A program made the position numbers and the translations under genes. This document shows, piece by piece, positions 1 through 43,907 of a stretch of DNA of 43,907 bases. The notes under the pieces were generated by a model. That model searched no databases. It was not told where the DNA came from and saw nothing but the letters and a program-made list of their open reading frames with translations. The stretch's first letter is position 1. Every line of letters starts with the position of its first letter. The stretch comes from a bacterium (lineage in GTDB: Bacteria > Patescibacteriota > Dojkabacteria > B142 > OLB20): NCBI GenBank assembly GCA_029567095.1, contig JAKQLP010000077.1, positions 1-43,907 of the forward strand. Direction: 5' to 3'.

Positions 1-251
1 ATTAATAATAAAGTATAAAAGTTACTTAAATATTACTGAAAAAGTAGGTAAATAGTTATATAAAGTTATAAGCAATTATTATAAAGCACTGTATTAAAAT
101 TTAATTATCATTAATTTAACAGGTGTGAAACGTTTATATATAAGATATTATCACAATTTTGTATAAATATATTATCTAATTAAAATTAAAAACATTAATA
201 CATACTATTCAATATTAATTATTTTTATTATATCTAATTTTTGGCCTAGAA
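1..251. other. Non-coding AT-rich stretch
   Basis: This stretch lies downstream of cca. It is very AT-rich, with no convincing ORF, tRNA or GC-rich hairpin on either strand. I see nothing assignable in it; it may hold the 3' UTR of cca or the upstream region of a gene outside the window. Confidence 0.5.
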
Positions 252-1703
252 TTATTTACGCAAATTCCTAGTTAAATCTAATAGTATTTCCTTTTTATTC
301 AATTTTGGATCGTCAATAACCCTCTGTAATAGAATTTCTAATGTTTTTCCTACTTCTGGTCCTGGTTTTACACCAATTTCTATTAAATCGAAGCCATCAA
401 TATCAAGATCTGTAATTTTTAAGACCATATCCTTAGCTTTAATACTTGCGATACGTTTTTGTAACGCTTCAATTTCTATATTATTAAATAGAGATTTACT
501 ATTTGACGTAGCATCTGCTATCCTTAATCGAAATAAATCATCAACATTTTCTTCACCTACGCTTCTAATAAATCTTCTTACAGCACCATCACTCCATCCC
601 CCTATGTTTATTTCTTCATCTTTTTCAATTTCACTGATCTGCTTATCCTTTCTCCATTGTGCTGAAGGATAATAGAACATATGATGTTTAATTAAATTTG
701 TTATTCTTTTTATCTCCTGATTTGAATATTTCATTCTAGTCAATATTTCTTTTACCATATCCGCTCCTACTTGATCGTGTCCATAGAAATGAACTCTCCC
801 ATCTTCACCTACTGATTTAGTTCTTGCTTTACCAATATCATGAAATAATGCCGCTAATTTTACTGTATCTTCTGCTTTATCAAGCACTTTTAATGAATGA
901 GTATAAACATCATCTTCGTGATATTCGGGCTGAAATATTCCAATGCACTCAATTAATTCTGGAATAAACAATTCCAATAATCCGCTTTTAAGCATTAAAT
1001 TTATTCCCCTAGAAGGCTTTGCAGAATGGAAGAGCATTTTATTGAATTCATCCCTAATCCTTTCCATTGATATCATTTTTGCAACATTTAGGCTCTGTTT
1101 AATCGCCTCAAAAGTTTGTACATCAAGGGTAAATTGCAATTCAGAAGCCATTCTGCAAGCTTTATATGCTCTTAAGCCATCTTCAGTAAATCTCTCCAAT
1201 GGATCTCTAACAGCCCTTACAATCCTTTTGTCTAAATCTGCCATACCATCAAAAGGATCGATTAATATTTCCTCTTGGATTGTCGAGATCTCCCCTATCT
1301 TGGTAAGGTCTATAGCCATAGCGTTAATTGTAAAATCCCTTCTAGATAAATCATCAATTATATCTGATGTAAATTCTACGCTTGCCGGCCATCTTCCATT
1401 GTAATAATTCTCTTCTTTCCTAAAAGTTGTGACTTCTACATCAAACCTTTCATAGGATTCATCCTCCATAACTACTAGTACAGTACCAAATCTAGCATTA
1501 GTGGTTATGCATCTTGGGAATATAGCTTCCATTTGCTCTGGTAAAGCATTTGTTGCAATATCATAATCCTTGGGGGCTTTATTTAAGATCAAATCCCTCA
1601 CTGCCCCACCAACCAGATAGGACTTGAAACCGTTATCTTTTAAAATATCACTAACGTTGAATACATATTGAGGTATCTTTTTTGATAAATCCTTAGGTAT
1701 CAT
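252..1703 (-). CDS. cca: CCA tRNA nucleotidyltransferase with HD domain
   Basis: This class II nucleotidyltransferase adds or repairs the 3' CCA of tRNAs. The N-terminal pol-beta fold shows LVGGAVRD (30-37), the metal-binding pair D46/D48 in DYDIATNA, and RRDFTINAMA (121-130). A C-terminal HD phosphohydrolase-type domain has the H288/D289 pair inside LFHDIGK. At 483 residues it is a full-length HD-containing member. It starts with ATG without an SD. It lies 88 nt downstream of recR and probably has its own -10 (TATAAT at 1730-1725). Its activity is needed here, because four of the six tRNA genes in the window do not encode CCA. A poly(A) polymerase is the main alternative, but the HD domain favours CCA addition. 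Confidence 0.93.
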   Translation of the reverse strand: MIPKDLSKKIPQYVFNVSDILKDNGFKSYLVGGAVRDLILNKAPKDYDIATNALPEQMEAIFPRCITTNARFGTVLVVMEDESYERFDVEVTTFRKEENYYNGRWPASVEFTSDIIDDLSRRDFTINAMAIDLTKIGEISTIQEEILIDPFDGMADLDKRIVRAVRDPLERFTEDGLRAYKACRMASELQFTLDVQTFEAIKQSLNVAKMISMERIRDEFNKMLFHSAKPSRGINLMLKSGLLELFIPELIECIGIFQPEYHEDDVYTHSLKVLDKAEDTVKLAALFHDIGKARTKSVGEDGRVHFYGHDQVGADMVKEILTRMKYSNQEIKRITNLIKHHMFYYPSAQWRKDKQISEIEKDEEINIGGWSDGAVRRFIRSVGEENVDDLFRLRIADATSNSKSLFNNIEIEALQKRIASIKAKDMVLKITDLDIDGFDLIEIGVKPGPEVGKTLEILLQRVIDDPKLNKKEILLDLTRNLRK

Positions 1704-1724
1704 GCTAAAAAATGTACATAGGAT

Positions 1725-1730
1725 ATTATA
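1725..1730 (-). promoter_or_regulatory. Probable cca promoter (-10)
   Basis: A perfect TATAAT lies on the minus strand about 22 nt before the cca ATG, which would give a 5' UTR of about 15 nt. The -35 region is weak (ATATAC-like). Confidence 0.4.
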
Positions 1731-1791
1731 CCCTTTTTTAAATCAGTGTATATAAGTGGGGGTACAAATAAAATTTCCGTGAAACAATTTA

Positions 1792-2406
1792 TTAATATTC
1801 TACTCTGCCTTGAAGAGATTTTAGAAGTGTTACTTTGTCTGCATAATCTAAATCGGCACCGGTTGGTAGACCTCTAGCGATTCTGGAAATCCTTAAACCC
1901 TCTAGAGACAACTTCAAGAGCTCCCCTTTTATATAAGAAGCCGTAGCCTCCCCTTCCAGATTAGGATTCATCGCCAAAATCATCTCACCGATACCTCCCT
2001 TACTATCCTTCACCCTCTTGATCAACATACCCGAAGTCAAGTCATCAGGCCCAATCCCCTGTATAGGAGCAATCACTCCACCAAGAACATGGTATAAACC
2101 GTGATAATCACCCATACTTTCAAAAGCGAAAAGATCTAATACGTCCTCAACCACCATAATTTTATCCCCTTCCCTACTCTCATCCTTACAAATAGAACAA
2201 AGATCATCTTCGGCAAGGTTAAAGCATCTAGTGCAAAATCTCACTTTTGATTTCAAATCACTCAAAGTTTGAGCAAAATCAACCACGAAGGAATCTGAAG
2301 AATGTAACAAATATAGAACCAGTCGAGAAGCCGTCTTAGGGCCGATCCCTGGAAGTCTTACGAAGTGGTCAATTAATTTTTGAACATTTTTCGGTAGAGA
2401 GTGCAC
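1792..2406 (-). CDS. recR: Recombination mediator RecR
   Basis: RecR loads RecA at gaps together with RecO/RecF. The sequence shows the helix-hairpin-helix LPGIGPKTASRL (18-29), a C4 zinc finger (C58, C61, C70, C73) and a Toprim domain opening with VVED near residue 85. At 204 residues it has the usual family length. It starts at a GTG codon, 7 nt after the ybaB stop, and completes the widely conserved dnaX-ybaB-recR operon. Confidence 0.95.
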   Translation of the reverse strand: MHSLPKNVQKLIDHFVRLPGIGPKTASRLVLYLLHSSDSFVVDFAQTLSDLKSKVRFCTRCFNLAEDDLCSICKDESREGDKIMVVEDVLDLFAFESMGDYHGLYHVLGGVIAPIQGIGPDDLTSGMLIKRVKDSKGGIGEMILAMNPNLEGEATASYIKGELLKLSLEGLRISRIARGLPTGADLDYADKVTLLKSLQGRVEY

Positions 2407-2413
2407 AATTTGC

Positions 2414-2719
2414 TTAAGAAGCTCCTAACATACTTTTAATTTGAGATACATCCATATCCTTGGCCATCTCCTTCTGTAATCTCTTTTGGGCATCTTTTAC
2501 AGCTTGAATAAATGCTTTAATTAACTCCTTTTTATTTTCGACACTCATTAGCTCATCATCAATTTCTATGCTTTCTATCTCCTGAAGCCCATTCATCTTG
2601 ATCTTAACATCCTCATCATCTGAATAGCCTTCGACCATAATCTGCTTCATCTTCTTCTGCATCTCTTTTGCTTCTTTTTGTAGTTTATATAAATCTTTAA
2701 TCTGATCGAACATTCCCAT
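2414..2719 (-). CDS. ybaB: YbaB/EbfC nucleoid-associated protein
   Basis: A 101-residue YbaB/EbfC DNA-binding protein. It has the helical N-terminus rich in Lys, Gln and Met (about 8-30), a central beta region with the family-like pattern GLQEIESIEID, and a helical C-terminus. Family members form dimers that bind DNA without much sequence specificity. The position between dnaX (17 nt gap) and recR (7 nt gap) is diagnostic. Confidence 0.92.
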   Translation of the reverse strand: MGMFDQIKDLYKLQKEAKEMQKKMKQIMVEGYSDDEDVKIKMNGLQEIESIEIDDELMSVENKKELIKAFIQAVKDAQKRLQKEMAKDMDVSQIKSMLGAS

Positions 2720-2736
2720 TTGAATAATATTAAAAA

Positions 2737-4224
2737 TTAAGAAAAAAATTCTTCTACTAATTTCGAATTGGATTTATCTTCTTTGTCTTTACCCTTTGCT
2801 ACTTCAATTACACATTTATAGTCCACATCAAAGCCACAATTCTCGATGAACAATCCAGATAATATCTTCCTAGTTTCCTTACTCTCGAGCCTTTTCTTAT
2901 GAAAGGTCGATCCTACCTTAAATACTATTACACCAGCATCTAGATCTGCCTCCAGTTGAACCTTAGCTAGTATAGCCGTTAAAAAATGATTGTATTTCTT
3001 TGCAGCATTTAATATCGATTTCCAATGCTCGTTAAGAACAGCAACTTGCTTTTCAGCATCCTGATTCACATTATTATTGGATTGTTTTTCCTGCTTTGGC
3101 ATATTACTAATGGGTTCGACAAACTCATCCTTGACTTTTTCCACCATCTTTACTATTGGCTTCTCTTTTAGACCTGAGCTTCTTGTTATTGGTTTATCTA
3201 AAGTCAAATTGGTTATAGCCACCTCTATAGATAAAATCGGAATTAAACTAGTACGCATCTCGATAGAGGCAGTATTAAATTCTTTAACAATTTTCAAATA
3301 TTTTTTAATATTCTCGCTATTACCAGCAGTTTTTATCTCAGACATCATTTGTAATCTGACCTCTTCTAAGATCTCCTTAATAAAATAGGACAAATTAACT
3401 CCTCCCTCTTCAACTCTAGCTAGTATCTCGAACGACTTTTCCCTATCACCTTTTAATAAAAGTTCAATGAAAGATTTAACTAAATCTTGGCTTGCAAGAC
3501 CTAAAATATTCTCTACATCACCTTGCGCAATCTCTTGTTCGAAGTTCAAACCCGATATTACTTTTTCCAAAACTGTTTCAGCATCTCTAAAGCTACCCCG
3601 GCCAGCTTTAACAATAATCTCAAGTGCTGCGGGCGCAATTGTTCTCTTTTCGCTTTCAATTATTTTTTTAAGCTTCTTTAATAAAGCATTTTCATCTGCT
3701 AGTTTGAAATCAAATCTTTGAGTTCGAGATATTATTGTTAATGGTATTTTTTGAGGCTCAGTAGTGGCTAGAATGAACAAAACTTTCTGAGGTGGCTCTT
3801 CAATTGTCTTTAATAAAGCATTGAAGGCAGGCTCAGTTAACATATGAACTTCATCGATGATGTAAACCTTATGCTTTCCCTCCACTGGCAGAAACCCGAC
3901 ATTATTCTTTAATTCCCTAATCTCATCGATGCCTCTATTTGAAGCAGCATCAATTTCAATCAGGTCTAAAAAATTGCCTTTATTGATTGCTTTACAATTA
4001 TGACATTTATTACAAGGTTCTCCGTCTTTAAGCTCCAAACAATTAACTGCTTTCGCAAGAATTCTGGCCATACTAGTTTTACCAGTGCCTCTAGGACCGG
4101 AAAATAAATAGGCATGGGATATCTTTCCATCATGAACAGCCTGCTTGAGTACAGATACTACATGATCCTGCCCAATAATTTGAGAAAAATTTTTAGCTCT
4201 ATACTTACGATAAACTGTAAGCAT
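2737..4224 (-). CDS. dnaX: DNA polymerase III gamma/tau subunit
   Basis: This is the clamp-loader ATPase of the replisome. Walker A is GPRGTGKT (43-50), the zinc-binding cysteines are C62, C71, C74 and C77, Walker B is IIDEVH (122-127), and sensor and arginine-finger elements appear in TTEPQKIPLTIISRTQRF. At 495 residues it is a short form: the tail after about residue 350 is charged and short, so a long tau-type region that binds polymerase and helicase is not obvious. It is co-directional with rpsU upstream (27 nt gap). The start has only a weak AAGGG. Confidence 0.95.
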   Translation of the reverse strand: MLTVYRKYRAKNFSQIIGQDHVVSVLKQAVHDGKISHAYLFSGPRGTGKTSMARILAKAVNCLELKDGEPCNKCHNCKAINKGNFLDLIEIDAASNRGIDEIRELKNNVGFLPVEGKHKVYIIDEVHMLTEPAFNALLKTIEEPPQKVLFILATTEPQKIPLTIISRTQRFDFKLADENALLKKLKKIIESEKRTIAPAALEIIVKAGRGSFRDAETVLEKVISGLNFEQEIAQGDVENILGLASQDLVKSFIELLLKGDREKSFEILARVEEGGVNLSYFIKEILEEVRLQMMSEIKTAGNSENIKKYLKIVKEFNTASIEMRTSLIPILSIEVAITNLTLDKPITRSSGLKEKPIVKMVEKVKDEFVEPISNMPKQEKQSNNNVNQDAEKQVAVLNEHWKSILNAAKKYNHFLTAILAKVQLEADLDAGVIVFKVGSTFHKKRLESKETRKILSGLFIENCGFDVDYKCVIEVAKGKDKEDKSNSKLVEEFFS

Positions 4225-4251
4225 TTCCCTTTGAAAAGTCAGAAACAGAAA

Positions 4252-4488
4252 TTATCTATAGTAAATTTGCAAAAAAGTTTTGTTTTTGCCTTCTAGTCTG
4301 CGTTTTGCAGTTCTTCTTCTGCGTTTCATCTTGCTCCAGACCTTATTAGCTTCATGTTTAATAGCCGTTGGTTTTACACGGTATCTGATCTTTTGTAAGA
4401 CCTTAGGAACATCTTCCCTATTGGCTTCACGCCATAACATTTTTAAAGCCTGGTCTATAGGCATATCATTGTGAACTATTACTGCCAT
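4252..4488 (-). CDS. rpsU: 30S ribosomal protein bS21
   Basis: A 78-residue bS21 with the family opening (an AVIVHNDMPIDQALKML-like pattern) and a very basic tail with a run of arginines (KRRRRTAKRR). bS21 sits near the 3' end of 16S rRNA, close to the anti-SD. It heads the rpsU-dnaX-ybaB-recR unit. It has by far the strongest SD in the window (see the separate entry), which may reflect feedback control. Confidence 0.93.
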   Translation of the reverse strand: MAVIVHNDMPIDQALKMLWREANREDVPKVLQKIRYRVKPTAIKHEANKVWSKMKRRRRTAKRRLEGKNKTFLQIYYR

Positions 4489-4495
4489 TTGAAAA

Positions 4496-4504
4496 CACCT
4501 CCTT
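4496..4504 (-). promoter_or_regulatory. Extended Shine-Dalgarno of rpsU
   Basis: On the minus strand AAGGAGGTG lies 7 nt before the rpsU ATG, fully complementary to a canonical anti-SD. Nearly every other start in this window lacks an SD, so this ribosome binding site is exceptional here. Confidence 0.9.
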
Positions 4505-4532
4505 AAAGTGTTGTGTGAATTTTGAACTAGAA

Positions 4533-4541
4533 ATTATATCA
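4533..4541 (-). promoter_or_regulatory. Extended -10 promoter of rpsU
   Basis: TGATATAAT on the minus strand is an extended -10. It predicts a start near 4526 and a 5' UTR of about 38 nt containing the strong SD. The same 9-mer occurs before rpsB, secE, tRNA-Arg and rpsA. Confidence 0.65.
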
Positions 4542-4566
4542 GAAGATATTATTAAATCCAATAGAA

Positions 4567-6186
4567 CTACGGCCCAATAATTTCAGTAAAAAGGTCCCCT
4601 ATCCTTTGAATAAAATTAAACTGCCATACATCTTTGAATATTACTAATACCGAAAGGACTATCAATCCATAGAAGGCAACCGTAGCAATTCTCTCCTGCA
4701 CATTATCTGATATCTTCCGTCCTCGGACCTTCTCTAAGATCAGGAAAAAAATATGACCACCATCAAAAAGAGGTATGGGTAAAAAATTCATTATTGCCAA
4801 ACTAAGACTTACCAGAGCTGTCAAATTGATAATATTTACAAAATCATCAACTTTAACAAGGTTATATACAAAATCACTAACTCCTACTATACTACTCACT
4901 CCCGAAGAGACAGGCTCTATGCTTCTTTGAGCTAAGGACTGTTTTACCAGCTCAAACAGTCCACTAAAATTGTAAACAGTCATATTTATTGAATGATTAA
5001 TACCACTAAAGATCTTATTACCAGAGTAATCAAGTCTTAATAAGGCATCTGGGAAGGAATCAAAGTAATAATAAGATATACCTAATAAAACTTTACCCTC
5101 CTGATCTTTATTTAAATATGCTTCAGCGAGTACCTCTTTTAATGCGCTATTAACAAATTTAATATTTACAAAGTTATCAGCATTATCATTCAATAATTTA
5201 CTTAAATCAGTAGCGCTAGTGAGCTCTTGTCCGGCTATTTCAATAATGAAATCGCCAGGTTCAAGACCAATACGCTCAGCCAAACTGTTTTCGTTGACTA
5301 CGGTAACATAGGGCTTATCTTGAAGGTCTGAATCAAAGTTGCTTTTTATACCATCTCCATTTAAGATCAATTTGGCATCGACGTAATAATATCCAGATTC
5401 GGTCAGTTTTTGTAAACCCAGATCTACCGGTATATTAGGATTATTTGCTATGTACTCCTTAAAACTTTCCTCGGAATTTACCAATTGTCCGTTAAGCTTT
5501 ATGACTAAACTGTCTGAATAAAGAGTATTGTCGGTTCCATCCACAAAACTTAGATAAGGTGGATTAGTTACCTCAACCCCCCAAAAGTTTGGGGTACCAA
5601 TTTTTCGGATATCGGTATAAAACCCAGTTAATAGAAAGAAAATGTAAAAAAGTACAACAGCTAGTATCATATTCATTACTACGCCTGCAGATATTACCAA
5701 GGCCCTTTTCCCTATACTGACATTATCAAAATTTCCTGGATGATTAGGAATGTAATCGTAAATCAGATAATTCTGTAATTTATGATATTCTACATCGCTG
5801 AGCTCTTTACTCATTCTATGTCCGAATTTTTCGATCCTGTAATAACTCGCTTTTTGGGGGTCTAGATTATTCTTTTTAAGAAGTTCTAAGGCAAATTCCT
5901 TGTCAGTCCTATCATATTTCTTTTTTGTATATCTAAGAAAACTACTGCCGTCTTGGTCTCCTAACATTTTTACATAACCCCCTAAGGGTATCAGATTTAT
6001 ACGATAATCTGTTCCTTTATATCTTTTCTTCCAAATGGCTCTTCCAAATCCAAAAGCAAATTCTTGAACTACAACTCCAACTTTTTTAGCGGCATAAAAA
6101 TGCCCTAACTCATGTATAAATACAACTAAGCCAATTAGGAAAATGAATATAACACCAGAAAGAATAATGTTTAGAATAACTTCCAT
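4567..6186 (-). CDS. rseP: RseP-type site-2 intramembrane metalloprotease
   Basis: A membrane zinc protease that cleaves transmembrane substrates such as anti-sigma factors or signal peptides. HELGH (25-29) lies in the first membrane helix; a central PDZ domain runs about 280-345; the second catalytic motif NFLPIPLFDGG sits near residue 467 in a late helix. At 539 residues it is longer than usual: about 70 charged residues (82-155) are inserted between the first catalytic helix and the helix beginning GKRALVISAG. It is the last gene of rpsB-tsf-frr-rseP, 54 nt after frr. The start ATG has no SD. Confidence 0.93.
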   Translation of the reverse strand: MEVILNIILSGVIFIFLIGLVVFIHELGHFYAAKKVGVVVQEFAFGFGRAIWKKRYKGTDYRINLIPLGGYVKMLGDQDGSSFLRYTKKKYDRTDKEFALELLKKNNLDPQKASYYRIEKFGHRMSKELSDVEYHKLQNYLIYDYIPNHPGNFDNVSIGKRALVISAGVVMNMILAVVLFYIFFLLTGFYTDIRKIGTPNFWGVEVTNPPYLSFVDGTDNTLYSDSLVIKLNGQLVNSEESFKEYIANNPNIPVDLGLQKLTESGYYYVDAKLILNGDGIKSNFDSDLQDKPYVTVVNENSLAERIGLEPGDFIIEIAGQELTSATDLSKLLNDNADNFVNIKFVNSALKEVLAEAYLNKDQEGKVLLGISYYYFDSFPDALLRLDYSGNKIFSGINHSINMTVYNFSGLFELVKQSLAQRSIEPVSSGVSSIVGVSDFVYNLVKVDDFVNIINLTALVSLSLAIMNFLPIPLFDGGHIFFLILEKVRGRKISDNVQERIATVAFYGLIVLSVLVIFKDVWQFNFIQRIGDLFTEIIGP

Positions 6187-6240
6187 ATGGAGATAAATAA
6201 TCTATCTACTTTATCACATACAAGAATATAAATGCAGTAA

Positions 6241-6795
6241 TTACACGGACATTAATTCTTTTTCTTTCTCTTTCACAGTCTTTTCAATTAATTGATTTGC
6301 TGAATCGACCTTCTTTTGTACCTCTTTTTGTAATCGCACCATTTCATCTTCACCAATTAGGCCCTGTTTTTTATCATCCTCTATGGTCTCCATTAAATCC
6401 TTTCGAATTTGCCTGATAACCACTTTCGCCTCTTCAGCTTTTGTATGGAGGACTTTTACAAATTCCAACCGTCTCTCTTCTGTTAAAGGAGGAATAGGTA
6501 ATTTAATAATATCTTTATCTTGATTGGGATTGATTCCCAACTCACTTGCTTGAACTGCTTTAATAATAGCTGGAATATTGTTCTTGTCCCAAGGACTTAT
6601 GGTTATTAACGTCGGATCTACCATAGCAATTCCTGCTATCTGATTTAAAGGCATGGATTGACCATAGACTTCAGCTCTGATCCCTTCAATCATTTGCATT
6701 GCTCCCCTACCGACTCGTAATGAACTTAGATTGTTCTTGAAATGTTCAGTAGCTTCATCAAACTTAACATCAGCCTCGGAGAAAGGTATCCTCAT
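6241..6795 (-). CDS. frr: Ribosome recycling factor
   Basis: RRF splits post-termination ribosomes together with EF-G. The 184-residue length, the LRVGRGAMQMIEGI segment (26-39) and the PPLTEERR motif (102-109) are typical, and the C-terminus is a long charged helix. It follows tsf by 22 nt, with no pyrH between them as in many bacteria. There is no SD. Confidence 0.96.
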   Translation of the reverse strand: MRIPFSEADVKFDEATEHFKNNLSSLRVGRGAMQMIEGIRAEVYGQSMPLNQIAGIAMVDPTLITISPWDKNNIPAIIKAVQASELGINPNQDKDIIKLPIPPLTEERRLEFVKVLHTKAEEAKVVIRQIRKDLMETIEDDKKQGLIGEDEMVRLQKEVQKKVDSANQLIEKTVKEKEKELMSV

Positions 6796-6817
6796 TAATG
6801 ATTGATTAAGAAATAAA

Positions 6818-7429
6818 TTATAAGTTACAGCTTACTGCTGAACCGGCTAATTTAAACCTACAGAATCTACCAATTTCGATCTTCTCACCTAAAACAGCAA
6901 CATAGTCATTTATCAAATCCTTTATCTTCTTGGATTCATCCTTGAAGTATGGTTGTTCTAACAAAACGAAATCGAGGTAATATTTTTGCAATTTACCTTC
7001 AATGATTTTCTCCCTAACTTGTTGTGGCTTTTTAGGATCAATATCTTTTATTGCTAAATCCTTCTCTCTCTCCATTACCTCAGCAGGAATATTTTCTATA
7101 GCAATGTATTCAGGATTATTTGCTGCAATTTGTAAAGCTATCTCATGAGCCAACTCCTGAAATTTCTCACTCTTAGCAGCAAAGTCGGTTTCAGAGTTTA
7201 ATTCTAAAAGCACACCTAGACTTCCATTACCATGTATATATGAAACAATTAAGCCATTAGCTGCTCTTTTTTCTGCTCTTTTTAATGCTTTAGCTAAGCC
7301 TTTCTCTCTCAAAAAGATTAACGCCTTCTCCGGATCTCCATCATACTTTTCCAATGCCTGTTTAACCACTGTAATTCCAGCACCGGTTTTATTTCTTAGA
7401 TCCTTAATCATTTCAAGTGTAATTTTCAT
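6818..7429 (-). CDS. tsf: Translation elongation factor Ts
   Basis: EF-Ts recharges EF-Tu with GTP. An N-terminal UBA-like domain covers 1-45 (LRNKTGAGI). The catalytic segment TDFAA (81-85) matches the family's TDFVA and is followed by the core domain. At 203 residues it is a short form, with one reduced dimerisation subdomain compared with about 280 residues in E. coli. It lies 27 nt downstream of rpsB. Confidence 0.95.
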   Translation of the reverse strand: MKITLEMIKDLRNKTGAGITVVKQALEKYDGDPEKALIFLREKGLAKALKRAEKRAANGLIVSYIHGNGSLGVLLELNSETDFAAKSEKFQELAHEIALQIAANNPEYIAIENIPAEVMEREKDLAIKDIDPKKPQQVREKIIEGKLQKYYLDFVLLEQPYFKDESKKIKDLINDYVAVLGEKIEIGRFCRFKLAGSAVSCNL

Positions 7430-7456
7430 TTTAGTAATCCAATAATTTAATAAGAT

Positions 7457-8473
7457 TTATTTTACCTTTTTAACAGACTTCTTTGAAGCTGGTTTTTTTG
7501 TTGATTTAGCTACTTTAGTTTCTTTAGCTTCAACAGCATCACTTTTTTGGCCCTTAGCAGCCTCCTCCTTCACTAACTCTAAAATTCCTTTTTGAGCTAG
7601 GTTCTTTTTACTAGGTCTTGGTTTTGCTTTGACAACAGGCTCACTCTTTTGGGTATCTGAAAGTGCGACTTTTTCTTCAACAGCATCAACCTCAGCTTCT
7701 TTTTTAATTATCTGAATCTCCTGATTGGAATAATCCTTGAATACATGCTTGACACCTCTTCCACCATTCCCAATTTTAATAGCATTTGAAAGCACACCTA
7801 AAATCAAATCTAGAGATTTAAGAGCATCATCATTGGAGGGGATTACATAATCTACTAAATCCGGATCTGAGTTTGTATCTACCATTGAAATGATGGGAAC
7901 ATTTACCGCCTTTGCTTCCAGAACAGCCCCTTTCTCATAATGACAATCAACAACAATTACCGCAGAAGGAAATCTGTCCATCGTCTTAACACCTTTATAT
8001 ATTCTGTTCATTCTCTCCCACTCTTTCTTCAGCTGATTAATTTCAAATTTAGTTCTATTTACAACACCTTTCTCAAACTCTTGTTCTATTTCATTAAATC
8101 TAGCTAAGGACTTCTTTACCATTTTGAAATTTGTAAGAAGACCACCCAGCCATCTGTACGTAACAAAATATGAGCCCGATTCAACAGCATACTTCTCTAC
8201 GATTTCCCTGGCTTGCCTTTTGGTTGCTATAAATAATATTGGGCCTCTTTTTGCAGCTTCAGTCAAAAACTTAGCAGCTTCTTCCAGCATGGGAATTGTT
8301 TTCTGGACGTCAATAATATGGATCTTGTTCTTAACGCCATAGATATATGGCTTCATTTTGGGATTCCATCTGACGGTTTCGTGTCCAAACTGAACTCCGG
8401 CTTTTAATAAATCTTTAATCTCTGGGATAGTGACCTCTTGAGGCACTAAATTATTTGAAGTTTTTTCTTCCAT
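7457..8473 (-). CDS. rpsB: 30S ribosomal protein uS2
   Basis: Small-subunit protein uS2. The family segments GVQFGHETVRWNPKMKPYIYG (about 26-46) and NVPIISMVDTNSDPDLVDYVIP (about 191-212) are clear. At 338 residues it carries an extension of about 90 residues rich in Lys, Ala and Glu after the core, likely disordered and RNA-contacting. It is the first gene of the rpsB-tsf-frr-rseP operon. It has a genuine SD, AAAGGAG (8486-8480), 6 nt before the ATG, which is rare in this window. Confidence 0.95.
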   Translation of the reverse strand: MEEKTSNNLVPQEVTIPEIKDLLKAGVQFGHETVRWNPKMKPYIYGVKNKIHIIDVQKTIPMLEEAAKFLTEAAKRGPILFIATKRQAREIVEKYAVESGSYFVTYRWLGGLLTNFKMVKKSLARFNEIEQEFEKGVVNRTKFEINQLKKEWERMNRIYKGVKTMDRFPSAVIVVDCHYEKGAVLEAKAVNVPIISMVDTNSDPDLVDYVIPSNDDALKSLDLILGVLSNAIKIGNGGRGVKHVFKDYSNQEIQIIKKEAEVDAVEEKVALSDTQKSEPVVKAKPRPSKKNLAQKGILELVKEEAAKGQKSDAVEAKETKVAKSTKKPASKKSVKKVK

Positions 8474-8765
8474 GTTATTCTCCTTTATACCTCCACCCTT
8501 TCAGCTCTTTATGAGCAAGGATAAATTAAAATGGGTGTGTGAATTTTCGATATTATATCATATTTCCAATCAAATTGAAGAGCCGGCATTAAATATCGTA
8601 TCAATACAACAACGCCAACACCCATTCATTCGTTCGTCAATTATCAAATTTATTAAACAATGCCGTCGGACATATTGATGATAGGCCGCAAAACAATCAC
8701 CAATTTTTCAATATAGCGCCATATTATTATTTACAAAAGTGGGAAAATACAAAAAAGCTGCGAGA
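8474..8765 (-). promoter_or_regulatory. rpsB promoter and leader region
   Basis: This gap between topA and rpsB holds an extended -10, TGATATAAT (8560-8552, minus), giving a UTR of about 70 nt. It also holds nested inverted repeats: 8531-8538 with 8618-8625 (ATGGGTGT/ACACCCAT), 8548-8554 with 8592-8598 (CGATATT/AATATCG), and a competing 8584-8590 with 8659-8665 (CGGCATT/AATGCCG). No ORF or clear topA terminator is visible. Confidence 0.5.
8480..8486 (-). promoter_or_regulatory. Shine-Dalgarno of rpsB
   Basis: AAAGGAG lies 6 nt upstream of the rpsB ATG, with a second GGAGGT (8494-8489) just above it. Apart from rpsU this is the only convincing SD I found. Confidence 0.8.
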
Positions 8766-11009
8766 TCAGATACCAATCAATCCTAAGTCTTTAGCTTTGA
8801 TTCTGATAGCTTTGGAGTTAATTTTTACAATTGATTTTACTTTTGGATAGTCTGGATGGGCCCAAAAATAACCGAATTTACTCTTTTTCAACTCATAACG
8901 TATCCCCTTCTCGACTGGATTATCTCCAAATAAAACCTTCTGCATCTGACTAGTTAACTCAAGAGGTTTAGCATCTTTAATTTTTGGATAATCCGGATGA
9001 GCCCAGAAGTATCCAAACCTACTTTTTTTAAGATTATAGTCTCTGCCATCATCTGTTTTGGGACCAGGATTATATTTTGATAAGAAATCTGGTGATTTAA
9101 CGTCAATACTTTCTTGCTCCTTATTATTTAAAGGTAAAATGCCCTTACACTTAGGGAATTTTGAACATGATTGAAATGGACTAAATCTTCCAAGCTTAAT
9201 TACCATTTTTGAACCACACTCTGGGCATTTTTCATCAGAATTTCCCACTATATTATATTTATCTTTTTCAATGATCTTTTCAGCTTTGAGCAAGCCTTTT
9301 TCAAATGGAGTATAAAAATCCACTAATGTTCCAACCCAATCCTTTTTACCATTAGCGATATCATCCAGGTCATCCTCCATCTTAGCTGTAAATCCAACAT
9401 CCACGATAGAAGGAAAATGATCAATTAACAATTTGATCAAACTCCTTCCCACCAATGTAGGTACAAGATATTTACCATCCTTTTCAATATACTTTCTAGA
9501 TAAAATCGTGGTTAAAATTGGAGCATAAGTCGAAGGCCTACCTATTCCAAATGCCTCAAGAGCCTTAATCAATGAAGCTTCAGTAAATCTAGCAGGAGGT
9601 TCTGTAAATTTCTGATAACCTTCCAACTTCTCTAAGAATAAAATTTGGCCTTCTTGATATTGAGGGACGACGGATTCCTTAACTTTGTCCGATTTCGCAG
9701 CTAGAAATCCTGGGAAAATAATTTTTATCCCTTCTGCCTCAAAATCATAATTATCAACATTTACATTGATCTTATTGGACTCAACCCGAGCATCGGCCAT
9801 TTGACTAGCTAATACCCTTTTATATATTAGGTCATATAACTTCTTTTGATCTGTATTTAAATTTAGAGTCAGCGAATTCTTCTCAATATTTACAGGCCTT
9901 ATAGCTTCATGAGCCTCTTGTGCTACCTTAGATTTTGTTTTAAATATTCTTGGGATTGAGGGCAAATAATCTGACCCAAACTCTGATTTAATAAACTTAG
10001 CTATTGAGGCCCGCGCCTGTTCAGACAGATTAAAGGAATCGGTTCTCATATAAGTAATATGCCCCTGTTCATAGAGCTGTTGAGCGATCTTCATTGTTCT
10101 ACTGGCACTATATCCAAGCTGAATTGCAGCAGACTGTTGCAAAGATGAAGTATTAAAAGGAGGACTAGGACTTCGAGTCCCGACCTTTTTAATAATTCCT
10201 TTAACAACCCATTGACCCGACTTCACTTTATCAATAATGGACTTAACATCTTCTTCATTTTTAATCTTTGTCTTTACCCCTTTCTCCTTTACCATCTGAA
10301 ATCTGATTGCCTTACTATCAATATTATTGGCTTCATTTTCCTCACCAGCTTTGTTTATCACAATCCTCAAGGGCTTATTAATCTTAGATTCCAAAAGATA
10401 GGCATATATATTCCAATATTCTTCACTCTTAAAAGCCTCACGCTCCTGCTCTTTCTCCACTATTAACCTCAAAGCAACAGATTGCACTCTGCCTGCAGAT
10501 AACCCAAACATCAACTTTTTCCATAGTAAAGGAGATAATTTGTACCCTACCAGCCTATCTAAAACGCGACGTGTTTGTTGCGCATTAACTAGATTGATAT
10601 CAATATCTCGTGGCGCACTTAAAGCATTTACCACTGCGTCTTTTGTAATTTCTGTAAAAACGATCCTTTTGACTGGTAACTTTAATTTCGCTCGTGTATT
10701 TACTAAACCATTCTTATCAATTAATTTAAGCTCACGTGCTATATGCCACCCAATAGCCTCACCTTCTCTGTCAGGGTCAACTGCTAATAATAATGAGTCA
10801 GCGTTCTTTAATTCATTTCTGATACTTTTTAATACTGCCGGGTTCTTAACTTCATATTCAGGAGCAAAATCATGCTCTACATCGATGGCTAGGGATGACT
10901 TAGGCAAATCCACAACATGCCCCTTAGAGGCCAATACCTTGTATGATTTACCTAAATATTTCTCAATTGTCTTCGCTTTTGAAGGCGATTCTACTATTAC
11001 AATATTCAT
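8766..11009 (-). CDS. topA: DNA topoisomerase I
   Basis: A type IA topoisomerase that relaxes negative supercoils. The start is set at the ATG giving NIVIVESPSKAKTI, the family N-terminus; a further in-frame start lies 39 nt upstream, giving 13 unconserved residues. The Toprim acidic motif is DPDREGE (78-84) and the catalytic Tyr is Y320 in GHITYMRTDS. A C4 zinc ribbon (C595, C598, C615, C621) is followed by two near-identical cysteine-free repeats (661-678 and 708-725) that look like zinc ribbons which have lost their ligands. It is last in the mreB operon, downstream of dprA. Length 747. Confidence 0.95.
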   Translation of the reverse strand: MNIVIVESPSKAKTIEKYLGKSYKVLASKGHVVDLPKSSLAIDVEHDFAPEYEVKNPAVLKSIRNELKNADSLLLAVDPDREGEAIGWHIARELKLIDKNGLVNTRAKLKLPVKRIVFTEITKDAVVNALSAPRDIDINLVNAQQTRRVLDRLVGYKLSPLLWKKLMFGLSAGRVQSVALRLIVEKEQEREAFKSEEYWNIYAYLLESKINKPLRIVINKAGEENEANNIDSKAIRFQMVKEKGVKTKIKNEEDVKSIIDKVKSGQWVVKGIIKKVGTRSPSPPFNTSSLQQSAAIQLGYSASRTMKIAQQLYEQGHITYMRTDSFNLSEQARASIAKFIKSEFGSDYLPSIPRIFKTKSKVAQEAHEAIRPVNIEKNSLTLNLNTDQKKLYDLIYKRVLASQMADARVESNKINVNVDNYDFEAEGIKIIFPGFLAAKSDKVKESVVPQYQEGQILFLEKLEGYQKFTEPPARFTEASLIKALEAFGIGRPSTYAPILTTILSRKYIEKDGKYLVPTLVGRSLIKLLIDHFPSIVDVGFTAKMEDDLDDIANGKKDWVGTLVDFYTPFEKGLLKAEKIIEKDKYNIVGNSDEKCPECGSKMVIKLGRFSPFQSCSKFPKCKGILPLNNKEQESIDVKSPDFLSKYNPGPKTDDGRDYNLKKSRFGYFWAHPDYPKIKDAKPLELTSQMQKVLFGDNPVEKGIRYELKKSKFGYFWAHPDYPKVKSIVKINSKAIRIKAKDLGLIGI

Positions 11010-11056
11010 AGTCCATATAAAAATACTGCATCTAAAGGATATTTGCAATTAAAATA

Positions 11057-11719
11057 TTAAAAACCATAATCCTGCATTATCTCATTGAGATCTATTAACA
11101 TGTTAGCTTTTAATTCCTTAATCAACATATTTGTTCCCATAGAGAAATGATTAAGCGGGGATCCAGGATAAGCGAAAACCGTTCGATTTTCATTAAAAGC
11201 CAAATCGGCCGTAATCAACGCTCCACTTTTTATTCCGGCTTCAATAACTATTGTTACCCTACTTAAACCGGCAATAATTCTATTCCGTCTTGGAAATAAA
11301 TACTTATTATATTCTTCAACTTGGCAATCTTCAGAGATACATAAACCTCTTTTATTAATAATTTCCCAATAAAGATCTTTATTTGATTGAGGCGTTATTT
11401 TGAGCAGCCCCATTGGCATCACCGCCAATGTCCGAATAGAATTATTCAGACACTCCCTATGGACTAAAGTGTCAATGCCTGAAGCTAGACCACTAACAAC
11501 ACTAATATTTTTTGGTGCTAAAAATTCAATAAGCTCTCGAACTAAAAATTCTGCATCCTTTGAATGAACCCTCGACCCAACAATACTGATGCATTTATTA
11601 AAATCAATATCTCTGAAATTTCCATGATAATATAACTGCCGAGGTGGATTATGAATATATTTTAATAATTTGGGATAATCATCATCATAGATCTCGCATT
11701 TCCCAATTTTTAGTGTCAT
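11057..11719 (-). CDS. dprA: DNA-processing protein DprA, minimal form
   Basis: DprA loads RecA onto incoming single-stranded DNA during transformation. The Rossmann-like core is complete: VGSR (47-50), SGLASGID (76-83), FPRRNRIIAG (142-151) and EAGIKSGALIT (160-170). At 220 residues it lacks the N-terminal SAM-like and C-terminal winged-helix extensions seen in many homologues. Its ATG overlaps the mrdA TGA stop by 4 nt (ATGA), so the two are translationally coupled. It precedes topA. Confidence 0.93.
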   Translation of the reverse strand: MTLKIGKCEIYDDDYPKLLKYIHNPPRQLYYHGNFRDIDFNKCISIVGSRVHSKDAEFLVRELIEFLAPKNISVVSGLASGIDTLVHRECLNNSIRTLAVMPMGLLKITPQSNKDLYWEIINKRGLCISEDCQVEEYNKYLFPRRNRIIAGLSRVTIVIEAGIKSGALITADLAFNENRTVFAYPGSPLNHFSMGTNMLIKELKANMLIDLNEIMQDYGF

Positions 11720-13611
11720 ACATCTTTACAATCATCCTTGAAGTCAGTATAAACACAATTTATGAATTTTTTCATAATTGGAACCGTTTTATAACCTCTT
11801 CCTCCCCATTGCTGCATGACTGTAAAACAATACCACTCATCCTGGTAGTCAAAACATCCCATAACCCAGGAATGTGCTCCACTGTAATATTTACCCTCTA
11901 TCCACTCACCAGCATCAGAAGAACCAGTCTTTACCATCATATCCGCCTCTAGTCCCTGTAACCCTCCTGCCGTTCCTGCAGCAACTCCCAGCCTTAATCC
12001 GTCCTGTAGGGTGGTTAACGTCGAATTTGATAAATTCAAATTATTAACTATTTGTTTTTGATTAGTTAATACAACCTGCCCTTCTTGAGACCTTGCCTCA
12101 GCAACAATATATGGTTTTAATAAATATCCGCCATTTGCTATTGCGGAAGCGACCATCGTCATCTGCAGAGGCGTAACAGTGACGTAACCCTGACCAATTA
12201 CGGTATTACACTCATCACCAATATACCAAGGCTCTTTGACAACCCTTAATTTATACGACTCATCTGGGATAAGGCCACTAGCCTCACCAGGTATATCAAT
12301 TCCTGTTTTAGTTCCCAGGCCATAACTTTTTGCAATATCGAAATAATATGAATAGCCCATCTTAGCCCTCAGATCTTGCATAACCTGACAAAAAAACAGA
12401 TTGCTTGATCTAGCCAAAGCTTCTTCCACATTAACCCACCCGATATATGATCTATCTGCCTCACAAAAAACTATCCCGCCAGGAAGATCCATACATCTAT
12501 CAGATAATTTCTCTGTGTCAGCACTAATCACACCCGATTCAAGCCCGGCCGTTGCCCCCACTACTTTAAGTATTGATCCGGGAGGCAATTGTAACGCTAT
12601 TGGCCTATTAAATAATGGTCTTTTAGGATCATTTAAATATTTATTATATTCAGTCGCACTTATTCCTTGAGCGAATAGATTGTTATCATAACTAGGACTT
12701 GTAACTAGAGCCATAACCTCACCCGTGGAACTCTTAACAATAGCTCCGGCTCCAGCAAAAGCATTATTTTTATTAATCGATTCATCCAGAATTGTTTTTA
12801 AATATTGCTGCCACCTGCTATCTACGGTTAATACAATATTATTCCCGGGGACAGATTCAAAAGCCTCATAGTTTACAGATTGACCCGATACAACCTCTTT
12901 CTCTTCAACCCTTAAGCCATCTTTTCCCCTTAATTGTTGATCATACCAAGCTTCAATTCCCGTTTTCCCGACTTGCGATTGGGGATAAATTCCTTTATCT
13001 ATATCGGCTTGAGAAGGATCACCTAAATAACCAACGATATTTGAATAGACTAACGGGTCGTGATAATTTCTTATTGCCTCAACATTAAGTATCACTCCCG
13101 AAAGATCTTCAATCCTGCTCAATACAGCATAATATTGATCATACGTCAGATTATTTCTAAGGGTTACTCTTGATGATGTGATCCTCTCTCCATTAACATA
13201 AACCTTCTGATCGAATGTTGCCTTCAATTCTTCTGAATCTAGGGATAATAAATCAGCCAAGAGCATAATTACTTCATTTTCATTTTCCGCTTTAATGGCA
13301 TTTACATCTAAAGATAGAGAATATGACGGATCATTTGTAGCTAATTTAATTCCGTCTGAAGAATAAATTAACCCCCTCGAAGCTAAAGTCTTTACCTGCG
13401 CTTGATTCGTTCTTTTAGCTAAGGTGAAATTGACACCCCCTTTAACAATCTGAAGTTCGAAAGCCCCAAGCACTAAGTAAACAAAACTAAAAGCCAACAA
13501 GGCATAGGGCAACATTACCCTCCAAGAAAAATCGTCGGTATCTATAACAAACCCAATCGTATCACTCTGATTTATTATATTTTTATCCTTTGATCCTCTT
13601 CTAGATAACAT
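11716..13611 (-). CDS. mrdA: Penicillin-binding protein 2, class B transpeptidase
   Basis: A peptidoglycan transpeptidase of the elongation machinery. I start it at the ATG giving MLSRRGSKDK (631 aa); a TTG start 15 nt upstream is possible. One membrane helix lies near residues 30-55, followed by the PBP dimerisation domain. The catalytic motifs are S346-ILK349, S402-S-N404 and K561-TGS. The start overlaps the mreD stop by 11 nt. A rodA gene, the usual glycosyltransferase partner, is not adjacent. No SD is present. Confidence 0.93.
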   Translation of the reverse strand: MLSRRGSKDKNIINQSDTIGFVIDTDDFSWRVMLPYALLAFSFVYLVLGAFELQIVKGGVNFTLAKRTNQAQVKTLASRGLIYSSDGIKLATNDPSYSLSLDVNAIKAENENEVIMLLADLLSLDSEELKATFDQKVYVNGERITSSRVTLRNNLTYDQYYAVLSRIEDLSGVILNVEAIRNYHDPLVYSNIVGYLGDPSQADIDKGIYPQSQVGKTGIEAWYDQQLRGKDGLRVEEKEVVSGQSVNYEAFESVPGNNIVLTVDSRWQQYLKTILDESINKNNAFAGAGAIVKSSTGEVMALVTSPSYDNNLFAQGISATEYNKYLNDPKRPLFNRPIALQLPPGSILKVVGATAGLESGVISADTEKLSDRCMDLPGGIVFCEADRSYIGWVNVEEALARSSNLFFCQVMQDLRAKMGYSYYFDIAKSYGLGTKTGIDIPGEASGLIPDESYKLRVVKEPWYIGDECNTVIGQGYVTVTPLQMTMVASAIANGGYLLKPYIVAEARSQEGQVVLTNQKQIVNNLNLSNSTLTTLQDGLRLGVAAGTAGGLQGLEADMMVKTGSSDAGEWIEGKYYSGAHSWVMGCFDYQDEWYCFTVMQQWGGRGYKTVPIMKKFINCVYTDFKDDCKDV

Positions 13612-14071
13612 AGCGACTTGGGGCAAGCTTATTAATTATTTTGTATATAATAATGTATAAGAATAAATTTCCTAGCAACCCTAATAAATTGAGATTAACA
13701 CTTCCCATTAATTCATAGGATCTAAAAACTGAAACAATACTTATACTTAAAAAAATAATTATTAGAATCTTCAAATCTTTATTGTTTGCCAGACCTTTAA
13801 AATTGACAAATATCAAATTTACCATTAAATACACTAATGTCAGTATAAACCCCCTCATAGCTACTAACTCAAAACTTACAGCCTCTAAAATAATTGAAAA
13901 CAACAAAAAAACAAGATATATTCCGAAGTCTCTACCCTGTAATTCTTCAATTATTACAATACCAATAATAAGCAGCTCAATATTTGAAAATATATCGATA
14001 CCCGAACTTTTTAATATCAGCTCAACCAGAAAAAAAATTATTAACAAAATTGATTTATTTCTAAAACTCAT
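13601..14071 (-). CDS. mreD: MreD-like rod-shape membrane protein
   Basis: A 156-residue, very hydrophobic protein with about five membrane helices and few charged residues. The sequence alone is not diagnostic because MreD diverges fast. The call rests on its size, its topology and its place exactly between mreC (its ATG abuts the mreC stop with no gap) and mrdA (overlapping). MreD links cytoplasmic MreB with periplasmic MreC and PBP2. Confidence 0.8.
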   Translation of the reverse strand: MSFRNKSILLIIFFLVELILKSSGIDIFSNIELLIIGIVIIEELQGRDFGIYLVFLLFSIILEAVSFELVAMRGFILTLVYLMVNLIFVNFKGLANNKDLKILIIIFLSISIVSVFRSYELMGSVNLNLLGLLGNLFLYIIIYKIINKLAPSRYVI

Positions 14072-14860
14072 TTAATTAATTATCACAAATACGTCTGTTA
14101 GCTGATTCAACCTAATCAGAGGCTCAATTGATGCAGTCTGCACAAGATCTGTTTGGTTAGATGTGAGCTCACTTACCTTCCCAATTAACAAGCCATAAGG
14201 TATTTGAGTATCTGATCCTGCTGTAATCACCAAAGAACCAATGGAGATATTATTTGTATTTGGGATATCATCAATTTGAACTTTACCAGCTCCATCCCCG
14301 CCCACAAACCCCCTCAAGTTATCCACAACAATCACAGCGGGTATATTATTATCTGGATGAGACACCAGCCTAACCTCAGATGAGTTTTGATACGCCTTCT
14401 CTACCCTTCCGAGAAAAACATCGTTTAGTATTACTGCCGATCCAGGAGTCACATTTTGAGCCACCCCCTTATTGATTACTATTAAATTTTGACCTGAAGC
14501 ATAGTATAAAACCCTAGCCGGTAATGTTGTATATGGCAAATCAAAATACTGCTGTTCTACTATTTTAGACAGATCGGCTATATCGCCTGTCAATCTTTCG
14601 TTCTCTACTTTATAAAATTCCAACTCTTTCTCTGCCGACTCAAGCCTTGATCTAATTAACGCAATATTTGCGATAAAATCCAAATCAGATTTAACAGTTA
14701 AAAAAACCTGAGAGCTACTCTGTTGCATCGAGCTGAAAATATTTGAAAGAGCTGAATAAGCAGGGCTCAAGACTCCTAAACGGTCAAAGATCATTACGAC
14801 TACACAGATCAAAACTCCAATAATTAGATCCCCATTTTTTAATCCGTTTACCGTTTTCAT
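14072..14860 (-). CDS. mreC: Rod-shape protein MreC
   Basis: MreC is a bitopic scaffold of the elongasome. A membrane helix near residues 12-30 is followed by a coiled coil (about 65-100), then a beta-rich domain with the family signatures PARVLYYASGQNLIVINKG and GLLIGKVSEL. At 262 residues it is typical. It sits 2 nt downstream of mreB. Confidence 0.92.
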   Translation of the reverse strand: MKTVNGLKNGDLIIGVLICVVVMIFDRLGVLSPAYSALSNIFSSMQQSSSQVFLTVKSDLDFIANIALIRSRLESAEKELEFYKVENERLTGDIADLSKIVEQQYFDLPYTTLPARVLYYASGQNLIVINKGVAQNVTPGSAVILNDVFLGRVEKAYQNSSEVRLVSHPDNNIPAVIVVDNLRGFVGGDGAGKVQIDDIPNTNNISIGSLVITAGSDTQIPYGLLIGKVSELTSNQTDLVQTASIEPLIRLNQLTDVFVIIN

Positions 14861-14862
14861 AA

Positions 14863-15918
14863 TTAAATAATTTCATCCCTAGAAACCTGTATCCTCTCTA
14901 AAAGGTTTATTTCTTCTAATAGTATCTCCGTTCCTCTAACCACCGCCTTAATTGGATCATCAGTGATGATTACAGGGGTTTTCAATCTATCCTCGAAGAA
15001 TTTATCTATTCCATAAATTAGAGCCCCTCCTCCAGCTAATACTATTCCTCTTTCTAATAGATCTGCCAAAATTTCAGGAGGAGTCTTTTCTAAAGCAGCC
15101 TTAATGGCGTCAGCGATCTTTTCTAATACTTTAGCCATTGCCTCCCGGACCTCTAAGCTTGATAGTTTAATTATCCTAGGAAGCCCGGTCAGCATATCCC
15201 TGCCTTTAACATCAAGTTCTTTTTCTGTCTTTAAAGGAATGGCTGAACCGATAGCAATCTTAACGTCCTCAGCCATCTTTGTTCCTATCAATAAATTATA
15301 TTTATACTTGATGTAATTCAAGATCTCTTCATCCAGCTCGTTCCCGGCTATTCTAATAGTATTATCAACCACAATTCCCCCTAAGGAAATTACGGCAATA
15401 TCTGTGGTTCCACCTCCGATATCTACGATCATGCTTCCGGCAGCATCATCAATCGGCAACCTCGAGCCTATCGCAGCAGCCATAGGCTCTTCAATAATGT
15501 AAACCTTCCTGGCACCTGCGGATACAGCCGCATCAATAACTGCTCTAGCTTCCACTTCGGTAATTGCAGAAGGGATGCCAATAACAACCCTAGGTTTAGT
15601 TAACTTAAACATTTTTGGATACATTTCATATACTTTATATATGAAGTACCTAATCATTGCCTCAGTCGAATCAAAATCTGATATTACTCCATCAGCAAGA
15701 GGCTTGACCGCAACAATGCTAGCAGGTGTTCTGCCTATCATTCTCTTAGCATCTACACCCACGGCTAATACTTTCTTAGTATTTTGATTCACTGCCACCA
15801 CTGAAGGCTCGTTAATTACAACACCATGACCTTTAACAGCGACCAGGGTCGTAGAGGTACCTAAATCTATTCCAATATCATGAGTAAAAACAGACAATAA
15901 TCTGTCAAAAATCGGCAT
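14863..15918 (-). CDS. mreB: Rod-shape actin homologue MreB (copy 1)
   Basis: An actin-like ATPase whose filaments guide lateral wall synthesis. Phosphate-binding DIGIDLGTSTT (14-24), IDIGGGTTDIAV and the GIVLAGGGALI segment are conserved. At 351 residues it is typical, with the N-terminal amphipathic MPIFDRLLSVF expected to bind membrane. It is the first gene of mreBCD-mrdA-dprA-topA. A second mreB lies at 22076-23074. The ATG has no SD. Confidence 0.95.
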   Translation of the reverse strand: MPIFDRLLSVFTHDIGIDLGTSTTLVAVKGHGVVINEPSVVAVNQNTKKVLAVGVDAKRMIGRTPASIVAVKPLADGVISDFDSTEAMIRYFIYKVYEMYPKMFKLTKPRVVIGIPSAITEVEARAVIDAAVSAGARKVYIIEEPMAAAIGSRLPIDDAAGSMIVDIGGGTTDIAVISLGGIVVDNTIRIAGNELDEEILNYIKYKYNLLIGTKMAEDVKIAIGSAIPLKTEKELDVKGRDMLTGLPRIIKLSSLEVREAMAKVLEKIADAIKAALEKTPPEILADLLERGIVLAGGGALIYGIDKFFEDRLKTPVIITDDPIKAVVRGTEILLEEINLLERIQVSRDEII

Positions 15919-15943
15919 TTGGGGTATCTTGTAAAATCGTTTA

Positions 15944-15952
15944 ATTGTAGCA
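15944..15952 (-). promoter_or_regulatory. Probable mreB operon promoter
   Basis: TGCTACAAT (minus) reads as an extended -10 about 26 nt before the mreB ATG. No good -35 is visible. It is divergent from the 6S RNA promoter. Confidence 0.45.
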
Positions 15953-16012
15953 TTGATATATGAATATTGTATAGATTAGCAACTTTAAACAGTAGTTTCT
16001 TAAACTAAAAAA

Positions 16013-16021
16013 TGCTATACT
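16013..16021 (+). promoter_or_regulatory. Extended -10 promoter of the 6S RNA
   Basis: TGCTATACT predicts transcription starting at about 16026-16028, exactly where the closing stem of the RNA begins. The same 9-mer drives the PEGA-protein gene at 23105. Confidence 0.65.
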
Positions 16022-16025
16022 TAAA

Positions 16026-16178
16026 ATGCCCTATCTTGTTAGTAGAATAAGTTTCATTGAACTCTACAAGCAATTAAAAGGGAGGCCAAAATCTCATTAG
16101 GATATTATATTTTAATGCTGAGGTCACCCACCTAACTTGAAAGCGGTTTCAAGTACTTATTCGAAAGACGGATAGGGT
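16026..16178 (+). ncRNA. ssrS: Probable 6S RNA
   Basis: This non-coding RNA of about 150 nt has the architecture of 6S RNA, which mimics an open promoter to hold the housekeeping RNA polymerase. The closing stem pairs CCCTATC (16029-16035) with GATAGGG (16171-16177). A second stem pairs GAATAAG (16045-16051) with CTTATTC (16156-16162). Above it is a large bubble whose 3' side holds a small hairpin, CTTGAAA/TTTCAAG (16136-16142 with 16147-16153), as in classical 6S. The upper arm pairs GGGAGGCC (16080-16087) with GGTCACCC (16122-16129) and CATTA with TAATG. It was assigned by structure, not by a covariance search. Confidence 0.75.
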
Positions 16179-16188
16179 TTATTATTGC

Positions 16189-16217
16189 TTGATAATTAAT
16201 AGATAATACTTTAAAAT
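16189..16217 (+). promoter_or_regulatory. Promoter of the tRNA/rpmG cluster
   Basis: TTGATA (16189-16194), a 17 nt spacer, then TAAAAT (16212-16217). The predicted start near 16224 is 13 nt before tRNA-Thr. Confidence 0.6.
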
Positions 16218-16236
16218 CTAGCTGCACATCTATCAA

Positions 16237-16312
16237 GCTGGAATAGCTCAGTTGGTAGAGCACACCCATGGTAAGGGTGGGGTCAAGAGTTCAAATCTCT
16301 TTTCCAGCTCCA
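16237..16312 (+). tRNA. tRNA-Thr (GGT)
   Basis: Full cloverleaf: acceptor GCTGGAA/TTCCAGC, D-loop AGCTCAGTTGGTAGAGC, anticodon stem CACCC/GGGTG with loop ATGGTAA (anticodon GGT), and T-arm GAGTTCAAATCTC. The discriminator T16309 is followed by an encoded CCA (16310-16312). Confidence 0.95.
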
Positions 16313-16320
16313 TTAATAAT

Positions 16321-16403
16321 GCAAGGGTGGCAGAGCGGTCAATTGCTCCAGACTGTAAATCTGGCGCCGAGAGGCTACGGGGGTTCGAATCCCTCCCCTT
16401 GCA
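16321..16403 (+). tRNA. tRNA-Tyr (GTA)
   Basis: A class II tRNA with a long variable arm. The acceptor is GCAAGGG/CCCTTGC, the anticodon loop CTGTAAA (GTA) and the discriminator A16403. CCA is not encoded. It lies 8 nt after the CCA end of the preceding tRNA-Thr. Confidence 0.95.
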
Positions 16404-16406
16404 AAT

Positions 16407-16479
16407 GCCGAGATAGCTCAGTTGGTAGAGCAACGGTTTTGTAAACCGTCGGTCAAGAGTTCGAGTCTCTTTCTCGGCT
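16407..16479 (+). tRNA. tRNA-Thr (TGT)
   Basis: Acceptor GCCGAGA/TCTCGGC, anticodon stem ACGGT/ACCGT with loop TTTGTAA (anticodon TGT), discriminator T. CCA is not encoded. It starts 3 nt after tRNA-Tyr, in the conserved Thr-Tyr-Thr order. Confidence 0.95.
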
Positions 16480-16505
16480 TAGAATAGTTAGTTAATATTA
16501 TAAAC

Positions 16506-16673
16506 ATGGCGAAAAAAGGTAATAGAATCCTGATCAGGCTAAGAAATAAAGAGACTGGAGCTTTTTATACTACTAGCAAGAACAGGATTAATTCAAAAGA
16601 AAAGCTGAAATTGAAGAAATTCGATCCTAAGCTTAAGAAGCATATTGTTTTTGACGAAGATAAGGTAAAATAA
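16506..16673 (+). CDS. rpmG: 50S ribosomal protein bL33
   Basis: A 55-residue ORF beginning MAKKGNRILIRLRNKE, with the family segments GAFYTTSKNR and LKLKKFDPKLKKHIVF. This is the bL33 pattern. It is the cysteine-free form, so it binds no zinc. It lies between tRNA-Thr and tRNA-Trp, a common bacterial context upstream of secE-nusG. No SD is present. Confidence 0.93.
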   Translation: MAKKGNRILIRLRNKETGAFYTTSKNRINSKEKLKLKKFDPKLKKHIVFDEDKVK

Positions 16674-16705
16674 GCCCAATCTAATCCAGGCTTTATTATC
16701 CATAT

Positions 16706-16777
16706 AGAGCCATGGTGTCAATGGTAGCACAGCGGTCTCCAAAACCGTTAGTAGAGGTTCAAATCCTCTTGGCTCTG
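16706..16777 (+). tRNA. tRNA-Trp (CCA)
   Basis: Acceptor AGAGCCA/TGGCTCT, anticodon loop CTCCAAA (anticodon CCA), discriminator G16777. The 3' CCA is not encoded. It precedes secE, as in many bacteria. Confidence 0.95.
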
Positions 16778-16809
16778 TATTGATTTGGCTTTAATCTTTA
16801 TTTAATTAT

Positions 16810-16818
16810 TGATATAAT
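16810..16818 (+). promoter_or_regulatory. secE promoter, apparently leaderless
   Basis: TGATATAAT places +1 (7 nt after the hexamer) at 16825, the A of the secE ATG. A leaderless secE-nusG mRNA is therefore predicted. Confidence 0.6.
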
Positions 16819-16824
16819 CAGTCT

Positions 16825-17031
16825 ATGTTCTTGAAATTGCCAAAACAATTATTAGGCTTTATCAGATCTGCGATTGCGGAGCTAAAATTTATTAGTTTCC
16901 CAACCAAAGCTGATACTTTCAAATTAGGTACTGTTGTAATAACGACCTCATTGGTCCTATCAATACTACTCTATTTTACAGATTGGCTTTTTCAAATATT
17001 AAGGAATCTACTTACAAGTATTAATATTTAA
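16825..17031 (+). CDS. secE: Preprotein translocase subunit SecE
   Basis: The small clamp subunit of the SecYEG channel. In its 68 residues a short amphipathic part (IRSAIAELKFISFPTKADTFKLG, the SecE signature around the FPT motif) is followed by one membrane helix (about 36-58). It sits immediately before nusG (1 nt gap) in the classical order. The start lies at the predicted transcription start, so it may be translated without a leader. Confidence 0.92.
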   Translation: MFLKLPKQLLGFIRSAIAELKFISFPTKADTFKLGTVVITTSLVLSILLYFTDWLFQILRNLLTSINI

Positions 17032-17032
17032 A

Positions 17033-17593
17033 ATGAATAAGGAACAAAAAAACAAAACAGAAACTCAAGGCACCCAAGAATGGTATATTGTAAATGCCTA
17101 TTCAGGACATGAAAAAAGAGTTGCGAATCAAATACAACAAAGAGCAAAAGCAAATAATCTGGAAGATTTGATAACAGAAGTTTTAGTACCTATCCAAAAT
17201 AAGATTGTTGTTTCAGAAGGCAAAAAACGAACTGTTGAGGAAAAAATATTCCCAGGCTATGTTCTCGTAAAAATGATTATGAATGATCAGACATGGCAGA
17301 TAATCAGAAATACTGAAGGTGTAACTGGATTTGTCGGCACAGAAAGAAAACCTACCCCATTAAACCCAGAAGAAGTTAAAAGTATTCTGGCTTATATGAA
17401 AGTTGAACAACCATCTTACCAAGCCTCTTTTGCAGTTGGCGACGCTGTTAAGGTAATGGATGGTCCTTTTAAGGATTTTGTCGGATCAATATCTGAAATC
17501 AATGAAGATAAAGGCCAGGTCAAAGTCTTATTATCAGTGTTTGGTCGCGAGACACCAGTGATTTTGGACTTCTTACAAATCACCAGATTATAA
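17033..17593 (+). CDS. nusG: Transcription antitermination factor NusG
   Basis: NusG travels with RNA polymerase and connects it to Rho or the ribosome. The NGN domain starts WYIVNAYSGHEKRV (17-30), continues through the EEKIFPGYVLVKM segment and is followed by a C-terminal KOW domain (about 132-186, VMDGPFKDFVGSI). Length 186. It is translated from an ATG 1 nt after the secE stop. Confidence 0.96.
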   Translation: MNKEQKNKTETQGTQEWYIVNAYSGHEKRVANQIQQRAKANNLEDLITEVLVPIQNKIVVSEGKKRTVEEKIFPGYVLVKMIMNDQTWQIIRNTEGVTGFVGTERKPTPLNPEEVKSILAYMKVEQPSYQASFAVGDAVKVMDGPFKDFVGSISEINEDKGQVKVLLSVFGRETPVILDFLQITRL

Positions 17594-17612
17594 TTTTTCT
17601 TTAATTGAAATC

Positions 17613-18044
17613 ATGGCTAAAGTAAAACAAATAAAAGCGATTCTTAAACTTGCAATTGAAGCTGGAAAAGCAACACCCGCTCCCCCTATCGGTCCTGCAC
17701 TGGGACAACACGGAGTTAATATCCAGGAATTTGTGACTCAATATAATGATAAAACAAGAGATAAAATGGGTGATGTTATCCCCTGTATCTTAACTGTTTT
17801 TGATGACAGAAGCTTTACTATTGAACTTAAAACACCCCCAGTAACTAGTTTACTATTAAAAGCAACAGGAATTAAGAAAGGTTCTGCTAAACCAAATCTT
17901 GTTAAGATAGGAAAAGTTAAAAGAGCTCAAATCAAAGAGATTGCCGAGAAAAAAATGGCAGACATTAATGCTATAAGTCTGGAATCTGCAATGAAGATTG
18001 TAGAGGGCTCAGCAAAAAGCCTGGGTTTAGAAATTATTGATTAA
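17613..18044 (+). CDS. rplK: 50S ribosomal protein uL11
   Basis: uL11 is part of the GTPase-associated centre. The N-terminal segment APPIGPALGQHGVNIQEF and the C-terminal rRNA-binding domain are fully conserved. Length 143. It follows nusG by 19 nt without an SD. Confidence 0.97.
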   Translation: MAKVKQIKAILKLAIEAGKATPAPPIGPALGQHGVNIQEFVTQYNDKTRDKMGDVIPCILTVFDDRSFTIELKTPPVTSLLLKATGIKKGSAKPNLVKIGKVKRAQIKEIAEKKMADINAISLESAMKIVEGSAKSLGLEIID

Positions 18045-18054
18045 CATTACAATT

Positions 18055-18735
18055 ATGAAAAGATCAAAAAAATATACACAAATATTATCAAAGGTTGATT
18101 CTGAAAAAAGATATGCCCCAAGTGAGGCTTTAGCTCTCTTACCTGAGATTTCCTATACCAAGTTCCCAGGCAGTGTTGAATTAAAAATCTTTCTGAATCT
18201 AAATGAAAAACAGAAAAAAGAGAGCATTCGTGGAAGCTACACTCTCCCCCACTCTTTTGGTAAATCACTAACAATATTAGCCATAGTTGATAAATCTGAA
18301 GTAGAAAAAGCAAAAGACGCTGATATAGTTGGAGGTGAAGAATTGTTCAAGGATATTGAAAGTGGCAAACTAAATTTCGACATGGTTGTTACCACACCAA
18401 TGATGATGCCAAAGATAGCAAAGCTCGGGAAATTCTTAGGTTCAAAAGGTTTAATGCCTAATCCAAAAAATGGAACAATAACAAATGATCTAGGAGCAAC
18501 AATCAAGAAATTTAAGCAAGGTTTAAAAAACTTCAAATCTGTTAATGGTGAGCCTATCAATGCTGTTATTGGTAAAACTGACATGGGTGTTGAACAGTTA
18601 AAAGAAAATCTAGACTCATTTATTAAATCCGTAATGAATGAGACCAAGAAATTCAACTCAAATCCAATCAAAAGAGCAATAATTGCTCCAACCATGGGAC
18701 CAAAGCTGGAACTTGATACTACTAGATTAAGTTAA
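18055..18735 (+). CDS. rplA: 50S ribosomal protein uL1
   Basis: uL1 of the ribosomal L1 stalk. The ATG giving MKRSKKYTQILSK is chosen; an upstream TTG at 18037 would overlap rplK and adds unconserved residues. The signature GSKGLMPNPKNGTIT and the family C-terminus are present. Length 226. Some Patescibacteria lack uL1, so its presence helps narrow the lineage. Confidence 0.95.
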   Translation: MKRSKKYTQILSKVDSEKRYAPSEALALLPEISYTKFPGSVELKIFLNLNEKQKKESIRGSYTLPHSFGKSLTILAIVDKSEVEKAKDADIVGGEELFKDIESGKLNFDMVVTTPMMMPKIAKLGKFLGSKGLMPNPKNGTITNDLGATIKKFKQGLKNFKSVNGEPINAVIGKTDMGVEQLKENLDSFIKSVMNETKKFNSNPIKRAIIAPTMGPKLELDTTRLS

Positions 18736-18740
18736 TTGGA

Positions 18741-18769
18741 TTGACTTTAGGGATAAAATAGTTTATTAT
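18741..18769 (+). promoter_or_regulatory. rplJL promoter
   Basis: TTGACT (18741-18746), a 17 nt spacer, then TATTAT (18764-18769). The predicted start at about 18776 gives a leader of about 115 nt before rplJ. Confidence 0.7.
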
Positions 18770-18775
18770 CAACTT

Positions 18776-18890
18776 AATTTCGTTTAAGACAATAGGCTTT
18801 ATTCGTAAGAATATTTAAGACCTATCGAGACGGAGCAAAAGATCTTAATTTGTCTTGTGCCGTCTTTTTAGCGGCACTTTTTATTTAATA
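18776..18890 (+). promoter_or_regulatory. rplJ (L10) leader with transcription attenuator
   Basis: A hairpin ATAGG/CCTAT plus TATTC/GAATA (18792-18825) with an asymmetric internal loop resembles the kink-turn hairpin bound by L10. Downstream, GTGCCG (18857-18862) and CGGCAC (18872-18877) form a terminator stem followed by a T-run. AGACGG (18828-18833) can instead pair with CCGTCT (18860-18865), which breaks the terminator. This is the layout of the L10 leader known from other bacteria. Confidence 0.75.
18857..18882 (+). terminator. Intrinsic terminator within the rplJ leader
   Basis: The stem GTGCCG/CGGCAC with TTTTT after it ends 9 nt before the rplJ ATG. Ending there would stop transcription before the gene, so it acts as an attenuator rather than an operon end. 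Confidence 0.75.
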
Positions 18891-19418
18891 ATGGCAAAAA
18901 ACAAACAACAAAAAAAAGAATTGGTGTCTCTTTACAGCACTAAGCTCGAGCAAAATCCAACTTTTTTCGTTGTAAAACCTCTAGGAATTAATCCTAATGA
19001 GGCAACAGCAATGAAAAAGGAATTGTCAGAATTAGGCTCCAGTTACAATCTTGTAAAGAATACTCTATTCCAGATTGCTTTAAAAGAAGCAAATTTCCCT
19101 CTAACTGAACTTGGAGATGGACAACATTCGATTATTTTTTCCAGTGAAAAGGTAAGCGAAACAGCAAAAGTAATCAATAAATTTAGTAAGAATAAAGATA
19201 TTGATAGATTAGAGATCATTGCTGGTGTATATAATATGAAGCTGATCAGCAAGGATGAAGTTAAAGCAATTGCCGACTTACCAAGTAAGGAAGCATTGAT
19301 CGGACAATTACTAAGTGTTATGGTCGGTCCAGTAAGGAATCTTATGTATGTTCTTAAGGGCAATGTACAGGAATTCACTTACTTATTAAATTCAATACAG
19401 GAAAAGAAAACAGCTTAA
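18891..19418 (+). CDS. rplJ: 50S ribosomal protein uL10
   Basis: uL10 anchors L7/L12 dimers on the ribosome. The ATG giving MAKNKQQKKELVSLY is preferred over an upstream in-frame start lying inside the attenuator stem. The C-terminal helix (about 145-175) binds L12. Length 175. It is likely autoregulated through its leader. Confidence 0.95.
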   Translation: MAKNKQQKKELVSLYSTKLEQNPTFFVVKPLGINPNEATAMKKELSELGSSYNLVKNTLFQIALKEANFPLTELGDGQHSIIFSSEKVSETAKVINKFSKNKDIDRLEIIAGVYNMKLISKDEVKAIADLPSKEALIGQLLSVMVGPVRNLMYVLKGNVQEFTYLLNSIQEKKTA

Positions 19419-19453
19419 ATTCTTTTAATTATTTATTTATTAATTAACTTAAA

Positions 19454-19852
19454 ATGGCAGACGAAAAAAAAGTGGAATTATCAGCTGATGCAGCAAAAAT
19501 AGCAGAGATGCTTGAAAAAATGACTGCATTAGAAATATCCCAATTAGTCAAAGCATTAGAGGAAAAATTCGGTGTTTCAGCAAGTGCACCAGTTGCAGTA
19601 GCAGCAGCTCCTGCAGCAGCCACTGAAGCAGCAGAAGAAAAAACCTCTTTTGATGTAGAACTAACAGAAACCGGAGCAAATAAGATCGCAGTCATCAAAG
19701 TAGTCAAAAACGCTACTGGACTAGGTCTTAAAGAAGCTAAGGATCTAGTGGATGGAGCTCCTAAAATTGTCAAAGAGGAGATGAAAAAAGAAGATGCAGA
19801 AGCTCTAAAGAAAGAGCTTGAAGAAGCTGGAGCAAAGGTTACTTTGAAATAA
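19454..19852 (+). CDS. rplL: 50S ribosomal protein bL12 (L7/L12)
   Basis: A stalk protein that recruits translational GTPases. It has an N-terminal dimerisation helix, an Ala-rich hinge (about 47-63), and a C-terminal domain with [20 protein letters not shown] and the [22 protein letters not shown] pattern. Length 132. A strong terminator follows; rpoBC, the usual next genes, are absent. Confidence 0.97.
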
Positions 19853-19873
19853 GTAATTGCCTTAAAGCAAAAT

Positions 19874-19899
19874 AAAAACCCCCTTTAATGGGGGTTTTT
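19874..19899 (+). terminator. Intrinsic terminator after rplL
   Basis: AAAAACCCCC, loop TTTAAT, GGGGGTTTTT. It ends the rplJL unit 20 nt after the rplL stop. Confidence 0.9.
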
Positions 19900-19905
19900 C
19901 TTTAA

Positions 19906-19934
19906 TAGACTATTGGTTTTGCTTCCTATATAAT
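19906..19934 (+). promoter_or_regulatory. Promoter of the 7TM/ligase operon
   Basis: TAGACT (19906-19911), a 17 nt spacer, TATAAT (19929-19934). The predicted start near 19941 is 16 nt before the ATG. Confidence 0.55.
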
Positions 19935-19956
19935 ACTTGCAGTTAAACTAGATAAT

Positions 19957-20637
19957 ATGGGAGAAATATTCATTCAAAGTGGACTTGATAAAAATGTGGT
20001 AGTGATAATACTATTATTGCCTGTCGTTGCTACAATGATAGGAATTTCCAGACATATTTTCGGGCTTCGTTCCCTTGGCATATATCTTTCACTTGTGATT
20101 ACATTCATATTCTTTAAGTTGGGAGTACCTCAACATGAATCGGCCTACCTATCAGAACCAATTGAAGGTTTGAAATATGGAATTCCTCTAGTCCTACTTG
20201 TGTTCAGCTCCACCCTTCTTTGTTATCTGGCTGTAAAAAAATGGGCTCTACACTATTATCCCAAGCTTTCCATAGTCATAACTGGAGTAACAATGATTTT
20301 AATTCTAGCCATTATTCTCTTAGCATACTTTGATTTTAAGAACGTACTAAGAATTGAAACCTTTACTTTGATACTAATTGTTTCAATAACTGAAAAATAT
20401 TTTAGTATCTTATCAAGAAAGAACTTCAAGACCACCCTATTTATCTCAATCGAAAGCATAATTTTAGCAGCTATTTGTTATCTGATAATCAGCGCTCCTT
20501 TTTTTATAGATACTCTCCTGCTATATCCATATATAATACTCGCTTTACTCCCAGTGAATTACCTGGTTGGTAAATTTAGTGGTCTAAGATTTAGTGAGTA
20601 CCTTAGATTCTGGGATATACTTACGGAAAGAGATTAA
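19957..20637 (+). CDS. Seven-helix membrane protein of amidoligase cluster
   Basis: A 226-residue protein with seven evident hydrophobic helices (about 13-30, 39-56, 73-92, 103-124, 134-153, 160-180, 183-205) and a short polar tail. Together with the next gene it resembles the seven-helix domain that elsewhere is fused to an inactive transglutaminase and encoded beside an ATP-grasp ligase and a retropepsin-like protease. Here the soluble transglutaminase part is missing. The family assignment rests partly on context, since membrane helices are weakly diagnostic. It lies 15 nt upstream of the ligase gene. Its substrate is unknown. Confidence 0.65.
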   Translation: MGEIFIQSGLDKNVVVIILLLPVVATMIGISRHIFGLRSLGIYLSLVITFIFFKLGVPQHESAYLSEPIEGLKYGIPLVLLVFSSTLLCYLAVKKWALHYYPKLSIVITGVTMILILAIILLAYFDFKNVLRIETFTLILIVSITEKYFSILSRKNFKTTLFISIESIILAAICYLIISAPFFIDTLLLYPYIILALLPVNYLVGKFSGLRFSEYLRFWDILTERD

Positions 20638-20652
20638 TAAAACGTTCTAACA

Positions 20653-22074
20653 ATGCTCGAAAATCTTTTCAAAGTACTGAAAAATAAAAGAAAAGTTCTG
20701 GGGATGAACGAACGTAATCTCGAATATATTAGGAAGTATAATAAAAGAAAAGCCATTGAAATTGCTGACAATAAGATATTAACCAAGGAAGTCCTTACCA
20801 AAGCGCAAATTCCTACTCCAAAATTAATCAATGTGATTAAATCCTATCAAGAACTTGAAAAGTTTGATTTTAACTCTCTACCTAATTCATTTGTATTGAA
20901 ACCTGTATCCGGGTTAGAAGGTGGGGGTATAGATATATTTTACAATCAAGATAAATCTGGCAGGTGGATTAGAGCTGATAAATCCAAAGCCACCGTAAGT
21001 GATCTAAAGAAACAAATCACAGACATTCTTGATGGTAAATACTCTTTAAATCAAACACCAGACTTCGCTCTATTTGAGGAAAGGATTAAAACACATAAGG
21101 CATTCAAATATTTTACATATAAAGGGACTCCGGATATTCGCTTGATTTCATTTAACCAGATCCCAGTAATGGCATTTCTTAGACTTCCAACTAGGGAATC
21201 TAACGGTAAGGCCAATCTGGCATTAGGGGCAATAGCCACAGGTATTGATATTGCCAATGGTGTAACTACTTTTGCTATTCATGGTAAAGCCGGCTACATT
21301 GAATATATTCCAGGTACCAAACTCGAAGTTAGTGGCTTAAAAATTCCTTATTGGGATAGAATGCTGCGCTATGCAATAGAAGCCCAAAAAGCTTCTGGAT
21401 TAAACTATCTAGCTATTGATTTCCTTATTGATCGCGAACAAGGTCCTGTTATAGTTGAACTTAATGCTAGACCCGGTCTATCTATCCAATTAGCGAACAA
21501 AGATGGTCTTAGATGGCGCCTCAAAAAGACCCAAGACTTGAAAGTAACTTCAACTGAGAAAGGTATGAAGCTCGCAAAATACCTGTTCGGAGGCGAAATT
21601 GAGAATGAAATTGAATCTATTTCAGGTAAAGATGTAATTGGAATTTACGAAAATATTACTTTGTACAATGAGACAATGCAAGAGATCCAAACAAAAGCAA
21701 AGATCGATACTGGAGCGGACAGCACGTCTATAGATAAATCGTTCGGTGTAAAGCTCGGTTTTGGCGATATTATTAAAGCTTTTGAGAATGAAAACATTCC
21801 CGAAGATTTAAATAGAGACGAAGGGTTAAAATTGATGGAAAAGCTTCGTAATAAATTCCTTCCAATGTATCCTGAGAGATTAATAGATGTGCAATTCGTT
21901 AAATCAAGTCATGGTTCAAGCCTAAGGCCATACGTTAAGATCAAAGTCAAAATCAAGGATACAATATTCGAAACAAATGCGACAATCTTTGACCGCTCAA
22001 AGTTAGTATATCCTGTTATTGTGGGTAGAAAATCCTTAACGAAATTTCTTATTGACCCGAGTAAGTCAAAATAG
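20653..22074 (+). CDS. ATP-grasp glutamate-ligase-like protein fused to retropepsin-like domain
   Basis: The N-terminal about 310 residues match the RimK-related alpha-L-glutamate ligase-like family. They show VLGMNERN near the start (15-22), VLKPVSGLEGGGI (81-93, ATP-binding Lys K83), and the metal-binding end VELNARPGLSIQLANKDGLRWR (268-289). Residues about 325-473 form a separate domain with D352-TGA and a late DRSKLVYPVIVGRKSL (447-462), the hallmarks of the RimB/putative ATP-dependent zinc protease family with a retropepsin fold. A peptide-bond-forming and a presumed peptide-cleaving domain thus share one chain. It is partnered with the seven-helix protein. The start is the ATG preserving the VLGMN segment. 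Confidence 0.85.
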   Translation: MLENLFKVLKNKRKVLGMNERNLEYIRKYNKRKAIEIADNKILTKEVLTKAQIPTPKLINVIKSYQELEKFDFNSLPNSFVLKPVSGLEGGGIDIFYNQDKSGRWIRADKSKATVSDLKKQITDILDGKYSLNQTPDFALFEERIKTHKAFKYFTYKGTPDIRLISFNQIPVMAFLRLPTRESNGKANLALGAIATGIDIANGVTTFAIHGKAGYIEYIPGTKLEVSGLKIPYWDRMLRYAIEAQKASGLNYLAIDFLIDREQGPVIVELNARPGLSIQLANKDGLRWRLKKTQDLKVTSTEKGMKLAKYLFGGEIENEIESISGKDVIGIYENITLYNETMQEIQTKAKIDTGADSTSIDKSFGVKLGFGDIIKAFENENIPEDLNRDEGLKLMEKLRNKFLPMYPERLIDVQFVKSSHGSSLRPYVKIKVKIKDTIFETNATIFDRSKLVYPVIVGRKSLTKFLIDPSKSK

Positions 22075-22075
22075 C

Positions 22076-23074
22076 TTAGCCCCTAAGAATTCTCTGAATA
22101 TGTTCCAGATTATTGAGGGCATATATTATGCCTCTTATCACAGCTAATTCAGGCTCCTCAACTACATGTGCCGAAACTCCAGTTGCTTTAGTAAAGAGAT
22201 CATCGATATTTCTTAACATTGCAGTACCTCCTGTTAGCACCATTCCCCTATCTATTATATCCGAGGACAATTCAGGTGGAGTCCTCTCTAACACCTCTTT
22301 AATTGAAGCAATAATTTCACTTAGGACAGGTTTAAAGCCCTCAACAACATCATTGGTCTTCAATTCAATAGATGTCGGCATGCCTGTAGTTCCATCTCTT
22401 CCTCTTACCTCCATTGTCAATTCCTCCTGAACTGGTACAGCCGAGCCAATTTCGATCTTGATACGCTCGGCCATCTGCTCTCCAATTACTAAGCCTGTCT
22501 TTTTCCTAATGAAATTGATCATTGCCTCATTCAAAGCATCCCCTGCCAATCTTTTGGATTCGTAGGTTACTATACCATTCATAGACATTACGGCAATTTC
22601 AGAAGTTCCGCCTCCCATACTTATTATCATATTCCCTGCTGAACCTGAAATTGGCATATTTGCTCCAATTGCAGCTGCTATAGGTTCAGGAATCAGAAAC
22701 ACTTTCCCAGCTCCTGCCTGGACACATGCTTCGATCACAGCTCTTTCTTCTACTGAGGTAATACCTGCGGGCACACTGATCATGACCTCAGGTTTGAAAA
22801 ACCTCACTTTGCCCAGAACTTTTTGCATCAGGTGAGAAATGATCATTTCAGTAAGTTTATAACTAGCGATCACCCCCTGACGAATAGGTCTCCTAGCCTC
22901 AATATCAACAGGGACTTTCCCCAACATGCCTTTAGCCTGGTTTCCTATAGCCACAACTTTTTTATCTTTAGTGGAAATTGCTACAACTGTAGGTTCGGAT
23001 ATTATTTCTTTCTTACCTACTACAGCGATAATGGAATTTGAAGTTCCAAGGTCTAAACCAATTCTCGTAGCCAT
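22076..23074 (-). CDS. mreB: MreB-like actin homologue (copy 2)
   Basis: A second, diverged MreB/Mbl of 332 residues. The phosphate loops GLDLGTSNSIIAV (6-18) and ISMGGGTSEIAVM, and the GMVLTGGTAML motif, are conserved. The N-terminus is shorter than in copy 1 and lacks its amphipathic stretch, so membrane attachment may differ. It stands alone: its stop is 1 nt from the stop of the convergent ligase gene, with no terminator between, and it is divergent from the PEGA-domain gene. It could specialise in another envelope process. Confidence 0.92.
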   Translation of the reverse strand: MATRIGLDLGTSNSIIAVVGKKEIISEPTVVAISTKDKKVVAIGNQAKGMLGKVPVDIEARRPIRQGVIASYKLTEMIISHLMQKVLGKVRFFKPEVMISVPAGITSVEERAVIEACVQAGAGKVFLIPEPIAAAIGANMPISGSAGNMIISMGGGTSEIAVMSMNGIVTYESKRLAGDALNEAMINFIRKKTGLVIGEQMAERIKIEIGSAVPVQEELTMEVRGRDGTTGMPTSIELKTNDVVEGFKPVLSEIIASIKEVLERTPPELSSDIIDRGMVLTGGTAMLRNIDDLFTKATGVSAHVVEEPELAVIRGIIYALNNLEHIQRILRG

Positions 23075-23084
23075 TTGGATTTTA

Positions 23085-23113
23085 TTGAACTAATATAGAA
23101 CTATTGCTATACT
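23085..23113 (+). promoter_or_regulatory. Promoter of the PEGA-protein gene with overlapping inverted repeat
   Basis: TTGAAC (23085-23090), a 17 nt spacer ending in TG, then TATACT (23108-23113). The start near 23120 leaves a UTR of about 12 nt. An imperfect palindrome, TTGCTATACTT (23104-23114) against a split right arm ending ATAGCAA (23117-23132), covers the -10 and reaches the start codon. It could be an operator for the divergent pair. Confidence 0.65.
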
Positions 23114-23131
23114 TCAAAGTATAATATAGCA

Positions 23132-24628
23132 ATGAAAAAACGCAAAATAACTTCAAGTTTATACCTTTTTTTAGCAGCTCTTTTTATTTTTGGGGCAACT
23201 TTTCTTGCAATTATTATATCACAAGGGGGCTCAGTCTCAGATGACGGCGTATTCACAAATTCTGGTGTACTAAGAGTTAATGTTGCGCCTGAAAATGCAA
23301 CATATACTCTATTTGTAGATGATAAACAAATTGATAATCTCGTAAATAAAGGAACAAATTTAGAAGCCGGTATTCATACTATTAGGATTGAATCTCCCGG
23401 GATGTTGAATTGGGAAAAGAAAGTGAATATTAGACAGGGCATTGTTACAGACATATTAGCAAAACTATTTCCCTTAGATTTAAAACTTGAACAGATCACA
23501 AGCAGCAACATTTCAAAGGCAGTATTCTCGCCTTTCGGTGATTATATTTACTATATCATTAACGATACAGAAGTCCCTGCAGACATTGGGATCTGGAGGC
23601 TGCAAATAGGTCAAAACGGACTTTTCTTCTTTAATACCCCATCTGTCCCAATAAAATTTGCTGAGATCGATCCCGAAGTCTCCGAACTATTACTTGACCC
23701 AGGACTGATACTCAAACCCAGCCCTGATCATAACCGCATGCTGGCAATTTCACCATTAACGCAAAAAATCTACCTATTTAATAGCTTAAATGGAACTGAG
23801 CCTCTTAAAAAAATCGATCTACTCTCTGAAATTGGGTTCTTCCCAAAAAATGTTGACTGGTTAAATGATTCAATATCTTTACTTATTGATGATGATAAAG
23901 CACTTTACGAGTTAGATCTTACAAATCAAAGAACCACACTTATTAAATACGATCCTCAACAGTCCATAATATATAGCCACAATCAGTCACACTTAATATG
24001 GTTTGACCGAATCAAAAGATCGTTAAATATATATAAGAATCAACTAAATACAAAACTAGAACTGGGTTCTATAGATTTAAGCCCATATAATGTTTTAGGT
24101 ATAGATTTGCCAAAAAACAGCTCGAGATATATTACAATTAAAACCGACATCAATTACTTACTTATAGATATTGAGGATACAAAGTTATATATTTTTGACC
24201 TGCCTGTCGCAAACTATTCTTTGCTAGAAATTAGCCCAGACTCTACCACTTTTCTTTTTAAAGATAACCAACAACAATTACATACTATAGTAGCTAAGGA
24301 GAATCTAGGTCTTGACCAAATGGAAATAAAGAATTACGACTTGAAAATAATACTTTCAGAATCGGACAAAATTCACTTTGGCCCTACTGGATCGAATGTT
24401 TTCATGTTTAACAATCAAGATAGAACTATAATTAGTTTTGAACAAGATGGAGCTAACTTTACTACACTTATCCAAAACGAATTCATTAACCCGACTTTTG
24501 ACTTGGATAGCCAATTACGATCGCTATACATTTTACTTCAGGACGGAAATAATAAGATTGAGGACCTGGAATCCCCCCTACCCCTTACTACTAATCTATA
24601 CCGAATAGGGTTAGAAGTAGGAAATTAA
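23132..24628 (+). CDS. Membrane-anchored PEGA-domain, beta-propeller-like protein
   Basis: A 498-residue protein with one N-terminal membrane helix (about 8-31) and a largely extracytoplasmic remainder. Residues about 46-115 look like a PEGA domain (LRVNVAPENATYTLFVDDK followed by LEAGIHTIRIESPGMLNW), a beta fold common in surface proteins. The rest consists of repeated blade-like segments such as SKAVFSPFGDYIYYI, NRMLAISPLTQKIYLF and YSLLEISPDSTTFLF, suggesting a propeller. No catalytic motif is seen. The gene is divergent from mreB copy 2. A role in the envelope is an inference; the exact function is unknown. Confidence 0.7.
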   Translation: MKKRKITSSLYLFLAALFIFGATFLAIIISQGGSVSDDGVFTNSGVLRVNVAPENATYTLFVDDKQIDNLVNKGTNLEAGIHTIRIESPGMLNWEKKVNIRQGIVTDILAKLFPLDLKLEQITSSNISKAVFSPFGDYIYYIINDTEVPADIGIWRLQIGQNGLFFFNTPSVPIKFAEIDPEVSELLLDPGLILKPSPDHNRMLAISPLTQKIYLFNSLNGTEPLKKIDLLSEIGFFPKNVDWLNDSISLLIDDDKALYELDLTNQRTTLIKYDPQQSIIYSHNQSHLIWFDRIKRSLNIYKNQLNTKLELGSIDLSPYNVLGIDLPKNSSRYITIKTDINYLLIDIEDTKLYIFDLPVANYSLLEISPDSTTFLFKDNQQQLHTIVAKENLGLDQMEIKNYDLKIILSESDKIHFGPTGSNVFMFNNQDRTIISFEQDGANFTTLIQNEFINPTFDLDSQLRSLYILLQDGNNKIEDLESPLPLTTNLYRIGLEVGN

Positions 24629-24637
24629 AGATGAGGA

Positions 24638-24646
24638 TGATATAAT
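24638..24646 (+). promoter_or_regulatory. Extended -10 promoter of tRNA-Arg
   Basis: TGATATAAT predicts a start near 24653, 6 nt before the mature tRNA. It lies 10 nt after the PEGA-protein stop. Confidence 0.65.
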
Positions 24647-24658
24647 CTTCTTTATTAT

Positions 24659-24732
24659 GCACTAGTAGCTCAGACGGATAGAGCAAGGCACTCCTAACGC
24701 CTAGGTCAGAGGTTCGACTCCTCTCTAGTGCA
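24659..24732 (+). tRNA. tRNA-Arg (CCT)
   Basis: Acceptor GCACTAG/CTAGTGC, D-arm AGCTCAGACGGATAGAGC, anticodon loop CTCCTAA (anticodon CCT, codon AGG), T-arm AGAGGTTCGACTCCTCT, discriminator A. CCA is not encoded. Its 3' end is 1 nt from the stop of the convergent ndk gene. Confidence 0.95.
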
Positions 24733-24733
24733 T

Positions 24734-25330
24734 TTATTTCAACTTGCCAGATACTCCACTAAAATCACCTGAGTAAACATTGTAATCAAACACTTCCCTA
24801 TTTTTAAACCACAAAGCAATCTCTTCCTTAGCTTCTGCTAATTCACCAGAAGCATGAATAATGTTGTAAATTGGTCTTTGTTGAGAATTAGCAAGCTCGG
24901 CACTATCGATGCCATAATCTCCCCGGATGCTTCCCACCACTGCATTAGCCGGTATGGTATCTCCTACCAACTTTCTACAAACATGTACTGCATTCGGCCC
25001 TTCCCAAACCATAGCTAATACTGGACCAGCACTCAAATAATCAATTAACCAGCCTTTAACTAATTGCCCGATCTTGATTGGATCCATTGTTCCTAATTCC
25101 TTTACTGGATCCAGATCTTTATCTAAATACTCTTTTAAGGTCCTTTCACCTACTTTTTGCAACCATTTTTTAGTATGGGGATAATGTGAATCCCCCATAT
25201 CTCTAGTTGATTTTAAAAATTCCATTGCCACCAACTTCAAACCAACTCTTTCAAACCTTTTGATAATCTCGCCCATCAACCCTCTGGCCACTCCATCATG
25301 TTTAATTACGATCAATGTCCTCTCTGTCAT
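24734..25330 (-). CDS. ndk: Nucleoside diphosphate kinase, paralogue 2
   Basis: NDK transfers the gamma phosphate of ATP to NDPs through a phosphohistidine. The ATP-site motif is VIKHDGVARGLMGEI (8-22, with His where Pro is usual); the catalytic H159 lies in NIIHASG. The residues corresponding to the usual nucleotide contacts R (R119) and N (N156) are kept, but the Asp after the active-site Ser is Gly (G162). At 198 residues it is about 50 longer than common NDKs because of an insertion (about 51-95). It is last in the leuS-to-ndk operon and lies 18 nt after its paralogue. Confidence 0.9.
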   Translation of the reverse strand: MTERTLIVIKHDGVARGLMGEIIKRFERVGLKLVAMEFLKSTRDMGDSHYPHTKKWLQKVGERTLKEYLDKDLDPVKELGTMDPIKIGQLVKGWLIDYLSAGPVLAMVWEGPNAVHVCRKLVGDTIPANAVVGSIRGDYGIDSAELANSQQRPIYNIIHASGELAEAKEEIALWFKNREVFDYNVYSGDFSGVSGKLK

Positions 25331-25348
25331 GATTAATAAAACTAATAA

Positions 25349-25960
25349 TTAATATGCTTCATAAATACCTGTATAATCGAGCCTATGGTAATCACTGAGA
25401 TCTTTAAAATCTTTGCCAAACCAATGCTCTATCTCCCTTTTAGCCTCTGAAGCTGCGTCTGATCTATGAACAAGTGTCTTGAAAACAATTCTTCCTGATC
25501 TAACAGCAAGCCTAGGAGTATCAAACCCGTAATCGCCTCGAACTGTTCCCACATCAGCTAACACTGGATCTGTCTTACCCATTAACTTAGCTACCACATC
25601 TACAGCATGATTTCCCTCCCAAACACTTATAACGACAGGTCCTTCTGTCAAATATTGAACCAGAGAGTCATAAATCATTTGACCAATTTTCAATTTGTCA
25701 GTTGTACCCAAATCCTTTAATAATGCCTTTTCATCATTATTATAGTTTTGATAAGTTTTATCCCCCATCTTCTCAAGCCATTCTTTTGTACCGGGATAGT
25801 TTTTTCTGGCTTGTTCTTTACTAGGCCATATCATCCTACAGGCGACCATTTTCAAGCCTATTCGTTCCAACCTATGGAATATTTCTCCAATTAAGCCCCT
25901 TCTCACACCATCAGGCTTTATCATTAGAAATGTTTGTTCAATACTATCAAAGTCATGCAT
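25349..25960 (-). CDS. ndk: Nucleoside diphosphate kinase, paralogue 1
   Basis: The tandem paralogue of the downstream ndk, 203 residues, with the same inserted segment (about 55-100). It has MIKPDGVRRGLIGEI (13-27) and catalytic H165 in LVHRSD. By eye, two nucleotide-contact positions differ from the consensus: A124 where Arg is usual and T162 where Asn is usual three residues before the His. It may be a modified or regulatory subunit, or prefer other nucleotides. It lies 17 nt after the thymidylate kinase-like gene. Confidence 0.9.
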   Translation of the reverse strand: MHDFDSIEQTFLMIKPDGVRRGLIGEIFHRLERIGLKMVACRMIWPSKEQARKNYPGTKEWLEKMGDKTYQNYNNDEKALLKDLGTTDKLKIGQMIYDSLVQYLTEGPVVISVWEGNHAVDVVAKLMGKTDPVLADVGTVRGDYGFDTPRLAVRSGRIVFKTLVHRSDAASEAKREIEHWFGKDFKDLSDYHRLDYTGIYEAY

Positions 25961-25977
25961 TTTTGAAATAATAAAGA

Positions 25978-26613
25978 TTAAATTACTATTAAACCACTTT
26001 CATTGAGTTCCTTTATAATTTCTTTCTTAACCTCCTCAATGCTACCCCGCCCATTAACAACTATCCACTGCCCAAAGACATTACCTTTAATTAATTTTTG
26101 AAACCCCTCTCTAATTTTATACTGCTTTTTAATGTCCTTCTCATTAATGTCTAATCCCTTATCATGTCCAGTTTCCTTGGATTTTCTGGAAAGAGCTATT
26201 TCAGGTTCGACATCAATAAAGATATTCAGATCTGGAATTGGAATATGAAAATCCGAGGCAAACTTCAAAGCTTTTTCTAAAGACAGGAACTCATCAACTA
26301 AACAGTTATATACTAAATTAGTTGTATAATATCCATCACAAATGAAATGATTAGTTTTGTTCCCTTTAGCTTTTAAAATCCTAGCCTCGAACAATAGTTG
26401 ATCAAGGGCAAAACTGAGAAATAATGCGGATTTGGGGATTTGAATTTCACTTAATAAATACGGCTTGATCAAATTCTTATACTGCACTCCTTGATGATCC
26501 GGGAATTCGGTCCCATCTAACTTCCCAACACCTTTCTTTTCCATATAATCGATCAGCTCTAATCTTTGTCTGCCTTTTCCGGCACCATCGATACCTTCAA
26601 TTACAATAAACAT
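25978..26613 (-). CDS. tmk: Thymidylate kinase-like protein
   Basis: The N-terminus IVIEGIDGAGKG (3-14) and the pattern ALFLSFALDQLLFEARI match the dTMP kinase family, which converts dTMP to dTDP. The P-loop ends GKG (K13, G14) instead of GKS/T, and the DRY motif reads DGYYT. Both are unusual and could alter catalysis or specificity. Length 211. It is followed by two ndk genes, which would complete dTTP formation. A related deoxynucleotide kinase is the alternative. Confidence 0.75.
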   Translation of the reverse strand: MFIVIEGIDGAGKGRQRLELIDYMEKKGVGKLDGTEFPDHQGVQYKNLIKPYLLSEIQIPKSALFLSFALDQLLFEARILKAKGNKTNHFICDGYYTTNLVYNCLVDEFLSLEKALKFASDFHIPIPDLNIFIDVEPEIALSRKSKETGHDKGLDINEKDIKKQYKIREGFQKLIKGNVFGQWIVVNGRGSIEEVKKEIIKELNESGLIVI

Positions 26614-26643
26614 GGCTTTTGGAAATTAATTGAGAGTATTTTA

Positions 26644-27531
26644 TCATAAATAATTCAGAGATTGATCAGATAACAGTAATTTCTTTAAAAAGATCAAATA
26701 TGAACAGTATTGCTCACATCCATCACTTGAAACCAATTCCATTGTGATCCCATCGCTTATTAACACTTGAGTACCATCAATATCAGTTCTTTCTACAGCT
26801 ATCTTATTCATATTAAAGATATCCAAAACCTCCTTATGCGGATGCCCATAAGTGTTATTCCTACCTGCAGAAATTATAGCCACTTCGGGCTTTATTGTAT
26901 CCACGAAATATTTTGAAGTACTATTCCTACTTCCGTGATGACTTACTTTTAATACATCGATATCCCCTATTGCTGAGGCTATTAAATCCTCCTCGGGGCT
27001 GGGCAGATCACCCCCAAAAAAGAAACTTAAACTTTGATAATCAACCCTAAAAGCTAGACTAGCCTCGTTTGATTCTCTACTATCAACAACCGGATTCTCA
27101 AAAAAACTGATCATAACACAACAGCCGACTTTGATATCTCCTTGAACCCTATTATATGGCTGAAGGTAATTTTCCCAATCATCCTTATAATCTGGATCCC
27201 CTTCATTATATATGACTCCATTAACTCTGTATGACTGTAAAATTAAAGGCAGAGCTCCGATGTGATCATTATCAAAATGGGAGATGATCAGAAGATCTAT
27301 AGTATTTTCCCCAAAAGGGAAATATCGGGACAATTCTTCATAGGCGGCCCTACCAGGACCGGTGTCAATCAAAACATATCTACCCTCAGGAGTCCGTAAC
27401 AAGGTCGCTTCACCCTGCCCTACATCAAGAAAATAAGCATAAAAAGATCTATCCCTGTACCCAAATATTAGATCAAAGATCAATAATATTATTAATACAA
27501 CAAATAAATACCTATATTTTGCTGCTTTCAT
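26644..27531 (-). CDS. ComEC-type metallo-beta-lactamase hydrolase (stand-alone)
   Basis: This equals the C-terminal domain of ComEC/Rec2 as a separate protein. One membrane helix (about 7-24) is followed by FLDVGQGEATLL (34-45), the metal motif SHFDNDH (84-90), GGD (173-175), SHHGS (197-201) and NTYGHP. All ligand motifs are intact. In fused ComEC this domain is thought to degrade the non-imported strand. It is encoded 19 nt after the ComEC channel gene in a different frame, with its own start. Length 295. Confidence 0.9.
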   Translation of the reverse strand: MKAAKYRYLFVVLIILLIFDLIFGYRDRSFYAYFLDVGQGEATLLRTPEGRYVLIDTGPGRAAYEELSRYFPFGENTIDLLIISHFDNDHIGALPLILQSYRVNGVIYNEGDPDYKDDWENYLQPYNRVQGDIKVGCCVMISFFENPVVDSRESNEASLAFRVDYQSLSFFFGGDLPSPEEDLIASAIGDIDVLKVSHHGSRNSTSKYFVDTIKPEVAIISAGRNNTYGHPHKEVLDIFNMNKIAVERTDIDGTQVLISDGITMELVSSDGCEQYCSYLIFLKKLLLSDQSLNYL

Positions 27532-27550
27532 ATCTTGAGATGTTAGGTTC

Positions 27551-28690
27551 TCATATTATATTAGCAATACCAACTATAAAGAAAATCATATCCAATTGCA
27601 GGTCAGTAATTAAATTGAACAATCCCGCACTCGGGATCAAAAATAACGAGGAGATAATTGCAAGTAATCCAGAAGTAATTACTAAAGGTATCAAGGGTGC
27701 AATAAGAATATTGGCTATTAGCGAACCTAATGTAGGAGCGTTACCAAATCTAATTATGATTGGTAACACAAAAACATTGCATAACAAATTAGCTATTAAT
27801 CCTTCAATGAGCCAATTAGGTTTAAATATTTTTTTGATATAGCCTGCGCAAATCATACCTGCTGATGCTAAAAACGATAGCTGTAAACTAATTTCATTTG
27901 CATTATGTGGATTTAATATGAGAAGGACCATTAAAGCCAATCCCCATATCTGAAACTTCTGTACTCTTCTTTGGATCAATTTGGTGAAAATACTAATAAA
28001 GGTCATAATAAACGCCCTCTGACAAGGTATATTATCAATACCAACAATTAAACAATAAAAGACCATAATAAACATACTAATAAGATATGTCTTCTTTCTG
28101 CCAAATAGCACTGAAAGTCGCATAATAGATCCATGAAGGAATTCAATATTAAAACCCGAAACCACTAAAATATGCATTGTTAAAGTGTTTTTAAATCGTT
28201 CTATGACCTTAGGGCTATAATCATAATCAGCCCCAATTAATAATCCTGAAAACAGAGCCGCATTTTGCCCATGCCAGTTTTTATGTATTGTTTTTAATAG
28301 ATCAGACCTGAAGCGACTTATCTCATATAGAATACCTTCACCTTTCTTATGTTCAATTATTAATGGATCAGTGACAAAGCCCACTCTAGTTATTGAGTTT
28401 AATTTTACTCGCCCTTCAATAATTAGTTTGTCATCTACATGAATCTCTTTATCAAGCTTGGTAATAACCTTAATCTTTTGATTAAAGCCAGTGTTATTAA
28501 GTTGTACATAGAACTCCTGCCCTACCCCCTTATATTGAGGGTAAGAAATTACGCGAACCTCTCTTGGAGATCTATCTTCGTTAATTAAGAAATTCATAGG
28601 ATAATCCTGCTTTGCTATTTGAAGGCTCCCAAACAGAATTACTGATAGGATGAATAGAGAATGCTCTTTGATAATCCCGCTGAGATGCAT
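27551..28690 (-). CDS. comEC: ComEC/Rec2 DNA-uptake channel (membrane part)
   Basis: The inner-membrane channel for single-stranded DNA uptake. An N-terminal beta-rich DUF4131-like part (about 35-125) is followed by the competence domain with the signature LFSGLLIGADYDYSPKVIERF and HILVVSGFNIEFL, then several membrane helices. At 379 residues it lacks the C-terminal hydrolase, which is the next gene. Its ATG overlaps the comEA stop (TAATG). It ends at TGA. Confidence 0.93.
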   Translation of the reverse strand: MHLSGIIKEHSLFILSVILFGSLQIAKQDYPMNFLINEDRSPREVRVISYPQYKGVGQEFYVQLNNTGFNQKIKVITKLDKEIHVDDKLIIEGRVKLNSITRVGFVTDPLIIEHKKGEGILYEISRFRSDLLKTIHKNWHGQNAALFSGLLIGADYDYSPKVIERFKNTLTMHILVVSGFNIEFLHGSIMRLSVLFGRKKTYLISMFIMVFYCLIVGIDNIPCQRAFIMTFISIFTKLIQRRVQKFQIWGLALMVLLILNPHNANEISLQLSFLASAGMICAGYIKKIFKPNWLIEGLIANLLCNVFVLPIIIRFGNAPTLGSLIANILIAPLIPLVITSGLLAIISSLFLIPSAGLFNLITDLQLDMIFFIVGIANII

Positions 28691-29247
28691 TAGATAGTGC
28701 TACTATCTTTAAGAATTTGAATTATATCGCTTCTTATTTCAGTTCGTTGTTTTAAATCTTCCCAATCTAGAAAAGGCCTATGAGCTATGATCTTATCTGC
28801 TGTAGCCTCACCAATGCCTTTTATGGAAATAAGGGCATCTCTTGTTGCATAATTCAAGTTAATTAAGCCTAATTTAGCGTTCTCGTTATTAGAATCCATG
28901 AATGGGATATATACTTTCATTTCAGAGGAAACCTTTTTGGAAAGTGTAATGTTCTTTTCCGCAAAAACATGATCGGCATTATCAGTGAAGCCCCCGGCTA
29001 AATTAACAAGATCAATAACCAGAATATTATCAGTAACTTCATACACACCTGGATATTTAACACCTCCCCAAATTTCAACAAAAATTATAGGAGTAATTGA
29101 ATTCAAATCCTTAACTAAAGGCGCAATAATCGTCTCCGTATGCTCCTCTTTCTGAGCTACTGAGTAATATACCCGAATAGATATTAATGCAATTAGTAAT
29201 ACAACTGTAATAATGATGGATTTGTGCTGTTCAATAAAGGAAGCCAT
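28690..29247 (-). CDS. comEA: Competence protein ComEA
   Basis: A membrane-anchored DNA receptor for transformation. An N-terminal helix (about 10-29) is followed by an SLBB-type domain (53-116, VEIWGGVKYPGVYEV) and a helix-hairpin-helix DNA-binding domain (129-185) with LNYATRDALISIKGIGEATA. Length 185. It is coupled to comEC by a 1-nt stop-start overlap. Confidence 0.94.
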   Translation of the reverse strand: MASFIEQHKSIIITVVLLIALISIRVYYSVAQKEEHTETIIAPLVKDLNSITPIIFVEIWGGVKYPGVYEVTDNILVIDLVNLAGGFTDNADHVFAEKNITLSKKVSSEMKVYIPFMDSNNENAKLGLINLNYATRDALISIKGIGEATADKIIAHRPFLDWEDLKQRTEIRSDIIQILKDSSTI

Positions 29248-29280
29248 AAGATATATTAAAAGTAATCTCTTAATATATCC

Positions 29281-30054
29281 TTAATCGTAATATCCTATTG
29301 TAACGTTATAAAGGATCAGGAAAGAAGGCCTAGATTCACCCATAGCATCAATTACTGTAGGAGTTTTATTGATCTCATTTACTACATCAAATCCCCCAAT
29401 AACATGCCCAAACACAGTATGGCGCCCCTCCAGATTCTGAAGCCTAGGATCATTGTTTTCAGCCAAAACAATGAAAAATTGTCCTCCTCCTGTATCTGGG
29501 CCATTAGCTGCTAAACATACTGAGAACTTACCCATCTTCCTAGATTGAATATTCTCAGTACTACTATATCCCTGAGCTTTTAATATGGATTTTAAATTTT
29601 CATCATAATCCAAACTTTCCCAGTTGATTTCATGAGGGATCGTATAACCAGGGCCTCCTAATGCATCATCATTCGGATCATCATTTTTCATTGTACTGCT
29701 CCCACCTTGTAACAAGAAGCCAGGAATAAACCTATGAAATTGAACATTATAATAATAATTCTTATTGGCTAAATGGATAAAATTGGCAACAGTATTAGGA
29801 GCATTTGCCTCAAGCAGGTCTATTGTAATATTCCCTTTATTTGTTCTAAGCACAGCATAATAATCTACATTGGTATCTAATTCCTGAGCAGGTTTTTCGA
29901 TTATTGATTGCTCTTCTTGAAATAAATTAAATGGGAATGCTGAAAAAGTGTATGAGCTACTAGAAAAACCATTTTGTAGGATCCCAAAAATAAAGAAGAA
30001 TAAGAGTATAACTCCAAGAAAATACAACCAAAATTCTCTATTTTGTTTGAACAT
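29281..30054 (-). CDS. Membrane-anchored cyclophilin-type peptidyl-prolyl isomerase
   Basis: A proline isomerase placed outside the membrane by one N-terminal helix (8-26). The cyclophilin core shows FHRFIPGFLLQGG (106-118) and GGGQFFIVLAE, then LEGRHTVFGHVIGG. The insertion between the two core motifs is typical of bacterial secreted forms. It probably helps fold exported proteins. Its start overlaps the leuS stop (TAATG). Length 257. Confidence 0.92.
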   Translation of the reverse strand: MFKQNREFWLYFLGVILLFFFIFGILQNGFSSSSYTFSAFPFNLFQEEQSIIEKPAQELDTNVDYYAVLRTNKGNITIDLLEANAPNTVANFIHLANKNYYYNVQFHRFIPGFLLQGGSSTMKNDDPNDDALGGPGYTIPHEINWESLDYDENLKSILKAQGYSSTENIQSRKMGKFSVCLAANGPDTGGGQFFIVLAENNDPRLQNLEGRHTVFGHVIGGFDVVNEINKTPTVIDAMGESRPSFLILYNVTIGYYD

Positions 30055-32669
30055 TATCTCACGATTACATTTATGATCTTCCCAGGCAAATATATTACTT
30101 TATATATCTTGCCTTGATCCATATAGCTTTTAATTTTCTTATCTTTTTGGATCAAACTAAGTAAAGCCTCTTCCTGAATTTGTTTTGAAACGTGCACGAC
30201 TCCTCTTAACTTTCCATTAATTTGCACTGGTAATTTAACCGTATCCTTAACTAATTTTGTCTTATCGTAATCGGGCCAAACTTGTAAATGGACGCTGGCG
30301 TTATTACCGCAAATGCTCCAAAATTCCTCAGCCAAATAAGGCATAAAGGGAGCCAATATTAGAGCTAATTTACCTAAATATTCTTTACGGGTTGGCAATG
30401 ACAAGGACTTCATATTTTCACTATACCAATTAACAAACTCCATTATTCTTGCAACAGCTGTATTAAATTTTAACGATTCCAAATCCTCTCCAACCGATTT
30501 GATAGTCTTGTGTACAATCGCGTCATCAACTTCGGACTCAGTATCTGGGGCATCATCTTCAATATTTTTATATAAACGCCACAATTTACTAACGAATTTG
30601 AACATGCCTGACATTCCTGAGTCTCTCCAATCCCCTGAAGAGTCAAATGGACCAATAAATCTTAAATACATCCTAACTGAATCAGCACCATACCTATCAA
30701 TAAATTCATCAGGATTAACAACATTACCTTTGGATTTACTCATTTTAGCCCCATCTTTCGTTATCAAGCCATGTCCAAAGAATCTTGAGAATGGCTCCTC
30801 AAAATCTAGATAACCCAAATCAAAAAGCACCATTGTAATAAACCTGGCATAGAGTAAATGTAATACTGTGTGTTCTTTACCCCCGATATAGGAAGTAACA
30901 GGCCCCCACTTCTTCATCCTGTCTTTTAATCTATTGCCCTCTTGCTGTGTTAATCCAGGATTAAATAATGAATTCTTTGAGGAAAAGTCCCCACCAAATG
31001 GGACATTATCAAATTCAGTAAAAGGATATCTCAAAAAATACCAGCAAGAATCAACAAAAGGATCTGAAACATCGCTTTCTCTTTGTGCTTCATGTCCACA
31101 ATGAGGACAAATGGTATTAATAAAATCAGTCTGTTGAGCAAGTGGGCCTCTTCCAGATCCATCGGGCTTTATCTTATCTAATTCAGAAATTTCTGGTAAC
31201 CTCACTGGAAGCTCATCATCCGGATACCATCCCTTCATCTGCTCAATGAGTAATTTCAAATCTACTTTAGAAATATTTTTAGAAGAATCAGGACTTGTAT
31301 TAAACCAGCTTAAACCTTTATCAGCACATTGCTGACAATAGATCATGGGTATAGGAGGACCCCAATACCTTTGGCGACTGACACACCAATCTCTTAGATT
31401 ATAGTTAATTACTTTATTTCCCCAGCCCTTGGCTTCAATATAATCCATTATCTTAATGGTTGCCTCATGAATATCTAAGCCATTTAAAAATTCAGAATTC
31501 ACCATTTTCCCCTCATCTTCCTGAACTTGCTCTATAGTCTCAATTGGAGATATATCCCCTTCTCGACTTACAACTCTTAGCACTTCTAAATTAAACTCTT
31601 TTGCGAATTCAAAGTCTCTCTTATCATGCCCAGGTACACCTACTACAGCTCCTGTTCCAAAATGACCTAGTACGAAATCTGAAATATAGATCGGTAATTC
31701 TTTACTATTTAGATTATTAATAGCAACAAATCCAGTGTCGACCCCAGTCTTTTTCCTTCCTTCAGCGATCCTTTCAATATCGGATTTACCTCTGACATCT
31801 TGGACATATTTTTCGATCTTACTAAAAATAGCAGGATTAACAGGAATTTTACCTTCAATTATTGATCTAACAAGTGGGTGTTCAGGTGCTATAACAATGA
31901 AGGTTGCTCCAAAATTCGTATCCGGTCTAGTAGTAAAGCATGTTACCTCAAGCCCAGTCCCTTTGATTTTATAACGGATATTAATACCTTCTTTCTTTCC
32001 TATCCAATTCTTCTGCCCTAACTTAACGTCATCGACCCAATCAATTTTCTTAAGATTCTTATCCAATCTGTCGGCATAATTGGTAATCTTAAAAAACCAT
32101 TGCTTTAAAGCCTTAGTCTCCACAACACTTGAGCACCTCTCACATTTATCATCAATAACCTGCTCATCAGATAATACAGTCTTACAGCTAGGACAATACT
32201 TAACATTAGCCTGTTTCCTATACGCTAGCCCTGCTTTAAAGAACTGGATGAATAACCACTGGGTCCATTTATAATAATCTGGTTCATTAGTCTCAACAGT
32301 TCTATCCCAATCATACATATTACCCATCATATGCAACTGTTCAAAGAAATGCCGATGTGTCCTTTCTGAGACGGTTTTAATATGTTCGCCTATCTTTAAT
32401 GCATAGTTCTCACTATGAATACCAAAAGCATCCAATCCAATAGGTTCAAATACATCATATCCTTTCATTCTCATAAATCTGCCATAGGTATCGACACCGG
32501 TAAAAGTATACATTCCACCTATATGTAGGCCTTCTGCGGAAGGATAAGGAAACATCATAAGGTTATAGAAAGGCTTTTCAGCTTTATCAAGATCTAGTTT
32601 GTAAATTTGATTTTCTTGCCAATATTTCCTCCATTTTGACTCTACGGCCTTTGGATCATACTTTTCCAT
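30054..32669 (-). CDS. leuS: Leucyl-tRNA synthetase
   Basis: A class I synthetase of 871 residues. The HIGH motif variant is HIGG (49-52) after PYPSAEGL, and KMSKS begins at K642. A zinc knuckle (CPSC ... CERC, about 160-181) and a full CP1 editing domain with the TTRPDT-type motif (FTTRPDTNFGAT) are present. It is first in the operon leading to competence and nucleotide genes. No SD is seen. Confidence 0.97.
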   Translation of the reverse strand: MEKYDPKAVESKWRKYWQENQIYKLDLDKAEKPFYNLMMFPYPSAEGLHIGGMYTFTGVDTYGRFMRMKGYDVFEPIGLDAFGIHSENYALKIGEHIKTVSERTHRHFFEQLHMMGNMYDWDRTVETNEPDYYKWTQWLFIQFFKAGLAYRKQANVKYCPSCKTVLSDEQVIDDKCERCSSVVETKALKQWFFKITNYADRLDKNLKKIDWVDDVKLGQKNWIGKKEGINIRYKIKGTGLEVTCFTTRPDTNFGATFIVIAPEHPLVRSIIEGKIPVNPAIFSKIEKYVQDVRGKSDIERIAEGRKKTGVDTGFVAINNLNSKELPIYISDFVLGHFGTGAVVGVPGHDKRDFEFAKEFNLEVLRVVSREGDISPIETIEQVQEDEGKMVNSEFLNGLDIHEATIKIMDYIEAKGWGNKVINYNLRDWCVSRQRYWGPPIPMIYCQQCADKGLSWFNTSPDSSKNISKVDLKLLIEQMKGWYPDDELPVRLPEISELDKIKPDGSGRGPLAQQTDFINTICPHCGHEAQRESDVSDPFVDSCWYFLRYPFTEFDNVPFGGDFSSKNSLFNPGLTQQEGNRLKDRMKKWGPVTSYIGGKEHTVLHLLYARFITMVLFDLGYLDFEEPFSRFFGHGLITKDGAKMSKSKGNVVNPDEFIDRYGADSVRMYLRFIGPFDSSGDWRDSGMSGMFKFVSKLWRLYKNIEDDAPDTESEVDDAIVHKTIKSVGEDLESLKFNTAVARIMEFVNWYSENMKSLSLPTRKEYLGKLALILAPFMPYLAEEFWSICGNNASVHLQVWPDYDKTKLVKDTVKLPVQINGKLRGVVHVSKQIQEEALLSLIQKDKKIKSYMDQGKIYKVIYLPGKIINVIVR

Positions 32670-32693
32670 GGGATGAACACTAATAATGCTGTA

Positions 32694-32699
32694 ATTATA
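32694..32699 (-). promoter_or_regulatory. Possible leuS promoter (-10)
   Basis: TATAAT on the minus strand 25 nt before the leuS ATG. The -35 is weak. The rest of the 32700-32830 gap has a short GC-richer island (about 32738-32770) and a 9-bp AT-rich hairpin, AAATGTAAA/TTTACATTT (32801-32823), of unknown role. Confidence 0.4.
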
Positions 32700-32833
32700 A
32701 TACTTTTGAATTTTTTCTACTATATATTAACAAGTTACGCACAAGCGGCAGGGCTGTGTGACGCAAAAATTGTTCCACGAAATATTTGTTTAGATCTATA
32801 AAATGTAAAGAAATTTTACATTTCGTAAAATAT

Positions 32834-32860
32834 AAAAAATGACCTCATAAAAAGGTCATT
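32834..32860 (-). terminator. Intrinsic terminator after tRNA-Ala
   Basis: The perfect 8-bp stem AATGACCT/AGGTCATT (32838-32845 with 32853-32860) is followed on the minus strand by a T-run. It lies 5 nt after the CCA end of tRNA-Ala. Confidence 0.85.
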
Positions 32861-32864
32861 AATT

Positions 32865-32941
32865 TGGTGGAGCTGAGGGGAATCGAACCCCTAACCTTTG
32901 CTATGCCATAGCAACGCTCTAACCAATTGAGCTACAGCCCC
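32865..32941 (-). tRNA. tRNA-Ala (GGC)
   Basis: Minus strand. Acceptor GGGGCTG/CAGCTCC contains the G3-U70 wobble, the alanine identity element. The anticodon stem TTGCT/AGCAA encloses loop ATGGCAT (anticodon GGC). Discriminator A is followed by an encoded CCA (32867-32865). Confidence 0.95.
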
Positions 32942-32998
32942 AAACATGCAGAAATTATAAATCAAACTTAGGAAATAATAAAGCCCTTTCGTTGGAAA

Positions 32999-33532
32999 CT
33001 AAAATTCATGCCAAAACTTTGCTGCTTCTTGCAGTATTCTCAACTCTCTCTGCTTAATAAAATGCGATTCATAATCTGGAAAAGGATAATTCTTTACAAC
33101 ATCCAGAGCCTCATCTTTTGGAAGCCAGATCACAGAGGCTCCCTCAGACTGCTCCTCCTCAGTAAAATCAGCTACACCCTTTTCACCTTTCAACTTGACC
33201 AAATAAGCATAAGTCATTTGAAATAAGCCATGATCATCACCTTCATAATATCTGCTCTCTAAGGTAATACCTAATTCCTTGAACTCTCCGAACCCTACTC
33301 CCACCTCTTCTTTAACCTCTCTGATTAAAGCTTGCATTATTGTCTCCCCCCTATCTACCCCACCCCCAGGAAGTTTATATATACCACGCTTTTTAAGGTG
33401 CATTAAACCAACCATACCCTCATGATCGAGAATAACGGCTCGCGCGGCTTTCCGGAATAAAAAGTGCCTGGAAGTTAGATCAAAATCCTTACCCCCTACC
33501 GACCTATCATTCTGCTCTAATAATACCTCCAT
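32999..33532 (-). CDS. NUDIX hydrolase
   Basis: A 177-residue NUDIX protein with a perfect box, G57-x5-E63-x7-R71-EVKEEVGV, that binds Mg2+ for pyrophosphate hydrolysis. Family members act on nucleotides, sugar nucleotides or coenzymes; the substrate cannot be read from sequence. The context is envelope-related: its ATG overlaps the stop of the LysM/M23 peptidase gene (TAATG). Confidence 0.9.
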   Translation of the reverse strand: MEVLLEQNDRSVGGKDFDLTSRHFLFRKAARAVILDHEGMVGLMHLKKRGIYKLPGGGVDRGETIMQALIREVKEEVGVGFGEFKELGITLESRYYEGDDHGLFQMTYAYLVKLKGEKGVADFTEEEQSEGASVIWLPKDEALDVVKNYPFPDYESHFIKQRELRILQEAAKFWHEF

Positions 33533-34716
33533 TATCTTAGCTTAACATAATACTCCGGATTAATTTTTCTTCCATTAACCTGGATCTCCAAGTGAAGATG
33601 AGTTCCAAAGGAATATCCGGAATTACCCATATACATAATATCTTGACCGGCTTTTACGTAATCCCCAGCTTTGACATTAAATTTTCCCGTCCCATGGCCA
33701 TATATTGAAACTATCCCACCACCATGATCAATAATAGTAGTAAATCCCCAACCTCCCCAGCCGGCCTTCTTAACATAACCATTGCCTATAGAATTTATCC
33801 AGCACCCTCCGGCTTTGGCCATATCCACTCCACCGTGATAACTACTAAATCCCCTAGACCAAGACCAACCCGAACAGTGCAGCAAGGGATGCACAAAAGC
33901 TCCAGAAGGAACCACTAAACCCCCACTTGGTGTTCCTTTCGAACTTGCAGTAATTACTTTGGGAGGAGGTGTTGGAATTACACCATTAGGCACAAATAAC
34001 TCCATGCCTTCAGCTAAAACTGGGTTGTCATAATCAATAATATTACTATTAAGGTCCCAAATATCGATAGCATTACTATTGGTATATTTAGCGATCTTTT
34101 CTAATGTATCGCCCTTCTTGACTGTATAATAAGCGCCGTCTATTGCCGGTATTCTTAATACCTGACCTACTTTCAAAATTGCATCCTTGCTAGATAAGTT
34201 ATTTGCCCAGACCAATGTAGTTATATTCTTGTTGTAGATTTTCGCTATCGAAGATAACGTATCCCCCTGCTGGACAACGTATTTATAGACCTCAATATCT
34301 GCATCGTTCTCGGATATCACGGACAAGGCCTCAGCCGTACCCGCCTGATAAATAAGATCCTTTCTGCCTATAGCAGCTTCATTAAGGGCTAAGCCATTAC
34401 TTTGAGCGCTGATGTTCAATCTGGTAGAGACTCCAGATACCACTATCAGAAGAGTTAAAGCAAAAATCACAATATGAAATGACGTTCTATACAAGGAGCC
34501 CCTTCCCCAGAACATCCTTTGCACAATAAAGTCTTTAGCCCCCTCAATTAGAGTAACCAACAAACTTATTAATGCAAAAGTATAGAAGAAAAGCTGTCTA
34601 CCCCTGAGCAACATATAGGAAATTAAATCCCTAACGAAAGCCAGGGGCAGGAAAAGATCCTTACTTGTTTCTGTATAAACTATTTCTTCGTTATTATTTC
34701 CTAACTCTTGAGACAT
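33532..34716 (-). CDS. LysM and M23 peptidoglycan endopeptidase
   Basis: A cell-wall hydrolase of 394 residues. Hydrophobic segments near 40-57 and 79-95 anchor it. Two LysM domains (about 145-189 and 197-242) bind peptidoglycan. The M23 zinc peptidase domain has H294/D298 (HGGVD), H341 and H373-L-H375, so all ligands and the catalytic His are present. It likely cuts peptide cross-links during growth. The predicted transcription start coincides with its ATG. Confidence 0.93.
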   Translation of the reverse strand: MSQELGNNNEEIVYTETSKDLFLPLAFVRDLISYMLLRGRQLFFYTFALISLLVTLIEGAKDFIVQRMFWGRGSLYRTSFHIVIFALTLLIVVSGVSTRLNISAQSNGLALNEAAIGRKDLIYQAGTAEALSVISENDADIEVYKYVVQQGDTLSSIAKIYNKNITTLVWANNLSSKDAILKVGQVLRIPAIDGAYYTVKKGDTLEKIAKYTNSNAIDIWDLNSNIIDYDNPVLAEGMELFVPNGVIPTPPPKVITASSKGTPSGGLVVPSGAFVHPLLHCSGWSWSRGFSSYHGGVDMAKAGGCWINSIGNGYVKKAGWGGWGFTTIIDHGGGIVSIYGHGTGKFNVKAGDYVKAGQDIMYMGNSGYSFGTHLHLEIQVNGRKINPEYYVKLR

Positions 34717-34722
34717 ATAAAT

Positions 34723-34731
34723 ATAATATCA
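34723..34731 (-). promoter_or_regulatory. M23 peptidase promoter, apparently leaderless
   Basis: TGATATTAT (minus) is an extended -10; +1 seven nt after it is position 34716, the A of the ATG. Confidence 0.55.
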
Positions 34732-34758
34732 TATTTTATTATCCCGATCTTGACCCCC

Positions 34759-36204
34759 TTATAAATCTTCGTGCAGAGTGGCTAAGAATTCTTTATTGGT
34801 TTTAGTCTTCTTCAACCTGTCGATCAACATCATTGTCGCCTCATCTTCTTTGAAGATATCCAACATTCTTCTAACTCTCCAGGATGAGTTTAAGACCTCC
34901 TTAGAAAGCAACCTGTCTTCATTTCTAGTACCAGATGCTTTAACATCGATAGCGGGAAAAACTCTCTTCTCAGCCAAACGCCTGTCTAGCTTCAATTCCA
35001 TATTGCCCGTACCTTTAAACTCTTCAAAGATAACCTCATCCATTCTACTACCAGTTTCAACCAGAGCCGTAGCAATTACTGTTAAGCTACCACCTTTTTC
35101 AAAGTTTCTGGCAGCACCAAAAAACCTTTTTGGTGGATAAATTGCAACAGGATCAAAACCTCCGGATAAAGTCCTTCCAGAAGGAGGAGCAGTTATATTA
35201 TATGCTCTAGCCAATCTAGTTAAACTATCCATTAAAATTACCACATCATTACCTAGCTCGACCAACCTTTTAGCTCTCTCAATAGCCATTTCTGCTATTT
35301 TAGTATGCAACTCTGGAGGTTCATCAAAATTAGCTGCCACAACCTCACCTTTAACAGATCTTTCCATATCAGTCACCTCTTCTGGTCTTTCCCCAACCAA
35401 TACAACCATCAAATGAATTTCGGGATGATTTTTTGTGATGCCATCTGCTATCTCTTTTAACAACCAAGTCTTTCCTACTTTCGGGGGGGCAACAAGCATT
35501 CCTCTTTGCCCCTTTCCGATAGGTGAAAGCAGATCGATCAACCTTGTAGAAAGGATATGAGGTTCAGTCTCCAATTTGATCATCTCATCAGGAAAGATGG
35601 GGGTTAATCTATTAAAACTGGGTCTAGTTAAGGCATCATCAGGGCTCGTATTGTTAATTGCTTCTATCCTCAACATGGACAAGTATCTCTCGCCCTCTTT
35701 TGGAGCACGAGCCTGACCGGAAATGAAATCACCCTGCTTAAGATTAAACCTTTTAATTTGAGATCCAGAGACATAAACATCATTATCTCCCGGCAAAAGC
35801 TTTAAAGTTCTTAATACACCGTGAGACCCATCATTAATGATCTCTAATACACCTTCTGCGAAAATATTACCTCCTCTTTTTGTCTGCTCTTCTAAGATCC
35901 TAATTATCAGATCATTTTTATTGTAATTTGCATTATCAGTAATATTCAGCTTCTCAGCTATATTTCTAAGTTCCATCAAAGATTTCTCATCGAGCTCTTT
36001 AAGGGTCATAGCTTTAGCTATCTTATCTTTTTCGAAGCCATTGGTTTTTACAGCAACAACAGGCTTAGCAGCAATTGCTGTTTCTTCCTTTGAAGGAATA
36101 ACTGAACCACCTTCTTCAACTAAGGGTAATTTAACTGATTCTTCAGCCATTTTGGGCTGCTTGGTTAATCTTGCGCCAATACGCTTTTTCTGTGCATTCT
36201 CCAT
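34759..36204 (-). CDS. rho: Transcription termination factor Rho
   Basis: A hexameric RNA helicase that ends transcription. A charged N-terminal extension (1-65) precedes the Rho N domain (about 66-108) and the cold-shock-like RNA-binding domain (about 112-185). Walker A is APPKVGKT (239-246), followed by [14 protein letters not shown] and the Q/R-loop region. Length 481. It has its own consensus promoter and a UTR of about 90 nt. Confidence 0.96.
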
Positions 36205-36299
36205 GTCGGTATAGATGTATATGAATTAAATGATGGAAAGGAAAGTCATAAATATATGAATGAAATTGTTGGGAAATTACTTGGTAGTTAATCTAAAAA

Positions 36300-36328
36300 A
36301 GTATAGAAAAATGGGAAATGGATGTCAA
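36300..36328 (-). promoter_or_regulatory. Consensus promoter of rho
   Basis: On the minus strand TTGACA (36328-36323), a 17 nt spacer and TATACT (36305-36300). Start at about 36293. It lies just downstream of the unidentified RNA. Confidence 0.8.
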
Positions 36329-36329
36329 G

Positions 36330-36521
36330 GTTTTAATAATTAGGGATCGGCACTGCCCCCACCGACCCCTATTAAAACCCCTAATGTATTAGGACTTTGC
36401 ATAGGAACCGGTGCTACTTATCTTCAAATCCAAGAGCCCAGTTGATTTCAATTCTGATTACAGAACTGGATGTACGCGAACCAGACTCTGGGAACTAAAG
36501 ATAAGCAAATTATTAAAGAAC
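36330..36521 (-). ncRNA. Unidentified structured RNA between radA and rho
   Basis: A strong promoter (36528-36556) points into about 190 nt with no ORF but dense pairing. CTTATCTT/AAGATAAG (36498-36505 with 36417-36424) closes a domain containing CCAGTT/AACTGG and the nested hairpin TTCTG/CAGAA. It is followed by the hairpin CCTAAT/ATTAGG (36380-36393) and a final 10-bp stem (36341-36350 with 36362-36371, one G-U) with a G-rich loop. Only a weak T-rich stretch follows. I could not match it to 6S, tmRNA, RNase P, SRP RNA or a riboswitch that I know. It may be a free RNA or an alternative rho leader. Confidence 0.6.
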
Positions 36522-36527
36522 AGCTAT

Positions 36528-36556
36528 ATAATATCCTATAATAAAATAACTGTCAA
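36528..36556 (-). promoter_or_regulatory. Consensus promoter of the unidentified RNA
   Basis: TTGACA (36556-36551), a spacer of exactly 17 nt, TATTAT (36533-36528), minus strand. This is one of the two best sigma-70-type promoters in the window. Confidence 0.75.
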
Positions 36557-36617
36557 GCCCATAGTAAAAGAAATTAATGGAATGATACAGCCACCAACTT
36601 AAATTGATCTTAACTGG

Positions 36618-37916
36618 TTATTTAAATACTAACCCGAGTTGCCCTACATGGGAAATTTGAGGAAATTTCTGCCTGAATGTTGAATACCCCAACCTCTTGC
36701 ACTCTTTTTCCATCTGTACAGCTCGCTTATTGACCCTTATCTGCCCTGTTAACGATATTTCTCCAAACGCAATCATATTATCTGGCAATGATTTGCCCAC
36801 TACCGAGGAAATGATAGCCAACACAGCCGGCAGGTCCAACAAAGGCTCAGACGCTTTTAATCCTCCAGCTATGTTCAAATATACATCTTTGTCATATAGA
36901 TCAAATTTTGTGTACTTAGCAATAATAGCGGCCAGGACCTCTAACCGGGTACGAGACACTCCTTCTGCAACCCTTTTTGGTAATGGAAAGAATGTTTTAG
37001 AACTCAAAGCTTGCATCTCGATCAGCATCAATCTATCACCCTCCCTGATCACCCCCGGACAAACTCCAACCGGCTGCTTCTCTTTATTCTCCAAGAAATA
37101 CAAAGACGGATTACTTACCTCTTGCATGCCCTCCTCTGTCATCTCGAATACTCCGATCTCATTTGTGGGCCCGAATCGATTTTTCAAGCAACGCAATATT
37201 CTAAAATCCATCTTTTGATCTCCCTGCAACTCAAGCACGATATCTACCAAATGCTCCAGCAACTTAGGCCCAGCAACAGCTCCTTCTTTTGTAACCTGCC
37301 CTACTAGGAACAGAATCACTCCATGCTCTTTGGCAAATTTGATCAACTTAGAAGACACTGCTTTTATCTGAGCGATCCCTCCTGGTAACCCTCTAACCTC
37401 CTCTGAATATACGGTTTGAATAGAATCAATCACTACAACCTGAGGATTGGTCTCTTTTATCTTCCTGATTATTGATCCTACTTCAAAGCCACTTAGGATC
37501 TGCAAGCCTTCATAGTTACTCAACTTCAAGCGCTTTCCCCTTAAAGCAACCTGCTGTAAAGACTCCTCAGCACTGACATAAAGCGAGCTCGAAGAAGCTG
37601 CTATGACCTGCATTAATAAAGTTGATTTTCCAATTCCGGGTTCGCCACTTATTAAGACCACTCCTGAAGGCACTAATCCTCCCCCCAAAACCCTATCAAA
37701 CTCATTGAAGCCAGTTGAGATCCTTTCTAAGGCTTCATCACTAACATCCTTTAGATGTTTCAACTTTAATTCACTTCCCCCTATTTCCTCAACTCCAATA
37801 GAAGCATCAGTTTCATCGAAAGTATTCCATTCTTTACAATTGGGGCACTGCCCCATCCACTTCAAGGATTCATAGGAACAGCTATTGCAAACAAAGATCT
37901 TGGAATTTTTACTCAT
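36618..37916 (-). CDS. radA: DNA repair protein RadA
   Basis: A RecA-like branch-migration helicase used in recombination and transformation. An N-terminal C4 zinc finger (C10, C13, C24, C27), Walker A GEPGIGKST (91-99), the RadA motif KNRFG (245-249) and a C-terminal Lon-like domain are all present. Length 432. Its ATG overlaps the clpC stop (TAATG). Confidence 0.96.
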   Translation of the reverse strand: MSKNSKIFVCNSCSYESLKWMGQCPNCKEWNTFDETDASIGVEEIGGSELKLKHLKDVSDEALERISTGFNEFDRVLGGGLVPSGVVLISGEPGIGKSTLLMQVIAASSSSLYVSAEESLQQVALRGKRLKLSNYEGLQILSGFEVGSIIRKIKETNPQVVVIDSIQTVYSEEVRGLPGGIAQIKAVSSKLIKFAKEHGVILFLVGQVTKEGAVAGPKLLEHLVDIVLELQGDQKMDFRILRCLKNRFGPTNEIGVFEMTEEGMQEVSNPSLYFLENKEKQPVGVCPGVIREGDRLMLIEMQALSSKTFFPLPKRVAEGVSRTRLEVLAAIIAKYTKFDLYDKDVYLNIAGGLKASEPLLDLPAVLAIISSVVGKSLPDNMIAFGEISLTGQIRVNKRAVQMEKECKRLGYSTFRQKFPQISHVGQLGLVFK

Positions 37917-40396
37917 TAGGATTTCTCAAAAACAAGTTTCTCTTTATTTAAAGTTACTTTAATTTCTAATGGCTTTGCCAATTTATTAATAATTCTTTCA
38001 CTCATCAAATATTCAGCTAAAGAATTCTCCAAAATTTCTTGTACAGATCGTTTCAAATTTCTTGCTCCATATTCTTCTGAGAACCCCTTATGCGCAATAA
38101 ACTTGATCACGTCATCCTGAGCCTTCAGCAATATATTTCGACCTCTCATCCTGTCGACAGCATCTCCAATGAATAATTTAACGATCTTAATTGCATCTTT
38201 TTCCATCAATTTCCTGTAGATCAATACCTCATCTATTCTATTCAAGAACTCCGGTGGCAAGGAGTCTTTGAGAACCTCAAGTAATCCGGCTTTCATTTTT
38301 TCATAAGAATCCTCATTCTTCTCAGTTATGTCAGCGCTTAAATCAAATCCCAAGCTTTTATTCTCCATTGCCTCCCAAGCACCAATATTCGAGGTCATGA
38401 TAATTACACAATTTTTAAAATTAACACTTCTTCCTTTAGCATCTTGAATTCTCCCCTCATCCAGTATTTGCAGAAGGATACTTAATAGATCAGGATGGGC
38501 CTTTTCAATCTCATCAAAAAGCACCACGCTATACGGTTTACGCCTTATCTTCTCAGTCAGCTGACCTCCCTCCTGATATCCAACATATCCTGGAGGAGAT
38601 CCAATAAGTTTAGAAACGCTATGCTGCTCCATATATTCGCTCATATCCACCTGAATTAAATTATCTTCACTTCCAAATAAAGTCTTGGCAATTTCTTTGG
38701 CAGTCTGCGTCTTACCCACCCCAGTCGGCCCTAAAAAGAGGAAAGATGAAAGCGGTCTAGCAGCATCAACTAATCCTATACGCGCTCTTTTTAAAGCTGC
38801 AGCTATTTTATTAATAACATGCTCCTGCCCAATTATCCTATTTTTTAAATTCTGATCTAAATTGTTTAATTGCTTAATATCATCGCTATTTAAAGAGTTT
38901 AGAGGTACCCCACTCCATTTAGAAACCACCTTACGAATATCCTCAACACTAACCATCTTCTTGCGTATTTTCTTTTGTTTTGATCTTTCCAGTTTCAATT
39001 CCTCCTTAATTTTTATCTCCCTTTCCCTTAACTTGACTGCTTTAACTAAATCCCCACTATCTAATGCCCTTTCCTTATCTTTAAGTAATTTATTAAGCTT
39101 AAGTTCAGTAGCACTAAGATCCGGCTTATCTTTATCAACTTTTATCTTAATTGCTGCAGAAGCCTCGTCAATAACATCAATTGCTTTATCGGGCAAATAT
39201 TTGTTGGCAATATATCTATCCGTTAATTCCACTGCCTCCTCTAAAGCTTCATCTGGAATTTTGACATAATGATAATCTTCAAATTGTCCCTTTAACATTT
39301 GTAATACTTTTAAAGCATCGCTCTTGCCGATTTCTTGGACAGTTATAGTTTGAAAACGTCTGGCTAAAGCATCGTCCTCTTCAATATATTTTTGGTATTC
39401 ATCAAATGTAGTTGATCCAATTACTCGCAGATCGCCATTGGTTAAATAGGGCTTAATAATGTTGGCAACATCCATAGTACTTCCCGACCCAGCAGTACCC
39501 GCACCAACTATCATATGGATTTCATCAATAAAGATTATTAAATCGGGATTATCTGCCATTTCCGAGATTATGCCCAAAAGCCTTTCCTCAACATCACCCC
39601 TAATCTTACTACCTGCAATAATTGCAGAGATATCAAGCTGTACAATTTTTTTACCCTTAAAACTGGGTGGGACCTGGCCATTAACTATCCTCTGAGCCAA
39701 TCCTTCCACTATAGCCGTCTTTCCTACCCCTGCTTCACCAATTAACAATGCGTTGTTTTTTGTCCTTCTTGATAAAATATGAATAATCCTTTCAATTTCC
39801 TGATCTCTGCCCCAAACTTTTAGATATCTTCCATCTAAGGCCATTTTATTCATATCTTTGGTAAAGAAAGCAATTGCCTTTTGTCTATCCTCCTCCTCTT
39901 CCTGTTCGGCAGATTGAGAAAACACACCAGGCTGATATATACCAAAGCTAAGAATTGACTGTTTAATAAAATCAAAAGTTAATCCATTGTTTTTTAAATC
40001 CTTAACAAAATCTAATTGTTCCTGTTGTAATATCGATAAAAGCATATGTTCTGTGCCTACATAAACATGCCCTAATTCGCTGGCTAATAAGAAGCTTCTA
40101 GAAAGCAGATCTTTGGCTTCATCACCAAATACGACTTTTGTATATGAAGGCTGACCAGTTGTCGCTGGATATTTAGCCTCAATCCTATGTCGCGTGGATA
40201 ATAAATCCATACCAAGCCTTTCTAGCAGCTTAGCAGCTAAACAATCACGATTGGATATGATTGCTAAAAAGAGGTCTTCTGCATTCACCTTATCTCCCCC
40301 CCTCTTGCGAGAGTGCTCAAAAACAGAAACCATTACTTTAGCAAGATTTGAGCTAATTTTACCTAAACTGTCATCGTTGAGGAGTGTTGTTTTCAT
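37916..40396 (-). CDS. clpC: ClpC-type AAA+ unfoldase
   Basis: A Hsp100 ATPase that feeds proteins to ClpP. A double Clp-N repeat (about 5-150) is followed by AAA-1 with Walker A GEAGVGKT (220-227), a middle coiled coil with a UVR-like motif (about 430-480), and AAA-2 with Walker A GPTGVGKT (556-563) and a C-terminal D2-small domain. Length 826, typical for ClpC. A CIRCE-like operator just upstream suggests control by HrcA. It precedes radA, as in Firmicutes-type clpC-radA order. Confidence 0.94.
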   Translation of the reverse strand: MKTTLLNDDSLGKISSNLAKVMVSVFEHSRKRGGDKVNAEDLFLAIISNRDCLAAKLLERLGMDLLSTRHRIEAKYPATTGQPSYTKVVFGDEAKDLLSRSFLLASELGHVYVGTEHMLLSILQQEQLDFVKDLKNNGLTFDFIKQSILSFGIYQPGVFSQSAEQEEEEDRQKAIAFFTKDMNKMALDGRYLKVWGRDQEIERIIHILSRRTKNNALLIGEAGVGKTAIVEGLAQRIVNGQVPPSFKGKKIVQLDISAIIAGSKIRGDVEERLLGIISEMADNPDLIIFIDEIHMIVGAGTAGSGSTMDVANIIKPYLTNGDLRVIGSTTFDEYQKYIEEDDALARRFQTITVQEIGKSDALKVLQMLKGQFEDYHYVKIPDEALEEAVELTDRYIANKYLPDKAIDVIDEASAAIKIKVDKDKPDLSATELKLNKLLKDKERALDSGDLVKAVKLREREIKIKEELKLERSKQKKIRKKMVSVEDIRKVVSKWSGVPLNSLNSDDIKQLNNLDQNLKNRIIGQEHVINKIAAALKRARIGLVDAARPLSSFLFLGPTGVGKTQTAKEIAKTLFGSEDNLIQVDMSEYMEQHSVSKLIGSPPGYVGYQEGGQLTEKIRRKPYSVVLFDEIEKAHPDLLSILLQILDEGRIQDAKGRSVNFKNCVIIMTSNIGAWEAMENKSLGFDLSADITEKNEDSYEKMKAGLLEVLKDSLPPEFLNRIDEVLIYRKLMEKDAIKIVKLFIGDAVDRMRGRNILLKAQDDVIKFIAHKGFSEEYGARNLKRSVQEILENSLAEYLMSERIINKLAKPLEIKVTLNKEKLVFEKS

Positions 40397-40408
40397 AGTC
40401 TAAATATT

Positions 40409-40435
40409 TTAGCACACTGATACAGCAAGTGCTAG
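40409..40435 (-). promoter_or_regulatory. CIRCE operator (HrcA site) of clpC
   Basis: TTAGCACAC, 9 nt, AAGTGCTAG, against the consensus TTAGCACTC-N9-GAGTGCTAA: 15 of 18 arm positions match and the spacer is exact. It lies 13 nt before the clpC ATG, in the 5' UTR or at the start of transcription. Confidence 0.85.
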
Positions 40436-40468
40436 ATGGCCCCTTGTATAATTAAAAGTAAATTAATA

Positions 40469-40498
40469 AAAAAGCCCCCCAGTAAAGGAGGGCTTTTT
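40469..40498 (-). terminator. Intrinsic terminator after rpsA
   Basis: The stem AAAAAGCCC-CC/GG-GGGCTTTTT has one mismatch and T-runs on both strands, placed 17 nt after the rpsA stop. Confidence 0.85.
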
Positions 40499-40514
40499 AT
40501 TTAGACCTTAGAGC

Positions 40515-41807
40515 TTAATTGATCACTTCATCGTCATCACCCAAAAGCTCTTTAAGTCTTTCCATTTCAGGGGAGACTCCCATTTCCTTAGCAAGCTCTT
40601 TCTTTGGTTCTTCAACAACTACTTCTTCTGTAGCTTTTGATTCACTTGGAACGCTTTCTTCAGATTTTGGACTTCTCAAAACCCTTTTAAGACTTAAACC
40701 TAAATGCCTGTCATCTCTTGATATGGAAATAATTTCAAGCTCATAGGATTTATTGACCTCAACTATCTTACCAGGGTCTTTGACCAAGCGATCTGATAGT
40801 TCAGAGATATGAATCAGGCCGTTAAGACCTTCTTCTATACGGACAAATGCACCATAATCTACGATCTTAGTGACTTCGCCCATAACTCTTTGGCCCACCT
40901 TATACTTCTTGACAATCTCTTCCCATGGATCAGGCATTAAGCGCTTGATGGAATAAGCGACTCTTTTTCCACCATCATCTATACCGATAATCTCAACTTT
41001 AACAGGATCACCAATCTTGAAGAAATCTGCAGGATTTGTTACCTTATCCCACGATATTTCGGAAAGATGGACTAATCCTTCCAGGCCTTCAGCATTGACG
41101 AAAAGACCAAATGGAGCAATTCCAGTGATCTCTCCTTCAAGCTTATCTCCCACTCTGACTCGTTTGAGAGTTTCAGCACGTCTGTCCATTGCGCCTTTAT
41201 CAGTGTCTTTCTTCTTTTCAGAGAAAATGACACGATTTTTCTCCCTATCTATTTCAATAACTTTAACTTCCAACTCTTTTCCTATCAATTCAGCAAGTTT
41301 ACCTTGCAATTCCTTATCAGCGTCCTGCTTACTAGCATAGCCACCTAGAGGATAAATTCTAGAATTATCAAGTTGAGAAGTAGGTACAAAACCTCTCAAG
41401 CCACCGCCGATGTTAACTATAACACCGCCAGTATTAGCTTCAATGACCTCAACTTTAACATTAAGATCATTATCGAGAGCATTATTAAGTTCGAACCATT
41501 TTCTGGCTGTGCCAGTTCTTCGAATAGATAGTTCGATCTGTCCTAATGGATTTTCTCCTTTCAAAACATATACGAGGACCTCATCACCTACTTGGTAATT
41601 TAACTTTTCACCAGTTAATTTCATTTCCTTACCGGAAACTATACCTTCGGCTCTGCCTCCTATGTCTAATAGTATTTCTCCCTTATTCATGGAGAGAATC
41701 GTTCCCTTGACTATCTGACCACGTTTGAATGTTCTAGGGAAAACTTCAACACTTTCCAGATAATCAGCTATAGGGTCGGATTTAGTAGTATTGGCTTTAG
41801 TAGCCAT
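40515..41807 (-). CDS. rpsA: 30S ribosomal protein S1-like, four S1 domains
   Basis: An RNA-binding protein with four S1 repeats (about 28-97, 113-201, 219-291 and 308-379), then an acidic tail rich in Ser and Glu. S1 recruits mRNA to the 30S subunit, mainly mRNAs without a strong SD. That fits a genome where most starts here lack one. Length 430, like the short S1 forms of Gram-positive bacteria. It stands alone between a promoter and a terminator. Confidence 0.92.
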   Translation of the reverse strand: MATKANTTKSDPIADYLESVEVFPRTFKRGQIVKGTILSMNKGEILLDIGGRAEGIVSGKEMKLTGEKLNYQVGDEVLVYVLKGENPLGQIELSIRRTGTARKWFELNNALDNDLNVKVEVIEANTGGVIVNIGGGLRGFVPTSQLDNSRIYPLGGYASKQDADKELQGKLAELIGKELEVKVIEIDREKNRVIFSEKKKDTDKGAMDRRAETLKRVRVGDKLEGEITGIAPFGLFVNAEGLEGLVHLSEISWDKVTNPADFFKIGDPVKVEIIGIDDGGKRVAYSIKRLMPDPWEEIVKKYKVGQRVMGEVTKIVDYGAFVRIEEGLNGLIHISELSDRLVKDPGKIVEVNKSYELEIISISRDDRHLGLSLKRVLRSPKSEESVPSESKATEEVVVEEPKKELAKEMGVSPEMERLKELLGDDDEVIN

Positions 41808-41878
41808 AATTGAAAAATGTATTACTGTTTGGATTTTCCTTTAAGAAAAGGAATCAATAATACCCTTTCGAAGTAGTT

Positions 41879-41887
41879 ATTATATCA
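41879..41887 (-). promoter_or_regulatory. Extended -10 promoter of rpsA
   Basis: TGATATAAT on the minus strand predicts a start near 41872 and a UTR of about 65 nt, which contains a small hairpin (TTCCTTT/AAAGGAA, about 41836-41853). Confidence 0.6.
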
Positions 41888-42038
41888 GATTCCTTAATAT
41901 TTGTGGGAGTATTTTGATAAATTGCTAAAGATAATCGATGTACAAAATTACACAAATCTCCCAAAGCCGCCATTAATTAATATGGAATAAATTTACTCAG
42001 TACAAGCCCCGCGACTGATTCATCACCTCTTTCCCTTG

Positions 42039-43058
42039 TTACGATTGTGGGGGTTGCGGTTGTAACACATCATTTAAATCAATCCCCATATTTTGAAGTT
42101 GATTTACAGCATTTACATTGTTCTCAGCTGTTGTATTCACCTGTGGCTGTTCGTCATCAATTATTGTTGCCTTTGTAGGTGATAATAAAGGATCTGGAAC
42201 ACTTACACTTTGCTGTTCTTCGATAGGTGCTACATTAATTTGTCCGACCTGAGGCTCCGCAACTTGAGCAGGCATTATAGTTGGCTCTTGTACATTCTCT
42301 TGCACAGGCTGATCAGTAGTATTTTGAGCAACCACTTCTTGATTAGAAACTGGCAAAGATTCAAGATTTTGGGGAGGATCCTGCATATTTACAGGAGCTA
42401 CAGGTGATTCAGAAACAATAGTATTATCACTTAGAGTTTGGACTGACTCAGGTTCAGCATTGGCTGCTTGAACCTCAACAGGATTTGATTGCCCTGAAGT
42501 AGTCACTGCATCTTGGTCAACAGGAGCTAAATCCTGCTCAGAAGCAACAGGCATATCCTCAGTTGGTAATTCTTCCCCTTCAAACTTAGCCCTTAATTCG
42601 TCAAAAGATTGAACACCGTTCTCTTCTAAAATCATTTTTAAAGCCTTAACATTTTCTATTACAAGTTCCTTTTTTTTACCAATTACTTCTTCACTATCTT
42701 TAAGATAGTTCTCCAATTTCGTTTTTTCTTCAAGGGATAAATTCGGCAGCAATTGATCATAATACAATTTAATGAACTGCTTTGAATTTGAATCAATCTT
42801 TTTTACAAGTATAATATTTTGCATATATGGTTTGATGGCGTTATCAATACTTTCTACATCCTCTGTAGTAAGGACTTTTTGGATCTGCTCCTCATTGAAT
42901 CCATTCTCCATAAGGAATTCTTTAATTGTATTCTTAATAACCAGGTCTACAGAAGTAACCAATTTAGAATACACTTCTAAAGTATCTTCATCAGTCTTAG
43001 TTTTAAACAATATAGATATGATGTAAGGATCAAGAGTATAAAGAAGGGTTTCGTTCAT
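42039..43058 (-). CDS. Hypothetical protein with long disordered tail
   Basis: I do not recognise this 339-residue protein. Residues 1-165 are mostly predicted helical, charged and without membrane helices. Residues 166-339 are low-complexity, rich in Pro, Gln, Val, Glu and Asn (runs such as VPDPLLSP, LQPQPPQS), and probably disordered. It is the second gene of a unit with the protein upstream (21 nt gap). No catalytic motif is visible. Confidence 0.75.
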   Translation of the reverse strand: MNETLLYTLDPYIISILFKTKTDEDTLEVYSKLVTSVDLVIKNTIKEFLMENGFNEEQIQKVLTTEDVESIDNAIKPYMQNIILVKKIDSNSKQFIKLYYDQLLPNLSLEEKTKLENYLKDSEEVIGKKKELVIENVKALKMILEENGVQSFDELRAKFEGEELPTEDMPVASEQDLAPVDQDAVTTSGQSNPVEVQAANAEPESVQTLSDNTIVSESPVAPVNMQDPPQNLESLPVSNQEVVAQNTTDQPVQENVQEPTIMPAQVAEPQVGQINVAPIEEQQSVSVPDPLLSPTKATIIDDEQPQVNTTAENNVNAVNQLQNMGIDLNDVLQPQPPQS

Positions 43059-43079
43059 TATTTAAACTTAAAAACTAAA

Positions 43080-43907
43080 TTATACTTGTAATAATGCATC
43101 CAACGCATCGACAGAAGATGTTTTTAAATATGTTGCTACAGCTTTATCTTTATCCACTCCCTTAGTCAAAGATTCCACTAAAGCAGCAATTTTAGTATAA
43201 GCTCTCAGAGCCTCTCCTTCCTTTTTATGCGAATCAGCAATAATCCTTGTACGTTCGGCATTTTGATTTATTACACCCAACTGAGCCTTTTGAAATGCAC
43301 TGATCCTTTCGGCTAACTGTGGATCAAGAGCATTAGCTAAGCCCGATGTTAGCCCGGCACCTGCTGCTCCTCCTATTGCAAAACCACCCCATGGAAATAA
43401 TCCGGGAGCTCCAAATAATCCAGGAATTTGAAATGTACCACCGAAAATAGCAGGTAACCCACCACCACTTGTTAATACTAGTGCTAATGCACCACCAGCG
43501 AGGGCTCCCACACCAATCCATTGCAGTCTTCTTAAAGTGAGTTGTATCAAGGCACGATTTCTTTCTATTGTTTTCAATCTTGTCTCAGCATCGTTTGCAT
43601 TCTCCTTAGCTACTAACACAGCTCTGTCATTCTGAACCATTTCACTCTTATTCTGCATATGAGCTTCAACAACTGATCTTACCGGTCCAGATAAGGTTGC
43701 ATACTCTGGTAATGTCGTTATTCTAGAAGTAAGATCATCAAAATCTATCTCTGCACCAGTTACAGCAGTTCTGTCGAGCTCAGTTTTAAAATTCGCAGCA
43801 TCAGCATCAATAGTAGCTTTATCAGCAGCATCTTTTCTTGCCTGTACACGAGTTGGATCATCTAGAAATTTTGAAATGGCCGTAATCAATTGAGGATTAG
43901 TTATACT
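43080..43907 (-). CDS. Hypothetical glycine-rich membrane protein, 5' end outside window
   Basis: The frame stays open to the window edge (43907), and the only nearby start is a TTG at 43889, so I treat the gene as partial at its N-terminus. The visible part has a helical charged region, then a hydrophobic Gly/Ala/Phe/Pro-rich segment (about residues 122-190 counted from the TTG: GVGALAGGALALVL, FGAPGLFPWGGFAIGGAAGAG) that may cross or insert into a membrane. A helical C-terminus follows. I recognise no family. Confidence 0.65.
   Translation of the reverse strand, partial: SITNPQLITAISKFLDDPTRVQARKDAADKATIDADAANFKTELDRTAVTGAEIDFDDLTSRITTLPEYATLSGPVRSVVEAHMQNKSEMVQNDRAVLVAKENANDAETRLKTIERNRALIQLTLRRLQWIGVGALAGGALALVLTSGGGLPAIFGGTFQIPGLFGAPGLFPWGGFAIGGAAGAGLTSGLANALDPQLAERISAFQKAQLGVINQNAERTRIIADSHKKEGEALRAYTKIAALVESLTKGVDKDKAVATYLKTSSVDALDALLQV

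Follow-up and report, generated by a model that had tools for sequence, protein, structure and literature searches.

The ORF1-ORF2 locus

The DNA analysed here (the window) is a 43,907 nucleotide stretch, contig JAKQLP010000077.1 of the Patescibacteria assembly GCA_029567095.1. Two genes on its forward strand, separated by 15 bp, are the subject of this report: ORF1 (19957-20637) encodes a bare seven-helix membrane protein of 226 aa, assigned to PF14402 by profile match and homologue alignment, and ORF2 (20653-22074) encodes a 473 aa protein in which, by profile matches, an ATP-grasp ligase is fused to a retropepsin-like peptidase. The gene upstream of the pair is rplL (19454-19957, Pfam-confirmed in the window), and an rplL-like gene, recognized there by sequence motif only, also precedes the pair in 13 related loci (L004, L007, L026, L027, L036, L037, L042, L044, L047, L048, L051, L052 and L053). 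Between rplL and ORF1 is a terminator-like hairpin (19874-19899) that can be read in both directions, and just upstream of ORF1 on the same strand is a promoter-like TAGACT-17-TATAAT (19906-19934, 10/12 positions); both are consensus matches only, and a pattern scan of the window gave 3 terminator-like sites against 1.8 expected in shuffles and promoter-like sites no commoner than in shuffles. The promoter-like site suggests that the pair is a separate transcription unit, and with the hairpin it weakens the idea, drawn from gene order, that the pair is co-transcribed with rplL. The downstream neighbour is a convergent mreB gene (22076-23074, - strand) that ends 2 bp from ORF2; it is the second mreB within these 43 kb, the other being at 14863-15918, also on the - strand. 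The window also contains tandem nucleoside diphosphate kinase genes (24734-25330 and 25349-25960, - strand, each ~200 aa), in both of which the family match is split into two pieces; a thymidylate kinase gene adjoins them. No glycosyltransferase or glycan gene adjoins the ORF1-ORF2 pair in the window gene list.

ORF1 matches PF14402 along its seven-helix part only (2.2e-12, 47.5 bits versus a 25-bit cut-off), a profile search of its 226 aa found no transglutaminase domain, and 49 of 50 aligned ORF1 homologues match PF14402 as well. Its seven hydrophobic segments have positive charges in loops 1, 3 and 5 and in the C-terminal tail, from which an N-out/C-in arrangement with a cytosolic tail is predicted; the tail motif LR..E..RF is among the best conserved parts of the protein. 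A PDB profile search with the seven-helix protein gave no match, and it has no match to PF14102 (PgsC/CapC). By eye a relationship to PgsC/CapC seemed possible, but the hhalign score does not stand out from those of 108 controls, made up of membrane proteins and reversed sequences, in a comparison whose power is low because a single CapC protein was used.

The two halves of ORF2

The ligase domain spans ORF2 residues 11-297 (20683-21543, + strand) and is of the RimK/RloC-like ATP-grasp kind by profile match and residue conservation. It matches TIGR02291 (7e-79) with 265 bits, under that model's cut-off of 314.2 bits, and PF14397 with 1.2e-64, the latter being named by Pfam "sugar-transfer associated ATP-grasp"; the RimK model TIGR00768 scores 60 bits and does not reach its cut-off of 143.4 bits. 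K83, D256 and E269 are invariant among 112 ligase homologues, and N271 is present in 111 of them.

The retropepsin-like domain occupies residues 319-473 (21607-22071, + strand). Residues 409-472 match PF05618 (3.5e-9) and the RloA3 model (5.9e-11, 42.3 bits), and the RimB-type model NF052261 fits less well (21.5 bits against 200). The C-terminal domains of 43 homologues, all 43 of which match PF05618, gave a profile that finds the RloA-type structures 9g59 (1e-11), 9g58 (4e-11) and 2pma (9e-9) as well as the yeast retropepsin Ddi1 (6e-4), and it aligns the ORF2 DTGA at D352 to the catalytic DTGA of the solved structures. Within this set D352, G354, A355, R425, R448 and G458 are invariant and K350 is nearly so, and a VIVGR motif begins at ORF2 residue 455. 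RimB shares K46, R114 and R137 of RloA, residues that have been modelled as polyglutamate contacts; when either arginine of RloA was changed to alanine (R114A, R137A), most of the activity was gone and complementation failed (PMC12239564). ORF2 has the same residues in the same places: K350 stands two residues ahead of catalytic D352 as K46 stands ahead of D48, and the 23-residue R425-R448 spacing equals that of R114-R137. Cysteines are a mark of the periplasmic retropepsin members (PMC12239564). ORF2 contains none and has no hydrophobic N-terminal segment, and because it also shares its chain with an ATP-dependent ligase, its trimming activity would most simply be cytosolic. The genome (95% complete) contains no PF05618 protein besides ORF2. 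Structure predictions from three-row alignments (pLDDT 43 for ORF2 and 48 for ORF1) were too poor for a fold search.

The preliminary description of this locus, made from the sequence by inspection, thus holds in its structural claims: an ATP-grasp ligase and a retropepsin-like domain do share one chain (TIGR02291/PF14397 and PF05618/RloA3), K83, N271, D352-TGA and VIVGR all lie where it had placed them, ORF1 is the bare seven-helix protein that it described, and its pairing of a bond-making with a bond-cutting activity is likewise supported.

Distribution among Patescibacteria

Matches to ORF2 are present in 136 of 380 Patescibacteria genomes, some of which have RimB- or RimK-like matches only, and PF14402 is present in 106 of 362; the pair is found in roughly a third of sampled Patescibacteria; a scan of genome contigs returned just two relatives. 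Gene order and domains were analysed at 111 loci with a full-length ligase. In 106 of these the ligase gene is immediately preceded by a PF14402 gene on its own strand, with a median gap of 4 bp; among the five exceptions, two are cut off upstream by the end of the contig and one has its seven-helix gene on a different contig of its genome. The pairing is obligate. The upstream seven-helix protein is bare in 35 cases, has a PKD-containing N-terminal part in 53 and has another N-terminal extension in 16. A retropepsin-derived domain follows the ligase in 109/111 loci. The preliminary description was incomplete here: the fusion is the normal state in Patescibacteria and not peculiar to the window genome, and the bare seven-helix protein is one of several forms.

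Several variants were seen in the same material. Two ligase-retropepsin chains (L039:3218-5779, 854 aa, and L058:2611-5373, reverse strand, 921 aa) end in ~400 residues that by eye resemble a second ATP-grasp domain. A different ATP-grasp protein of 459 aa is fused to a retropepsin-like domain with DSGA (L124:4011-5387, reverse strand), and this protein, which lies beside a separate RimK-like gene, may be a second, independent ligase-retropepsin fusion. At L129 (ORF from 1420, 356 aa, and the ORF upstream) a PgsB-like ligase precedes a PgsC/CapC protein in which the CapC domain occurs twice; the genome concerned (G006) also carries a ligase-retropepsin system.

Replacement of the retropepsin site by MATCAP

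Many relatives have a shortened retropepsin-like part followed in the same chain by MATCAP (PF08014; ~38 sampled fused copies), a metallocarboxypeptidase unrelated to the retropepsins, and in others MATCAP is a separate downstream gene. The metalloprotease motif HExxxH and the [QE]EG[LMI]A motif are intact in 37 of 38 fused copies, the one exception (L114) being a copy split by a frame break that leaves the motif outside the first part. In the alignment of C-terminal parts, the DTG is lost in 42 of 46 systems with MATCAP in the operon and kept in 66/66 others, which bears out the conservation that the preliminary description had expected at D352, as do the family matches above for its assignment of the C-terminal half to the retropepsins.

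A stricter test of an intact site, which requires D-T/S-G-A plus K or R at 350, 425 and 448 and searches the whole genome for MATCAP, could score 105 systems. The site is intact in all 43 systems of MATCAP-free genomes, and each of the 50 systems whose site has decayed comes from a genome with MATCAP; a further 12 systems combine an intact retropepsin site with a MATCAP somewhere in the genome. The 50 decayed systems comprise 33 with the site lost and 4 with DTG alone, all in MATCAP operons, and 13 that form one group of the window's own class, in which the DTG is kept, other residues are lost and MATCAP is elsewhere in the genome, mostly within about 10 kb of the ligase.

Counted by rows, the association of MATCAP with decay has a Fisher p of 8e-19, a value to be read with the relatedness of the rows in mind. 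On the ligase tree, decay requires about five to six changes and is found at least in a 35-row clade (support 97), a 5-row clade with NTG (support 99), L007 + L014, and a group in family f4. L007 and L014 are decayed beside the intact window and L004 systems within a four-row clade of support 100. A phylogenetic sign test gave 3.7 of 4 independent pairs in agreement and 0 in disagreement (p about 0.125); it is not significant because independent decay events are few, and its direction is consistent.

Since the active site is kept in every MATCAP-free genome (43/43), its catalysis appears to be under selection, and since it decays only where MATCAP is present, the comparison suggests that the function lost is hydrolysis and that glutamate chains are its likely substrate. 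The window genome (95% complete) contains no MATCAP, and as it also has no other PF05618 protein, the retropepsin-like half of ORF2, whose site is fully intact, would be the sole eraser if the two peptidases are indeed exchanged for each other.

In the family f4 relatives (L036:281-3914 on the reverse strand, L026 and L027) one to three more RimK-like ATP-grasp genes follow the pair, and in several of the genomes MATCAP is encoded close by on the other strand. This arrangement is possibly a larger peptide-ligase cluster that could be helpful in naming the substrate.

Comparison with known systems

The nearest described system is RloABC (the rlo operon) of Pseudomonas aeruginosa, which has a role in osmotic tolerance and cell shape (mBio 2025; PMC12239564). 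All three domains correspond, namely the PF14402 seven-helix part (RloB), the ATP-grasp ligase (RloC) and the DTGA retropepsin (RloA), and the retropepsin polyglutamate-binding residues are the same as in ORF2. However, RloABC is three genes, as the preliminary description had said of known clusters, and RloA, which has a signal peptide and a disulfide, is a secreted protein, whereas ORF2 is one cysteine-free chain with no signal peptide; RloB carries a periplasmic inactive transglutaminase (also correctly stated there), whereas ORF1 is bare and some relatives have the PKD-containing part instead. RimK-RimB (PMC11957791, PMC7343187) is likewise a cytosolic ATP-grasp ligase and a retropepsin opposed on glutamate chains, but these are separate genes without a seven-helix protein, and RimK belongs to a different ATP-grasp family from that of ORF2. 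In eukaryotes TTLL and TMCP1/TMCP2 (PMC10499314) are an ATP-grasp writer and a PF08014 eraser, the combination that is fused in the ~38 Patescibacteria relatives, but they are separate proteins that act on tubulin, and the window system itself is without MATCAP. Poly-gamma-glutamate synthase PgsB-PgsC also joins a ligase to a small membrane protein and makes a glutamate polymer, but PgsC has no detectable similarity to the seven-helix protein and PgsB is not known to be an ATP-grasp protein.

The Rlo/Rim kind is already known; in the literature searched, to which the amidoligase survey of Iyer et al. 2009, reportedly the first description of such gene neighbourhoods, does not belong, no account was found of the single-chain form, the bare seven-helix protein or the MATCAP exchange.

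Proposed function of the pair

What, then, does this ligase-peptidase chain do? We lean slightly towards a reduced relative of RloABC, namely a glutamate-chain ligase that is docked at the membrane and carries a replaceable deglutamylase within the same protein; ORF2 probably both builds and trims glutamate chains. Its ATP-grasp half would add glutamates one by one to a carboxyl-ended acceptor at the cytosolic membrane face, and the fused retropepsin half, dimeric as are RloA and RimB, would shorten the glutamate chain, so that chain length would be set inside one enzyme. The seven-helix protein would dock ORF2 through its conserved tail, predicted to be cytosolic, and would either present the acceptor or be the acceptor itself. 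As writer and eraser form a single soluble chain, we favour an acceptor in the cytosol, at or on the seven-helix protein.

The substrate, which the preliminary description had left as unknown, can be narrowed toward glutamate chains, since the polyglutamate-binding residues are conserved and the retropepsin is swapped for MATCAP in relatives. Both RloA and RimB hydrolyse polyglutamate about eight residues long (PMC12239564; PMC11957791), and TMCP1/TMCP2, MATCAP-family enzymes of human and Tetrahymena, shorten TTLL-made polyglutamate chains and leave the branch-point residue (PMC10499314). Polyglutamate hydrolysis is therefore what the RloA/RimB and MATCAP relatives share despite unrelated folds, from which we infer that the ligase builds glutamate chains. 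Pseudomonas is harmed by losing all its RloA proteases only when it has the ligase and the seven-helix protein (PMC12239564), which suggests that an eraser must be retained. Against this explanation stand the ligase score, under the TIGR02291 cut-off, the small number of independent decay events, which leaves the sign test short of significance, and the 12 systems that have both erasers. MATCAP enzymes also remove tyrosine, which is a further point against glutamate chains.

Export of a polymer, in which free poly-alpha-glutamate is made in the cytosol and moved to the envelope by the seven-helix protein after the protease has limited or recycled it, is unlikely in our judgement. It would account for the hypo-osmotic and cell-shape phenotype of the Pseudomonas mutant and for the fact that RloA is secreted there while the ligase is cytosolic, so that something must cross the membrane; but in ORF2 the protease is fused to the ligase on the very side where a polymer meant for export would be destroyed, and the seven-helix protein has no detectable similarity to PgsC/CapC (with the low power of a one-protein comparison). 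It is more doubtful still that the fused enzyme is the RimB-RimK equivalent and modifies a ribosomal protein, with the seven-helix protein merely its regulator. RimK and RimB do form a complex and are antagonistic on RpsF (PMC11957791), the pair follows rplL in the window and 13 loci, and the genome has no other PF05618 protein, but the RloC-type model scores 265 bits to RimK's 60, the seven-helix partner is nearly always there, and elsewhere in the Patescibacteria RimK and RimB are found as separate pairs (L117-L125). A search of the window genome with PF01250 for ribosomal protein S6 gave no match, either because the protein is divergent or because the assembly is incomplete.

The Pfam name of the ligase family and the suggestion of an envelope modification in the preliminary description both point to decoration of an envelope glycan, whereby the ligase would couple a sugar carboxylate with an amino acid or a short peptide, the peptidase would edit the product, and no polyglutamate would be involved. 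We give this little credence, as it has no glycosyltransferase or glycan gene beside the pair in the window to draw on, does not fit the conserved polyglutamate-binding residues of the protease, and leaves the choice of MATCAP, a C-terminal carboxypeptidase, as replacement unexplained. Finally, the retropepsin half might be mainly regulatory or dimerizing, with its catalysis dispensable, much as RimB increases the ATPase activity of RimK (PMC11957791); the domain does persist in chains where its active site is lost, but the perfect site in all 43 MATCAP-free systems makes this very improbable.

Implications

That a natural ligase-protease fusion is widespread in tiny genomes indicates that the two activities work in the same place and on the same thing, and the MATCAP swap hints at the module's function, MATCAP being akin to the enzymes that trim tubulin glutamate chains. 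More broadly, and only tentatively, we suggest that Patescibacteria use a single-chain, membrane-bound writer-eraser to control how long the glutamate chains on a membrane acceptor become, that its eraser half has been replaced several times by MATCAP, and that it is a bacterial counterpart of TTLL/TMCP. The pair offers a simple two-gene system for testing the product and substrate of the RloABC ligase and the role of the seven-helix protein, and it gives the tubulin deglutamylase family a bacterial context. If the proposal is true, glutamate chains would be recognized as what all Rlo-type systems act on.
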